The notes beneath the pieces were generated by a model that did no database searches, had not been told where the DNA came from, and worked only from the letters and a program-made list of their open reading frames with translations. A stretch of DNA of 49,724 bases, from NCBI GenBank assembly GCA_946405515.1, contig CAMJHM010000010.1, positions 1 to 49,724 on the forward strand. Direction: 5' to 3'. The translations under genes and the position numbers were made by a program. How positions within the stretch are numbered: position 1 is the first letter of the stretch; each line of letters opens with the position of its first letter. The DNA comes from an uncultured Fibrobacter sp. GTDB taxonomy: Bacteria; Fibrobacterota; Fibrobacteria; Fibrobacterales; Fibrobacteraceae. Below are positions 1 to 49,724 of the stretch, piece after piece.

Positions 1-65
1 CGCTTGCGTTTCGGCATGGCTGAGCCGACGAGTCATGCGCCTGCGAATGACAATTCCGAGAACCT

Positions 66-107
66 CCTAGCCTCTAGATTCTAACCTCTAGATCCTAGTC
101 TCTTGCC
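66..107. repeat. Degenerate heptamer array (TCTAGAT-like)
   Basis: Six consecutive 7-base units can be read: CCTAGCC, TCTAGAT, TCTAACC, TCTAGAT, CCTAGTC, TCTTGCC. They share a pyrimidine-CTAG core. The array lies just downstream of typA (minus strand), before the window edge. Function unknown. Similar period-7 arrays occur at 6364-6470 and 49549-49577. Confidence 0.6.
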
Positions 108-112
108 ACTCA

Positions 113-1945
113 CTACTCTTCTTCAGCGGGGCGCTTCGACAGCTGCTTTCTCCTGATGGGGTCAAGCTCTGTCTTGCGCAGGCGCAGCACTTCCGGCGTG
201 ACTTCGATGCATTCATCTTCGTTGATGAAGGTGACGCATTCTTCCAGAGTCATGCGGCGGTAGGGTGTCAGCTGAATCATGTCGTCGGCGGACTTGGAAC
301 GCATGTTGGTGAGGTGCTTGCCCTTCGTGACGTTCACAGTGATATCAACGTCGCGGTTGTGTTCGCCCACAATCATGCCCGGATAAACTTCGGCACCCGG
401 ACCAATGATGAGGTAGCCACGGTCTTCCAGGTTAGAAAGTGCATAGCTTGCGGCTTCGCCCGGTTCCTTAGCGATGAGCACACCGTTGATTCGTGCCGGG
501 ATTTCGCCCTTGTACGGCTGGTATTCCTTGAAGAAGGACTGCGTCACGGCGTAACCCTTGGAAAGCGAGAGGAGCTTCGGACGGATACCGATGAGGCCAC
601 GGGAGGGAACGATGAATTCGAGAGACACGCGGTCGTTTTCATCGGTCGTCATGTTGACCATTTCGCCCTTGCGCAACTGGATTTCCTGGATGCAAGCACC
701 GCTGAATTCGTTCGGGACTTCGACCTTGAAGTCTTCGACCGGTTCCAAGAGCTTGCCGTTTTCGTCTTTTTGGAAAATGACCTGCGGACTTCCGATGGTG
801 AATTCGTAAAGTTCACGGCGCATGTTTTCGACGAGAATCGTGAGATGCAAAATGCCACGGCCAGAGACCTTGAACGTCGATGCTCCATCGACCTTTTCGA
901 CGAGGAGGGCGGGGTCAGCCATGTGGGCGCGTTCCAAGCGTTCCTGGAGCTGGTTACCCGTCATGAACTTTCCACCGTACTTGCCTGCCAAGGGGGACGT
1001 GTTTACGGTGAAGATCATGGAGATTGTCGGCGGGTCAATGTGGATACGCGGCAAGTGAACTGGATTGCTCGTTGCGCTGATGGTGTCGCCAATATCGAAG
1101 TAGTCAAGGCCTGCGATGAGGATGATTTCGCCCGGACCGGCTTCGTCAACCGGCTTCGGGGTAAGGCCTTCGTAGCGGAGAATCTTCTGCGGACGGATGT
1201 TCTTGACGGTTCCGTCGGGGAATGCCTGAGCGTAAGTCTGGTTCGGCTTGAACACGCCCTGCTGCACGCGGCCCACGGCCAAGCGGCCAAGGAAGGTCGA
1301 GTATTCGAGCGATGCAATCTGCAGGAGCGGTTCCGCAGCCGGGTCGCCCTTCGGGGCCGGGATGCGCTCGATAATCTTGTCCATGAGGATGCTGAAGTCG
1401 CCGTCCGGGTCTTCCATTTCGGCCTTGCAGATTCCCTTACGGCCGGATCCGAACACCTTGTCGAAGTCCAGCTGTTCCTCGTTGGCGTCCAGTTCGCAGA
1501 ACAGGTCGAATACTTTGTCAAGAGCGCCGTGGGGGTTGCAGCCGTCGCGGTCGATCTTGTTCACCACTACGATGGGGATAAGTCCGAGTTCAAGAGCCTT
1601 CTGGGTCACAAAGCGCGTCTGGGCCATGGGGCCTTCGAACGCGTCGACAACTAGAAGCACACCGTCAACCGTGCCGAGCACGCGTTCCACCTGGCCACCG
1701 AAGTCGGCGTGCCCCGGGGTATCGACGATGTTCACGCGATAGCCCTTGTACATGACGCTCGTGTTTTTGGAGAGAATGGTGATGCCGCGTTCGCGTTCAA
1801 GGTTGTCGGAGTCCATCACGCGCTCGTTGACTTCTTCACCTTCGTGGAAAGTTCCGCACTGCTTGAGAAGTTGGTCAACCAGGGTCGTTTTACCGTGGTC
1901 GACGTGGGCGATGATGGCTACGTTTCTGATTTTTGTCTGATCCAT
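113..1945 (-). CDS. typA: Translational GTPase TypA/BipA
   Basis: Ribosome-associated GTPase of the EF-G/LepA superfamily, involved in ribosome assembly and stress or low-temperature adaptation; cytoplasmic. The 610 residues match the usual family length. The G-domain motifs are all visible: P-loop AHVDHGKTT (13-21), switch I RERGITI (51-57), DTPGHADF (75-82) and NKID (129-132). EF-G-like domains and the TypA-specific C-terminal domain follow. The start is preceded by AAGAAGAGC. The gene lies downstream of the 2042-3292 gene on the same strand, but 96 bases containing a hairpin separate them, so it probably has its own promoter. Identification is secure. Confidence 0.97.
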
Positions 1946-1977
1946 ATTGCTCTTCTTGAAAGAAAACGTTCAATTTG

Positions 1978-2001
1978 GGCGCAATTTAGAAATTTTGCGC
2001 C
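1978..2001. other. Hairpin in the typA upstream spacer
   Basis: GGCGCAA (1978-1984) and TTGCGCC (1995-2001) form a perfect 7-bp stem with a 10-base A/T loop. On the minus strand it lies between the stop of the 2042-3292 gene and typA. No T-run follows in either direction, so it is either a weak terminator or a 5' leader structure of typA. Confidence 0.4.
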
Positions 2002-2041
2002 ACTTTTGCAATATCAAGAAGGGCTGGTTTTCTTGCCTTGA

Positions 2042-3292
2042 CTAGAATCCGAGGCTGATTTGGCCCATATAGATGCGTTCTTCGTCCTGTCCGGTGTAGT
2101 AGCCGCGTTCTTCGGCCCATGTGGCGAATTCGAGCGTGAGCACATGGAGTACCTCAACGCCCGCACCGAAGGTCGGATACCCGCCCTTGAAGCCCGCTGC
2201 TAAGCGGCCGGAAAGGACCCTCAACTGGTTGTTGAGTCCGGGCCAGGCGAGGAGCACTTGCTCAATTTCGAGACCGAGGTTGAAGTGGTGCATAATCTTG
2301 TAGTTGCGGTCGCTGTCAAAAGCGTCGGCATAGTCGCAGGCGATGTTGAACTTACGGGCGTAGGCCGTGTTCACGTTGAAAAACCTGGGGCTGTAGTTCA
2401 CGCCCATCGTGAGGTTCGGCGTAATTTTGTCGCCGGCGAGGTCTTTGAAGTACACGTCGCGGAGCGAAAGGCCCAGGCGCACTTCGCGGGTGGCCTGCCA
2501 CAGTGTACCGAAATCCATACCGATGGAAATGGTCTTCGTGTCAAATACGTGCTTTTCTGCATCTTCAAAGCGGTCTTGCAACGTGTCGTTGATGGTCTCG
2601 TAGTTTGCGATGTCCATGACAATCATTTCGACTTTCTGGCGTTTTGCGCCCTTGATGCCGATACCGAAGGAAAATTCGTTGGTGAAGTCGTAGGCGATAC
2701 CGCCCTGCATCACGGCGTCCACGTAGAACGTGTCGATAGTGAGGTAGGGGAGCACGAGGCCTGCGTCAATATAAGGTGCAACGTTTCCGTCGACCCAGAT
2801 GGCTCCGCCCAAGTTGTGCAGGGCCAGTTCCGCATCCATCTTGACCTTCATGGAGAGAGCCTTGTGGTCGTAGCTGTTGAGCGTGTGAATAAGCTCTGGA
2901 TGCGCTGCAAGTGTATCGAGCAAAAGGTTCGTTTGCGAAAGTCCGGTCTCTTCGGCAGCCTGGTTTACACGGTTATAAAGTTTTTGGAGGTCCTTCGCAT
3001 CCTGGTAAGTGGCGAAATACGATTCAAACGGGCCGGCTCCGCCGAGGTTGAGGCGCATGTCGAAGTAGTTGCGCGGGTAGTATCCTTGTTCGGGGCGTTT
3101 CTCGTAGTTGCCCAGCCTATTGATTTGCGAAAGGCCTGCGTAGTTGAAATAGATTGCTTCTTTGTCGTCGACTACAGCGACATGGGCGTTACCCATGGAT
3201 TCGGCGCGGATGGAATGGTGCGTGGGTGCCTTTGCGGCGAAGGCTTGTGTGGAGAGGGCCAAAGCGAAGAACAGTGCAAGTGCTTTTTTCAT
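2042..3292 (-). CDS. Predicted outer-membrane beta-barrel protein (PorV/TraF-like)
   Basis: A 416-residue exported protein with a clear signal peptide (MKKALALFFALALSTQAFA, cleavage after about residue 19). The mature N-terminus has the pattern 'SMGNAHVAVVDDKEAIYFNYAGL', typical of PorV/FadL/TraF-like barrels, in which a glycine-rich start and an 'N-x-AGL' signature precede alternating amphipathic strands. The protein ends in a hydrophobic-aromatic residue (SLGF), as outer-membrane barrels often do. It starts 3 bases after the stop of the lipoprotein gene 3296-4588, with GGGAGGA as ribosome binding site, so the two form an operon. The family assignment is inferred from pattern only; ligand or partner unknown. 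Confidence 0.6.
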   Translation of the reverse strand: MKKALALFFALALSTQAFAAKAPTHHSIRAESMGNAHVAVVDDKEAIYFNYAGLSQINRLGNYEKRPEQGYYPRNYFDMRLNLGGAGPFESYFATYQDAKDLQKLYNRVNQAAEETGLSQTNLLLDTLAAHPELIHTLNSYDHKALSMKVKMDAELALHNLGGAIWVDGNVAPYIDAGLVLPYLTIDTFYVDAVMQGGIAYDFTNEFSFGIGIKGAKRQKVEMIVMDIANYETINDTLQDRFEDAEKHVFDTKTISIGMDFGTLWQATREVRLGLSLRDVYFKDLAGDKITPNLTMGVNYSPRFFNVNTAYARKFNIACDYADAFDSDRNYKIMHHFNLGLEIEQVLLAWPGLNNQLRVLSGRLAAGFKGGYPTFGAGVEVLHVLTLEFATWAEERGYYTGQDEERIYMGQISLGF

Positions 3293-3295
3293 TGC

Positions 3296-4588
3296 CTAGT
3301 TCCTCCCTTGGAACCAGTTGAGGAAGTCAACGTCGGTGTAGGTCACCCAGCAGCCGCCGATGTTCGCCTTGCGCCAGGCAAGATCGTAGCGGATGTTGTT
3401 GATGTCGGTATCCGTTCGGGCCAATTCCTTATTTTTGACCATGTCCCCGCCAGGTCCGGGTACGAATGTGATGTTCAGGGCGAATTGCAGGCGGTGGTCA
3501 TTATTTGCTTCGCGGTCGTTCGGTTCAGGGTAGATAAAGTTCCACTCCTGCGGCTCCGTCGGCGTTCCGTTCTTGTCGATGTCGAGCGTCTCGTAGATAC
3601 TCCCTTCGGGAATCTTCAGGGAGGCTACGGCTCTCCGGTCCCAATGGGTCTTGAATACCAGGACCGAGCCTGGACGTTGGTCTTCGTCTATATCCCCGTC
3701 GCCGTCGTTGTCCTTTCCGTCCCAGATTTCTTCATCGATGCAACCGTCACCGTCGTCGTCAATTCCGTTCCCGACCTTGATGAATACATCGGCGCGTTCC
3801 GGGTTGTTGTTCAGGTTTTCCGACATTTCGATAATTTGGTCGGAGACGGCCATGGTCCCGCTCTTGAATTCCTCGTCGGAGACGGTGTCTACGCCAGAAA
3901 TGAAGCTGCGGAAAATGGGAAAGGTGTTGTCGGGATCGGCCTTGAGAGCCTGTGCGCTTGCCGCAAGGGAGTTCACGGTTTCAACGGCTTCGGCCGAGGT
4001 GATGTTCTGGAGGTTGCTCCACTCAATGGTAATCTGGTTGGATGCGCCATCGAAATTGAACATCCGGTTTGCGTCCGACGATGCCTTCCGGACGAGAATG
4101 GCGACGTTTGTGAGCTGGAGAATGGTGTAGCTGTTGGCGATAGTGGCAAAGCGGATTTGCTTGTCTGTCTTGCCGGTGGTGTCTCGGTCGATAAACTGGT
4201 CTACGACCTTGAGCACCGTGTCTATTCCTATGCGGTATTTTTCCACCTCGAAATCGGACATCTTCATGAAGCCGTTCGTGTTGTTTTCCGTCTTCGCGTA
4301 TTTGAGCATTTCGAAGACATTCAGACCGTATTGGTTCAAGACTGCTTTGGCAAGCCCGTACCAGGCCCTGGAGTTTGCGGAATCGTTGTGGATGGCTTTC
4401 GAAAAATTCAGGGCTGCACGGGTATATTCGGCTTTTTGGATGTCGATGTATCCTTCGTAGATGAGGGCATCCGTGTCGCTGTCGTCAATGCGCTCTTTCC
4501 CCGTGGGGTTAAAAATGTTGCAACCGACGACACTAGTCGCAATCATCGCGGCGAGTGAAAAAAATTGAACGTACTTGCTGAGTCTCAT
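3296..4588 (-). CDS. Lipoprotein with TPR-like region and Asp-rich calcium-type loops
   Basis: A 430-residue predicted lipoprotein: hydrophobic leader and lipobox VVGC with the acylated cysteine at residue 23. Residues about 40-80 resemble a tetratricopeptide pair (a stretch with A-L-N-F and A-W-Y-G-L-A-K-A). Residues about 274-307 hold two DxDxDG-type loops (DDDGDGCIDEE and DNDGDGDIDED), as in thrombospondin-3/MopE-like calcium-binding repeats. The C-terminal part is unassigned. The first ATG has AGAGGAG about 13 bases upstream, which is long spacing, but an in-frame stop rules out longer starts. It is the first gene of an operon with the beta-barrel 2042-3292 and may be its periplasmic or surface partner (inference). 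Confidence 0.6.
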   Translation of the reverse strand: MRLSKYVQFFSLAAMIATSVVGCNIFNPTGKERIDDSDTDALIYEGYIDIQKAEYTRAALNFSKAIHNDSANSRAWYGLAKAVLNQYGLNVFEMLKYAKTENNTNGFMKMSDFEVEKYRIGIDTVLKVVDQFIDRDTTGKTDKQIRFATIANSYTILQLTNVAILVRKASSDANRMFNFDGASNQITIEWSNLQNITSAEAVETVNSLAASAQALKADPDNTFPIFRSFISGVDTVSDEEFKSGTMAVSDQIIEMSENLNNNPERADVFIKVGNGIDDDGDGCIDEEIWDGKDNDGDGDIDEDQRPGSVLVFKTHWDRRAVASLKIPEGSIYETLDIDKNGTPTEPQEWNFIYPEPNDREANNDHRLQFALNITFVPGPGGDMVKNKELARTDTDINNIRYDLAWRKANIGGCWVTYTDVDFLNWFQGRN

Positions 4589-4718
4589 AGCGGGTTACGA
4601 CACTCCTCTTTCCATTAAAAATAACATTTTAATTCAAAAATACTTGTTTTTTGTTACAAGTGCTTTCTTTTTTTTGGTAAAATGCAGAATGAGGGTAGTT
4701 TTGGCCCTTCTATAAAAA

Positions 4719-4726
4719 TATATTTG
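4719..4726 (+). promoter_or_regulatory. TATATTTG -10 element of the YkgJ-like gene
   Basis: TATATTTG lies 7 bases before the ATG at 4734 (hexamer TATATT ends 9 bases before it). There is almost no room for a ribosome binding site, so the leader is very short. A TTTG at 4700-4703 could be the upstream element. Confidence 0.5.
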
Positions 4727-4733
4727 GTCCGAG

Positions 4734-5486
4734 ATGGACATGTATCGCGATTATTTCCCCACAAAGGCATACCGCCATGCCGAGATGCGGCTTTCGGCTC
4801 TTTTGCTTGCCGAAAGGGACCGCCTTGACGCACTGGCCGCCAAGTTGGGCCGCGAAAACGCCATCGATTCCGACAACTTGTCCGAACAGTTGCCCGAAAT
4901 TATCCGTTTTACCAAGGTTTTCCACGAAACTTTCGCGCGCTATCTCGCCGCCGTCTTGCCCCAGCAGCCCCGCCCCATCCAGTGTCGGGCCGCCTGCGGT
5001 AACTGCTGCCACCATTACCCCATGTCGGTTTCGCCGTTTGAACTCATTTATATATATGGGGAACTCCGCCGACACGACAATCTGGTCTCCGTGATGGAAG
5101 CATGCCAGATGCGCTCGACGCTTTTCGAGAAAATTTTCAACAAGTACCGCGAGACCTGCCCCTCCGATGATGAATCCGAGGACCAGGCGCTCCACGGATA
5201 CTTCTCCGAATGGATCCCGTGCCCCTTCTCGGACCACAAGGGCGACTGCCTCATCTATCCTGTGAGGCCGGTCTCTTGTCGCATGTACTTCAGCGAGACC
5301 GATCCCAAGTACTGCACGCCCGAGTTCCTCAAGACCGACAAGAACGATAGCTACATCGTGTACCTGCCCGACAATATCGAAGACGCCATTTACGGAATTT
5401 CTGAACACTATGCTCCGCTCATGTTGCCGGAGTCGTTCTTTGGTGGGCTTTTGGCGATGAACGCCTTCGAGGGGGTGATGCGCTGA
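4734..5486 (+). CDS. YkgJ-type cysteine cluster protein (zinc/iron-chelating domain)
   Basis: A 250-residue cytoplasmic protein of the YkgJ/UPF0153 type, small domains thought to bind zinc or an iron-sulfur cluster through conserved cysteines. The signature C-x3-C-x2-CC is at Cys84, 88, 91 and 92. The second half of the site is CPF (163), GDC (172), RPVSCR (182) and Cys194. The usual 'CPFL..G.C.IY..RP..CR' order is preserved. The N-terminal 80 residues are helical and not recognised. No Shine-Dalgarno sequence is visible before the ATG. The stop overlaps the start of the SprT-like gene (TGATG at 5484-5488), so the two are translationally coupled. Precise role unknown. Confidence 0.8.
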   Translation: MDMYRDYFPTKAYRHAEMRLSALLLAERDRLDALAAKLGRENAIDSDNLSEQLPEIIRFTKVFHETFARYLAAVLPQQPRPIQCRAACGNCCHHYPMSVSPFELIYIYGELRRHDNLVSVMEACQMRSTLFEKIFNKYRETCPSDDESEDQALHGYFSEWIPCPFSDHKGDCLIYPVRPVSCRMYFSETDPKYCTPEFLKTDKNDSYIVYLPDNIEDAIYGISEHYAPLMLPESFFGGLLAMNAFEGVMR

Positions 5487-6283
5487 TGGGTCTGCTTGAT
5501 TTCCAGATGGATTTGTTCGGTACGCCCAAGGCGGATACCCAAGTTGCGCTGGAATCGGGAATTTCGCCGAACTGTTCGGCTAACGGGCTCGTGCGCTTCC
5601 ATTACAGTCCGCTTTTGAAGAAGAGCATTCGTTGCAAGGGGGCGTTCCTTTTTGGCCATCCAGAAGTGGTGTTGCCCGAATACATGAAGGCCCCGGAGTT
5701 TGCTCCAGCACGCGAACTGGCTGCGGAATGGGCAGAACATGCCGTCCGCCGCAAGACCGCGAAAAACAGGGCCGCAACGAAGGACCTCGTGACGCGCTTC
5801 TGGGCTGTGGTGGACCAGGTCCTTGTCGATCGGGGTGACAAGCCTGTCGAGAGCAAGGGGCGCATTCCGCCGATTTGCCCGCAAGGCAAGTACCACAACT
5901 TATCCCAGGTGTTGGCCGCCATCAACGAGACTTATTTTGAAGGGGCGCTTTCGTGCCGCATCACGTGGAGCAACCGCGTCGGCGGGCTTAGTTTCCACTC
6001 TGTCCGCAAAGACCCGTTAACGGGCGAGGATTTCCACTTGATTAGCATCAGCAGGGGCTACGATGCCGCGAACTGCCCATTCTACGCGGTGGCTGGCGTT
6101 GTGTACCACGAGTGCCTGCATATTGTTGTCCCTGTCGAGATGCGAGGGGGGCGCCGAGTCGTCCATGGCCGGACATTCCGGCAGCGCGAACGGCACTACA
6201 TTTATTACGATGAATGGATCAAGTGGCACAAGGAAGTGCTTCCGAAGAACATCCGCGCCATGCGCCGCGGCAAACCGTTGTAG
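5486..6283 (+). CDS. SprT-like zinc metalloprotein
   Basis: A 265-residue protein. The C-terminal half fits the SprT-like fold: 'LAAINETYFEGAL' (about 143-155), an 'ISISR' strand (186-190), the zinc motif HECLH (208-212, catalytic Glu209) and a later HGRTF (His227) as probable third ligand. The family includes SprT/Spartan-like metallopeptidases; activity here is inferred. The first 130 residues are unusual, with two cysteines (30, 50) and a basic helical stretch, and match nothing I recognise. No C-terminal zinc ribbon is seen. It is coupled to the upstream Cys-cluster gene and followed by a 638-base gene-free spacer. Confidence 0.7.
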   Translation: MGLLDFQMDLFGTPKADTQVALESGISPNCSANGLVRFHYSPLLKKSIRCKGAFLFGHPEVVLPEYMKAPEFAPARELAAEWAEHAVRRKTAKNRAATKDLVTRFWAVVDQVLVDRGDKPVESKGRIPPICPQGKYHNLSQVLAAINETYFEGALSCRITWSNRVGGLSFHSVRKDPLTGEDFHLISISRGYDAANCPFYAVAGVVYHECLHIVVPVEMRGGRRVVHGRTFRQRERHYIYYDEWIKWHKEVLPKNIRAMRRGKPL

Positions 6284-6363
6284 AAAATATTCCCCAAAAA
6301 AGAAAAAAAGCCTGAATAGCTTAGCTAGACCGCTTGGCAAAAACAGTTAAGCATGAAAAGCCA

Positions 6364-6470
6364 AGCTTAACTAACATAGCACAATTAGCTTAGACAGCCG
6401 ATCCAAACCAACAAAGCATAAACAGCCTAGCTTAACTAGCCTAGCATAAATAGCATAAACAACCTAGCAT
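6364..6470. repeat. Period-7 intergenic repeat array (AGCATAA/AGCTTAA)
   Basis: From 6387 to 6470 the sequence reads in one 7-base register: AGCTTAG, ACAGCCG, ATCCAAA, CCAACAA, AGCATAA, ACAGCCT, AGCTTAA, CTAGCCT, AGCATAA, ATAGCAT, AAACAAC, CTAGCAT. An earlier AGCTTAACTAACAT (6364-6377) follows the same scheme two bases out of phase. The units are degenerate and partly organised as 14-mers. Non-coding, function unknown. Confidence 0.65.
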
Positions 6471-6560
6471 TTCTTCTCTAAATAGCGAGAAATTCGTTAA
6501 GTCATTGAGAAATTCATTTGTCGTTGAATGAAAAGGAGCGTCGGCCGGGGAAGGGGAGGG

Positions 6561-6692
6561 TGCAGGGAGGGGACCGGGCGGCCTTCGCTAAAGTGAGCAA
6601 GTGAGTGTCGCAGCGGCAAGCTTGCTTGCCGATATGACCGAACGTAGCCACGGACGCCTTGGCGTCCACTCTGAGCGTGGTCCCCTCCCGCA
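6561..6692. repeat. Palindromic element with nested hairpins (REP-like or structured RNA)
   Basis: GGGAGGGGACC (6565-6575) is perfectly complementary to GGTCCCCTCCC (6679-6689). With a single bulged A the stem extends to TGC/GCA (6561-6692). Inside lie two perfect hairpins: GGCAAG-CTTG-CTTGCC (6615-6630) and GGACGCC-TT-GGCGTCC (6652-6667). The GC-rich composition differs sharply from the AT-rich flanks, which suggests an inserted palindromic repeat (REP/MITE-like) or a structured transcript. Confidence 0.6.
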
Positions 6693-6712
6693 TCTTCTTA
6701 AAAACGAAAAAT

Positions 6713-6743
6713 GTAAAGTCAAATGAAAAAAAGTAAAGTCAAA
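6713..6743. repeat. Direct repeat GTAAAGTCAAA, two copies 20 bases apart
   Basis: GTAAAGTCAAA occurs at 6713-6723 and 6733-6743. The 20-base period is close to two helical turns, so both copies face the same side of the DNA. They lie about 180 bases upstream of hppA and could be tandem regulator sites, but chance in AT-rich DNA is possible. Confidence 0.35.
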
Positions 6744-6921
6744 AATTCCCCGCCCCAAAATCCCTTGATAAAAAAACTCTTCGTACAACTTGGAATAATG
6801 CCTTTTTGTGTATTGACATTTTTTTGCAAATAATTAAAAAACATATTTCTTTTGGGATTTTTTGTGATAGATTAATTCTAGGCTTTTTTCCCATAATTCA
6901 TCTGCCTAAAATGAGGTCTCC

Positions 6922-9291
6922 ATGATCACGATTCCAAGCTATTGGTATTTCGTTCCTGTCGCCGCCGTATTTGCCTTGTGCATGGCTTACAATTTCTTCA
7001 AGAAAATGATAAAGCAACCGTCCGGCACCGACAAGATGCGATCCATTGCTCGGTATGTTCGTATGGGTGCCTACGCTTATCTGAGACGGCAGTACAAGAC
7101 GGTGTCGATTGTATTTGTCGCGCTCTTCCTCATTTTCGTGGCACTTGCCTTCTTCAAAATCCAGAATCCGTTCGTGCCGGTGGCCTTCCTTACGGGTGGC
7201 TTCTTTAGCGGGCTTTGCGGTTTTCTGGGCATGAAAACGGCCACCTATGCGAGCGCCCGTACGGCGCAGGGGGCGATTTCCAGCTTGAATCGGGGCCTTG
7301 TCATCGCGTTCCGTAGCGGTGCCGTGATGGGCCTTGTCGTGGTGGGGTTCGGCTTGCTCGACATTTCGGCCTGGTTCTTCGCGCTCAACTACATCTACGA
7401 TAACAACGTGTTCGGTTTCGGTGCGGATATCGCCGCCAAGCTTTCGCTAGGCGGCTGGTCGGATGCGCTTATCAATAACGATGCATGGCGTCACGGCAAG
7501 ATGGTCGAAATTACGACGACAATGCTCACTTTCGGCATGGGTGCGTCGCTCCAGGCGCTGTTCGCGCGTGTGGGCGGCGGCATTTACACGAAGGCGGCGG
7601 ATGTCGGCGCCGACCTTGTCGGCAAGGTGGAAGCCGGTATTCCGGAAGACGACCCGCGCAACCCGGCGACGATTGCGGACAATGTGGGCGACAACGTCGG
7701 CGACGTGGCCGGCATGGGCGCCGACCTCTACGAATCCTATTGCGGTTCCATCCTCGCGACGGCGGCGCTGGGTGCAGCGCTCCCGGGCGTCGGACTGACC
7801 TACGTGATTTCGCCGATGCTCGTCGCTGCCATCGGCATCGTTCTCTCGATTGTCGGAATTTTCATGGTGCGGACCAAGGAAGATGCCGACACCAAGTCGC
7901 TGCTGCGCTCGCTTTTGACGGGGACGCTCGGCTCGTCCATCCTGGTGCTGATTACCCTCTTCGTGCTCGTAAAGCTGGATTTCATCTCGCTCGGTATTTT
8001 TGGCTCCGTGCTCTCGGGGCTTGCCGCGGGCGTGCTGATTGGCCAGTTCACCGAATACTACACTTCCGACGCCTACAAGCCCACCCGCGGGATTGCGGGG
8101 CAGGCCAAGCTCGGAGCCGCGACGACGATTATCGATGGCATTTCCGTGGGCATGTTCTCGACGGGGCTGCCCGTGGTGACGATTGTCATCGGCATCATTG
8201 CCGCGTTCGGCTGTGCGGGCGGCTTCCAGAACATGGCCATGGGCCTTTACGGCGTCGGTTTCGCCGCAGTCGGTATGCTCAGTACGCTGGGCATCACGCT
8301 GGCCACGGATGCGTTCGGCCCGATTGCCGACAATGCTGGCGGCAATGCCGAAATGGCCGGGCTCGACGAGAAGGTGCGTGCGCGTACCGACGAACTCGAC
8401 CAGCTCGGGAATACGACGGCGGCGACGGGCAAGGGCTTCGCTATCGGCTCTGCCGCCTTGACCGCGATGGCTCTGCTTGCGTCTTACGTGGAAGAAATCA
8501 AGATTTGGATTGGCCACCTCGCGTCTTCCGCCGAAGGCGTATGGCGCGTGGGGAGCGTTGCGTTCGTGAACCATGCTGACGACTTGATGAAGGTTGTTGG
8601 GAATGTCCCCGGTGTGAAAATTTTGGACGAAGGAACCCGCGCCATTTCGGCCAACGGCGACCTGATAGGCATGGTGGCGAGCCGCGTCAACTACACGGAC
8701 TTCATGCATGTGTACAACCTGAACCTCATGAACCCGATGCTGCTTGGCGGTCTCTTTATCGGTGCGATGATGGGATTCATCTTCTGCGCGCTGACTATCA
8801 AGGCCGTGGGCCGCGCCGCGAGCGCCATGGTGGAGGAAGTTCGCCGCCAGTTCCGCGAAATTCCGGGCATCATGGAAGGCACGGGCCAGCCCGATTACGC
8901 CCGTTGTGTTGAAATTTCGACTGTCGGTGCGCAGCGCGAGATGGTGCTCCCGTCGTTGATTGCCGTGGTTGTCCCTGTGGTTGTTGGCTTGTTCATGGGC
9001 GTTGCTGGCGTGTTCGGCTTGCTCGTTGGTGGCCTTGCCAGCGGCTTTGCACTTGCGACGATGCTCAACAATGCTGGCGGAGCCTGGGACAACGCGAAAA
9101 AGTTTGTCGAAAAGGGCAACTACGGTGGCAAGGGCTCAGAGACGCACAAGTCCGCCGTCGTGGGCGATACCGTGGGCGATCCGTTCAAGGATACCGCGGG
9201 CCCCTCGCTGAACATCCTCATCAAGCTCATGACCATGGTGAGCGTGGTTTTTGCCGGCGTTATCGCGCGTTTCGGCGGTTTCCTGTTCTAA
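6922..9291 (+). CDS. hppA: Membrane-bound ion-translocating pyrophosphatase, K+-dependent type
   Basis: Hydrolyses inorganic pyrophosphate and pumps H+ and/or Na+ across the cytoplasmic membrane. The 789 residues carry about 16 hydrophobic segments. Conserved catalytic motifs are present: [21 protein letters not shown] near 250-272, the '[12 protein letters not shown]' motif near 465-476 and the C-terminal [17 protein letters not shown]. The motif near residue 495 reads [10 protein letters not shown], with Ala where K+-independent enzymes carry Lys, so the enzyme should need K+. Na+- and H+-pumping types cannot be separated by eye. The start has GAGG at 6911-6914. It stands alone, with a strong hairpin after it. 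Confidence 0.95.
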
Positions 9292-9303
9292 ATCTGGGCT
9301 AAT

Positions 9304-9351
9304 CCCCAAAAATGAAGAAGTCGACCTAATTCTAGGTCGGCTTCTATGGGG
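9304..9351 (+). terminator. Strong hairpin after hppA
   Basis: AGAAGTCGACCTA (9316-9328) pairs with TAGGTCGGCTTCT (9333-9345), a 13-bp stem with one G-T pair and a 4-base loop. CCCC (9304-9307) and GGGG (9348-9351) can extend it. No T-run follows, so it may protect the 3' end rather than terminate by itself. Confidence 0.5.
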
Positions 9352-9523
9352 TTGGTTTGGAGTATGATTTTAATATAGGAAATAAATTTCGATGTTTTGT
9401 CACGTTTTTGTATAAAAGTTTACTTTTTTTTGATTTTTGTTGAAGAATTTACAACTGAAAACACTAGTTTGTAAATTTGCGTTTACGTGTTACTGCGGAA
9501 ATTCAGCTGGAATTTGTCCGAAA

Positions 9524-10024
9524 TTAAACCCTGTATTCGTCTACAAAGTCCGAAAGCGTGACTTTTTTCTCGTTCAGGAGGGCTTCGGTCAGGGTGCTCC
9601 CCACGTATGTCAGCTTGAGCGAGAAGAACGGTTCGCCCCTTTCGAGCAGGGCGAGGAAAATCAGGTCGCCGTCCCAGTGGGGGAGTTCGCGGACCTTCGC
9701 CTTGTCGACCCATTCCAGGTTCCCCTCGTCGCATTCCTTGAGTTCCCCCGAGAATTCCGTGGCCGTGAAGAGGTGCATGAATTCCGTCTGGTCCATGCCG
9801 TCGCTGATGAAGGTGACAATACCGCGGTACTTGGGCCGGATCAGGGTGAGGCCCGTTTCTTCGAGGCATTCCCTGCGGATGCAGTCTTCCGGGGATTCCC
9901 ATTCCATAAACTTTCCGCCGATACCAATCCACTTGTCCTTGTTGATGTCGTTCTTCTTCTTGACGCGGTGCAACAGCAGGTATTTGCCGTCTTGTTCGAT
10001 ATAGCAGAGAGTGGTGTTAATCAT
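9524..10024 (-). CDS. Nudix hydrolase (MutT-like)
   Basis: A 166-residue Nudix-family pyrophosphohydrolase. The complete Nudix box G-x5-E-x7-RECLEETGL lies at residues 37-59, with Glu55 and Glu56 as metal ligands. The short N-terminus (TTLCYIEQDGKYLLLHR) and the 'WIGIGGKFMEWES' lead-in resemble MutT/8-oxo-dGTP diphosphatases, which cleanse the nucleotide pool, but substrate range cannot be read from sequence. No good Shine-Dalgarno precedes the ATG; a TATATTTG box lies 18 bases upstream. Stands alone. Confidence 0.88.
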   Translation of the reverse strand: MINTTLCYIEQDGKYLLLHRVKKKNDINKDKWIGIGGKFMEWESPEDCIRRECLEETGLTLIRPKYRGIVTFISDGMDQTEFMHLFTATEFSGELKECDEGNLEWVDKAKVRELPHWDGDLIFLALLERGEPFFSLKLTYVGSTLTEALLNEKKVTLSDFVDEYRV

Positions 10025-10040
10025 GGGTGGCCTTTTTTCC

Positions 10041-10048
10041 CAAATATA
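10041..10048 (-). promoter_or_regulatory. TATATTTG -10 element of the Nudix gene
   Basis: On the minus strand TATATTTG ends 16 bases before the ATG at 10024. It has the same sequence as the element before tRNA-Lys and two other genes in this window. No convincing -35 box is seen. Confidence 0.5.
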
Positions 10049-10104
10049 ATTTATGGAACGAACTGAACTTGAAATAAAAGAGGGTGCTTTCGGGCAATTC
10101 TGTA

Positions 10105-10110
10105 TATATT
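10105..10110 (+). promoter_or_regulatory. TATATT -10 hexamer exactly 6 bases before an ATG
   Basis: TATATT ends at 10110 and the lipoprotein ATG starts at 10117. Transcription would start at about the A of the ATG, giving a leaderless mRNA. Confidence 0.45.
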
Positions 10111-10116
10111 TATGGC

Positions 10117-10869
10117 ATGAAGAAAAATATTTTGTTCATGGTCTTGATTGTAGGCCTTGTTGTCCTGGTTGCTTGCCATTCATCTCGCGGTGATTATGTG
10201 TATAAATTGCGTCCTATTGACAAAGCTTGGCAAGATGATCTTGATGACTTTTTTGATAGATATTTAACAAAGCATTCCTCGGAATTGGATTCGTCAAAGG
10301 ATGGCTACTATTTTGTGTATGATCGGAGTGTTGAATTTGATGAACCGATTATGTGTTTCTTTTTCTATGACAAGGGCGACTCTATAACGATATGTCCGTT
10401 TCAAAATAAAGCACGTTGTAGAAATTATGATTTTAAATCGATGGATATCCGTGTGGAGGGTATTGAAAATGCATTGCCTTTATTACCTCGAACGGAAGCT
10501 TATGGCGGTCTATTTCGTAGAATATATGGATATAAAAAAGAGGGTAGGTCGAAAACATATTTTCGTTCATATCTGATGGATGCCTGTAATGATTATTACC
10601 AAATGGCTCATCAGCCTGTAGACACTTTATGTAAAGATAAATGGAAGCAATCTAATGAAGAGAACATTGAACAATTTGTTTTTAATAGCAAAATCTTTAA
10701 TAGGTATGAGTATCTAGTAAATCGTCTATTTATAACAGAAAAGATAGAAGGATGGCGCGAAGCAGGCCTTATGCCAGAAGACGAATACGAAGATGTGATG
10801 CGTCGACATCAGGAAGAAATGTCAAAGCTCGAACGAGAATACGAAGAGTTGGAATATGTCTGTGACTGA
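10117..10869 (+). CDS. Small lipoprotein of unknown function, AT-rich
   Basis: A 250-residue predicted lipoprotein. The leader MKKNILFMVLIVGLVVLVAC ends in lipobox LVAC with the acylated cysteine at residue 20. The rest is hydrophilic and rich in aromatic and acidic residues. The last 40 residues (with M-R-R-H-Q-E-E-M-S-K-L and E-R-E-Y-E-E-L) look like a coiled coil. I chose the ATG at 10117 over a GTG 33 bases upstream because the leader peptide begins there. There is no Shine-Dalgarno; a TATATT box ends 6 bases before. Codon use is markedly AT-rich compared with hppA or mfd, which may mean recent acquisition. No family recognised. Confidence 0.65.
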   Translation: MKKNILFMVLIVGLVVLVACHSSRGDYVYKLRPIDKAWQDDLDDFFDRYLTKHSSELDSSKDGYYFVYDRSVEFDEPIMCFFFYDKGDSITICPFQNKARCRNYDFKSMDIRVEGIENALPLLPRTEAYGGLFRRIYGYKKEGRSKTYFRSYLMDACNDYYQMAHQPVDTLCKDKWKQSNEENIEQFVFNSKIFNRYEYLVNRLFITEKIEGWREAGLMPEDEYEDVMRRHQEEMSKLEREYEELEYVCD

Positions 10870-10893
10870 TTCCACATCTCAGCACTGATTGCA

Positions 10894-10921
10894 AAAAAAA
10901 ATCCCGACGGCCGGAGCCGCC
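10894..10921. repeat. Left copy of 28-bp direct repeat (half terminator)
   Basis: This 28-base stretch (A8 then TCCCGACGGCCG-G-AGCCGCC) is identical, apart from one G/A difference, to 14851-14878. The right copy is the 5' part of a complete terminator hairpin. The left copy lacks the GGGATT arm and diverges exactly after GCCGCC, so it cannot form the full stem. The two copies bracket the ATPase-DUF917 block. Confidence 0.6.
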
Positions 10922-11131
10922 CTTCCGGAGCATCAAGACCTTTATTTTATAACACAAAGTAAAAAAAATCATACAAAATAAGGAATGACGAATTGTGTCA
11001 TACAACGTATGTGTGACAGTGTACGAATGTATGGCAATTGTCCGAAAACTGCCGTGCAGAGGGAAAAACGAGTAAACTTATTTTATTTGCAATTTTGAAA
11101 TTTGAATGTATATTCGTGTGTAGGTTAATCT

Positions 11132-12607
11132 ATGCAATTTGTACAACGTGAAAAAGAAAAAAAGAAACTGTTGGATGCGTATCAGGCCATGCGACAGTCC
11201 GGCCGACAGCAACTGAGATTCGTCATAGGCGAGGCTGGAACCGGGAAAACAGTCCTGATTAACCAATTTCTCGATGAAATTTCAGCTACCACGGACCAAA
11301 CGCTTATTGTTTCAAGCAGCTGCAATGTACAGTCCGATTACAATATACCCTACCAGCCGTTCAAGGAACTGCTCAAGCAGTTGTTGAAAGACGTCGACGA
11401 GGAGGACTCCAAGGATTCCGAAAAGGAAAAATTCAAGGAGGTCTTCCGTTTCTGCGCTAGGACGGTATTCGAGCATGCTCCCGACCTGCTGGGAAACTTC
11501 ATTCCCGGGGCGTCCATCATTTCTGCGATAGGCCAGAACCTTTTCCAGGAAAAGGACAAAGAGCCTGCGCGCTCCATAGACGAGTCAAAAATTCTCGTGC
11601 AATATGTCGATGCCGTACGCTCCATTGCCGAGAAATACCGTTTGGTATTGATAGTGGACAATCTTCAATGGATAGACCCGTCCTCCGTGAATCTGCTCTA
11701 CCAGCTCGTAATCGGCCTCAAGAACAGCCCTGTGATGATAATCGGCAGCTACCGAAGTACGGACATCGACATTATCGTGGGCGGGGAAAAACACTTGTTG
11801 AACAAGCTGATTACGGAGGTGAAAATCAGCCTGGGCAATGTCTTTGTCGACCTAGACAAGGTCTCCGAAGCCGATCGTCGCGAACTGATGAATAGGATGT
11901 TGGATTCGAATAGAAACATTCTCGACGCTCGTTTCCGCGACAAGCTTTTCGAGCGTACCAATGGCAACCCTCTTTTCATAAACGAACTCATGAACCTGTT
12001 GATTGAAAAGGGGATGGTCGTTTCCAAAAATGACGGGGTATGGTCGAACAACGCGAACCTTGATTGGGATTCCTATCCTGTCCGCATAGAAGGTATCATC
12101 CAGGAACGAATCGGTCGTCTGGAGGATTCTCTCGTGGAGGTTCTCTCGTATGCAAGCGTCCAGGGCTACACATTCATAGCGCAGGTCCTTTCCAAGACCA
12201 TGGATATGCCTGAACGCAGCATTCTCATGACACTTTCAAAAACCCTGCAAAAACAGCACCATCTGGTAACCGAGGACGACTGTATCCGTTGCAGCCAGGG
12301 GATTGTCTCGAAATTCAATTTCTCGAGTTACATCTTCCAGCAGTATCTCTATCAGGAACTGAGCCAAACCCAGCGAATGATGCTCCATAGTGACATCGCG
12401 CGCATTCTTGAGGACTACTTCAAGGACAACATCGAAGAGGCCGCTGGAGACATCGCGCGTCATTACGAGATGTCCGAGGAGTACGATAAGGCAGTAAAAT
12501 ACATTAGGATAGCCGTCGACAGCATGATGCGCCTTTCCGCTTATAGCAAGGCCGCCACGCTGATAAAAAAAAGCCCTGGGCTTCTTGAAGGACATGCCCC
12601 AAAGTAG
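11132..12607 (+). CDS. STAND-type AAA ATPase, N-terminal part of a frameshifted protein
   Basis: A 491-residue frame with a signalling NTPase domain of the kind found in MalT- and adenylate-cyclase-linked regulators. It has Walker A GEAGTGKT (33-40), Walker B 'LVLIVDNLQWID' (about 173-184) and a sensor strand 'MIIGSYRST'. A winged-helix-like region and the first helical repeats (A-R-H-Y-E...Y-D-K-A-V-K-Y) follow. The frame ends in KKSPGLLEGHAPK just after an A8 tract (12565-12572). With seven A the reading frame continues as LIKKALGFLKDMPQSSETRR into the next frame, a typical TPR continuation for this family. The intact product would be about 803 residues. No DNA-binding or cyclase domain is visible. 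Confidence 0.75.
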   Translation: MQFVQREKEKKKLLDAYQAMRQSGRQQLRFVIGEAGTGKTVLINQFLDEISATTDQTLIVSSSCNVQSDYNIPYQPFKELLKQLLKDVDEEDSKDSEKEKFKEVFRFCARTVFEHAPDLLGNFIPGASIISAIGQNLFQEKDKEPARSIDESKILVQYVDAVRSIAEKYRLVLIVDNLQWIDPSSVNLLYQLVIGLKNSPVMIIGSYRSTDIDIIVGGEKHLLNKLITEVKISLGNVFVDLDKVSEADRRELMNRMLDSNRNILDARFRDKLFERTNGNPLFINELMNLLIEKGMVVSKNDGVWSNNANLDWDSYPVRIEGIIQERIGRLEDSLVEVLSYASVQGYTFIAQVLSKTMDMPERSILMTLSKTLQKQHHLVTEDDCIRCSQGIVSKFNFSSYIFQQYLYQELSQTQRMMLHSDIARILEDYFKDNIEEAAGDIARHYEMSEEYDKAVKYIRIAVDSMMRLSAYSKAATLIKKSPGLLEGHAPK

Positions 12608-13544
12608 CGAAACGCGACGTGAAACCCTGTATTTCACAGTCCGGCTCTGTATCTGCTACAGAGACATAAAAGGATGGGGCGACCCGGAAGTGGAATGGCT
12701 CTATGACCAGGCCTGGAATCTTTGTGTAGAAAAACAGGACTTCGAAAACATCGATATCGTCATCGTGCTTTTCGGCAAATGGACAATTTACCTCATGAAA
12801 CTTGAACTTGACCGGTGCCTGCAACAAGTGCAAAAGAACCTTGAGATTGCAGACAAGTACGGGAACCGCATGCTGCACCTGAACTCGCTTATCTCTGCGG
12901 CGAATACCTATTTCTGGCTGGGGGACCTCGAGAAGACTTGTGAATACGGCGAGTTGTTTTTGAGCGAAGCTGCAATGGACGGTGCGGGTGACGGCGCTCC
13001 GACTCTCGATAGCCTGTTTGCCAACATGTTCCTGATGCTGGCGGAGCAGTTGCAAGGGAAAAAGGAAGAGGCGGAATTGCGCTACCTCCAGATACAGGGA
13101 GACAAGGCCAAAAACAAGGATGCCTTCTACCAGGTCGTGGCGGGGCAGGCGCTCTGCTGGTACAACTGGGGCGAGGAAAACTGGGATACCCTCTATGGGC
13201 TGGCCATGGAACTGATGCAAACCGCTGAAAAGTACAATTTCTGCTGCTATCTCGGAGTCGGAAAAATGTTCTACGGCGCTGCTCTTTACGAAAAATGTGA
13301 CAACGAAGTAAATGCTGAAAGTGCCATAAAGGATGGTTACCGGATATTGACTGAATCTAGCAAGTCGTCCCCGACCGCGATGCATTCGCTTTACGGCCTG
13401 ATTCTCGGCGAGTTCTACCGCAAAAGCGGCAACAGGAACGAATTCGAAACCTTTATCGACACCGTGATTCAAACAGCCGAGGCGCACAACGAACGTGTTT
13501 ACCTGGAAAAGCTACATAAACAAAAGGAGGCCTATCATGGTTGA
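12594..13544 (+). CDS. TPR-like helical-repeat protein, C-terminal part of the split ATPase
   Basis: A 316-residue frame from the ATG at 12594 (open from a TTG at 12585). It is built of helix-pair repeats, for example 'LNSLISAANTYFWLGDLEKTCEYGE'. There is no Shine-Dalgarno of note before the ATG and it overlaps the end of the ATPase frame by 14 bases. Order and content match the C-terminal repeat region of STAND ATPases. I therefore read it as the second half of one gene displaced by +1 at the A8 tract, unless slippage makes both forms. Its stop overlaps the DUF917 start by 8 bases. Confidence 0.65.
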   Translation: MPQSSETRRETLYFTVRLCICYRDIKGWGDPEVEWLYDQAWNLCVEKQDFENIDIVIVLFGKWTIYLMKLELDRCLQQVQKNLEIADKYGNRMLHLNSLISAANTYFWLGDLEKTCEYGELFLSEAAMDGAGDGAPTLDSLFANMFLMLAEQLQGKKEEAELRYLQIQGDKAKNKDAFYQVVAGQALCWYNWGEENWDTLYGLAMELMQTAEKYNFCCYLGVGKMFYGAALYEKCDNEVNAESAIKDGYRILTESSKSSPTAMHSLYGLILGEFYRKSGNRNEFETFIDTVIQTAEAHNERVYLEKLHKQKEAYHG

Positions 13545-14838
13545 ATGTGATGTTACTGAAAGTGAACTGAAGAAAATTGCTTTGGGGGCCTGCTTTCTTG
13601 GCAGTGGCGGGGGCGGGGGGCTCAAAACCAGCTTCACTTTTATAAAGAATTATTGTGACAATCTTAGCGAGGATGCAAAAAATCGGAAACTCCAAATAGT
13701 TGATTTGAAGGATGTCCAGGTAGGGCAAACCGGAATTGTCGTCGCCTATATGGGGGCTCCACAGAAAGCAGATGAGATAAAATGCCCCGATGCCGTATGT
13801 GAAGTTATCAATAAATTCGGGAACGACAAAGGAATTGACTATATCATACCCGTCGAAATAGGTCCTGTATCTACGATTGCGGCTTGCCTGACCGCCCATA
13901 AAATGGGCAAACCCGTGCTGAATGTCGATGGCGCCGGCCGAGCGGTCCCCACCTTGGACCTTATCACCTACACCACGAATGCGGGTGTCTCTGTGAACCC
14001 CACCATTCTCTGCAGCGAAAATGGAAATAAGGAAACAACCGAATACCAGGTTTATCACCAAGTAACGCTAACGCTTGAAGTTCCCAACGACACGGAGCCG
14101 GGGGCCGCCTCAAAAATGGAATTTTTGGCAAGGTCCGTGCTCAGCAATCCCGATTTCGACCAGAAAGCCGGACTAGTCATGTGGTATTTTGATGACCTGA
14201 CCAAGTTTAAGGAAGACTCCCTCGCATTTGTGCAGGGGACGTTGACGTTCTGCCGGGAACTGGGGGGCGCCATACAGTCAATGCAAGGGGAAAATTGGGA
14301 ATTTTCCAAAATTGAAGAATTGTTCAAGAGTCAGTCGATTTATCCCGCCATAAAAGAAAATTACATAAGAGAAATGTGCCGTGGGAAATTGATTAGCGCA
14401 ACAACATCGACTGCAGGTGGTTTTGACGTAGGGGTTATCACCATAGAAGACGAAGGCGATTCCGCGCATCACTACACAATTATTTTTCAAAACGAAAGCC
14501 TTATCCTGTGGGATTCGAACTATGCAGACCCCTTGGCTATGGCCCCAGATCTCATTAGCTATTCGATTAAAGATAAACAAAAGCAATATGTCTTTACCAA
14601 TGGCGATATCATGCTTAACGGCAAGTTAAATGAAGACCTAGAAGGAACAGAAATTATCGTTTATGGTATTGCTGCACCCGAAGCATTGACGGAATCCGAG
14701 TCCAATATGATGGATAAACGCAAGGATATCCTGCGCAACACGATTGCAGGTGTGGAACCTAATGCGCTGCCCAAGCATTATATGAGTATCTTGAATAATG
14801 TTGGTTATTACGGACAATACAAGTCGTTGAAAGAATAA
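13537..14838 (+). CDS. DUF917 domain protein (S-methyl thiohydantoin desulfurase / hydantoinase-like)
   Basis: A 433-residue cytoplasmic protein of the DUF917 family. It has a glycine-rich loop 'LGSGGGGG' (21-28), 'PVEIGPVSTIAACLTAHKMG' and 'VDGAGRAVP', which correspond to the conserved E-x-G and 'D-x-x-G-R-A-x-P' positions of the family. Members sit near hydantoinase/oxoprolinase enzymes; the reaction here is not known. The start at 13537 has a perfect AAGGAGG (13524-13530) and overlaps the stop of the TPR frame, so it is coupled to the ATPase. This pairing of a STAND ATPase with DUF917 is unfamiliar to me. Confidence 0.78.
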   Translation: MVECDVTESELKKIALGACFLGSGGGGGLKTSFTFIKNYCDNLSEDAKNRKLQIVDLKDVQVGQTGIVVAYMGAPQKADEIKCPDAVCEVINKFGNDKGIDYIIPVEIGPVSTIAACLTAHKMGKPVLNVDGAGRAVPTLDLITYTTNAGVSVNPTILCSENGNKETTEYQVYHQVTLTLEVPNDTEPGAASKMEFLARSVLSNPDFDQKAGLVMWYFDDLTKFKEDSLAFVQGTLTFCRELGGAIQSMQGENWEFSKIEELFKSQSIYPAIKENYIREMCRGKLISATTSTAGGFDVGVITIEDEGDSAHHYTIIFQNESLILWDSNYADPLAMAPDLISYSIKDKQKQYVFTNGDIMLNGKLNEDLEGTEIIVYGIAAPEALTESESNMMDKRKDILRNTIAGVEPNALPKHYMSILNNVGYYGQYKSLKE

Positions 14839-14856
14839 AAATAAGCATCTAAAAAA

Positions 14857-14884
14857 AATCCCGACGGCCGAAGCCGCCGGGATT
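14857..14884 (-). terminator. Rho-independent terminator of the GH5 gene; contains right copy of the 28-bp repeat
   Basis: AATCCCGACGGC and GCCGCCGGGATT form a 12-pair stem with one A-C mismatch and a CGAA loop. On the minus strand it is followed by a run of eight T, an ideal terminator for the GH5 gene. The A8 tract and the first 20 bases of the hairpin (14851-14878) are the right copy of the repeat at 10894-10921. Confidence 0.85.
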
Positions 14885-14903
14885 CCTCTCTCTCTAAAAG
14901 AAA

Positions 14904-16373
14904 CTACTTTATCAATAAACTAGCCTGGGATACGGAATGGCCCTGGGTTATTTGGACGATGTATTTCCCGGCGGGGAGGCTGTTCAGTTCTATGCTGTGC
15001 ATGCCGCTGGAAAGCGTTTCGCTATGAGCCATTTTGGCGTGTCCGAGGGCGTCGAAAATCTTCACCGCAACGTGTCCCGTCCTTGCAATGCTGAAGTTCA
15101 GCGTTCGCCCCTGGAGGGTAATTGCTGCCGGTGCGGTCGATGCAACGGCGCGGATTGCGTCGGCGCTGCTGCTGGATTTGCCGGAATCGCTTTTCGGGGG
15201 TTGGGCGCTAGACGAGGATTCCTTGCTTTCGGCAGATGTCGGGGTTTGCGTTTCGGAGTTGCTCGATGCGGGTGGAGCCTTTGTCGGGCAGAGCGTATAG
15301 GTTTCCGCGTTCGTGCTCAGGTATCTCTTGAGCGTGTCGCCGGACTTGGTAAAGGTGAGGCTTGTCGGGGTGGCTGTGGCGGAGTCGAACGCGGCGGAGC
15401 CTTCGTTGATCCTCGATGCCGACCAGTTTGCCCAGGAGAGCTTGTGCTCGTTCATCCAGTTTTGCCAGCCGTCGTTGTCGCCGGCGACACTGCCTTTACC
15501 GTCGGAGGTGGTGACACCCCATTCGCTCACGAACACGGAGAGGCCCGCATTCATCGCTTCTACAGCGTTTTCGCCTTCGCAGGGCCAGCTTTGCCCGAAC
15601 ATGCCTTCGTGCTTTCCGGCAAAGCAGTGCGTTCCGGCGTAGTAGTGGAACGTATAGGCGGTGTTCTGCTTGGGGTCGTTGATTTCGCTGCCGATGACGC
15701 GGTTGGGGAATTGGTCCCATTCCGGTGTGCCCACGAGAATCAAGTTGTCGGAATATTTGCGGATTTCGGCCACCACGGCGTCGGCGTAAGTCTTGATGAC
15801 GCTCCACTCGATTTTCTGAGGCTCGTTGAACACTTCGAAAATGACGTTGTCGTACTGGCCGTATGCCTGGGCCATCTCGCCGAAGAACTTGACCGCGTTT
15901 TGAGTCTGCGTGTTTGCTGTATGCGAATGCCAGTCGATGATGACGTAGATGTCCTGTTTGATGGCCGCCTCGACGACCCTCTTTACAAATTGGGTTTGCG
16001 AATCGGGTTGGACCGCATAACCGATGTACTTGCCCTTTGTCCAGTCTTCGTTGCCGGCTGCCATGGCCGCGCGCACAATCTGGATTTTCATGTCTTTCAC
16101 CATGGTGGTTATGCCGTCTTCGCTCCAGAAGTCGAGGGCCTCGTCCATGAGGCTCCAGTAGAGGCTCATGCCGCGCACCTGCACCTCGGCGCCGTCCTTG
16201 ACGCCTTCGCAGCTGCCGTAAATTTGTCCTTTGTTCTGGCTATTTTTGCCTGCGATGAGCTTGCCGTACTGGCTCACGGGACCGACGCGGGTCGGCGTAA
16301 TGTCGGCAGCGACCGCATTCATGCAGAATGCGGCTGCGATAGCAAAAAACGTTAATTGGGCTTTATTTATCAT
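14904..16373 (-). CDS. GH5 endoglucanase with Ser-rich linker and type IX-like sorting domain
   Basis: A secreted 489-residue cellulase-type enzyme cutting beta-1,4-glucan. Order: signal peptide (1-22, cleavage after AVA), GH5 catalytic domain (about 28-355), Ser/Pro/Thr-rich linker (about 370-410), and a C-terminal beta-sandwich domain (about 420-489) ending 'LPAGKYIVQITQGHSVSQASLLIK', like type IX secretion sorting domains. Visible GH5 residues: 'RAAM' (Arg101), WHSH (148-151), acid/base Glu184 in FEVFNEP, His243-Tyr244, and nucleophile Glu284 in FVSEWG. Cys250 and Cys265 may form a disulfide. I prefer the ATG at 16373, which has GGAG 6 bases upstream, to the one 12 bases earlier. Subfamily 2 is likely. 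Confidence 0.92.
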   Translation of the reverse strand: MINKAQLTFFAIAAAFCMNAVAADITPTRVGPVSQYGKLIAGKNSQNKGQIYGSCEGVKDGAEVQVRGMSLYWSLMDEALDFWSEDGITTMVKDMKIQIVRAAMAAGNEDWTKGKYIGYAVQPDSQTQFVKRVVEAAIKQDIYVIIDWHSHTANTQTQNAVKFFGEMAQAYGQYDNVIFEVFNEPQKIEWSVIKTYADAVVAEIRKYSDNLILVGTPEWDQFPNRVIGSEINDPKQNTAYTFHYYAGTHCFAGKHEGMFGQSWPCEGENAVEAMNAGLSVFVSEWGVTTSDGKGSVAGDNDGWQNWMNEHKLSWANWSASRINEGSAAFDSATATPTSLTFTKSGDTLKRYLSTNAETYTLCPTKAPPASSNSETQTPTSAESKESSSSAQPPKSDSGKSSSSADAIRAVASTAPAAITLQGRTLNFSIARTGHVAVKIFDALGHAKMAHSETLSSGMHSIELNSLPAGKYIVQITQGHSVSQASLLIK

Positions 16374-16497
16374 TTTCCACTCCATTTAATCAACCTGTAA
16401 CCATAATTTACCTGTTTTTTCGTTTTTTTTGCAAAAAATAGGGTGGAAAGTGTATACCGCAGGAACCAAGTGTAATCGTTCGGGAAATAAAAAAATT

Positions 16498-16521
16498 CCC
16501 GAGAAAATTGCTTTTCTCGGG
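16498..16521 (-). terminator. Rho-independent terminator after the 133-residue gene
   Basis: CCCGAGAAAA (16498-16507) pairs perfectly with TTTTCTCGGG (16512-16521) around a TTGC loop. On the minus strand a T-rich run follows the stem (16486-16497). It closes the gene at 16565-16966. Confidence 0.8.
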
Positions 16522-16564
16522 GTGTTTTGGGCGTTTTTGCGCCCGGTGATATCGGCGTTATTGC

Positions 16565-16966
16565 CTATTTGACGAATGCGCTCAGCAGCTTTTTGGCCTC
16601 GTCACCTGCGGCGAAGCGAATTTCGCCTATGGTGTGGTACTCGAACCCAGAGAACTGCTGCAGGTGCAGTGCGGCGAACTCGTGATCCCGTGAATAGCAC
16701 AGGTTCAGGCGGAAATTCCCGTTGGCGCTTGTCTCCGGACGGCCCTCTTTTTTGAGGACGGCAAAGAGTTCGCTTTGTGTAGCTTCGAGAATCGCCTTGA
16801 CTTTTTGGCCTTCGGTGGGGCTGTAATCCAGGCAGACTCCCACGACGGGCGAGTTTGTCGGGGTGTAGGTGACTTTGGTCATGAGGCCGAAGCACTTTTT
16901 TTCGGTCTTGATGTAGATTTGGCTGAAGAGGGCGCTCGCCATCTCCATTTTGGAAATGTTTTCCAT
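16565..16966 (-). CDS. Hypothetical protein, 133 residues
   Basis: A soluble protein without signal peptide or membrane segment. The ATG has a good GGAG 8 bases upstream and a terminator follows, so this is probably a real single gene. Hydrophobic alternation in the middle (GVCLDYSPTEGQKVKAILEA) and 'GNFRLNLCYSRDHEFAALHLQQF' suggests an alpha/beta fold. No family recognised. It stands between the GH5 gene and the four-gene minus-strand operon. Confidence 0.6.
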   Translation of the reverse strand: MENISKMEMASALFSQIYIKTEKKCFGLMTKVTYTPTNSPVVGVCLDYSPTEGQKVKAILEATQSELFAVLKKEGRPETSANGNFRLNLCYSRDHEFAALHLQQFSGFEYHTIGEIRFAAGDEAKKLLSAFVK

Positions 16967-17074
16967 TTTCTTTCTCCGACGGAATAAACCGTCTTGTTAA
17001 ATTATTTGATTTTTTTCGCTGTTGATTCTGTTGACCGGCGGTCTCCAGAATGGCAATGTGGAGAAAGAATCTTG

Positions 17075-17509
17075 TTAACAGAGAATGCGCTGTAGCGTGA
17101 ATACGTAATAGTCTTTAGGGGCTTGGTATGCGAGCGGGGTAGGGAACCCGTTGTGTGCGTTAGTGCGGGGTGTGCTGTGGATGCCCGCAGGTGCCGTGGC
17201 TCGTCTGGAAAATCCGGAATCGCGCCCGCCGAATCCTTGGAAGTTGCCGCTCCGTAATGTCCGCGAAAGAGTCTGCTGGCCAGGCCTACGGGTGAGTAAA
17301 ACGGCTTCCGATGTCGTCTCGCGGGAGAGGAATAACCGTTCGCCAGCAAAGTCGTTGGCGAGGAGATCGTGACTTGCTCCGTCTGAAACCTGGACCGCAT
17401 CGGAGGAATTCCCGTAATCGTAAACAAAAGACCCTTCGACAATGGCGGCACTGATCGCGAACACCGCGACCGCAATCATCGAGAGAATATTTTGCCTAAG
17501 GAATTTCAT
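17075..17509 (-). CDS. Hypothetical small exported or membrane-anchored protein
   Basis: 144 residues with an N-terminal hydrophobic segment (about 8-25, ISMIAVAVFAISAAIVEG type) that is either an uncleaved anchor or a signal peptide. The remainder is basic, low in hydrophobics and rich in Arg, Thr and Gly, so probably unstructured, ending in 'DYYVFTLQRILC'. Its start overlaps the stop of the DUF6544-like gene by 4 bases (17506-17509), so it is the last gene of the operon 20186-17075. Function unknown. Confidence 0.5.
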   Translation of the reverse strand: MKFLRQNILSMIAVAVFAISAAIVEGSFVYDYGNSSDAVQVSDGASHDLLANDFAGERLFLSRETTSEAVLLTRRPGQQTLSRTLRSGNFQGFGGRDSGFSRRATAPAGIHSTPRTNAHNGFPTPLAYQAPKDYYVFTLQRILC

Positions 17510-18366
17510 TTTACCTCAGTGCCGTTTACGCGGCTTATTTTTCCATCAAAATAGATAAAATCGCCGTCCTTGTTCTTCCATACGGCGCGGAAGACGGTCG
17601 GGCGCCTGATTCCATCCGAGTATTCCTTGTAATTTACGCACTGCGCTTCCCAGGGAGTGTATACGATGCTCCCGTCGGGGGCGATTTGCCCGCGGTCATT
17701 CGTCGTGAACGAGATCATCTCGTAGGAATCGTTGAAGTGGAAAACTCCGGATGTGCTCACGCCCTTGTTCGTGATGGTGGCTTCTACGGTATGCTCGTCA
17801 ACTTGCTTGAACGTGATGAAATCTTTCAGAAGCGCTTCCGGCAAGAAGAATGCTTCGGCAAGGTAGGTGATGAGACATGCCTTGTCCATTTCGGGGCCAG
17901 TCTGGTCGAATAGAGTAAAGAGTTTCACGAGGACGCCCTTCATGCCGCCCTTGCCATCCATGTAGTAATCGTATCCCTGGAAGGGAATGCCGAACATCTT
18001 GCTATCGATAAATGCAAGCCTGTCTGGGGAATCGGCAAAGTCTGTGTGCGTGTAATCAATCTTGAGGCGAGGCTTGTTTACGCCCAAGCCGAAATTGACA
18101 TCCCTGTATTCCATCGATAAGACGTTCTGCCGCTTTGCTCCGATGTAGCCGTTCAATTCCAGATACTTTTGAATTGTTGGTGGCAAGTCCTTGAAATCGT
18201 CTGCTGTATATTTATCGCTGGCGACGGCTGCGATTTTTTGCGTCCTTGCTTCGACATCCGTTTTGAACTGTGATTTGACGGGCGAATAGGGAATATTGAA
18301 CCACACCGCTAGAATCAAGATGAGAGCGGCAACAACAATCAGGACTATCATAAACATTTTCTTCAT
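17506..18366 (-). CDS. DUF6544/DUF6920-like membrane-anchored protein
   Basis: 286 residues with one N-terminal transmembrane segment (about 4-23) and a large extracytoplasmic domain. The pattern 'DLPPTIQKYLELNGYIG', then 'PFQGYDYYMDGKGGMKGVLVKLF', 'YLAEAFFLPEALL' and a late 'FRAVWKNKDGDFIYFDGKI' resembles the DUF6544/DUF6920 family, beta-rich proteins of unknown function in many gut and soil bacteria. It begins directly after the stop of the U32-like gene (18367). Family call from memory of the pattern; function unknown. Confidence 0.55.
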   Translation of the reverse strand: MKKMFMIVLIVVAALILILAVWFNIPYSPVKSQFKTDVEARTQKIAAVASDKYTADDFKDLPPTIQKYLELNGYIGAKRQNVLSMEYRDVNFGLGVNKPRLKIDYTHTDFADSPDRLAFIDSKMFGIPFQGYDYYMDGKGGMKGVLVKLFTLFDQTGPEMDKACLITYLAEAFFLPEALLKDFITFKQVDEHTVEATITNKGVSTSGVFHFNDSYEMISFTTNDRGQIAPDGSIVYTPWEAQCVNYKEYSDGIRRPTVFRAVWKNKDGDFIYFDGKISRVNGTEVK

Positions 18367-19251
18367 CTAGAACAAATCCAGTGAGCTGTCCAGGTAGATT
18401 TCTTCGCGCACCTTGAGTTGGTGCTCGGGCCTAGTCATGTAGTAAAGTAGAAATTCCAGGATGATGGCGCTGCCGAGACTACGGCCCTCGATTTTGAAAT
18501 GGCGGAATCCAGCTGGCGCGTACACGTTCTGGATGTCGTCTATCCCGATAAAGCCGGGGTTCTTCATGGCGTCGGAAAAGCGGTAGCCCCTTTGGGCGGT
18601 GGGCGAGACGCATTCATGGTCTGCGCAGTCTTCGCCGAGGCTTTTGCGGCTTACGTTCTCGTAGCAGTTCTTGCGATCGTGGCAACCGAACCAGCAGCAT
18701 TCGTTGCACAGGAACTCGACCTTCTGCTTTTGTGCATCCGTGAGCGTGTTTAGCTTGTCAAATTGCTTGTTCAGGCGGAAGTCCGGCACTACATAGCTGA
18801 AATCGTCGCGGTCCAGCTCTGCCATGAACTGTTCAAAGTCCGTGAGCACTTTCGTGGTTGAAGAGACGAAGTAGAACTTGGGATATTTTGCCTTGATGTA
18901 ATCGAGCAGGAGGTCCGAATGGACGATGATGCCTGCGTTGATACTTTCGAACATCTTGCACAATTCATTGCATCGCGCATCGTCAAGGTGCTCCTTGCGA
19001 ATCAATGAATTGCTGAAGGTAAGCCGAGGTGAAATCCCGTATTCCTTTATGAGTGCGGCAACCTTATCCGGGTCGGCATCGCCGAAACCGACGCGTCCGC
19101 CACCCCAGAGGCAATCGCTTGGCGCTCCGTAAATAGAGCCGATTTCGCACCAGTCGTAAAAATATTCCCGGTGCTCGCGCCAAAGCGGCAAGATGGCCTT
19201 GTACAGGTCGTAGAATTCGAACAGTCCGGGAAGGTGGTAAAAGATTTTCAT
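18367..19251 (-). CDS. Cys-rich protein, possibly peptidase U32-like
   Basis: 294 residues, no signal peptide. A TIM-barrel-like first half ('WCEIGSIYGAPSDCLWGGGRVGFG', 'FVSSTTKVLTDFEQF') is followed by a cysteine cluster (Cys182, 185, 186, 190, 196, 209, 214) and by 'FRHFKIEGRSLGSAIILEF'. The FKIEGR motif after a Cys cluster recalls U32-family proteins, several of which bind an iron-sulfur cluster and act in tRNA, rRNA or quinone modification; this is a resemblance, not proof. The start is 2 bases after the stop of the secreted protein gene 19254-20186. Confidence 0.45.
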   Translation of the reverse strand: MKIFYHLPGLFEFYDLYKAILPLWREHREYFYDWCEIGSIYGAPSDCLWGGGRVGFGDADPDKVAALIKEYGISPRLTFSNSLIRKEHLDDARCNELCKMFESINAGIIVHSDLLLDYIKAKYPKFYFVSSTTKVLTDFEQFMAELDRDDFSYVVPDFRLNKQFDKLNTLTDAQKQKVEFLCNECCWFGCHDRKNCYENVSRKSLGEDCADHECVSPTAQRGYRFSDAMKNPGFIGIDDIQNVYAPAGFRHFKIEGRSLGSAIILEFLLYYMTRPEHQLKVREEIYLDSSLDLF

Positions 19252-19253
19252 TA

Positions 19254-20186
19254 CTACTTCAGGACAATCTTGCCGCTGAAATCGACTGAATTACCGGAAG
19301 CGCGGACTACGTAGACGCCTGCGTCCAGGGCGGAAAGGTCAAGAGTGGAAGTCCCCGTCACGGAACCTTTCTTGACTACCATTCCCCGGAGATTGATAAT
19401 CTCGACGGAGGCGCTGGACGTAATCCCGGTGAAGGAAACCCTGCGGCCGGCAACGAAGGTGTTTACGCCCGGAGCGGAACGGAGAGCCTTGGGTGCATCG
19501 CTTATAAGCGGCTTATTAGGTAATGGTCCGATTTGGTATATGTGGAAACTTCCTTCCGTACTGTCCCTGGACTGGATCTTGAATCTGATTGCGACAAGCT
19601 TGGTGGCGGCCTCCGGACCGGTAATCTTCTCTCCATTGCCCCAATCTTCCTGTGCGAATTCTTCCCAGGGAATTTCCTTTGTGGTGCCATCGATACTCTT
19701 GGGGAGTCTGTAAACCGGTTTGTCGTTTCCTAGTGCCTTGTTGACATCCTCTCCGAGATCCAATTCAAGTACGGGAGCGAAGGTGCATGTATAACTGATC
19801 TTTATGCCTCCCCAAGCGCTTGCGTCACCGGGTACCGGGGTGCTGTCCGTTGGGCTGGCGTAGCCGACGACGTTGAAGCCGACTCCGACGAACGGGTCGT
19901 AGGTCGTGTCTGCTCTAGATAGTATGATATGGCCGCAAATGCCTTGACAATAATCAACCACGGGTTGAAAGGAGTTCTCGTTCCCTTCCATACCCTTATC
20001 GACCGGCCATATGATTTTGGACTGGCCGTTGTGAATGGAGTCGTTGAACTCGAACCAATAACCACCTGTTTTGGTTTCGTTATCAAGTCCTGTTTCGACC
20101 TTTTCTGTGTCGCCATCCCAAAGCTGGAAGGCCATTGCCGCTACGGACAATGCTGCCACTATAGTATATATTAGTTTAATATTCAT
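19254..20186 (-). CDS. Secreted protein with one CBM-like beta-sandwich and type IX-like sorting domain
   Basis: 310 residues: signal peptide (1-19), one beta-rich domain (about 20-225), and a C-terminal 75-residue domain (from about 236) ending 'DAGVYVVRASGNSVDFSGKIVLK', like type IX sorting domains. The beta domain (W-D-G, 'TGGYWFEF', 'ASAWGGIKISY', 'IPWEEF', 'LVAIRFKIQ', 'FHIYQIG') matches each of the three domains of the lipoprotein at 21214-23082. It resembles carbohydrate-binding CBM11/CIA30-like sandwiches; ligand not known. GAGG precedes the start. First gene of an operon running to 17075. Confidence 0.6.
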   Translation of the reverse strand: MNIKLIYTIVAALSVAAMAFQLWDGDTEKVETGLDNETKTGGYWFEFNDSIHNGQSKIIWPVDKGMEGNENSFQPVVDYCQGICGHIILSRADTTYDPFVGVGFNVVGYASPTDSTPVPGDASAWGGIKISYTCTFAPVLELDLGEDVNKALGNDKPVYRLPKSIDGTTKEIPWEEFAQEDWGNGEKITGPEAATKLVAIRFKIQSRDSTEGSFHIYQIGPLPNKPLISDAPKALRSAPGVNTFVAGRRVSFTGITSSASVEIINLRGMVVKKGSVTGTSTLDLSALDAGVYVVRASGNSVDFSGKIVLK

Positions 20187-20292
20187 AGCGTCCTCTTGTC
20201 AAAGATAACATAAAAAGTCAAAGTGGCCTATTTGAAAATTCAAGAAAAATGCTTAATTCTGTGATTTTTGTGTCACTTTATTGTTTTTTTTA

Positions 20293-20330
20293 ATTTTGTA
20301 TCATGAAAGTATTGACTGATGATACAAAAT
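20293..20330. promoter_or_regulatory. Perfect 12-bp inverted repeat, probable operator
   Basis: ATTTTGTATCAT (20293-20304) and ATGATACAAAAT (20319-20330) are exact reverse complements, 14 bases apart. The right arm lies in the spacer between the -35 and -10 boxes of the promoter at 20312-20340. This arrangement is typical of a repressor site, here most likely for the TIGR02147 regulator itself and possibly for the divergent operon too. Confidence 0.7.
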
Positions 20331-20340
20331 GGGTTATATT
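20312..20340 (+). promoter_or_regulatory. Near-consensus sigma-70-type promoter of the TIGR02147 gene
   Basis: TTGACT (20312-20317), a 17-base spacer, then TATATT (20335-20340). The expected transcription start near 20347 leaves a leader of about 30 bases with AGGAG before the ATG at 20379. Confidence 0.75.
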
Positions 20341-20378
20341 AATAGCACTGAATGAACCGTTTCGTGTTAGGAGTCTTT

Positions 20379-21203
20379 ATGAAACCAATAACGGAATATA
20401 ATGATTATCGCTGCTGCATGCAGGACTTTTACGATGAACGTAAGAGGACGGGGTCGTTTACATGGCGTGAATTTGCGCGTCTAGCAGGCTTCACTTCGCC
20501 AACGTACTTAAAGTTAGTGTGCGAAGGGAAAAGCAGCCTCAGCGAACTTGGAATCGAAAGGGTCGCGTCGGCCATGAACTTGGGAGGCTTCGAATGTGCT
20601 TATTTCCGCTATTTGGTGCGGTATAACCAGGCGAAGGACGACGAAACGAAAAAGAACGCTTTCGCCAGTATGAACGACATCGCTAAAGCCAACAAGATTC
20701 GGGTGGTTGACGCAGACGCTTTCACTTATTTTGAATCTTGGAAAAATCCGGTTTTGCGCGAACTTGCGGCGATGATGCCGGGGGCCACTCCCGAGGCCGT
20801 TGCCGAAATGTGTTGGCAGCCAATTACTGCAGATGAGGTTCGTAAATCCCTGGACTTTATGGTGAGTGTCGGGATTTTGAAGCGCAAATCCAAAAATGTC
20901 TATGTGCAGACGGATAAGGGCCTGGTCGGAAATTCCGATGTGATGCCTTTGGTGGTCCGCTCCATGCACCGTGAAATGGCTGGCTTCGCGCAGAAGGCCA
21001 TTGACGCGTTTGATATCCAGGAACGTGATGTTTCCGGTGTGACCATGGGGATTGATCGTGATGCCTATGAACAGATTGTGCGGGAGTTGGATTCCTGCCG
21101 CAGAAAGATTGTGGCTATTGCCAACATGAGTAAGGAACCATGTCAAGTTTATCGTTTGAACTTGCAGATGTTTCCGTTATCAAAGAATACACTAAATAAA
21201 TAG
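20379..21203 (+). CDS. TIGR02147 family protein (DUF4423), putative regulator
   Basis: 274 residues of the TIGR02147 family, a Fibrobacter-type paralogous family. Pattern: 'DYRCCMQDFYDERKRTGSFTWREFARLAGFTSPTYLKLVCEGKSSLS', an HTH-like N-terminal segment. A helical middle follows, then 'SLDFMVSVGILKRK', resembling a winged helix, and a C-terminal 'VSGVTMGIDRDAYEQIVRELDSCRRKI'. The function is thought to be transcriptional regulation but is not established. The ATG at 20379 (AGGAG 8 bases upstream) is preferred to the one 27 bases earlier. It precedes the lipoprotein gene by 10 bases and is divergent from the secreted-protein operon. Confidence 0.85.
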   Translation: MKPITEYNDYRCCMQDFYDERKRTGSFTWREFARLAGFTSPTYLKLVCEGKSSLSELGIERVASAMNLGGFECAYFRYLVRYNQAKDDETKKNAFASMNDIAKANKIRVVDADAFTYFESWKNPVLRELAAMMPGATPEAVAEMCWQPITADEVRKSLDFMVSVGILKRKSKNVYVQTDKGLVGNSDVMPLVVRSMHREMAGFAQKAIDAFDIQERDVSGVTMGIDRDAYEQIVRELDSCRRKIVAIANMSKEPCQVYRLNLQMFPLSKNTLNK

Positions 21204-21213
21204 GAGGGATGAC

Positions 21214-23082
21214 ATGTCTAACTATATAAAAACAAATATTCTTTGCATGGGCTTGTTATGTGCCCTTTCATTGATCGCGTGCACGGAGACTTCCGAAAAT
21301 GCACAAAATTACGGAACGACCGAAGAAAAGAATGCCTTTTGGGATGAAGCGTCGAATCTTAAGGCATGGAATGTCATAGATGGATCTGAAATCAGCCTGG
21401 ATGCGTCCAGGAATACCTTGGCTGGTCGAGTCTCGTTCGATAAATCCAGCAAAAAGGGCTTGAAACGTGCAGGCATTGTCTACGATGCGGCCAACTCGGA
21501 TGGCTCGCCGGTTGACCTGTCCCAAAACAGCGGTGGCTTGTGCATTGTTTACAAGTCCGACTTCGATGTGGAAGTCCGCCTGGACGACGGTGATTACGCC
21601 AGTTCTTCCGTAGATAAGGATTTGCCCTATGCGAGCTTCTCGATGAAGGGTGACGGGGAAGTCTCCCATTGCGTAACCTGGGAAGATTTCAAGTCGAATG
21701 GTTCGGGTTCGGATGGCAAGGCCATCGCCATGAATGTCCGTAACGTGCAGATTGTCTTCATCGGTAATCCGGGTTCATCGGGTGAATTTGACATCCAGCG
21801 GTTGGGACCCTATGTTCGCAGGGATATATGGTATGGCAAGGAAGGGTCTCTCTTCGTAAAAACCGGCTTTGACAAAGGTGACGAGGAAACGTCGGGCAAG
21901 TGGACTACTATCGAGGATTCTTCTACGGCTTACATTTCCTGGAATAACGATTATAGTTTCCATTCGAATTACAGGACATTCTATTACGGAGGGTTTGTTG
22001 GTGATGTTGTTTTCAACGAATCCGCCTCGAATCCCGATGTTGGCTTCCAATTCCTTGTTGCCGGAAAAACAACCAAGGATGGTGAAGAAACTATACATTC
22101 GGCAGATGTCTCGGCACGGTGGATGGGAATATGTCTACAGTACAAGTCGCAGATGGATATCGTGATGGAATTGGTTCCCGAGGGGGCCCGCGAAGAAGAT
22201 ATTCTCAGGTTGCCCTTTGCGAAGAATGTCTATGGTGTAGATACGACCGTTGAGGATCTTGACGATGGTGTATCCCTCATGGAAAATAAGTGTTACGAAT
22301 TCGCGAATGTGCCGAATTCCTATCAAGTCCTGAAGAAACTGACGACTGTTCGCCTGAAATTTGCAAGTGAAAATAGATCCGGTACGGGCTTCAACATCAG
22401 GCGGCTTAGTTACCTGTTGCCGGAAGATCTTGCCGGTAAGGATCTCGACGAATCCAGGGAAACAGATCCTGCGGACTCGTCCGACAACAAGTCGGGAAAC
22501 GGCTTCTTGTGGAATGGCGCTGTTGACGGAGCCCGCATAAATCTCGGCACGGGAACTGCGGAGACTGGCGGAGTCTGGATCAATAATCCTGAATCTCCTG
22601 ACCTCTTCCGTTACAATTTCCCCGATGACGTGAAGCCTGATGACAAGCACAATCCCGTTCCGTCCCTGGTGAGCAAGTATCATAAGTTTATAATGTATGT
22701 GAAGACCAGGTCTGCGGAGACATCCATTTATTTGGACAGTATTGCGTATATTGGCTTCTATACCGTCAGTTCGAACGGGGAACCGGCCGATATCAGTGCA
22801 TGGGGCGGCTTCTGCATACATTACAGCACTTACGACGTTATCAGGATAGCGATCGTTACCGATGCATCTGAAAATAAGTACTGGTATGCCGATGTTGGCT
22901 CTAAGGACGAAATGGAGTGGGCTAAGGTCTCTTGGGATGAATTCAAGAATATCGATGTCTATTCCGATGAAACGATTGAAGAAGCCCTGGGAAAGGTTAC
23001 TTCGGTTCAGCTCCAGTTCATCTCGGATGGAGAAGTACTCGTCGACAAGTTCGGCTCCTACGACAGGTGCGCGAACAAATAG
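21214..23082 (+). CDS. Surface lipoprotein with three CBM-like domains
   Basis: 622-residue lipoprotein, lipobox LIAC with Cys23, and an excellent AGGAGGGATG before the start. Three tandem beta-rich domains can be read at about 40-203, 205-405 and 430-620. Each has an initial W/G strand, a 'GGxCIxY' strand (GGLCIVYKS, MGICLQYKS, GGFCIHYST), a late W-x-x-F or equivalent strand and a 'VRLKF/VQLQF...F' closing pair. A Ser/Asp linker separates domains 2 and 3. They match the single domain of the secreted protein 19254-20186. A role in glycan binding at the cell surface is inferred. Second gene of the TIGR02147 operon; a terminator follows. Confidence 0.65.
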   Translation: MSNYIKTNILCMGLLCALSLIACTETSENAQNYGTTEEKNAFWDEASNLKAWNVIDGSEISLDASRNTLAGRVSFDKSSKKGLKRAGIVYDAANSDGSPVDLSQNSGGLCIVYKSDFDVEVRLDDGDYASSSVDKDLPYASFSMKGDGEVSHCVTWEDFKSNGSGSDGKAIAMNVRNVQIVFIGNPGSSGEFDIQRLGPYVRRDIWYGKEGSLFVKTGFDKGDEETSGKWTTIEDSSTAYISWNNDYSFHSNYRTFYYGGFVGDVVFNESASNPDVGFQFLVAGKTTKDGEETIHSADVSARWMGICLQYKSQMDIVMELVPEGAREEDILRLPFAKNVYGVDTTVEDLDDGVSLMENKCYEFANVPNSYQVLKKLTTVRLKFASENRSGTGFNIRRLSYLLPEDLAGKDLDESRETDPADSSDNKSGNGFLWNGAVDGARINLGTGTAETGGVWINNPESPDLFRYNFPDDVKPDDKHNPVPSLVSKYHKFIMYVKTRSAETSIYLDSIAYIGFYTVSSNGEPADISAWGGFCIHYSTYDVIRIAIVTDASENKYWYADVGSKDEMEWAKVSWDEFKNIDVYSDETIEEALGKVTSVQLQFISDGEVLVDKFGSYDRCANK

Positions 23083-23106
23083 GCGTACAGGGGTTGGTTT
23101 AAGAGG

Positions 23107-23135
23107 AAAAAGCCACGATTTCTCGTGGCTTTTTT
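23107..23135. terminator. Bidirectional rho-independent terminator
   Basis: GCCACGA and TCGTGGC pair around a TTTC loop, flanked by A5 on the left and a T run on the right. It serves the converging lipoprotein genes at 21214-23082 (+) and 23155-25140 (-). Confidence 0.88.
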
Positions 23136-23154
23136 GTGCTATGCGAAATAAGTA

Positions 23155-25140
23155 TTACTTGTAGTACACGCAGTTCGTGGTGCTGCTCCCGAAGCACTGC
23201 TTCTGCATGCCGTCGACGCTGTTCACTGCGGCGGGCTGGCCCACGTTGGAGACCATCTTGTTTCCGCTGAAGCTCGGCTTGAAGGCGATTTCGGAGGTGC
23301 CGTAGTACTTGTCGGCGGTAAAGCTCACGCTGTACTGCGTGCCTTCCTCGGAGTTGTTCGTGCCGAAGCCGAGCATCTTGCCGCCGGAAATCTGGGTGTC
23401 GCCGTTGCTGTCGACCATGCCGCCCATGCCGCCGTTCATGCGGCATTCGATGATGACGACTCCGCCGGTCATGTCGATATCGCCGTTGCTGTCCATGCCG
23501 TCGGTGTCGCCCGTGCCCACATAGAGGTAGTGGAAGCCGCCGGTAACTTTGATCTTGCTACCGTCGCTGCCGAAACCGAAGCCGCCACCGCCACCCGGGC
23601 CTCCGCGTCCGCCGTTGTTCCCGCCGGTGCTGCTCGATGCGTTCGCTCCGGCCGCATTCCAGGCATCGTCCGTGGTGACCACGCTCGTGACGCCGTCCTC
23701 GAAGTTCATATAGGCCGCTTCCATGCCCTCGTAGGCCATGGTGACTTCCACGGTGCCGCCCTTGATTGTCAATGTTTTTTCGGCGTGGATGCCGTCGTCG
23801 TCTGTCTTGACTGTCGCGAATCCGCCGGTGATGGTGAGGTCGCCGTCGCTGTGGATGCCGTCGTCACGGCTGTTGATTTCAATTTTGCCTGCCTCGATGA
23901 CGATGTTCGAGTCTGCTTTGAAGCCCTTCATGCTGGAATCGGGAGCGCAGGAGTTGCCTTCCATGCCGAAACCGAAGCCGCCGCCTGGACGTCCGCCCTG
24001 GCCTCCGGTGCTGTTGCCGAGGCATGTCTGGCCGCCGCCTGCCGTAATTTTGATGGTCGGCTCTTCAGTGGTCTCGCCCTTGGTGATAAGCACGGTGTTG
24101 TTCGCGCTGATGCCGTCGTAGCCCGCCGTGATGGTAATGGAGCCGCCGGCAATCTTGACGTTGCCCTTGCCCTGCGCGAGCGCTGCGGCGTCATCTTCGT
24201 CGCTCTTGATGCCGTCGCCCTTGGCCGCGTTCACGGTGATGGTGCCGCCGTTGATGGTGAGCGAGGCTTTGCCCTTGATGCCGCAGTTTGCCGCCGTGAC
24301 GTTCAGGGTGCCGGTGCTTTTCTTGATCTTGAGGTCGTTGCTCGTGTGGATGCCGTTGTTGTAGTTCGCCTTGACGGTGAGATTTCCGCTGCCCTTGATG
24401 CTCAGGTCGTCCTTCGCGTAGATGGCGGCCTTCGTCGTGTCCGTTCCGTTGTTACCCGTGTACGTCTTGGAGCGCGTCGCGCCGTCTTCGACGGAGTTCG
24501 TGGTGCCTTTGACCAGGTGGAGTTCGGCCTTTTCGGCGTTCTGCACGTAGATGGGTGCATCGCTACTCTTGAGCGAGACCCCGTTCAAAAAGAGGTCCAC
24601 CTTGCCGGTGTCGGTCGCCGCGGTGTTCACGATGACCTGGTAGTCGCTGGCTGTGCCCGTGAGGTAGTAGTTGCCGGAGCACTTGACGGTGACGACTCCG
24701 GCCGCCTTCTCGAGGCATCCGTTGTCGTTGGCGATGGTGACATCGGTACCGCTGAACGTGAGAGTCGTCTCGGAACCGTCGAGGTTCACGTTGTCGTCTT
24801 CCTCGTTGTCGTCGGTGTTTCCGCCAGGCTGGGGGTGGACTTCCGGCGTGGTCTGGGATGCAGAACTAGTTGTGCTGGGAGAACTGCTCGCATTTGTATC
24901 GCCGTTGCTGCTGGAACTTGTGCCGATTGTAGCGCTACTGGCAGGGAATGCTTCAGCGTTGGATGAACCGATAGTCACCGTATCTGCTGGTAGATTGACT
25001 TTGGAAGTGTCAAATGGATCTTCTTTTGCTGATGGTGTGTTTTCGCTGCTCTCGGGTACGGAAACACTGGAAGAATCATCGCTGCAAGCGCAAGCCATGA
25101 TACATGCAAATCCAAACACTATTGATTTATTCATTTTCAT
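23155..25140 (-). CDS. Cthe_2159-like carbohydrate-binding beta-helix lipoprotein
   Basis: 661 residues. The N-terminal leader ends in a lipobox with Cys17 or Cys19, followed by about 110 residues of Ser/Thr-rich linker. A long right-handed beta-helix-like domain then repeats short strands of the type 'LTINGGTITVNAAKGDGIKSDED' and 'ITITAGYDGISANN'. This pattern matches the Cthe_2159 family (DUF4353), whose founder binds cellulose and pectin-like polymers. Gly-rich inserts (GGQGGRPGGGFGFGM and a second near the end) interrupt the helix. Likely a surface glycan-binding protein. Its own promoter lies in the AT-rich spacer 25141-25283. Confidence 0.75.
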   Translation of the reverse strand: MKMNKSIVFGFACIMACACSDDSSSVSVPESSENTPSAKEDPFDTSKVNLPADTVTIGSSNAEAFPASSATIGTSSSSNGDTNASSSPSTTSSASQTTPEVHPQPGGNTDDNEEDDNVNLDGSETTLTFSGTDVTIANDNGCLEKAAGVVTVKCSGNYYLTGTASDYQVIVNTAATDTGKVDLFLNGVSLKSSDAPIYVQNAEKAELHLVKGTTNSVEDGATRSKTYTGNNGTDTTKAAIYAKDDLSIKGSGNLTVKANYNNGIHTSNDLKIKKSTGTLNVTAANCGIKGKASLTINGGTITVNAAKGDGIKSDEDDAAALAQGKGNVKIAGGSITITAGYDGISANNTVLITKGETTEEPTIKITAGGGQTCLGNSTGGQGGRPGGGFGFGMEGNSCAPDSSMKGFKADSNIVIEAGKIEINSRDDGIHSDGDLTITGGFATVKTDDDGIHAEKTLTIKGGTVEVTMAYEGMEAAYMNFEDGVTSVVTTDDAWNAAGANASSSTGGNNGGRGGPGGGGGFGFGSDGSKIKVTGGFHYLYVGTGDTDGMDSNGDIDMTGGVVIIECRMNGGMGGMVDSNGDTQISGGKMLGFGTNNSEEGTQYSVSFTADKYYGTSEIAFKPSFSGNKMVSNVGQPAAVNSVDGMQKQCFGSSTTNCVYYK

Positions 25141-25283
25141 ATAAGAACCAACTTGTCAAGTTAAATCTTGAATGCTGTTCTTATGAAAATAAATCTTTAA
25201 GTGCTTTTTTTTGTGATTGTAACGTTTTTTTTGAACCGAGTGTGAGGGTTTTTACGTTTTTTTGTGCAAAAATGGGCAAATCG

Positions 25284-26717
25284 CTACATTTTTTTGAAAA
25301 TACTGAGGAATTTCTGGACGGTTGCCTGGGCTTTCGACTTGCCGTAAGGCGCATGGAAAAACTTGACCACGTCGACGGGGCACTGTTTCATGACGTTCCT
25401 TTCATGGCTAAATGTCTTGAATCCGTAAAATCCGTGATAGTTCCCGATTCCGCTGTTGCCAACCCCTCCAAAGGGAACGGAAAGGTTCTCTATTTGGATG
25501 ATGCAGTTGTTGACGCATGTGGAACCGGATGTCGTTTGCGCGATGACGGAACGGATTGCCTTCGGGGATTTTCCGAAAACGTACAGGGCAAGCGGTTTGG
25601 GGTTGTCTTGGACGTAGTGTAGGGCATTTTCCAGGGAATCGTAGGCGAGGATGGGCAGAACCGGGCCGAATATCTCGCCAGACATCACCTTCATTTGGAG
25701 CGTTACGTCTTTGAGTACGGTGGGGGCCACGTAGCGTTCTCCGATGACGCACTTGCCGCCGATGGATATTGCAGCCCCTTTCTCTACGGCATCGTAGATG
25801 AGCCCTTGGAGTTTTTCTGTTGTGGCCTTGTCGATGATTCTCGCGAAGTCGGCGCTGTTCTTGCGGTCTTCCTCGGTTCCTCCGTACATGGCCTTGATGC
25901 TGTTGACGATCTCGTCGGCCAGGGCGTCGACCTTGTTGCGGGCGCAGAGGACGTAGTCCGGCGCGATGCAGGTCTGCCCGGCGTTGATGAACTTGCCCCA
26001 TGCGATTTTTTTTGCGGCATCTTTCACATCGGCATCGTCGAGGACGATGACTGGGGATTTCCCGCCCAGTTCCAGCGTGAGACCGGCATGGACCTTCTGG
26101 CTCATTTCGCCGACATGGGCTCCGATTTTGGAACTGCCGGTAAAGAACATGTGGTCGAAGGGAAGTTGCAGTAATGTATCGCCGATTGCTGAGCCGGACG
26201 CTTCGATGACGGCGATTTCGTCTTTTTCGAACAGGGATTCAAAAAGCGATGCGAGGAAGGCGCTGACGCATGGCGTCTTGTTGCTCGGTTTTGCGATAAT
26301 CACGTTGCCTGCGGCAATTGCCGATGCTATGGGGGATACCAAAAGGAGCAACGGATAGTTCCACGGCGACATGATGAGCACACGGCCCTTGGGCTCGAAT
26401 CTTGAATAGCTGTGGGTTGTCGGTAAAATGAGTGTTCGTTTGGCGGGCCGGTCCTTCATCCATTTTTTGAGGTGGCCAATCGCGTAGTCAATTTCTTCTA
26501 TAGCGGGGAGAAATTCTGTCGTCCAGGCTTCGAAACGGCTCTTGCGGAAGTCTTTCCAGACGGCGTCAAAAAATTCATTCTTGCGTTTTACGAGGGCTTT
26601 GCGGAGCTTCTTGAGTTTGGCAATGCGTTCCGGTGCCGTAGTCGCAGCGACAGACCAGCGTTTTCGTCCCTGGTCTTCAAAGATACGATTAATTTGTCTT
26701 GAATCGATGAACTGCAT
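25284..26717 (-). CDS. NAD(P)-dependent aldehyde dehydrogenase (class 3 / fatty-aldehyde type)
   Basis: 477 residues, oxidises an aldehyde to the carboxylic acid. Family residues seen: 'MSPWNYPL' with Asn120, 'FFTGSSKIG' cofactor loop (191-199), general base Glu216 in LELGGK, and nucleophile Cys250 in NAGQTCIAPDY. The late 'PFGGVGNSGIGNYHG' motif places it with ALDH3/coniferyl- or fatty-aldehyde dehydrogenases. The C-terminal tail (K-F-L-S-I-F-K-K-M) is hydrophobic and basic and may touch the membrane. No Shine-Dalgarno is visible before the ATG. Stands alone. Substrate not predictable. Confidence 0.9.
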   Translation of the reverse strand: MQFIDSRQINRIFEDQGRKRWSVAATTAPERIAKLKKLRKALVKRKNEFFDAVWKDFRKSRFEAWTTEFLPAIEEIDYAIGHLKKWMKDRPAKRTLILPTTHSYSRFEPKGRVLIMSPWNYPLLLLVSPIASAIAAGNVIIAKPSNKTPCVSAFLASLFESLFEKDEIAVIEASGSAIGDTLLQLPFDHMFFTGSSKIGAHVGEMSQKVHAGLTLELGGKSPVIVLDDADVKDAAKKIAWGKFINAGQTCIAPDYVLCARNKVDALADEIVNSIKAMYGGTEEDRKNSADFARIIDKATTEKLQGLIYDAVEKGAAISIGGKCVIGERYVAPTVLKDVTLQMKVMSGEIFGPVLPILAYDSLENALHYVQDNPKPLALYVFGKSPKAIRSVIAQTTSGSTCVNNCIIQIENLSVPFGGVGNSGIGNYHGFYGFKTFSHERNVMKQCPVDVVKFFHAPYGKSKAQATVQKFLSIFKKM

Positions 26718-26854
26718 GGTTGTTGAGAGAGAGGAGGGTGGAGTAATAACTAAACTAGAATTATTTCGGCTTTTCTCTGTGTTCCGAGATGCTTATTTAA
26801 TTGTTACGGCCTGTTTTTGGGGGGAAGTAGCTTATCGTATGCTGTTTTTTTATG

Positions 26855-26860
26855 TACATT
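26855..26860 (+). promoter_or_regulatory. TACATT -10-like hexamer 6 bases before an ATG
   Basis: TACATT ends at 26860 and the gamma-carbonic anhydrase-like ATG is at 26867. The geometry is the same as at 10105, 31756, 37644 and 40652 and predicts a leaderless transcript. Confidence 0.4.
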
Positions 26861-26866
26861 AGATGT

Positions 26867-27382
26867 ATGGCTTCTTTAATCGAATACAAGGGAAAGACTC
26901 CCAAGATTGGTGAACGCGTGTTTATTGCCGAGGGCGCACGCCTTATCGGTGATGTGGAAATCGGCGACGATTCTTCCGTGTTCTATAATGCGGTTCTCAG
27001 GGCCGACCTTGCTGAAATCCGCGTCGGGCAGAGGTCCAACATCCAGGACAATGTGACTGTCCATCTCTCTACGGGGGTTGGAGTCCATATCGGCGACGAC
27101 GTGATTGTCGGGCATAACGCCGTGCTGCATGCCTGCACCATCGAAAACCGCGTGCTTATTGGCATGGGGGCCATTGTGATGGACGGGGCGCACATCAAGT
27201 CCAACTGCATTGTCGGGGCAGGGGCGCTCGTTACGCAAGATAGGGAATTCCCGGAAGGTTCGCTTATCGTGGGCACTCCTGCGCATGTCGTGCGGAGCCT
27301 TACCGAAGACGAAATCCGCAAGGCGCAGGAAAACGCCCAGCATTACCTCCAAATCAAGGACGAATTGTTGAAAGGGGAATGA
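26867..27382 (+). CDS. Gamma-carbonic anhydrase-like hexapeptide-repeat protein
   Basis: 171 residues of left-handed parallel beta-helix, with hexapeptide repeats such as 'IGDVEIGDDSSVFYNAVLRAD' and 'VHIGDDVIVGHNAVLHACTI'. The three zinc ligands of gamma-class carbonic anhydrases are present as His66 (NVTVH), His83 (VGHN) and His88 (LHAC). Members reversibly hydrate CO2 or are inactive relatives (PaaY/YrdA/CaiE types); which applies is open. I chose the ATG at 26867 rather than 26852 because MASLIEYKGKTP fits the family start and the TACATT box is well placed. Followed by the lipid kinase gene after 31 bases. Confidence 0.85.
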   Translation: MASLIEYKGKTPKIGERVFIAEGARLIGDVEIGDDSSVFYNAVLRADLAEIRVGQRSNIQDNVTVHLSTGVGVHIGDDVIVGHNAVLHACTIENRVLIGMGAIVMDGAHIKSNCIVGAGALVTQDREFPEGSLIVGTPAHVVRSLTEDEIRKAQENAQHYLQIKDELLKGE

Positions 27383-27413
27383 TTTTTATATCTTTTGGGT
27401 AGAAAGGTAGTTT

Positions 27414-28376
27414 GTGTACAAGTTCTTTTTTCTCATCAATCCGATAAGCGGTGGCGGCCAGGGCAAGGTCATCTATAAGTTCCTCCCTGAAATCATGGAG
27501 TCCATGAATCATGCGGACTCTGAATGGAAGGCCGAATTCACCGACAAGGATAGGATGGAAGAACAGACCCGCGAGGCACTGGCCAATACGGAGACCTTGA
27601 TTGCCGTTGGCGGCGACGGAACTGTGTCGGCAGTCCTTTCCACGATGCTTTTGAGTGGTTATGCGAACAAGGTGAAAATCGGCCTTATCCCGCTCGGAAC
27701 AGGCAACGATCTTGCCCGTGTGTTGCACTTATACAAACCCTTTGTCGACCGCGGGCTGTTATTCTTGGTCCGCAGGCTCCTCCTTGCGCGCCCGCGCCCG
27801 TTCGACCTGTGGCAGGTAAACGGGAAACTCGCCATGGCGAATTATTTTTCGGGTGGCATCGATGCCCGTATTGCGCATGATTTCAACCAGGACCGCGCGA
27901 CGGGGGTTATCGCCTCGAATTCCGTTTTTTTTAACAAACTGCATTATGTGCGCCGCTTCTTTGCTGACCGCTCGTACCATCTCAAGGCGACCAAGATTCG
28001 CTACGTAGACGAGACTGGCGAGGCCAAGTTAGTGGATATTTCTGGCAACCGTACTGTCATCATCGGTAACATCCCGAGTTATGCGAGCGGCAGCAATCCG
28101 TTTTTCGATTCCGATATGGCCGATGGACTGCTAGACCTTGTTATTGTACCCAATATGTTTAATTTCCTTTCTTCTATTGCCTTTGGCTCCGTCCCTGTGA
28201 TTGGTTACCTCTTCAAGAAATTTGTGCAGAAATCAATCAAGGTGCAGTCCGTACAAATTGAACTCGATCCCCAAGAATTTTTGCAACTTGATGGGGAAGA
28301 CGTGAGCGGGAAACTCGGTGACCAAGTCGTCATCAAGTTCGCAAGCCAAGTGCAAATGCTTTCGTTGGGGGCATGA
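27414..28376 (+). CDS. Diacylglycerol/lipid kinase family protein (YegS/DagK-like)
   Basis: 320 residues; catalytic domain of the diacylglycerol kinase family, phosphorylating a lipid with ATP at the inner membrane. Visible: 'NPISGGGQGK' (9-18), 'GGDGT' (about 66-70) and 'IPLGTGNDLAR' (about 90-100), then a C-terminal beta-sandwich half with 'DSDMADGLLDLVIV'. It starts with GTG, with AAAGG about 11 bases upstream and a TATATC box at 27387. Its stop overlaps the lpxD start by 4 bases, so it belongs to the lipid A operon. Substrate (diacylglycerol or another lipid) unknown. Confidence 0.88.
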   Translation: MYKFFFLINPISGGGQGKVIYKFLPEIMESMNHADSEWKAEFTDKDRMEEQTREALANTETLIAVGGDGTVSAVLSTMLLSGYANKVKIGLIPLGTGNDLARVLHLYKPFVDRGLLFLVRRLLLARPRPFDLWQVNGKLAMANYFSGGIDARIAHDFNQDRATGVIASNSVFFNKLHYVRRFFADRSYHLKATKIRYVDETGEAKLVDISGNRTVIIGNIPSYASGSNPFFDSDMADGLLDLVIVPNMFNFLSSIAFGSVPVIGYLFKKFVQKSIKVQSVQIELDPQEFLQLDGEDVSGKLGDQVVIKFASQVQMLSLGA

Positions 28377-29410
28377 TGCGCCCAGTTACGCTTGCAGAAG
28401 TACTTTCCTTTATTGACTGTCTTGAAGGTTCGGGCTATGCTCAAGTTGCATCGGCCCAATCGCTTGATTTTACACTGAATGGTTTTGCTCCGATTGCTTC
28501 GGCCGGAGAGTATGACGTGTCGTTCTGGACGGGCGATTCTTCAGTGGAGACGGGGCTTTTCGGGAATGCCGGTGGCGTTACGGCTGCGATGTTCGAATCG
28601 GTCCGTGCCGGGCTCCTCTTTGTGCCCAAGGCGTTTGCCGCCTCGGTAGAAGGCGGCGCCACAAAGGCTTTCCCGAATGTGAAGTTTGTCTGTGGGGTGG
28701 AAAATCCCTACCATGCGATGGTCCAGTTCTTGGAACATTTTGCTACTACCGTTTCCCAGAGCAAACCCCATATTCCGGCTTCGGCAAAGGTCCACCCGAG
28801 CGCCGTCGTCGAAGGTTGCCTAGGCGAGAATGTCGTTGTTGGCCCGGGTTGCGTCGTGATGGCTGACTCCGAGATAGGAGACGGTAGCGTACTCGAGGCG
28901 AACGTCACGATTTATTCGAATGTCAAGGTGGGCCGGGAATGCGTTTTCCAGGCGGGTTCTGTCGTGGGGAGCCGTGGTTACGGTTTTTACATGTATGGTG
29001 GCGAACGCCGGATGGTGCCTCACCTTGCTGGAGTTGTCATCGGCGACGGATGTAGTTTTGGTGCCAACAGCGTTGTGGCAGCCGGGTTCATTTCGCCGAC
29101 AAAAATCGGGAACCATTGCCACTTTGATTCGTTTGTCCAGATTGCCCACAACTGCTGCTTGGGCGACAACATCATGATGGCTTCGCAGTCGGGCCTCGCG
29201 GGCTCAGTCACTGTCGGGGACAATGTGGAACTCGCAGGCGGTGCGCAGTCTGCCGGACACCTGACCATCGGCAGCGGGGCGAAGGTGGCCGCAAAAGCGG
29301 GCATCACCAAGAATATTCCCGAAAATGCCGTGTACGCCGGTTTCCCTGCCGAAGATATCGCCGTGTGGAGGCGTTCCGTGGTCCGTTTGCGACAGATGGG
29401 GAAGAAGTGA
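28373..29410 (+). CDS. lpxD: UDP-3-O-acylglucosamine N-acyltransferase
   Basis: Third step of lipid A synthesis: moves a 3-hydroxyacyl chain from ACP to UDP-3-O-acyl-glucosamine. 345 residues: an N-terminal uridine-binding domain (to about 115, including 'NPYHAMVQFLEHFA'), then hexapeptide beta-helix repeats ('IGDGSVLEANVTIYSNVKVG'), with the catalytic His in 'HFDSFVQIAHNCCLGDNIMMASQSGLAGS' near residue 255. The C-terminus matches the family (GFPAEDIAVWRRSVVRLRQM). Overlaps the lipid kinase by 4 bases and lpxC by 1 base. Secure. Confidence 0.95.
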   Translation: MMRPVTLAEVLSFIDCLEGSGYAQVASAQSLDFTLNGFAPIASAGEYDVSFWTGDSSVETGLFGNAGGVTAAMFESVRAGLLFVPKAFAASVEGGATKAFPNVKFVCGVENPYHAMVQFLEHFATTVSQSKPHIPASAKVHPSAVVEGCLGENVVVGPGCVVMADSEIGDGSVLEANVTIYSNVKVGRECVFQAGSVVGSRGYGFYMYGGERRMVPHLAGVVIGDGCSFGANSVVAAGFISPTKIGNHCHFDSFVQIAHNCCLGDNIMMASQSGLAGSVTVGDNVELAGGAQSAGHLTIGSGAKVAAKAGITKNIPENAVYAGFPAEDIAVWRRSVVRLRQMGKK

Positions 29411-30318
29411 TGGGCAAGGGACGTGCAGGCAACAATACTCGCGAGGTTCTCTTTACTTCGCCCTCGCTCAGCTACAAGTCTACTTCGGTGGAGGTGAAAC
29501 TCCGCGATGCGAGCGTGACAAGCGCACCGAGCGTAAACTGGTCCGTGGGCGGGCATCCATTTTACAGCACATCCGCGCATAAGCTTTATGGCGATTTGCT
29601 CCATTCCGTGAGCCGGACAACGATTTATGAACTCGACGATGGCCTAGGCAGTGCCGGTAAACTTCGCCTTTGTTCTCCGGAGCATCTTGCCCCTGTATTT
29701 TTGATGTGGCCGGATCGCATTTTCGACGTGAATCTCGTATCGGCGGATGAACCGGAAGTACCGATGATGGACGGCAGTGCTTTGCCGTTCTTCAGTCGCT
29801 TGCGCCGTGAGGCGGGCGTTCCACATGAACTTTCCTTTTATGATGTGCCTTTGCGTGCCGAGTGGGATTTGTGCCGCCGTCCGGGCGAAGCCCCGACCGG
29901 GTGCGTGCGTATTACGCCTTCGGAGGCGTTCGAGGTGGAATACGTCTTGGATTCTGTCGGCTCGTCTGCGTCTGTCTCGATTTATTCGGCCGAGGATTTG
30001 TTCTCCGTGTTCATGGCGCGGACGTTCATCACGGAAAAAGATTACAGGGAGGCCCGCGAAGCGGGGCTCCTGGCCGGTGTCGATGAATCTTGCGGCTTGT
30101 TGTTGCAGGACGGCGCCGGTAGCAAAAAAGTGTATCGCGTAGACGAGGAACCGGCGAGGCACAAGGTGCTCGATTTGTTGGGCGACCTTGCGTTTGTTTG
30201 CCCGTCGTTACCGAAAGTACGCATTGAAATTTTAAACGGGGGCCATGTGTCCCATCACCAAATAGTAAGGAGGTTGTTACCTTATGTCTCTCTTAGAATC
30301 CCTTCGCAAGTCCGATAA
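29410..30318 (+). CDS. lpxC: UDP-3-O-acyl-N-acetylglucosamine deacetylase, divergent
   Basis: Zinc deacetylase, the committed step of lipid A synthesis. 302 residues, close to the 305 of E. coli. Key sites are intact: Glu91-His92 (EHL), DGSALPF (121-127), 'ARTF' (203-206), zinc ligands His251 and Asp255 in 'RHKVLDLLGDLAF', and the catalytic His in GGHVSHH (His279). The N-terminal third lacks the usual 'GxGLHSG' motif and is strongly diverged, so a similarity search may score weakly. Start at 29410 overlaps the lpxD stop. The last 35 bases overlap fabZ in another frame. Confidence 0.88.
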   Translation: MGKGRAGNNTREVLFTSPSLSYKSTSVEVKLRDASVTSAPSVNWSVGGHPFYSTSAHKLYGDLLHSVSRTTIYELDDGLGSAGKLRLCSPEHLAPVFLMWPDRIFDVNLVSADEPEVPMMDGSALPFFSRLRREAGVPHELSFYDVPLRAEWDLCRRPGEAPTGCVRITPSEAFEVEYVLDSVGSSASVSIYSAEDLFSVFMARTFITEKDYREAREAGLLAGVDESCGLLLQDGAGSKKVYRVDEEPARHKVLDLLGDLAFVCPSLPKVRIEILNGGHVSHHQIVRRLLPYVSLRIPSQVR

Positions 30319-30790
30319 GCCGGGAATCCTGTACGACGCCGATGTCGTCCACGAAATTTTGCCGCAGAAGTTCCCTTTTGCCTTTGTCGACGAGGTCATT
30401 TCGCTCGAAGTCGGTAAGGAAGCCGCCGAAGGTGTGGAAGCCGTGAACCCCTCCATTGTTGCCACGTTCCACCTCACTGGTGACGAAGGCTTTTTGAAGG
30501 GCCATTTCCCTGGTAACCCGGTGATGCCCGGTGTCATCCAGATCGAGGCGATGGCCCAGGCGGCCACCATCCTTACGATGATTGTCAAAGAAGCCGATGT
30601 GGCCGGCAAGCGCCCCGCATTCATGGGCGTTGAGGAATGCCGTTTCCGCGCTCCCGTCATCCCGAAGGCCGACCTTGTCTTGAAGGCTACGCTTACCTTT
30701 GCGCGCCGCGGTATCTACAAGTACAATGGCGAAATCTACCAGGGCGATACGCTCATGAGCAAGGCGAGCTTCAGCGCGGCCATGGTCTAG
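30284..30790 (+). CDS. fabZ: 3-hydroxyacyl-ACP dehydratase
   Basis: Dehydrates beta-hydroxyacyl-ACP in fatty acid elongation. 168 residues of hot-dog fold with 'LPQKFPFAFVDEVI' (26-39), catalytic His74 in GHFPGNPVMPG and Glu88 in IQIEAMAQ. The start has AAGGAGG (30267-30273) inside the end of lpxC. In Bacteroidetes lpxC and fabZ are commonly one fused gene; here they are separate but overlap by 35 bases. Followed after 1 base by murU. Confidence 0.95.
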   Translation: MSLLESLRKSDKPGILYDADVVHEILPQKFPFAFVDEVISLEVGKEAAEGVEAVNPSIVATFHLTGDEGFLKGHFPGNPVMPGVIQIEAMAQAATILTMIVKEADVAGKRPAFMGVEECRFRAPVIPKADLVLKATLTFARRGIYKYNGEIYQGDTLMSKASFSAAMV

Positions 30791-30791
30791 T

Positions 30792-31670
30792 ATGATGAAT
30801 GTCCTTATCCTAGCTGCGGGGCTGGGGACGCGCCTGCGCCCCCTGACTCTCGATATGCCGAAACCGCTTGTGCCCGTGGTGGATGCCTCGGTGCTTGAAC
30901 TGCAGGCGCAAAAAGCCCGGCAGCTGGGTGAGGTTGTTCTGCACGTGAACGCCCATTACCTCGCCGATCAGGTGGAAGCCGAGGCCGCACGTCTCGGCTT
31001 TGAGAAGGTCTGGCTCGAACCCGAGATTCTGGGGACGGCGGGGCCGCTCAGTCGCATTTACCGCGCCGGGTATCGCGGCGGTCTTTTGGTGATGAACGGC
31101 GACGCTTATTGTCAGTTTGATTTGGCTCGGTTTGTCGAGGCGGCGGTCTCGGCTGGGGCCGACTTTGCACTGCTAGGTGTGGATTTCCCGAAGGTGAACA
31201 CGCTCCGTGTGGATTCGCGGGGGAGGCTTTCCGGGGTCCTCAAGAATTTTGGCGAGAGCGAAGGCGAGGCGGTCACGTTCTCGGGCGTGTCGTGGTATAG
31301 CGATGCTGCCCTTTCGAGGATGGACGCCGCCGAGTTCAATATCGTCAATTTCTGGAAGTCCGAAGTGGACGCCGGAAGGCCTCCCTTCGTGGACATGAGC
31401 CAGAAGGATGCTCTCTGGATAGACATGGGTTCGCCTGAAGGCCTCAAGCGCGCCTGCGACGCCCGCCGCGAGGAACTAGGCATTGACAGCTGGGTGGGCA
31501 ACGCACCTTCTGCTGACTCGCGTTTTGTCCGTTCGGTGGTGAAGTGTGTTGCTGATATTCCTGCCGATGCCTCCTTTACGGACTCCATTCTTTACGAGGG
31601 GGCGACTGTGCAACCGGGCGAAAGTGTGGTCCGCGAAATCCGCGGCAGGGGCTTTTGCTGGAAACTTTAG
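30792..31670 (+). CDS. murU: Nucleotidyltransferase, probable N-acetylmuramate-1-phosphate uridylyltransferase
   Basis: 292 residues. Sugar-1-phosphate nucleotidyltransferase fold: signature 'LAAGLGTRLRPLT' (residues 6-18) with 'PKPLVPV', an 'ILGTAGPL' loop and 'MNGDAYCQ' at the metal site. Short length and the amgK-like kinase gene 97 bases downstream point to MurU, which makes UDP-MurNAc from MurNAc-1-phosphate in cell wall recycling. A general mannose- or glucose-1-phosphate enzyme is the alternative. It follows fabZ directly and a terminator-like hairpin follows it. Confidence 0.75.
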   Translation: MMNVLILAAGLGTRLRPLTLDMPKPLVPVVDASVLELQAQKARQLGEVVLHVNAHYLADQVEAEAARLGFEKVWLEPEILGTAGPLSRIYRAGYRGGLLVMNGDAYCQFDLARFVEAAVSAGADFALLGVDFPKVNTLRVDSRGRLSGVLKNFGESEGEAVTFSGVSWYSDAALSRMDAAEFNIVNFWKSEVDAGRPPFVDMSQKDALWIDMGSPEGLKRACDARREELGIDSWVGNAPSADSRFVRSVVKCVADIPADASFTDSILYEGATVQPGESVVREIRGRGFCWKL

Positions 31671-31679
31671 ACGCCAAGT

Positions 31680-31711
31680 CTTGTGGGAAATCACAAGAAG
31701 TGCCTTTTTTT
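31680..31711 (+). terminator. Terminator-like hairpin after murU
   Basis: CTTGTG (31680-31685) and CACAAG (31692-31697) pair around GGAAAT; a run of seven T follows at 31705-31711, 7 bases beyond the stem. It may partly uncouple murU from amgK, which has its own promoter box. Confidence 0.45.
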
Positions 31712-31755
31712 GTGCTTTTTTCTGAAAAAAACTGTTTTAGGCGCTCTCGAAAACA

Positions 31756-31761
31756 TATATT
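31756..31761 (+). promoter_or_regulatory. TATATT -10 hexamer 6 bases before the amgK ATG
   Basis: TATATT ends at 31761 and the ATG is at 31768. The six bases between (GAACGT preceded by the hexamer) hold no ribosome binding site, so a leaderless mRNA is expected. Confidence 0.5.
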
Positions 31762-31767
31762 GAACGT

Positions 31768-32781
31768 ATGAATATAGAAGAACTTGTTTTATCTCCCAAA
31801 ATAAACGAATACCTTTTTGCTCATGGCTATTCCGACGGCTTTGAGGTTGAACCCATTGCCGGTGCCGGTTCTGGCCGCCGTTATTACCGTATCAAGAATT
31901 CCGAACGGTCTTGCGTGGTGCAGGTTTCTCCCGAGGTGAACGACGATTTCAACCGTTTTGTCGAGTATTCCAAGATGTTCTTGGATTACAAGCTGCCTGT
32001 TCCCCGTGTCTATTGTGTCGATGCTTCGGCTTGCCAAATTCTCCAAGAAGACCTGGGCAAGCGCAGCCTTTACGATTACGTCAATCCCAGTGCCCAGTCC
32101 GGAAGCGTCCGCATCCTTTACCCCGAAGTGATCGAAGCGCTCATCCGCTGGCAGAACGCATCCCAGTCTCTGTTCAGCAACCACACCAACATCTGGCTGT
32201 ACCGGTTCGATTTTGCCGCCCTCAAGTGGGAGACGGATTACTTTACCCAGAACTTCCTGATGGACTACAAGGGCATCAAGGAAATTCCGGTTGCCGTCAC
32301 GAACTTCTATTCGCTCCTCGCTGTTTCTGTTGAGGCGCAGACCAAGGTGCTCATGCATCGCGATTTCCAGTCGCAAAACATTATGGTGCGTCCTAATTCC
32401 GAAATCGCATTCGTCGATTTCCAGGGGGCTCGCCGTGGTTCCATGTTCTACGACATTGCTTCGCTACTTTGGGACCCTTACGTTTGCCTCCCTCTCGACA
32501 TGATTAAGGATTTCTTCGAATACTGGCACACCTACTATGCTGGCGCCCGCATTTATTCCAAGGAAGATGCCTGGATGTGCTTCATCCATGCTAGCCTCCA
32601 GCGCGTGATGCAGGCTTTGGGAGCGTATTGTTTCCTTTCTAGACAAAAGAAAATTCAAAAGTTCGAACAGTACATTGAGCCGGGCAAGAAGCAACTCTTG
32701 GCGTTGTTCTCGGAATTCAAGCTCATTGCCAATGCGACTGACAAGGAACTCTTCCCGTTCATGGAAGAAGCCCTTTCGTAG
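31768..32781 (+). CDS. amgK: Sugar kinase of the APH fold, probable MurNAc/GlcNAc 1-kinase
   Basis: 337 residues with the aminoglycoside-phosphotransferase fold. The catalytic loop 'HRDFQSQNIMV' lies near residues 197-207 and the metal loop 'DFQGARRG' near 217-224, which is the typical AmgK form of both motifs ('HRDFQSRN' and 'IDFQGARRG'). AmgK phosphorylates MurNAc at C1 and hands it to MurU, a recycling route that bypasses early peptidoglycan synthesis. The neighbouring murU supports this. Followed 5 bases later by the EIIA-like gene. Confidence 0.82.
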   Translation: MNIEELVLSPKINEYLFAHGYSDGFEVEPIAGAGSGRRYYRIKNSERSCVVQVSPEVNDDFNRFVEYSKMFLDYKLPVPRVYCVDASACQILQEDLGKRSLYDYVNPSAQSGSVRILYPEVIEALIRWQNASQSLFSNHTNIWLYRFDFAALKWETDYFTQNFLMDYKGIKEIPVAVTNFYSLLAVSVEAQTKVLMHRDFQSQNIMVRPNSEIAFVDFQGARRGSMFYDIASLLWDPYVCLPLDMIKDFFEYWHTYYAGARIYSKEDAWMCFIHASLQRVMQALGAYCFLSRQKKIQKFEQYIEPGKKQLLALFSEFKLIANATDKELFPFMEEALS

Positions 32782-32786
32782 GCCAC

Positions 32787-33209
32787 ATGAAACCGATATC
32801 TTGTAAATTCTATAAAGAAACCGTGGATTTTGGGCGGGCTTTGGGCCTAGCCTATGAATCCCTCGTCAATTCGCCCCATGAATTCGATTCCATTGCCGCG
32901 TGGACCAAGCTTTCGGAACGCGTGTCGCAAGGGGTCTACATGGGGGACGGCTTGCTTTTGCCGCATACCCGCATCCCGGGTTTGCCCGCTCCACTGATGG
33001 CTTTTGTCGTTGCTCCGGAAGGTTTTTCGGGAGTGACCATCCCCGGCAGGGAAACGGCCAGGTTCATGTGCCTGCTGCTCTCTCCGGCCGAGTCGGCGAC
33101 CGTGCATACCCAGGCCATTGCGGAGATGGCTCGTCTCATTCTTGACAAGGAATGGAAGGAAAAAGCGCTCGCGTGCCAGTCGGACTCCGAAGTGTCCAAC
33201 CTCTTTTAG
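32787..33209 (+). CDS. PTS EIIA type-2 (PtsN-like) domain protein
   Basis: 140 residues resembling the fructose/mannitol/Ntr EIIA fold: 'LSERVSQGVYMGDGLLLPHTRIPGL' puts the phosphorylatable His at 60, followed by 'PLMAFVVAPEGFSG' and 'FMCLLLSPAES...HTQAIAEMARLILD'. Probably a regulatory phosphocarrier rather than a transporter part, as no EIIB/EIIC genes are near. It lies 5 bases after amgK, with no clear ribosome binding site, so it is likely coupled. A link with cell wall sugar recycling is inference. Confidence 0.75.
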   Translation: MKPISCKFYKETVDFGRALGLAYESLVNSPHEFDSIAAWTKLSERVSQGVYMGDGLLLPHTRIPGLPAPLMAFVVAPEGFSGVTIPGRETARFMCLLLSPAESATVHTQAIAEMARLILDKEWKEKALACQSDSEVSNLF

Positions 33210-33227
33210 CTCAGTTGAAAATTTAGC

Positions 33228-34676
33228 TTAGAACTGTATCGAGCCGGACAGCGTTGCCCGGTAACCTTCGTAGTCGCCAAAATACCGTGTGTACGATGTC
33301 CTGAGCGTTGCCCAGTACCACGGGGTGATGTCGATGGCCCCGCCGAGTTCGTTGTATCGGAGGGTGGAATTGTCGTTGAGGAATTTCTTGTCGGTACGGT
33401 CTTCGGGCCCATGAATATCCGTGATGTTTCCGCCGAAGGTGGTATCCTTGGCGACAGTTCCTGCGATAAGAGTTCCCTTGATAAACTTCCATGTGGCGCT
33501 CAGTTCGCTGTGAATTTCTTGGGCGTTGGGGCCAAGGTCGCTGCCTAGGCTTTGCGCATAATTCGCATACGTGTAACCGCCGCCTTTGTGGTGTGTGTAC
33601 ACCCAAGGCTCAATTCGAGTATATTCGGCAAACCAGTCCAGTGTCACGGGGCCGAGTCTCAGGTTGTCGCGAGCGAGGCCGATTGTTGTCGCCCACTTGT
33701 TGCCCCACCAGGAATCGTCAAACATGGATGTCGGGGTTTTCATGTCGTCCCAGAGGAGTTCTGCATAAAGTTCCCAGTTAGGGATAGTCTTCACGCTCAA
33801 ATCGAAGGCGAGCGATATGTTGTCCTGGTCGCCCAAAATGTGTTCTTGGAAATTGTAGAGCATGAACGGAAGGACGTATGTCCATTCAAAGTCGCGGTCG
33901 GTGCTGTCGGCATCGGCGTTGGGGTTGGTGTGCGCCGGTTCTGTTGTGGAACCGTACAAGGCCGTCTCAGAAAGGCCGAGCGTGATGTTTTTGGGCAGGT
34001 GCAGGTCAAGCCGGTGGGCATGCATGTATTTGCCTTTGTTCTTCTTTTCGAACAATTTGGCGGCGTATTGCGTGTATTCTATGGGCCCGAGTTCCAAACG
34101 GTAGCCAAAGTAGGGCGTGGGAGCAGGTACCCAGATACGGCTTGTCGAATCTTGCCATGGGCGGTTGATGCTCTTGTCTCCGCGCAAGATGACATGGTTG
34201 TATCGTGCGGGCCCAAATTCTAAAAAGTCAAATCCGGCAAGCAGGGTGATGGGCTTGAGCTTGTAAGATATATTGGCGGCAAACTGGTCCCATGTGCGTC
34301 TGTTCTCGCTTTGCTTGTTGTAGGGGAGACCTTCGTTGGGGTTGTAAAAATGGTCCGCGATTTCCCTGTTGGTGTGGTCCGTGTTCACTTTGACAAAGGC
34401 TTCAAAATTAAAAGCGTCGGTGAATTTGCCGTCGAGGAACAAGCGAACCGATGCGGAGTTGTCGTAATGTGTCGGGGCGTTCGAGAGGTTCGTGACGGTG
34501 GCGGAATCGAACAACTGCGCGTGGATGTTCACCAGGGCGCCCCGAGAAGTGTCTGCGAGGGTGAATGCCGTAGAATCTTCGAAGCCTTGGTAGGCAAGCG
34601 CCTGCGTAGCTAGCGTGATTGAAATCGCCAAGGTGGTAGAGAGAGTCTTAAACGAGGGGCGTTTTAGTGGGCACAT
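33228..34676 (-). CDS. Outer-membrane beta-barrel, capsule assembly Wzi-like
   Basis: 482 residues from the ATG at 34676: signal peptide (1-28, cleavage after ALA), then many amphipathic strands, ending in 'ATLSGSIQF'. Features such as 'GFDFLEFGPARYNHVILRGD', 'MHAHRLDLHLPKNITLGLSETALYG' and 'WELYAELLWDDMKTP' match the Wzi-type capsule assembly barrel (PF14052-like) as I know it. It overlaps the upstream glycosyltransferase by 13 bases and ends a minus-strand run of glycosyltransferases, which fits a role in surface polysaccharide attachment. A longer open frame to 34919 is not used because it covers the glycosyltransferase. Confidence 0.6.
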   Translation of the reverse strand: MCPLKRPSFKTLSTTLAISITLATQALAYQGFEDSTAFTLADTSRGALVNIHAQLFDSATVTNLSNAPTHYDNSASVRLFLDGKFTDAFNFEAFVKVNTDHTNREIADHFYNPNEGLPYNKQSENRRTWDQFAANISYKLKPITLLAGFDFLEFGPARYNHVILRGDKSINRPWQDSTSRIWVPAPTPYFGYRLELGPIEYTQYAAKLFEKKNKGKYMHAHRLDLHLPKNITLGLSETALYGSTTEPAHTNPNADADSTDRDFEWTYVLPFMLYNFQEHILGDQDNISLAFDLSVKTIPNWELYAELLWDDMKTPTSMFDDSWWGNKWATTIGLARDNLRLGPVTLDWFAEYTRIEPWVYTHHKGGGYTYANYAQSLGSDLGPNAQEIHSELSATWKFIKGTLIAGTVAKDTTFGGNITDIHGPEDRTDKKFLNDNSTLRYNELGGAIDITPWYWATLRTSYTRYFGDYEGYRATLSGSIQF

Positions 34677-35590
34677 AGGGCTTCCTTGAGCAAAGTCAGA
34701 TGGTTCTTGGCGTATTCCGCAAATTTCTTGTTGAACAGGGCGAAAATGCAGGTGGGGAGGAGCCGGACGAAACTGCGGCAGGAACGGAAAACTCTGGATA
34801 GCAGGATGCCTTTTTGCCCCATGTGTTTGCCGAACACGTATTGCTGGGATCTGTCGTGCTGTAGAGCTCGACTGAGATTGCTTTTGGCCGATCCTCCGCC
34901 CAGGTGGATGATGCTGCATTTGCTTTGGATATAGAAATGGTAGCCGATTTGGATTGCGCGATGGGCGAGGTCCCAGTCCTCGTAGTACATGAATATTTTC
35001 TCGTCAAAGCCACCCAGCATTCCATAAAGGTTTGCGGGCATCATCCAGCAAACAGCGCTCGCCCAGTAAGTCTTGTAGAAAGTTGTGTCGTCGCACAATT
35101 TGGGAGTCCCTTCCAGATGGCGTGCCGCTGCGGATTCCATCCGGAATGCGTTCAACAAAAATTGTAATGGGTTTATTTTTGTGAAATAATTGTGCTGTGG
35201 GGTCCCGTCGCTGTTCCGAACAGTCGGGACAACGATTGCATCGCCAAAGCGGGTTTGCGCTTCGGTCAGGGATTTGCGCAACTCGATGATGACTGCATAG
35301 TCGAGGCGAGTGTCGTTGTTCAAGAGGCAAATGGCATCGAACTTGATTTCGTCATCCTTGAGTCCTTGGACTGCCGCATTGTTTGCTCGTCCGAACCCGA
35401 GGTTTTCCGTTTGGGGGTAGACTCTCACGTGCGGAAATTGCTTGCGAATGTTTTCTACAGTTCCGTCGGTGCTTGCATTGTCGGCTACGGCGATGACAAA
35501 GTCGTCCTGCGGGAGCGCGGCGAGGTCGGCCAGGCAGTTCTGCGTTATGGGCCAGCCGTTATACGTGACCATGATGATGGCGGTTTTCAT
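34664..35590 (-). CDS. GT2 family glycosyltransferase (rhamnosyltransferase-like)
   Basis: 308 residues, GT-A fold. 'MVTYNG' start (7-12), 'VADNASTDGT' (35-44), 'LGFGRANNAAV' (64-74), metal-binding region LLNNDTRL (89-96) and the acceptor motif 'YYEDWDLAHRAIQIGY'. This layout is typical of rhamnosyl- or galactosyl-transferases of O-antigen and capsule synthesis. The C-terminal about 40 residues are basic and hydrophobic and probably lie on the membrane. GAGGAGG precedes the start. Overlaps its neighbours on both sides, so it belongs to the operon 37637-33228. Confidence 0.88.
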   Translation of the reverse strand: MKTAIIMVTYNGWPITQNCLADLAALPQDDFVIAVADNASTDGTVENIRKQFPHVRVYPQTENLGFGRANNAAVQGLKDDEIKFDAICLLNNDTRLDYAVIIELRKSLTEAQTRFGDAIVVPTVRNSDGTPQHNYFTKINPLQFLLNAFRMESAAARHLEGTPKLCDDTTFYKTYWASAVCWMMPANLYGMLGGFDEKIFMYYEDWDLAHRAIQIGYHFYIQSKCSIIHLGGGSAKSNLSRALQHDRSQQYVFGKHMGQKGILLSRVFRSCRSFVRLLPTCIFALFNKKFAEYAKNHLTLLKEALCAH

Positions 35591-36696
35591 GTGTTCCTCC
35601 TCGTGGTCAGCGATTCAAATAGTTCTAATAGAGTACGGGCCGAGTTTTCCCAGCTATAGTGTTCCAGGAGCTTGTTCAGCCCAGCATCTTCCTTTAGCTT
35701 TTGTTCTACAGCTGTTCTGTTGTTGTAGAACGACTTTATGGTGCTTGCGATGGATTCTGGGTCTTTTGCGTCAAAATATACAGCGAAGTCTCCGGCGATT
35801 TCTTCCATTGCACTGTCCTTGGTCGTAAGGACTGGAGTCTTTTGTGCTAACGCTTCGAGAACGGGGAGCCCGAACCCTTCGTACAACGATGGGAATATCA
35901 CGGCGGCACAGGAACGGTAAAGTTCGCAGAGCTCGTTGTCGTTGACATAGCCCAAATGTGTTATGTTATTTGCGATTGGCGTTTTAGAAAGGATGTTGTG
36001 GATAGACTTGTTTCTCCAACCTTTGGGCCCTGTAATGGTTAGCGGAATGTCTTGGCCGTTGTTGTGTAAAATTTCCAATGCGCGGATGAGTGTGGATAAA
36101 TTTTTGCGTGGCTCCAGACTACCGACAAAGAGGAGATTTGTGCCCCTCTGCTCCGCTATGGACTGTGTTGACAATGAATTGGCCCCATTGTAGACAACAT
36201 GCAATTTTGCAGGGTCTATTTTCGGGAAAAAGTGGAAAAGTTCGCTTTTCGTGAATTCAGAAACGGGGCAGATGGCGTCTGCGATTTCGATGGACTTGTT
36301 GCCAAAGAGCCTGTTAATCCAAAGGACGCTTTTGACCATGGTCTCCGGGAAGCGTTTGTACACGAGGTCGTGGACCGTCAATACGCGGAGGGCTTTCCCA
36401 GTGTTCCCGACGGGGAGAGTTTGTTCTGGCCCCCAGAAAATATCGATATCGTTTTCGCGGATAAAACCAGGCAGCGTGCTCTGCTGCCACAAAATGCCAG
36501 GAAGGCGTATTTCGCTTTTGCAGACTTGGACTTTGAAGTTTTTTGCCGTGGGGATAAATGGTGTTTTTGCCGGGGCGAACAACACGTATTCGTTTTGGTC
36601 GTCGATTTTTTGCAAGGCTTCGAGTATGCTGCGCAAGTAACGCCCGATTCCGGCGTTGTTGTAGCGGAGGCATTTTATGTCGATTCCGATGCGCAT
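35587..36696 (-). CDS. GT4 family glycosyltransferase
   Basis: 369 residues, GT-B fold. N-terminal 'MRIGIDIKCLRYNNAGIGRYLRSIL' with the Gly-rich acceptor loop, 'VHDLVYKRFPETM', then the C-terminal nucleotide-sugar domain with 'LFVGSLEPRKNLSTLIRA' and the E-x7-E region 'FPSLYEGFGLPVLEALAQKTPVLT'. Mannosyl-type transferase common in surface polysaccharide loci. Start overlaps the stop of the upstream GT2 gene by 1 base; stop overlaps the next GT2 gene by 4 bases. Confidence 0.9.
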   Translation of the reverse strand: MRIGIDIKCLRYNNAGIGRYLRSILEALQKIDDQNEYVLFAPAKTPFIPTAKNFKVQVCKSEIRLPGILWQQSTLPGFIRENDIDIFWGPEQTLPVGNTGKALRVLTVHDLVYKRFPETMVKSVLWINRLFGNKSIEIADAICPVSEFTKSELFHFFPKIDPAKLHVVYNGANSLSTQSIAEQRGTNLLFVGSLEPRKNLSTLIRALEILHNNGQDIPLTITGPKGWRNKSIHNILSKTPIANNITHLGYVNDNELCELYRSCAAVIFPSLYEGFGLPVLEALAQKTPVLTTKDSAMEEIAGDFAVYFDAKDPESIASTIKSFYNNRTAVEQKLKEDAGLNKLLEHYSWENSARTLLELFESLTTRRNT

Positions 36697-37637
36697 CAGT
36701 TCTTACCAAAAATTTTTTTGGCGAGGGGGAGGCCTACTGCCATGAAAAACACCCGCTGTAATGTTTTGATGGTGCCTGCCTGCAAAAAGAGGTCGTGGCG
36801 ATTGGCGAAAGCCCACGGAATGGCCGAGAGGCTGAAAGCAGACTGCTGGCGGAGCAACGAGATCTCCAGGAGCTTTTCGGCAAAGCGAGTTTCTCCGTTC
36901 GAAAGTTTGAGCTCGTGCCTATGACAGAGAATTTCTTCGATCCATTTTTGCTGTGTCGCCAGTGTTTCGCTCATGGATGGTTGGCGTGCGCCTCCGACGG
37001 CGTTGTTTCCGTGAATTCTGTATTTGACGACCGTTTGCGGGATTGGCTTTATTCCGCCGTTTTTCAGTGCATGCATGGCTACCCACCGGTCATGGACTGT
37101 GACATTCTCCGAAATGGGGAGAATTACGGGTAATAGGCTAGCCCTGAACAGGGAAAGGCATCCGGTGACGTTGTTGATTCCGGCAATTTGGCGTCTCATG
37201 CTGTTGTGCGTATCGATGTTCGAAAATTCGCGCCACGAGGGAGCGGTTCTCTGGCCTTTTCCGTCGATGACTTCGGCATCGCCGTACACGAGTGCAGCAT
37301 CCCCGATTTCGTTTTCAAGGGTCTCGAGTTTGTCGGCGAGCCAGATGTCGTCTTGGTCGGCAAGCGCGACAAAATCATCGTTGCCCAGTTGGAGCCTGGC
37401 TTCTTCGAGCCCCTTTGCAAAGGCCGCCCTGTGTCCTTGGTTTTTTGGGGAGCGGAGGATTTGCATGGGGAGACGAGTGCGGTTCATTTCTAAAATTTTC
37501 GCTGTGGAATCGGAGGAACCGTCGTCGATGGCGATAATCATGTCTGCGGGTCGTGTTTGCGCCACCAGGGAATCAAGCATCTCCGGAAGATACTTTTCTC
37601 CGTTGTAGGTTGCAAGAACAATGCAGATTTTCGCCAT
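36696..37637 (-). CDS. GT2 family glycosyltransferase
   Basis: 313 residues from the ATG at 37637. 'IVLATYNGEKYLPEMLDSLVAQT' opens the GT-A domain; 'IAIDDGSSDST' and 'ALADQDDIWL' carry the metal and UDP-sugar aspartates. The 'WVAMHALKNGGIKPIPQTVVKYRIHGNN' region is typical of polysaccharide GT2 enzymes. The open frame extends 447 bases further upstream, but that part overlaps the divergent glycosyltransferase and has no family resemblance. A TATATT box ends 6 bases before the ATG and there is no Shine-Dalgarno. First gene of the operon running to 33228. Confidence 0.88.
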   Translation of the reverse strand: MAKICIVLATYNGEKYLPEMLDSLVAQTRPADMIIAIDDGSSDSTAKILEMNRTRLPMQILRSPKNQGHRAAFAKGLEEARLQLGNDDFVALADQDDIWLADKLETLENEIGDAALVYGDAEVIDGKGQRTAPSWREFSNIDTHNSMRRQIAGINNVTGCLSLFRASLLPVILPISENVTVHDRWVAMHALKNGGIKPIPQTVVKYRIHGNNAVGGARQPSMSETLATQQKWIEEILCHRHELKLSNGETRFAEKLLEISLLRQQSAFSLSAIPWAFANRHDLFLQAGTIKTLQRVFFMAVGLPLAKKIFGKN

Positions 37638-37643
37638 GTTTTG

Positions 37644-37649
37644 AATATA
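37644..37649 (-). promoter_or_regulatory. TATATT -10 hexamer 6 bases before the GT2 ATG
   Basis: On the minus strand TATATT occupies 37649-37644 and the ATG begins at 37637. Same six-base gap as at four other genes; predicts a leaderless mRNA for the first glycosyltransferase of the operon. Confidence 0.5.
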
Positions 37650-37697
37650 GCTAATAATGGCCTGGTTTGTTGTGATTGCGGACACCCGTTTCTGTTC

Positions 37698-37705
37698 TAT
37701 ATTTG
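37698..37705 (+). promoter_or_regulatory. TATATTTG -10 element of the divergent GT4 gene
   Basis: TATATTTG lies about 35 bases before the chosen ATG at 37741. With the minus-strand TATATT at 37644 it makes a compact divergent promoter pair in about 60 bases. Confidence 0.5.
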
Positions 37706-37740
37706 TATTTTGTTTTGCGTTTGATGGACATGGAATGCGG

Positions 37741-38871
37741 ATGAGGCCGATGATGAATAGCCGAAAAAAGATTTTGCTTGTTTGCGACAAAAACGAATGT
37801 ACCAGTTTCGGTCGACTGGCGCTTTCCATCATGCAGGCTCTTGGCTCCGATTTTGATGTCGACACGCTCTGGCTCAAGACTCCCAAGTTCTTCGGTAATA
37901 AATCCGCTCGCGCAAAACTTGAAATTTGGGCCCCGTCCTTGCATGTAGGGTTCTTTACATTCCGCCGTCCGTTCAAGAGGATTCTTAGGCAAGAACAGCC
38001 CGATGTCGTCTTCTTCATCCGTCCAGAATTGGGATTTCTCGTCCCTATTGCTAAATCGGCGTGCCCCGCGACCAAGGCTGTCATGTTCGTACACGATACT
38101 TTTGCCGAAACTCTCTACCCAGACAGCCTCAAGTTCAAGGTGCTGAATCGCTTCTTTATCCGCGATACGGTCAAGTCGGATTACTACGTGTACAATTCCC
38201 GCTGGACCCGGAGTGAGGCTGAAGCGCATTTCGGTACGGCTGGAACCAGGGGTACGGTTATCGGTTGCCCTATTGATTCTAACCTTTTTAGTGCTCCCAC
38301 GCAGCCGATTGATTCTGCAGCCCGTGAGGCGTTTCGTGAAAAATTCAATATTTGCGGATTCAAGGCTATGTGCTTGAACGTGAGCTTGGACGAACCTCGC
38401 AAGAATATCGAAACTTATTTTGAGATGGCCCGCCTGTGCCCCGATGTGGCGTTTGTGCGGGTGGGGAAGGTTTCTGAGCGGTTGGAACAAATTATTGCCC
38501 GCGATCATTTGACTAACGTGTTCCATTTTCCCGAGTTTAAGGCGCATGAACTGCGCGATTTTTACCGCCATGCAGATTTGCTAGTTTATCCTTCGTTCTT
38601 GGAAGGTTTCGGCATGCCGCCCATTGAGGCGCTATCTTGTGGAACCCCATCTGTTTCTGCTGCGACCTCGGCCATGAAGGAAAACTTGGATGGCGTTGTC
38701 CCGTTGGTAGACCCGCCGACGGATGCCGCGGCCTACGTGGATATTCTGGAACGGGTGCTCGCTGGCGAGAATATCGTGGACGATGTCAAGAAGGCCGAAT
38801 TGCTGGAATATTGTTCCAATGCTGCCTTTGCACGGCGTATCGGCGGTGCGATTCTCGAGTCTCTTGAATAA
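37741..38871 (+). CDS. GT4 family glycosyltransferase
   Basis: 376 residues from the ATG at 37741; ATG 37750 and 37753 are also possible, as GAGG lies just before them. GT-B fold: 'KILLVCDKNECTSFGRLALSIMQAL' N-terminus, 'VHDTFAETLYPDSLKF', then 'LNVSLDEPRKNIETYFEMA' and the nucleotide-sugar motif 'VYPSFLEGFGMPPIEALSCGTPSVSA'. It is read away from the minus-strand glycosyltransferase operon and shares the promoter gap with it. It converges on the gene at 38893. Confidence 0.87.
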   Translation: MRPMMNSRKKILLVCDKNECTSFGRLALSIMQALGSDFDVDTLWLKTPKFFGNKSARAKLEIWAPSLHVGFFTFRRPFKRILRQEQPDVVFFIRPELGFLVPIAKSACPATKAVMFVHDTFAETLYPDSLKFKVLNRFFIRDTVKSDYYVYNSRWTRSEAEAHFGTAGTRGTVIGCPIDSNLFSAPTQPIDSAAREAFREKFNICGFKAMCLNVSLDEPRKNIETYFEMARLCPDVAFVRVGKVSERLEQIIARDHLTNVFHFPEFKAHELRDFYRHADLLVYPSFLEGFGMPPIEALSCGTPSVSAATSAMKENLDGVVPLVDPPTDAAAYVDILERVLAGENIVDDVKKAELLEYCSNAAFARRIGGAILESLE

Positions 38872-38892
38872 ATGATTTTTTAGGCTTGCTGC

Positions 38893-39618
38893 CTATTCCC
38901 TGATATCGCGGAGCATTTCGGGCGTCATCTTGCTGAGCGAGATGGCCGCCTCCCTCTTGATGTTCAGCGACTTAAGTCCGCTGAATAGAGAAAACCAGGC
39001 CAGTGGGTGCCTCAACGCAAATTTACCAGCCGCCGTAATGCCGAGGCTTTTGTACAAAGTCCTGATGCAGCCCGTGTTGTATTCTTTTGGGTCAAGTGGG
39101 CTATCTGCCGGGGTTCCCTCGATGACGAGGTAAGGAACACTTAGCATCCTGCCCCCTGCATGGAGCATTCGGAGTGAATAGTCCGCAAGTTGAAAATTTT
39201 CTAGGAGTGAATTGTCGATTCTCCCCGTACGTTGGACAATGCGGCGGCTGAACGCCACGATGTCCGGCTGTGGTGCTGCAACATAGCGGATGCTTGCTTT
39301 TTCGTCAATTTGTACGAAATCGCCTTTTTTCCCGATGACTTTTGCTCCAACAAAGCCTTTTGCCGTGCGGATCCGCGGGGCTAGGGCGTCGACCATGGGG
39401 AACGAGGCGTTGCATTCTGCAAGGTTGTTCAAGAATTCGCGCGTCACTTTGACATGTTCGCTTGCCACGACAATCCATTCGGCTTCGCTTGCTTCGAAAC
39501 CTTTGTTTATGTCGTCTACAAAGAACCAGCCGAGGGAGGGGTCTGTAAATGGTGGTGTTGGTTTTGTTCCGTCTGCGAAGCTTTTGCTCACGACGATGAC
39601 GTCGAATTGGCGGAGCAT
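38893..39618 (-). CDS. Reduced GT2-like glycosyltransferase
   Basis: 241 residues. The order 'AEWIVVASEHVKVTREFLNNLAE' (where active GT2 enzymes have the DxD strand), 'FVGAKVIGKKG', 'PDIVAFSRRIVQRTGRID' and 'NFQLADYSLRMLHAGGRMLSVPYLVIEG' follows the middle and acceptor half of GT2 enzymes. The canonical N-terminal 'S-x-x-Y-N' and 'D-D-x-S-x-D' motifs are missing, and no clear DxD is seen, so catalytic activity is doubtful. It starts 10 bases after the PorV-like gene, in the same operon. Confidence 0.55.
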   Translation of the reverse strand: MLRQFDVIVVSKSFADGTKPTPPFTDPSLGWFFVDDINKGFEASEAEWIVVASEHVKVTREFLNNLAECNASFPMVDALAPRIRTAKGFVGAKVIGKKGDFVQIDEKASIRYVAAPQPDIVAFSRRIVQRTGRIDNSLLENFQLADYSLRMLHAGGRMLSVPYLVIEGTPADSPLDPKEYNTGCIRTLYKSLGITAAGKFALRHPLAWFSLFSGLKSLNIKREAAISLSKMTPEMLRDIRE

Positions 39619-39628
39619 GAGGATATTC

Positions 39629-40645
39629 CTAGAACCCCAGCCGGAGGCCTATGCGGTGTTCCATTCCGAGCCCTTGGGCCAAATAGGAGAATGCGTAGTC
39701 AAGAGCGAAAAGGTTGGAACTGTATCCCAGGCCTAGGCTGAACAGCCTTGCCGTGTTGGCTTCGTCGGGGCGGCTGTTGGATGCGGCCAACTCCTTGATA
39801 TCGCGAACGAGGTCAAGCCAACTGCGTGTCCAGCCTCCGCGAATGGTGAAACTTTTGCCTAGGGCGTATTCGGCACCGATGTCGAGAATTGGGGGCGTGA
39901 AGCGCGGGAACTCTGTTGCCGTGTACATGGTGAGGCGGCGGATGCTCTTGGGCTTGAAAAATGCCGATGCCGTGAATGCCTGGCTCATGGCGTAATAGTC
40001 TTCTTCTCCGTCGTCGGAGTAGTCGCGCAGCATGGCTCCGAAATCCTTACCTGCAAGTGAAAGGCCGATGCTGTTGCTGTTGTTTTGCCAGGCAATACCC
40101 CAGTCGAGTGCGGCACCGATAGCGGTCCTGTCGGTGTTTCGTTCTTCGGCGAGTTTTTCGGCAACCACCTTGAGGCCAGCACCGAACTGGATGTGCTTCA
40201 TCGGGAAGGCGAGCCCAGCCGTGAACAGATGGCCGAAGGGGTTGTATTTTTGGTTTGTGTATTCGCCCATTTCGTCTACGCCCTGGATTTCACCGACATC
40301 GTACCAGTTATAGGATATCTGGATGGCGTAATCCTTGTACTTTGTCGTGTAGAACAGGGAGCCTTGGTTTTCGGCGAAGTCTCCGGTTTGCCAGTGGGCT
40401 TCTACGACGTGTTTTTTGCCTTCCTGCACGCGGAGAGCGGCCAGGTTCATCTGCGAAACGGTGGGGTCTGTGCTGGGCATGGCCCCAGCGGAGCGTTCCA
40501 GAGCGGCATTACGCGGGCTGTCGAAAGTGCTTACGAAAGAGAATGCTTCTTCGCCGGAATTGTCTTGTGAAAAATAGGCATGGCACAAGGCCGGTGCAAC
40601 AGACACGAGCGCGGCGCAAAACGAAACTCTTTTCAACAGGTTCAT
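39629..40645 (-). CDS. PorV/PorQ-like outer-membrane beta-barrel protein
   Basis: 338 residues: signal peptide (1-23, ALCHA), then 'SPRNAALERSAGAMPSTDPTVSQMNLAAL', the N-terminal plug pattern of PorV/PorQ/FadL-like barrels, and about 14 amphipathic strands with a C-terminal aromatic (GLRLGF). In type IX secretion, PorV carries substrates to the cell-surface attachment complex and PorQ is a close relative. Type IX-like sorting domains on two proteins in this window make such a role plausible, but the family also contains unrelated transport barrels. A TAGATT box ends 6 bases before the ATG. Confidence 0.6.
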   Translation of the reverse strand: MNLLKRVSFCAALVSVAPALCHAYFSQDNSGEEAFSFVSTFDSPRNAALERSAGAMPSTDPTVSQMNLAALRVQEGKKHVVEAHWQTGDFAENQGSLFYTTKYKDYAIQISYNWYDVGEIQGVDEMGEYTNQKYNPFGHLFTAGLAFPMKHIQFGAGLKVVAEKLAEERNTDRTAIGAALDWGIAWQNNSNSIGLSLAGKDFGAMLRDYSDDGEEDYYAMSQAFTASAFFKPKSIRRLTMYTATEFPRFTPPILDIGAEYALGKSFTIRGGWTRSWLDLVRDIKELAASNSRPDEANTARLFSLGLGYSSNLFALDYAFSYLAQGLGMEHRIGLRLGF

Positions 40646-40651
40646 GCCTCA

Positions 40652-40657
40652 AATCTA
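40652..40657 (-). promoter_or_regulatory. TAGATT(TG) -10 element 6 bases before the PorV-like ATG
   Basis: On the minus strand TAGATTTG fits the TAnnTTTG pattern exactly. The hexamer ends 6 bases before the ATG at 40645, so a leaderless mRNA is expected. GAGG is present, but only 1 base from the ATG, too close to act as a ribosome binding site. Confidence 0.5.
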
Positions 40658-40709
40658 GAAAAATCCATAAAAGCGAATGGGCTTAAAATGCATTTTTTTG
40701 CCTTTTGCC

Positions 40710-40738
40710 TTTACAAAATAGGCGTTTTTTAGTATATT
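40710..40738 (+). promoter_or_regulatory. Promoter of tRNA-Lys
   Basis: TTTACA (40710-40715), a 17-base spacer, then TATATT (40733-40738) continuing as TATATTTG. Transcription would start about 4 bases before the mature tRNA. Confidence 0.75.
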
Positions 40739-40748
40739 TGGTTCGCTC

Positions 40749-40821
40749 GGGCTATTAGCTCAGTTGGTAGAGCAACGCCCTTTTAAGGCGTGGGTCGAAG
40801 GTTCGAGCCCTTCATAGCTCA
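40749..40821 (+). tRNA. tRNA-Lys (anticodon TTT)
   Basis: 73 bases fold into a full cloverleaf: acceptor GGGCTAT/ATAGCTC with one G-T pair, D arm GCTC-AGTTGGTA-GAGC, anticodon stem CGCCC/GGGCG-like with loop CTTTTAA giving anticodon TTT, and T arm GAAGG-TTCGAGC-CCTTC. Discriminator A; the CCA end is not encoded. Only one tRNA is seen here, with its own promoter and terminator. Confidence 0.97.
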
Positions 40822-40822
40822 G

Positions 40823-40855
40823 AAAACCGGCTCCGAAGTCTCGGGGCCGGTTTTT
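40823..40855 (+). terminator. Rho-independent terminator after tRNA-Lys
   Basis: CCGGCTCCGA (40827-40836) pairs with TCGGGGCCGG (40841-40850) around AGTC, with A4 before and T5 after, extending the stem. It ends 14 bases before the mfd start. Confidence 0.92.
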
Positions 40856-40868
40856 ATTTTGGTCTTTT

Positions 40869-43800
40869 ATGGAAACTTTATCGGAATTTCTTCAGGAGTC
40901 GGCTAGCGGGTCCATTGCGCTTTTTGATGGCGTGGATTCCGGTTCGCTGCATGTGTGCGGGGCGAGCGTTCCCATGCTTGCCATGGCGGTTGCAAGCCGT
41001 TTCCTGAAGTGCCCGGAGCCTGTACTCGTCGTCGCGAAGGACTACCGGAGCGCCGAGGTCTGGGTCGAGAACCTTGAAAGCCTCGTGGGCGAGGATTTTG
41101 TCCGATTTTTCCCTTCTCTTGGGCTCAAACCTTACGAGTCCAAGGTCCCGTTCGAGGGCGTGCTCGAAGAACGCCTCAAGTTTTTCCGCGATATTGGCCG
41201 TAACGACCGCCCGTTTGTCGTCGTTTGCCCCCTAGATGCCCTGCTTGCGAAACTCCCGAAGCCGGGAACCGTGCTGGAAAACGTTTTCCGCATAAAGGTG
41301 GGGGATGTTTTTGAACCCTCCAAGCTCAGGCCGTGGTTCCTGGATCATGGGTTCATCGAACAGCCCGTGGTGAGCGGAGTGGGCGAGTTCTCCATCCGCG
41401 GCTGCATCGTGGACGTGAACTGCCTTTTGTACCCGCACCCCATCCGTATCGAGTTCTTCGGCGACGAGGTGGAATCCATCCGCTCCTTCGACATCTTCAG
41501 CCAGCGCTCTGTAGAAGAGAAAAAGTTTGTTGACCTGTTCCCGATGGGTGAATTCACGATTCCGGAACGCGAAGCGGCCCTGATGGGGGATGCCGTACAC
41601 GACATCTGGTGGCGTAGGGACCGTTACCAGCCACTCACGTCGAGCCTTTTGGATTATTTGCCTCGCGCAGCGCTTGTGTTCGAGGAACTTTCCGTGCTTT
41701 CGGAGACGGCGAGCAAGATGTACCTTGCTTACGAGGCCGCCTACGAGGGCGCACGCGGCCTCGTGGCCGAGATTTCTCCCCCGAATGCGTTCTGGTTCAA
41801 GATGGGCGAACTTTCTGCGAATTTCGCCCTGCGCCCGTGCCTCGATATGACCAACGTCGAGGCCGATGCGTCAAACTGGTTCAAGGTCAATCTCAAAAAG
41901 CAGGACTTTTCCTCGACCGGGACCGACGCCGTTGCAAAAGAAATCGAAGATTTTTACGCCCGTGGTGGGCGGGTCTACGTGGTCGCACCGACGCAAGGCG
42001 GTCTGACTCGCCTAGAACATTATTTCGAGGACCTTCCCATCGAAGGTTACTTTGTCGGCAACATCTCGGAAGGTTTCTGGCTCGAAGACGACAAGGTCGC
42101 CTTCTTGACCGAAACGCGAATTTTCAACCGCCACCCCAACAAGGCCCGCAAACGCAAGATTGCAAGCTCCGTCTCTGGTGCCTTGATGGTGGAATCGCTG
42201 AACCGCGGGGATTTTGTTGCCCACGAGGACCACGGCATCGGCCGTTACCTGGGGCTTGTCCGCGTCGAGGTGAATGGTGGCCTTGTAGACTGTGCGCTGC
42301 TCGAATACGAGGGCGGCGACCGCCTCAAGTTCCCCGTGGCAGACCTCCAGAAAATAGAGAAGGTCGATTCCCCGCAAGATAACCCGCTCAAACTAGACCG
42401 CTTGGGTTCCAAGAATTGGGAAAACAAGAAAAAGCGCATGAAGCAGAAGGTCGTGCAGATTGCGCGCGAACTTGTGGACCTTTATGCCCGCCGCGAACTC
42501 GTGGAAGGTTTCGGCTTCCCGCCCGATGGCAAGTTCCAGAAGGAATTCGAGGACGCTTTCGAGTACGAGCCCACTCCGGACCAGGTCAAGGCCACGGCCG
42601 ACATCAAACGCGACATGGAAGCCCGCAAGCCCATGGACCGCCTTATCTGCGGCGACGTCGGGTTCGGCAAGACGGAAGTTGCCATGCGCGCCGCTTTCAA
42701 GTGCATCCTCGCCAAAAAACAGGTGGCCGTCCTTGTGCCGACGACTATCCTTGCCGCCCAGCACTACGAAAATTTCTGCGACCGCTTTGCCGCTTTCCCT
42801 GCCGTGAACATCGCACTTGTCAACCGCTACAAGAGCCCCAAAGAGAAAAAGGAAATCATGAAGCGCGTGAGCGAGGGTAAAGTCGACATCGTCATCGGTA
42901 CGCATGCGCTGCTCTCTGCCAAGAACGAGTTCAAGGACCTGGGCCTACTCATCATCGACGAGGAACAGAAGTTCGGCGTGAAGCAAAAGGAAAAACTGCG
43001 TGAACTGCGTCTCGCCGTCGACACGCTCAGCATGAGCGCCACCCCGATTCCGCGCTCGCTTCACCTGAGCATGACTGGCGTCCGCGATATCTCGCTCATT
43101 AACACGCCTCCCGTGAACCGCCTGCCCGTCGAGACCGTCCTTTTAAAGCGCGACGATGAAGTTATCAAAAATGCCATCCTCGATGAACTGGCCCGTGGCG
43201 GACAAGTGTTCATCGTGAACGACCGCGTGCAGACGATTTATACGTTGGCCGAAGAAATCGAGGCCCTGGTGCCGCAGGCCCGCATCGCTGTCGCGCACGG
43301 CCAGATGGACGACCACGACCTGGAACGTGTGATGGATGCCTTCCTCAGCCGCAAGTTCGATGTTCTCGTGAGCACGAGCATCATCGAGTCCGGCCTCGAC
43401 GTGCCCAACGCGAACACGATTATCATTGTCAATGCGCACCATTTCGGCATCAGCCAGCTGTACCAGATGCGCGGCCGCGTCGGGCGCAGCAGCGTGCTCG
43501 CGAAGGCTTTGCTCGTCATCCCTGCCCGCGGCGAGATTTCGCAGGAATCCATGACCCGCCTAAAGGCCCTCGAGCAGTTCACCGACCTTGGCAGCGGTTA
43601 CCAGCTCGCCATGCGAGACCTCGAAATTCGTGGAGCCGGCAATCTTTTGGGCCAGGAACAGCACGGCTTTATCGCCGAAGTCGGTTTCGAGACGTATGTC
43701 CGTTTGGTCAAGGAGGCCGTCGAGGCCCTTCGCGGCGGGAGCCCGCTCGACAAGCCCATCCAGCCACGCGTGGAACTGGGCGTGGATGCATTCCTCCCCG

Positions 43801-44225
43801 AAGACTACATCCAGGATGGGCTTACGCGTATCTCGCTTTACCAGCGCATCTCGCGCACCCGTTCCACTGCCGAAGTCGACAGCATCTCGCAAGAACTTGT
43901 GGACCGCTTCGGCCCGCTGCCCGCCGCAACAAAAATGCTTTTGGCCGTCACCGAAATCGGGCTTTTGGCTGGACGCCTGCGCATTCAGGGCTTGGTGCAG
44001 CGCAAGGGAATGCTCGCTGCGACATTCGCGGAGTTCCCGCCTCCCGACTTGCGTGTTGTTTCGGAGATGACTTCGCTTTGCCCGTTCCCCATCCGCATTC
44101 TTGGCAGCACGCCTATGCAGGCTGTCATCGAACTCGGTAACGGCACGCCCAATATCTACGCCGAAAAGACGCTCGAAGCGTTCCGCGCTTTTGCCGCTAT
44201 CGAGACGACTCCCGCTAAACTCTAA
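40869..44225 (+). CDS. mfd: Transcription-repair coupling factor
   Basis: DNA translocase that removes RNA polymerase stalled at lesions and recruits UvrA. 1118 residues, near the family norm. Order: UvrB-like N-terminal domains (to about 330), RNA-polymerase-interacting CarD-like domain ('[16 protein letters not shown]...[13 protein letters not shown]', about 445-500), and RecG-like translocase. The translocase has Walker A '[11 protein letters not shown]' (about 594-604), 'IIDEEQKFG' (about 693), 'SATPIPRSL', 'QMRGRVGRS' (about 865) and the TRG motif '[22 protein letters not shown]'. A C-terminal UvrA-binding domain follows. It follows the tRNA terminator closely, with no Shine-Dalgarno. 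Its 3' end overlaps the convergent TatD gene by 11 bases. Confidence 0.97.
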
Positions 44226-44970
44226 GATTTTCCCAAAGGGATTTCGCCGCAAGCCAGCGCTCCTTGAGCGTTTGGACGGTTTGTTCCACGCTGTTTTCCG
44301 CCGTAGCGTTGCCCGCGAATGTCGTCTCATCGGCGTCGGTCTCGAACCGCACGCTTTCCGCCGGAATCAGGGGAATGGCCGCGAGCGTCGACTTTTTCTT
44401 GAAACTGTCTGCATGCAAGCTGAAAATCGCCCCCATCGGGAGGGCCGCCCGCACGATACCCGCATCGCCGCCAAACCGGTGGAAAACAGGTCTTGGTACA
44501 GGTTTTGCCGAACTTGAAACCCCTGCCACTTCTGAAAATTTTGCCGCTTTGAGCAATGCGACAACCCTGCCATAGTCACCTACGCAGTGGATTTGCAGGT
44601 CTCGGCCTAACTCCTTTGCAAGTTCAATTTGCCTTTTGAACACAGCCTCCTGCACACCGTTCTCGCCGTATCCCGGGTAGCGCTTGTCCAGCCCGCATTC
44701 ACCGACGGATGCAACCCCATCTGTCTCTAGATAACTCCTGAGTTGTTCAAAATCGGCATCGGACACCTGGGTCGCTATCATGGGGTGTATCCCGTAAGAC
44801 GTTTTGAACGGCTTATTTTCTGTAGAAAAATCCTTTTTCAGGTTGGCAGTACTTTCCCATTCCCACGGCTCGCAAGCGATGGCGATAAAGTCGAAATCCC
44901 CGCTATAAAGCAATTGCGTCAGTTGCTTTGGGTGGGGGAGCCGTGCTAAATGAATGTGAAAATCGAGCAT
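44215..44970 (-). CDS. TatD family metal-dependent hydrolase
   Basis: 251 residues, TIM-barrel amidohydrolase of the TatD DNase family. Metal ligands are visible in order: His5 and His7 (DFHIHL), Glu91 (SVGECGLD), His128 (QIHCVG), His164 (VFHRFGG) and Asp212 (ETDADE). Members are 3'-5' exonucleases or related hydrolases. The start lacks a Shine-Dalgarno; TATTTT lies 8 bases upstream on the minus strand. It converges with mfd, sharing 11 bases at the 3' ends. Confidence 0.85.
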   Translation of the reverse strand: MLDFHIHLARLPHPKQLTQLLYSGDFDFIAIACEPWEWESTANLKKDFSTENKPFKTSYGIHPMIATQVSDADFEQLRSYLETDGVASVGECGLDKRYPGYGENGVQEAVFKRQIELAKELGRDLQIHCVGDYGRVVALLKAAKFSEVAGVSSSAKPVPRPVFHRFGGDAGIVRAALPMGAIFSLHADSFKKKSTLAAIPLIPAESVRFETDADETTFAGNATAENSVEQTVQTLKERWLAAKSLWENLRV

Positions 44971-45044
44971 GATAGCTTAAAATACATAGAAAACTTGGAT
45001 AATTAAAAATAATTGCTTGTTTTTTGAATCAAAAAAGCCTAGTT

Positions 45045-45074
45045 TAAACTTGTTGGTTCGCCAACCTAGGTTTA
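45045..45074 (+). other. Leader hairpin with TTCG tetraloop
   Basis: GTTGG-TTCG-CCAAC (45052-45065) is a perfect 5-bp stem closed by a UUCG-type loop. TAAAC (45045-45049) and GTTTA (45070-45074) add an outer stem across an internal loop. It lies 28 bases before the ATG at 45103 and may structure that transcript's 5' leader. Confidence 0.4.
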
Positions 45075-45102
45075 TTCCGACCACATCATTAAAGGAGTCG
45101 CT

Positions 45103-45300
45103 ATGCGCGATTTGCTAGAAAAAGCTTTGAATAAAGGTTTGTCCGTCTGTTTTACATCTGAAAACGGCTTTGATGTAATACGAATTTCTTCCGGTAACGA
45201 CGTTGTCGCAAGTTGTAGCCTCGGCTCTACCAGCTTCCGTGCTTCTGTCGAGGAATCGCTTCAGGCGCTACTGCTAGATTTGGAACGTAAAGGCTTCTAA
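45103..45300 (+). CDS. Small hypothetical protein, 65 residues
   Basis: A 65-residue soluble protein with an excellent AAAGGAG 8 bases before the ATG and a terminator after it, so it is probably real. It has an N-terminal helix (MRDLLEKALNKG), beta strands (LSVCFTSENGFDVIRISSG, VVASCSLGSTSF) and a C-terminal helix (SVEESLQALLLDLERKGF). The shape suggests a small alpha-beta-beta-alpha domain. Not recognised. Its leader carries a hairpin. Confidence 0.6.
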   Translation: MRDLLEKALNKGLSVCFTSENGFDVIRISSGNDVVASCSLGSTSFRASVEESLQALLLDLERKGF

Positions 45301-45348
45301 TTACGGTTGTTGCTAAAACCTAAAACACTTTATTTGTAAAATAAAAAG

Positions 45349-45374
45349 AAGGCCCCCGATTGCTCGGGAGCCTT
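45349..45374. terminator. Bidirectional terminator between the 65-residue gene and the porin-like gene
   Basis: AAGGCCCCCGA pairs with TCGGGAGCCTT (one C-A mismatch) around TTGC. On the minus strand it is followed by TTCTTTTTATTTT, a good terminator for the gene at 45395-47008. Confidence 0.85.
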
Positions 45375-45394
45375 GTTTGTTTATACTCAAACGA

Positions 45395-47008
45395 TTAGTT
45401 GATTCGACCAATCAGGTTGCCGGAAAGGGCGAAGTCCCTGGTGCAGCCGAAGTTGTGGAAACCAGCGGACAGGCTGAAGCGGTCGGTGAAGGCCTTCTCG
45501 AGGTAGAGGGCACCGAGCACGTCCTTGATGTGCTTCGGGTTCTGGACTCCCCAGTATTCAGGATGATCCTGGCGGTCGCCGATGTATTCTGCTTCGAGGA
45601 TGATGCGGTCCACGACCTTCGTCTGGAACAGGAAACCGCCCGTCAGCGGGATAACCATGTCGTCGTCGCTAGAAATGTCGAGCAGTGCAGCTTCGGCAAA
45701 GACGCTCACGGCGTTCTTGACGAGCGGGAGGCTGGCCTTCAACGAAGTGTTGTGTTTGACCTTGGAGTCGGTGTCATACACCTTGTCGAAGAGGTTGCTG
45801 CGGTAGGCGAGCTGAATCTTCAGTTCGCTCAGGCCTTCGAGACCGTGGAAGTTGAAGGCAGCACGGAGGTCGCCGTTATCCAGGTTCACAGCTTGGCTGA
45901 TGAAGGCAAGGGTGAAGTCCAAGTTGTCTGTCGGGGAGATGCCGAACTGCAACTGGTTTTCGGACTTCTGGGTGGAAAGGAATCCAGCCAGGTAACCATC
46001 GATGTAACCACCGAAGTAGTCACCGTTCTTGTCGGTGTTGTCCCAACGACCGACCTTGAAGTTGAACAATTCGGTGCTCTGGTAGGCCCAAGCTTCGTCG
46101 AGGGAGAAGTAGTCGTCCAGAGTGCCGTTTTCGTTGTTGCGGAGGGCTTCTTGCTTGGCGTCCTTGCCACCGAAGTTTTCGTCCCTGAGGTCGCCCGGGT
46201 AGAAGGCAACGGCCAACTTGCCCTTGAAGTTCTCGCCTTCGGCGAGGATGGCGAAGTTGGCTTCGCCCTGCCATGTTTCAAGGTTGTCGTTGTTGTTGTC
46301 GTCTTCGCTATTCCAGAACACCTTTTCGGCGCTCAATTCGAAGTCAGCGAGAATGCCGAATTCGGCCTTGTCCGTCGAGATGACGGCGTTTTCAACCAAT
46401 TTTTTCTTTTTGCGGCGTTTTTTCTTCTTGGGCTGATCTTGCTGATCCGGAGCGGAGATAAATCCCTGTTCGTCGGTGTTTGCGGCAATTTCGGCTTCGG
46501 TCGGGGCGGCCTTTGCAGTGTCGCTTGCAGCGACTTCGGCTGCGGGTTCGGCCTTTGCGGAGTCTGCCGGTGCGGCTACGGGAGCTGCGGCAGCTTCTGC
46601 CGGCTTAGCTTCTTCGGCGGGAGCAGCCTTTGTTGTGTCAGCCGGTGCAGCGGCGGGAGCAGCAGCCTGTTCTGCAGGCTTTGCGGCTGCGGGCTTGGCC
46701 GGTTCTGCCTTCGCATCCTTGGCCGGAGCGGCGGGAGCGGCTGCGGGCTTGGCCGGTTCTGCCTTTGCGTCCTTGGCCGGTGCGGCAGGAGCGGCTGCAG
46801 GTGCTGCAGCGGGCTTGGCGGCTTCGGCAGCCGGTGCAGCCTTCGCGTCCTTTGCAGGTGCAGCAGCAGGAGCTGGCTTGGCCGGTGCAGCGGCGGGAGC
46901 GGCAGCAGCCGGAGCTGCTGCAGGTGCAGCATTAGCATTAGCAGCAGCCTGCGGTGCGGCAAACACGGATGCTGCCAGCATGCAGGATGCTAGGAAAATT
47001 TTCTTCAT
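45395..47008 (-). CDS. Outer-membrane porin-like protein with long Ala/Pro/Lys linker
   Basis: 537 residues from the ATG at 47008, which has AAAGGAG upstream. Order: signal peptide (1-18, cleavage after VFA), Ala/Pro/Lys/Glu-rich low-complexity region (about 19-175) including an 18-residue tandem repeat, a Lys/Arg cluster (194-203, ten basic residues), then a beta-barrel (about 205-537) of amphipathic strands rich in Asp/Asn turns ('VFWNSEDDNNNDN', 'FNFKVGRWDN'). The linker resembles TonB-type periplasm-spanning segments and may reach or bind the peptidoglycan. Barrel family not recognised. Likely abundant, with strong signals for start and stop. Confidence 0.65.
   Translation of the reverse strand: MKKIFLASCMLAASVFAAPQAAANANAAPAAAPAAAAPAAAPAKPAPAAAPAKDAKAAPAAEAAKPAAAPAAAPAAPAKDAKAEPAKPAAAPAAPAKDAKAEPAKPAAAKPAEQAAAPAAAPADTTKAAPAEEAKPAEAAAAPVAAPADSAKAEPAAEVAASDTAKAAPTEAEIAANTDEQGFISAPDQQDQPKKKKRRKKKKLVENAVISTDKAEFGILADFELSAEKVFWNSEDDNNNDNLETWQGEANFAILAEGENFKGKLAVAFYPGDLRDENFGGKDAKQEALRNNENGTLDDYFSLDEAWAYQSTELFNFKVGRWDNTDKNGDYFGGYIDGYLAGFLSTQKSENQLQFGISPTDNLDFTLAFISQAVNLDNGDLRAAFNFHGLEGLSELKIQLAYRSNLFDKVYDTDSKVKHNTSLKASLPLVKNAVSVFAEAALLDISSDDDMVIPLTGGFLFQTKVVDRIILEAEYIGDRQDHPEYWGVQNPKHIKDVLGALYLEKAFTDRFSLSAGFHNFGCTRDFALSGNLIGRIN
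46687..46794 (-). repeat. 54-bp tandem repeat inside the Ala/Pro/Lys linker
   Basis: Two 54-base units (46687-46740 and 46741-46794) differ at only a few third positions and encode the repeated peptide PAKDAKAEPAKPAAA. In-frame gain or loss of units would change linker length without breaking the gene. Confidence 0.75.
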
Positions 47009-47155
47009 GACACAATCTCCTTTTGTGGATGGCATTTTACGAATGTTCCAATTGTAAAATTCAATTAGAATTATAAAAATATTGTTACCAAGTAGGTTTA
47101 AAATATTACCTTTTTTTTGAAAATGGTGTGTTTTTTTGTTCGAAGAGGCGGAATT

Positions 47156-48208
47156 TTGAAAATTTTACTTGCAATTCTGGTCACATTGGGTTGTGCATGT
47201 TGTTTTGGACAAGAAACTTTGAATGTCTATAAGAAGAACGGCAGGGAAGTCGACGAAAGTAAACCTGTGGGTACACTTTCCATGTCGGACTGGATTACGG
47301 AATTGCCTATTCCGAAGGATTCGGTCAAACGTGTCCGTATAGAGAAAGAACGTCGCGAAGTTATTGGCAAGAACGGAAAGAAGAAAATCCAGAATGTGAC
47401 CAAGCGTTATATTTCCTGGCGTCCCCGCGATCCCAAGAACCCGCCGCCCTTTGTTCCCATTGATTGCAAACACGGAAAGGTGTTTGTGAAACGTGCTGAA
47501 CTCGCCCGATTCCTGCAAGAGGCGAAGGACCTCAGTGGCGAATATGCGTCTGCCACTGGCAGTGTCTTCTTGAGAAAGTCTCCGAACAATCCCAAGCGGT
47601 TCGACGTGATTATCCAGAACGGCCCTGTGACAGAACGTTCAGAAATCGAGATGGGTAATCTGGAAATCCAAGAGAGCAATGGGCATGCGCGGTTGTCCTA
47701 CCACGAAGAAGGTTGCAATATCGACATCGCTGTCAATAACCGCAAGGTGAAAGTCGCACAGCGCGGTTGTTATGAATACAATGTGGGCAAGTACAAACTC
47801 GAAGGCGAGTACCCCACATACAAAGGCAATGCCCGCAAAGTCGAAGTATTTGAAATGCCCGAGCAGAAGTTCAAGTTCAAGAAGTACTTCTGGTGCGGTA
47901 GCGGTTTTGACAGTTGCGAAAAGGTGAAGGACGACAACGGCGTTATCACTATCACCTGGAGCAAGGACGGCAACGGTTTTGTCGAACGCCAGGCAGGCGA
48001 GGAAGTCCACACTTATCGTCCGTTCGAGCACATGATTCCGCACAAACGCGATTACTACAAAGGTGAAAAGCCCATTGCCATCAAGACCAAGCGCACCGAC
48101 ATGAGTGGCGAGTGGATGATTTGGTATTTCTACCCGAAGGCCGAACGCCTCAAGATGGTCCGCGCCGGTATGCGTGAAGATATCGCCTACATGGAAATTT
48201 ACGAATGA
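47156..48208 (+). CDS. Exported protein of unknown function
   Basis: 350 residues if translation begins at the TTG at 47156, where a signal peptide (MKILLAILVTLGCACCFGQ) starts and GAGGCGGA lies upstream. An in-frame ATG at 47123 would add a basic extension before the same leader. The mature protein is basic and beta-rich; a Tyr-Lys-Lys start, 'PKDSVKRVRIEKERREVIGKNGKKK', paired cysteines (GCNIDIA, RGCYEY, FWCGSGFDSC) and a final 'WMIWYFYPKAERLKMV'. No family recognised. Its stop overlaps the PIN-domain gene by 4 bases. Confidence 0.6.
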   Translation: MKILLAILVTLGCACCFGQETLNVYKKNGREVDESKPVGTLSMSDWITELPIPKDSVKRVRIEKERREVIGKNGKKKIQNVTKRYISWRPRDPKNPPPFVPIDCKHGKVFVKRAELARFLQEAKDLSGEYASATGSVFLRKSPNNPKRFDVIIQNGPVTERSEIEMGNLEIQESNGHARLSYHEEGCNIDIAVNNRKVKVAQRGCYEYNVGKYKLEGEYPTYKGNARKVEVFEMPEQKFKFKKYFWCGSGFDSCEKVKDDNGVITITWSKDGNGFVERQAGEEVHTYRPFEHMIPHKRDYYKGEKPIAIKTKRTDMSGEWMIWYFYPKAERLKMVRAGMREDIAYMEIYE

Positions 48209-48654
48209 TAAATTCCATCGAGCAAAGCCGGATCCTGTTCCTTGATTCTGGGCCGCTGGTCCGGCTGTTGCAGATGCACCCGGACTTTTATCCGGCAGTG
48301 TCGGGCGTGCTTGACATGGTGTACGAGAAGAACATGCAAGTTCTGGTATCGTCCGTTACCTTGTTCGAGATTAGCCAGAAGGCGTTCGCTGCGAACGAGG
48401 GCGTGCTTGCCCGGCAGTACCGCGAGTTCTTCGAACATTCTGCGAACGTGAAGGTATGCCCGATAGATGCCGAAGTTTCTGTAAAGGCTGCCGAACTCTA
48501 TGCCGCTTCGCAGAAGACGAACCACAGGCTGACCGAGGCGGAGTCCCTGCGCCTTGCGACCGCGTTCGTGAACGGCGCCGACTGCATTCTTACGGAATGC
48601 GCAAACTTCCGTGACGCAACCGATGCCCTCGTCGTGACACTCGACGAAGTCTAG
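48205..48654 (+). CDS. PIN-domain protein, orphan VapC-like
   Basis: 149 residues of PIN-like ribonuclease fold. Asp14 (LFLDSGPLVRLL) and Glu55 (SSVTLFEIS) match the first two acidic sites. The third site is Glu instead of Asp (EAESLRLATA). The fourth, normally T-x-D, reads LTECANF, with Cys in place of Asp. Family toxins cut RNA and are usually paired with a small antitoxin just upstream; here the upstream gene is a 350-residue exported protein overlapping by 4 bases, so no normal antitoxin is visible. Activity is uncertain. Confidence 0.7.
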   Translation: MINSIEQSRILFLDSGPLVRLLQMHPDFYPAVSGVLDMVYEKNMQVLVSSVTLFEISQKAFAANEGVLARQYREFFEHSANVKVCPIDAEVSVKAAELYAASQKTNHRLTEAESLRLATAFVNGADCILTECANFRDATDALVVTLDEV

Positions 48655-48750
48655 CATATTCTTAACCAATATTCACTTACATTTATAAGTTCAAAACGAT
48701 AATATTCAAGTTATAGAATTGTATTTTTAGAAAAGTGATTGGGGGAAAAT

Positions 48751-48888
48751 ATGATTAAGTTTTTGCACATTTTTTGTTGTGTGGCTTTATTTGCCATGCT
48801 GTCCGTTGGCTGTTCCGATGAAAAAAAAGAAACACAGAATTTGCCGCAGACAGAACAATCTGCCCCCCCCCAAAGGGGAAGTTTGTAA
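48751..48888 (+). CDS. Lipoprotein leader fragment ending at a C9 tract
   Basis: A 45-residue frame with GGGGGA before the ATG. It has a hydrophobic leader, lipobox LSVGC with Cys21, and a short polar tail (SDEKKETQNLPQTEQSAPP), then runs out of frame as QRGSL and stops. The tail contains nine C (48863-48871). With ten C the frame reads APPPKGKFVM and continues into the next gene, giving one 254-residue lipoprotein. Too short to be useful alone, so it is most likely the detached export signal of the downstream protein. Confidence 0.6.
   Translation: MIKFLHIFCCVALFAMLSVGCSDEKKETQNLPQTEQSAPPQRGSL
48863..48871. repeat. C9 homopolymer tract
   Basis: Nine consecutive C at the point where the lipoprotein leader and the Cys-rich protein lose a common frame. 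Poly-C tracts of this length are typical slipped-strand sites in bacteria; they are also common places for sequencing error. Confidence 0.8.
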
Positions 48889-49514
48889 TGTCGGAAGAGT
48901 CGAAAAATCGCTTGCGAGAACGTGCGCTAAAACAAATCGAGGAGCGTGAACGAATAAAGAAACTAAACCCGCAAACTGAGGTGATGGAAGATACGAAAGA
49001 ACCTCCTCGCATTCAAACATTGCATTCTGTTGACGAATGCTATCGCGCATGCTACGCTGCGGAGATTCTTGATCAAGAAGGCGATTCTGTCAGTGGTATG
49101 AATGTGCGTACTCTTGCATCCGAATGTGAAAAATCCTGCCGTCCTTTTGAAAATATCATTCCCGTCAATGCTTGTAGCAGGGCCTGCCTTGCTGCAGGTG
49201 ATGAATTTGTTCTGCATTCGAATTACATTATGGACAGTGTGACTTTTGCAAGATTTGTTCTAGAAATTTGCGATGAAACTTGTCCATGCGTAAATCGCTT
49301 TGATTCTTTGGCGTATAAAAAAGAAATTCGACACATTTTAGATAGCCTTGTGCGTAAAGAGGATATGGATAGCGTTGTCTTTGCTAAATACGATAAAGCC
49401 GTAAAAAGAGTTAAGTGTAGAAGAGGTTTTAACCGTAACAAACATTGCCCAGAAACGTTGATTGAATACGATAAAAAACGTGCCATGGCTTTAGAAAATT
49501 GCAGCCAACAATAA
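48888..49514 (+). CDS. Cys-rich protein with two twin-CX3C modules
   Basis: 208 residues from the ATG at 48888, which overlaps the stop of the leader fragment (TAATG); AAAGGGG lies upstream. After a charged helix (1-28) come two related modules: CYRAC (51-55) with CEKSC (80-84), and CSRAC (96-100) with CDETC (128-132, then Cys134), spaced 24 and 27 residues. Each has C-x-R-A-C-x-A-A at its first motif, so one arose by duplication. Such twin CX3C pairs usually make disulfide-linked helical hairpins, which need an oxidising compartment. Yet this frame has no export signal of its own, which supports fusion to the leader at 48751. Three more cysteines follow (177, 187, 205). AT-rich; no family recognised. 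Confidence 0.6.
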   Translation: MSEESKNRLRERALKQIEERERIKKLNPQTEVMEDTKEPPRIQTLHSVDECYRACYAAEILDQEGDSVSGMNVRTLASECEKSCRPFENIIPVNACSRACLAAGDEFVLHSNYIMDSVTFARFVLEICDETCPCVNRFDSLAYKKEIRHILDSLVRKEDMDSVVFAKYDKAVKRVKCRRGFNRNKHCPETLIEYDKKRAMALENCSQQ

Positions 49515-49548
49515 ACAAAATTCAAAATCACGAAATAAACGAGCATTC

Positions 49549-49577
49549 TCTCGTCTTTCGTCTCTCGTCTCTCGTCT
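49549..49577. repeat. TCTCGTC heptamer array before gatB
   Basis: Four 7-base units in a row: TCTCGTC, TTTCGTC, TCTCGTC, TCTCGTC. It lies 39 bases before the gatB start, in the leader or promoter zone. Same period as the arrays at 66-107 and 6364-6470. Confidence 0.7.
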
Positions 49578-49615
49578 AAAAAACTATCTTTTCCCCGTAA
49601 AATTACGGAGTTTTT

Positions 49616-49724
49616 ATGTCCAACTATTGTCCTGTTATCGGTCTTGAAATCCATTGTCAGCTCGCGACGAAGACGAAGATGTTCTGCGGCTGCGAAATCG
49701 AAGTGAATACGACCCCGAACAAGC
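49616..49724 (+). CDS. gatB: Asp/Glu-tRNA amidotransferase subunit B, 5' end only
   Basis: The first 36 codons are visible before the window ends. '[26 protein letters not shown]' is the conserved GatB N-terminus, including the Cys pair of the zinc site. GatB, with GatA and GatC, converts Glu-tRNA(Gln) or Asp-tRNA(Asn) into the correctly amidated tRNA. GGAG lies 6 bases before the ATG. Truncated by the window edge, not by mutation as far as can be seen. Confidence 0.93.

Follow-up and report, generated by a model that had tools for sequence, protein, structure and literature searches.

The window analyzed here is a stretch of 49,724 nucleotides (49.7 kb) on contig C10 of a draft Fibrobacter assembly (2.84 Mb in 174 contigs, 77% complete, 5.4% contamination). 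Near its end, we identified two forward-strand open reading frames (ORFs), 48751–48888 and 48888–49514, that are out of frame with each other, with a run of nine cytosines (C9) between them at 48863–48871, as read directly and by pattern search. This is the sole C run of at least 6 within the window. The 5′ ORF encodes 45 amino acids, starting with MIKFLHIFCCVALFAMLSVGC, followed by SDEKK, and by translation, lipobox pattern and comparison with the leaders of orthologues consists of a lipoprotein signal and a Lys/Glu/Gln/Pro linker that ends at TAA. The lipobox ends in LSVGC and the pattern match falls on Cys21, the predicted acylated residue, in agreement with the earlier note, which had read this segment as a lipoprotein signal. 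The leader further contains an A8 run (48821–48828), a second possible slippage site, which is kept in the orthologues from genomes G030 and G111. Directly behind the C9 tract, the segment AAAGGGGAAGTTTGTAATG (48872–48890) combines a possible Shine-Dalgarno-like GGGG with a TAATG stop/start overlap, and this overlap exists only in the C9/C12 frame.

The 3′ ORF encodes 208 amino acids, among them 12 cysteines with four CX3C motifs, which bears out its description as Cys-rich, and it corresponds to the mature part of a single lipoprotein in the orthologues. No match above the cut-off was found in Pfam or NCBIfam, and none among PDB sequences. An AlphaFold model of the G030 form is all helical with a mean pLDDT of 55.8, too weak for a fold search; the domain is described here, at low confidence, as mostly helical. 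Upstream of the split gene lies a PIN-domain gene (48205–48654), and downstream, from position 49617 onward, a gene whose first residues, judged by eye, resemble gatB; the sister genome G030 has the same neighbors on both sides.

A homopolymer of nine cytosines is of slippery length, and by frame arithmetic the C9 site joins this length to a frame-deciding position. Outcomes were computed for tract lengths from C5 to C13. A single frame results from C7 (253 amino acids), C10 (254) and C13 (255), as had been proposed from the letters for C7 and C10, and the nine cytosines are thus all that separates the two frames. With C9 or C12, translation stops at the TAATG overlap, and with C8 or C11 a product of about 65 amino acids ends some 20 codons beyond it.

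In a genus-wide search, long-form orthologues with one open frame and a lipobox were found in five other Fibrobacter genomes (266 amino acids in G030, G111 and G112, 260 in G110 and 255 in G115), and in every one the linker runs uninterrupted across the tract site. The leader is identical or near-identical in G030, G111 and G112. Shorter, distant homologues (L011–L015) and L017, a paralog from the window genome, have the C-terminal part in common with the long form and are likewise single ORFs with a lipoprotein-type leader. The strict lipobox pattern is matched by the leader in the window and by those of G030, G110, G115 and L011–L014; L017 misses it, with Glu at position −2, before GC. The earlier note had also considered that homologues of the Cys-rich protein might never have a leader: a lipoprotein-type leader was present in all full-length matches inspected, and no leaderless homolog was seen among them. 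Because the orthologues are uninterrupted and the distant homologues also start with such a leader, we regard the leader as an integral part of the protein; the two ORFs form one gene, as the earlier note implied. A chance adjacency of two unrelated ORFs is ruled out, since the joined form is the rule among relatives.

The linker DNA is near-identical between the window and its nearest sisters, the tract excepted. The tract region reads CTGCACCCCCAAAGGGG in G030 and G111, CTGCACCCCAAAAGGG in G112 and CTGCCCCCCCCCAAAGGGG in the window. In the three sisters, the site spans seven bases with an A-interrupted C run, namely C5 in G030 and in G111 (CACCCCC) and C4 in G112 (CACCCC, with a further C to A change), and the window differs by a net gain of two bases and the loss of the interrupting A. 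No C run is present at the site in G110 or G115, so that among the window genome and the five orthologues the long tract is found only in the former. Two metagenome-assembled genomes, Tb.RUG.359 (L018, with the sequence of G030) and RUG11357 (L019, with that of G112), resemble the window in carrying the same protein at ~88–89% identity with the same lipoprotein leader (the neighboring genes, too, are the same in G030), but differ from it in having one continuous ORF with CACCCCC or CACCCC instead of C9.

We consider it likely that the frame, as assembled, was broken by slippage in a lineage-specific C run of an ordinary lipoprotein gene. The comparison shows that the ancestral gene had one frame, running from the lipobox leader through a short linker into the Cys-rich helical domain. 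The A of the ancestral GCACCCCC might then have changed to C, giving a run of about C7 with the frame kept, and this unbroken run could have slipped to C9, a net gain of two, such that translation would end at the TAA immediately upstream of the domain. This order, with the A to C change preceding slippage, is suggested by parsimony only. With nine cytosines, the Cys-rich part would be either unmade or made without export through re-initiation at TAATG, which appears plausible. Because C9 is long enough for further slippage, in-frame C10 or C7 cells are probably also present in the population, and export may be heterogeneous between cells, but nothing points to a switch of long standing.

The Cys-rich ORF has a dN/dS of 0.16–0.20 against the five orthologues, within the 0.12–0.24 seen among the intact orthologues themselves. 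No sign of relaxed constraint or of an added lesion was found, that is, no further stop or frameshift across the 208 codons after the break. Because the ORF is stop-free and its dN/dS is typical of the family, these data indicate that the break is recent or that the gene is in frame, and still partly used, in part of the population; a very recent gene loss is possible. To judge from the sequence comparison, the break looks like a derived frameshift, recent and possibly reversible.

The C9 could also be a consensus error or a collapsed tract in a draft genome, with a true tract of C7 or C10 and an intact gene. Homopolymers are sites of assembly error, the gene is intact in all relatives and under purifying selection, and a gene in L001 of the same assembly also appears to shift frame near an A9 run. 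Yet, when most of the window was aligned to G030 and G111, the tract was the only mid-gene uncompensated frameshift noticed, and the run itself is truly unlike the seven bases with an A inside that the relatives have. Other non-triplet indels within genes lie in diverged stretches, where they compensate each other, or fall outside credible genes. The one exception is close to the 3′ end of the 11132–12607 ORF, where the window has A8 (12565–12572) and G111 has A7, a difference that would change only the last residues. Because the tract is the only such frameshift relative to two genomes, the assembly is not generally frameshift-prone, and a generally indel-ridden assembly is ruled out for the window by these alignments. 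An artefact confined to the tract appears rather unlikely.

The earlier note went further and proposed that the poly-C tract switches export. The part that concerns the leader is supported by homology, which suggests that it is needed for export; the switch itself fared poorly. In that reading, the tract would be a selected contingency site with surface export on at C7/C10 and off at C8/C9. Its length, its site just behind the lipobox of a surface-type gene and the preserved downstream coding sequence speak for this, and in-frame G10 runs occur in other Fibrobacter surface-type genes (FISUMP-like lipoprotein L004, L126, L132, L138). Against it, the tract is found in none of the five orthologues, which rules out a poly-C switch shared across the genus at this position, and most long C/G runs examined in Fibrobacter genomes lie between genes. 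By pattern search and in sampled stretches of the genome, we collected 51 long C/G tracts from nine genomes (the window genome and eight of the genus): 16 are located within called ORFs, a few of them in surface-type proteins, and the other 35 outside, the ORF calling being mechanical and placing the tract in the window and that of L007 outside ORFs. Runs of at least 9 C or G are rare in the window genome, with two in 450 kb sampled and five in the whole assembly, near the ~2–5 expected per 2.84 Mb under Markov models of order 2–4; a modest excess is possible, as extrapolating from runs of 5 to 7 lowers the expectation. In a full-text literature search, no report of phase variation in Fibrobacter was apparent from the titles and abstracts listed. 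A selected switch is accordingly an improbable account of this tract, and from the sequences compared here we lean towards a lineage-specific slippage frameshift over a long-standing switch.

Equally doubtful is that the ATG at 48888, an internal Met codon in all orthologues, works as a start, so that a Cys-rich form lacking the export signal is made alongside the lipoprotein or in its place. The GGGG nine bases before this ATG and the TAATG overlap would suit such a start, and the codons AAG TTT GTA ATG TCG GAA GAG (48879–48899, KFVMSEE) are free of synonymous changes across six species, whereas only 14 of the 41 amino-acid-conserved codons after them are invariant; the contrast, drawn after the fact, is a weak hint, and Glu and Lys codons frequently stay invariant in any case. 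The GGGG of AAAGGGG is, however, degraded in two orthologues (TGGAAAG in G110, TAGAAAG in G115), the internal-start segment is missing from the shorter homologues, and a protein with 12 cysteines is, as a matter of general knowledge, unlikely to fold well in the reducing cytoplasm.

We give a very low probability to polymerase or ribosome slippage, programmed or spontaneous, that restores the frame on A8 or C9 without a change in DNA. Homopolymers of at least 8 nt are listed as transcriptional-slippage sites (PMC3711429), by frame arithmetic a +1 shift on A8 or on C9 would bring the two ORFs into one frame, and the A8 is kept in G030 and G111. These sisters are already in frame, though, so that A8 is not needed there for recoding, and in G112, G110 and G115 the run is either broken up or missing. 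Least probable, we think, is a newly arising contingency locus in a rumen Fibrobacter, in which the C run would switch export on and off while an internal start that already works (KFV-M-SEE) would provide the protein without export whenever the lipoprotein is off; slippage would then shift the protein between two compartments rather than silence it.

A lipoprotein gene whose frame was broken by slippage, the reading we prefer, has some likeness to known systems. A mycoplasma surface lipoprotein is described as switched through a frameshift at a defined site (Theiss and Wise 1997, as cited in PMC3711429), and Neisseria carries phase-variable repeats (PMC5320596); in these, as here, the frame of a gene for a surface protein depends on a homopolymer or repeat near its 5′ end. 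In mycoplasma and Neisseria, however, length variation has been demonstrated between cells or isolates, whereas the Fibrobacter tract is known from one assembled genome and occurs in no orthologue. What appears as a pair of genes, one for a leader and one for a protein, is best read as a single lipoprotein gene that a homopolymer has split, and the annotation of an uncharacterized Fibrobacter lipoprotein family is corrected accordingly. If reads were to show length variation, this would be, within the material searched, a first hint that slippage varies export in Fibrobacter.

Several further homopolymer sites were encountered. In G115, a different lipoprotein (L126) has an in-frame G10 some twelve codons downstream of the lipobox (ACSSGTVDPNANPFAGGG), the layout also seen in the split gene. 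Another lipoprotein-like gene (L007) has C11, G11 on the coding strand, at 1501–1511, directly before its probable TTG start, with which an upstream ATG is out of frame at this tract length; the region before the tract was matched in 52 of 80 genomes, a match that covers this pre-tract region only. On contig C6 of the same genome, L001:900–1620 (minus strand) belongs, together with L108–L111 and L116, to a large secreted-protein family with up to eight matches in G030; within L001, the frame appears to change near the A9 at 940–948 (minus strand), a second homopolymer-associated frame break. In members of this family, a likely GTG start is directly preceded by a G-rich run whose length differs between copies, with G10 in G000, G9 in the G030 copy L109 and G5–G6 in L108, L110 and L116, so that tract length may possibly tune the ribosome-binding site.
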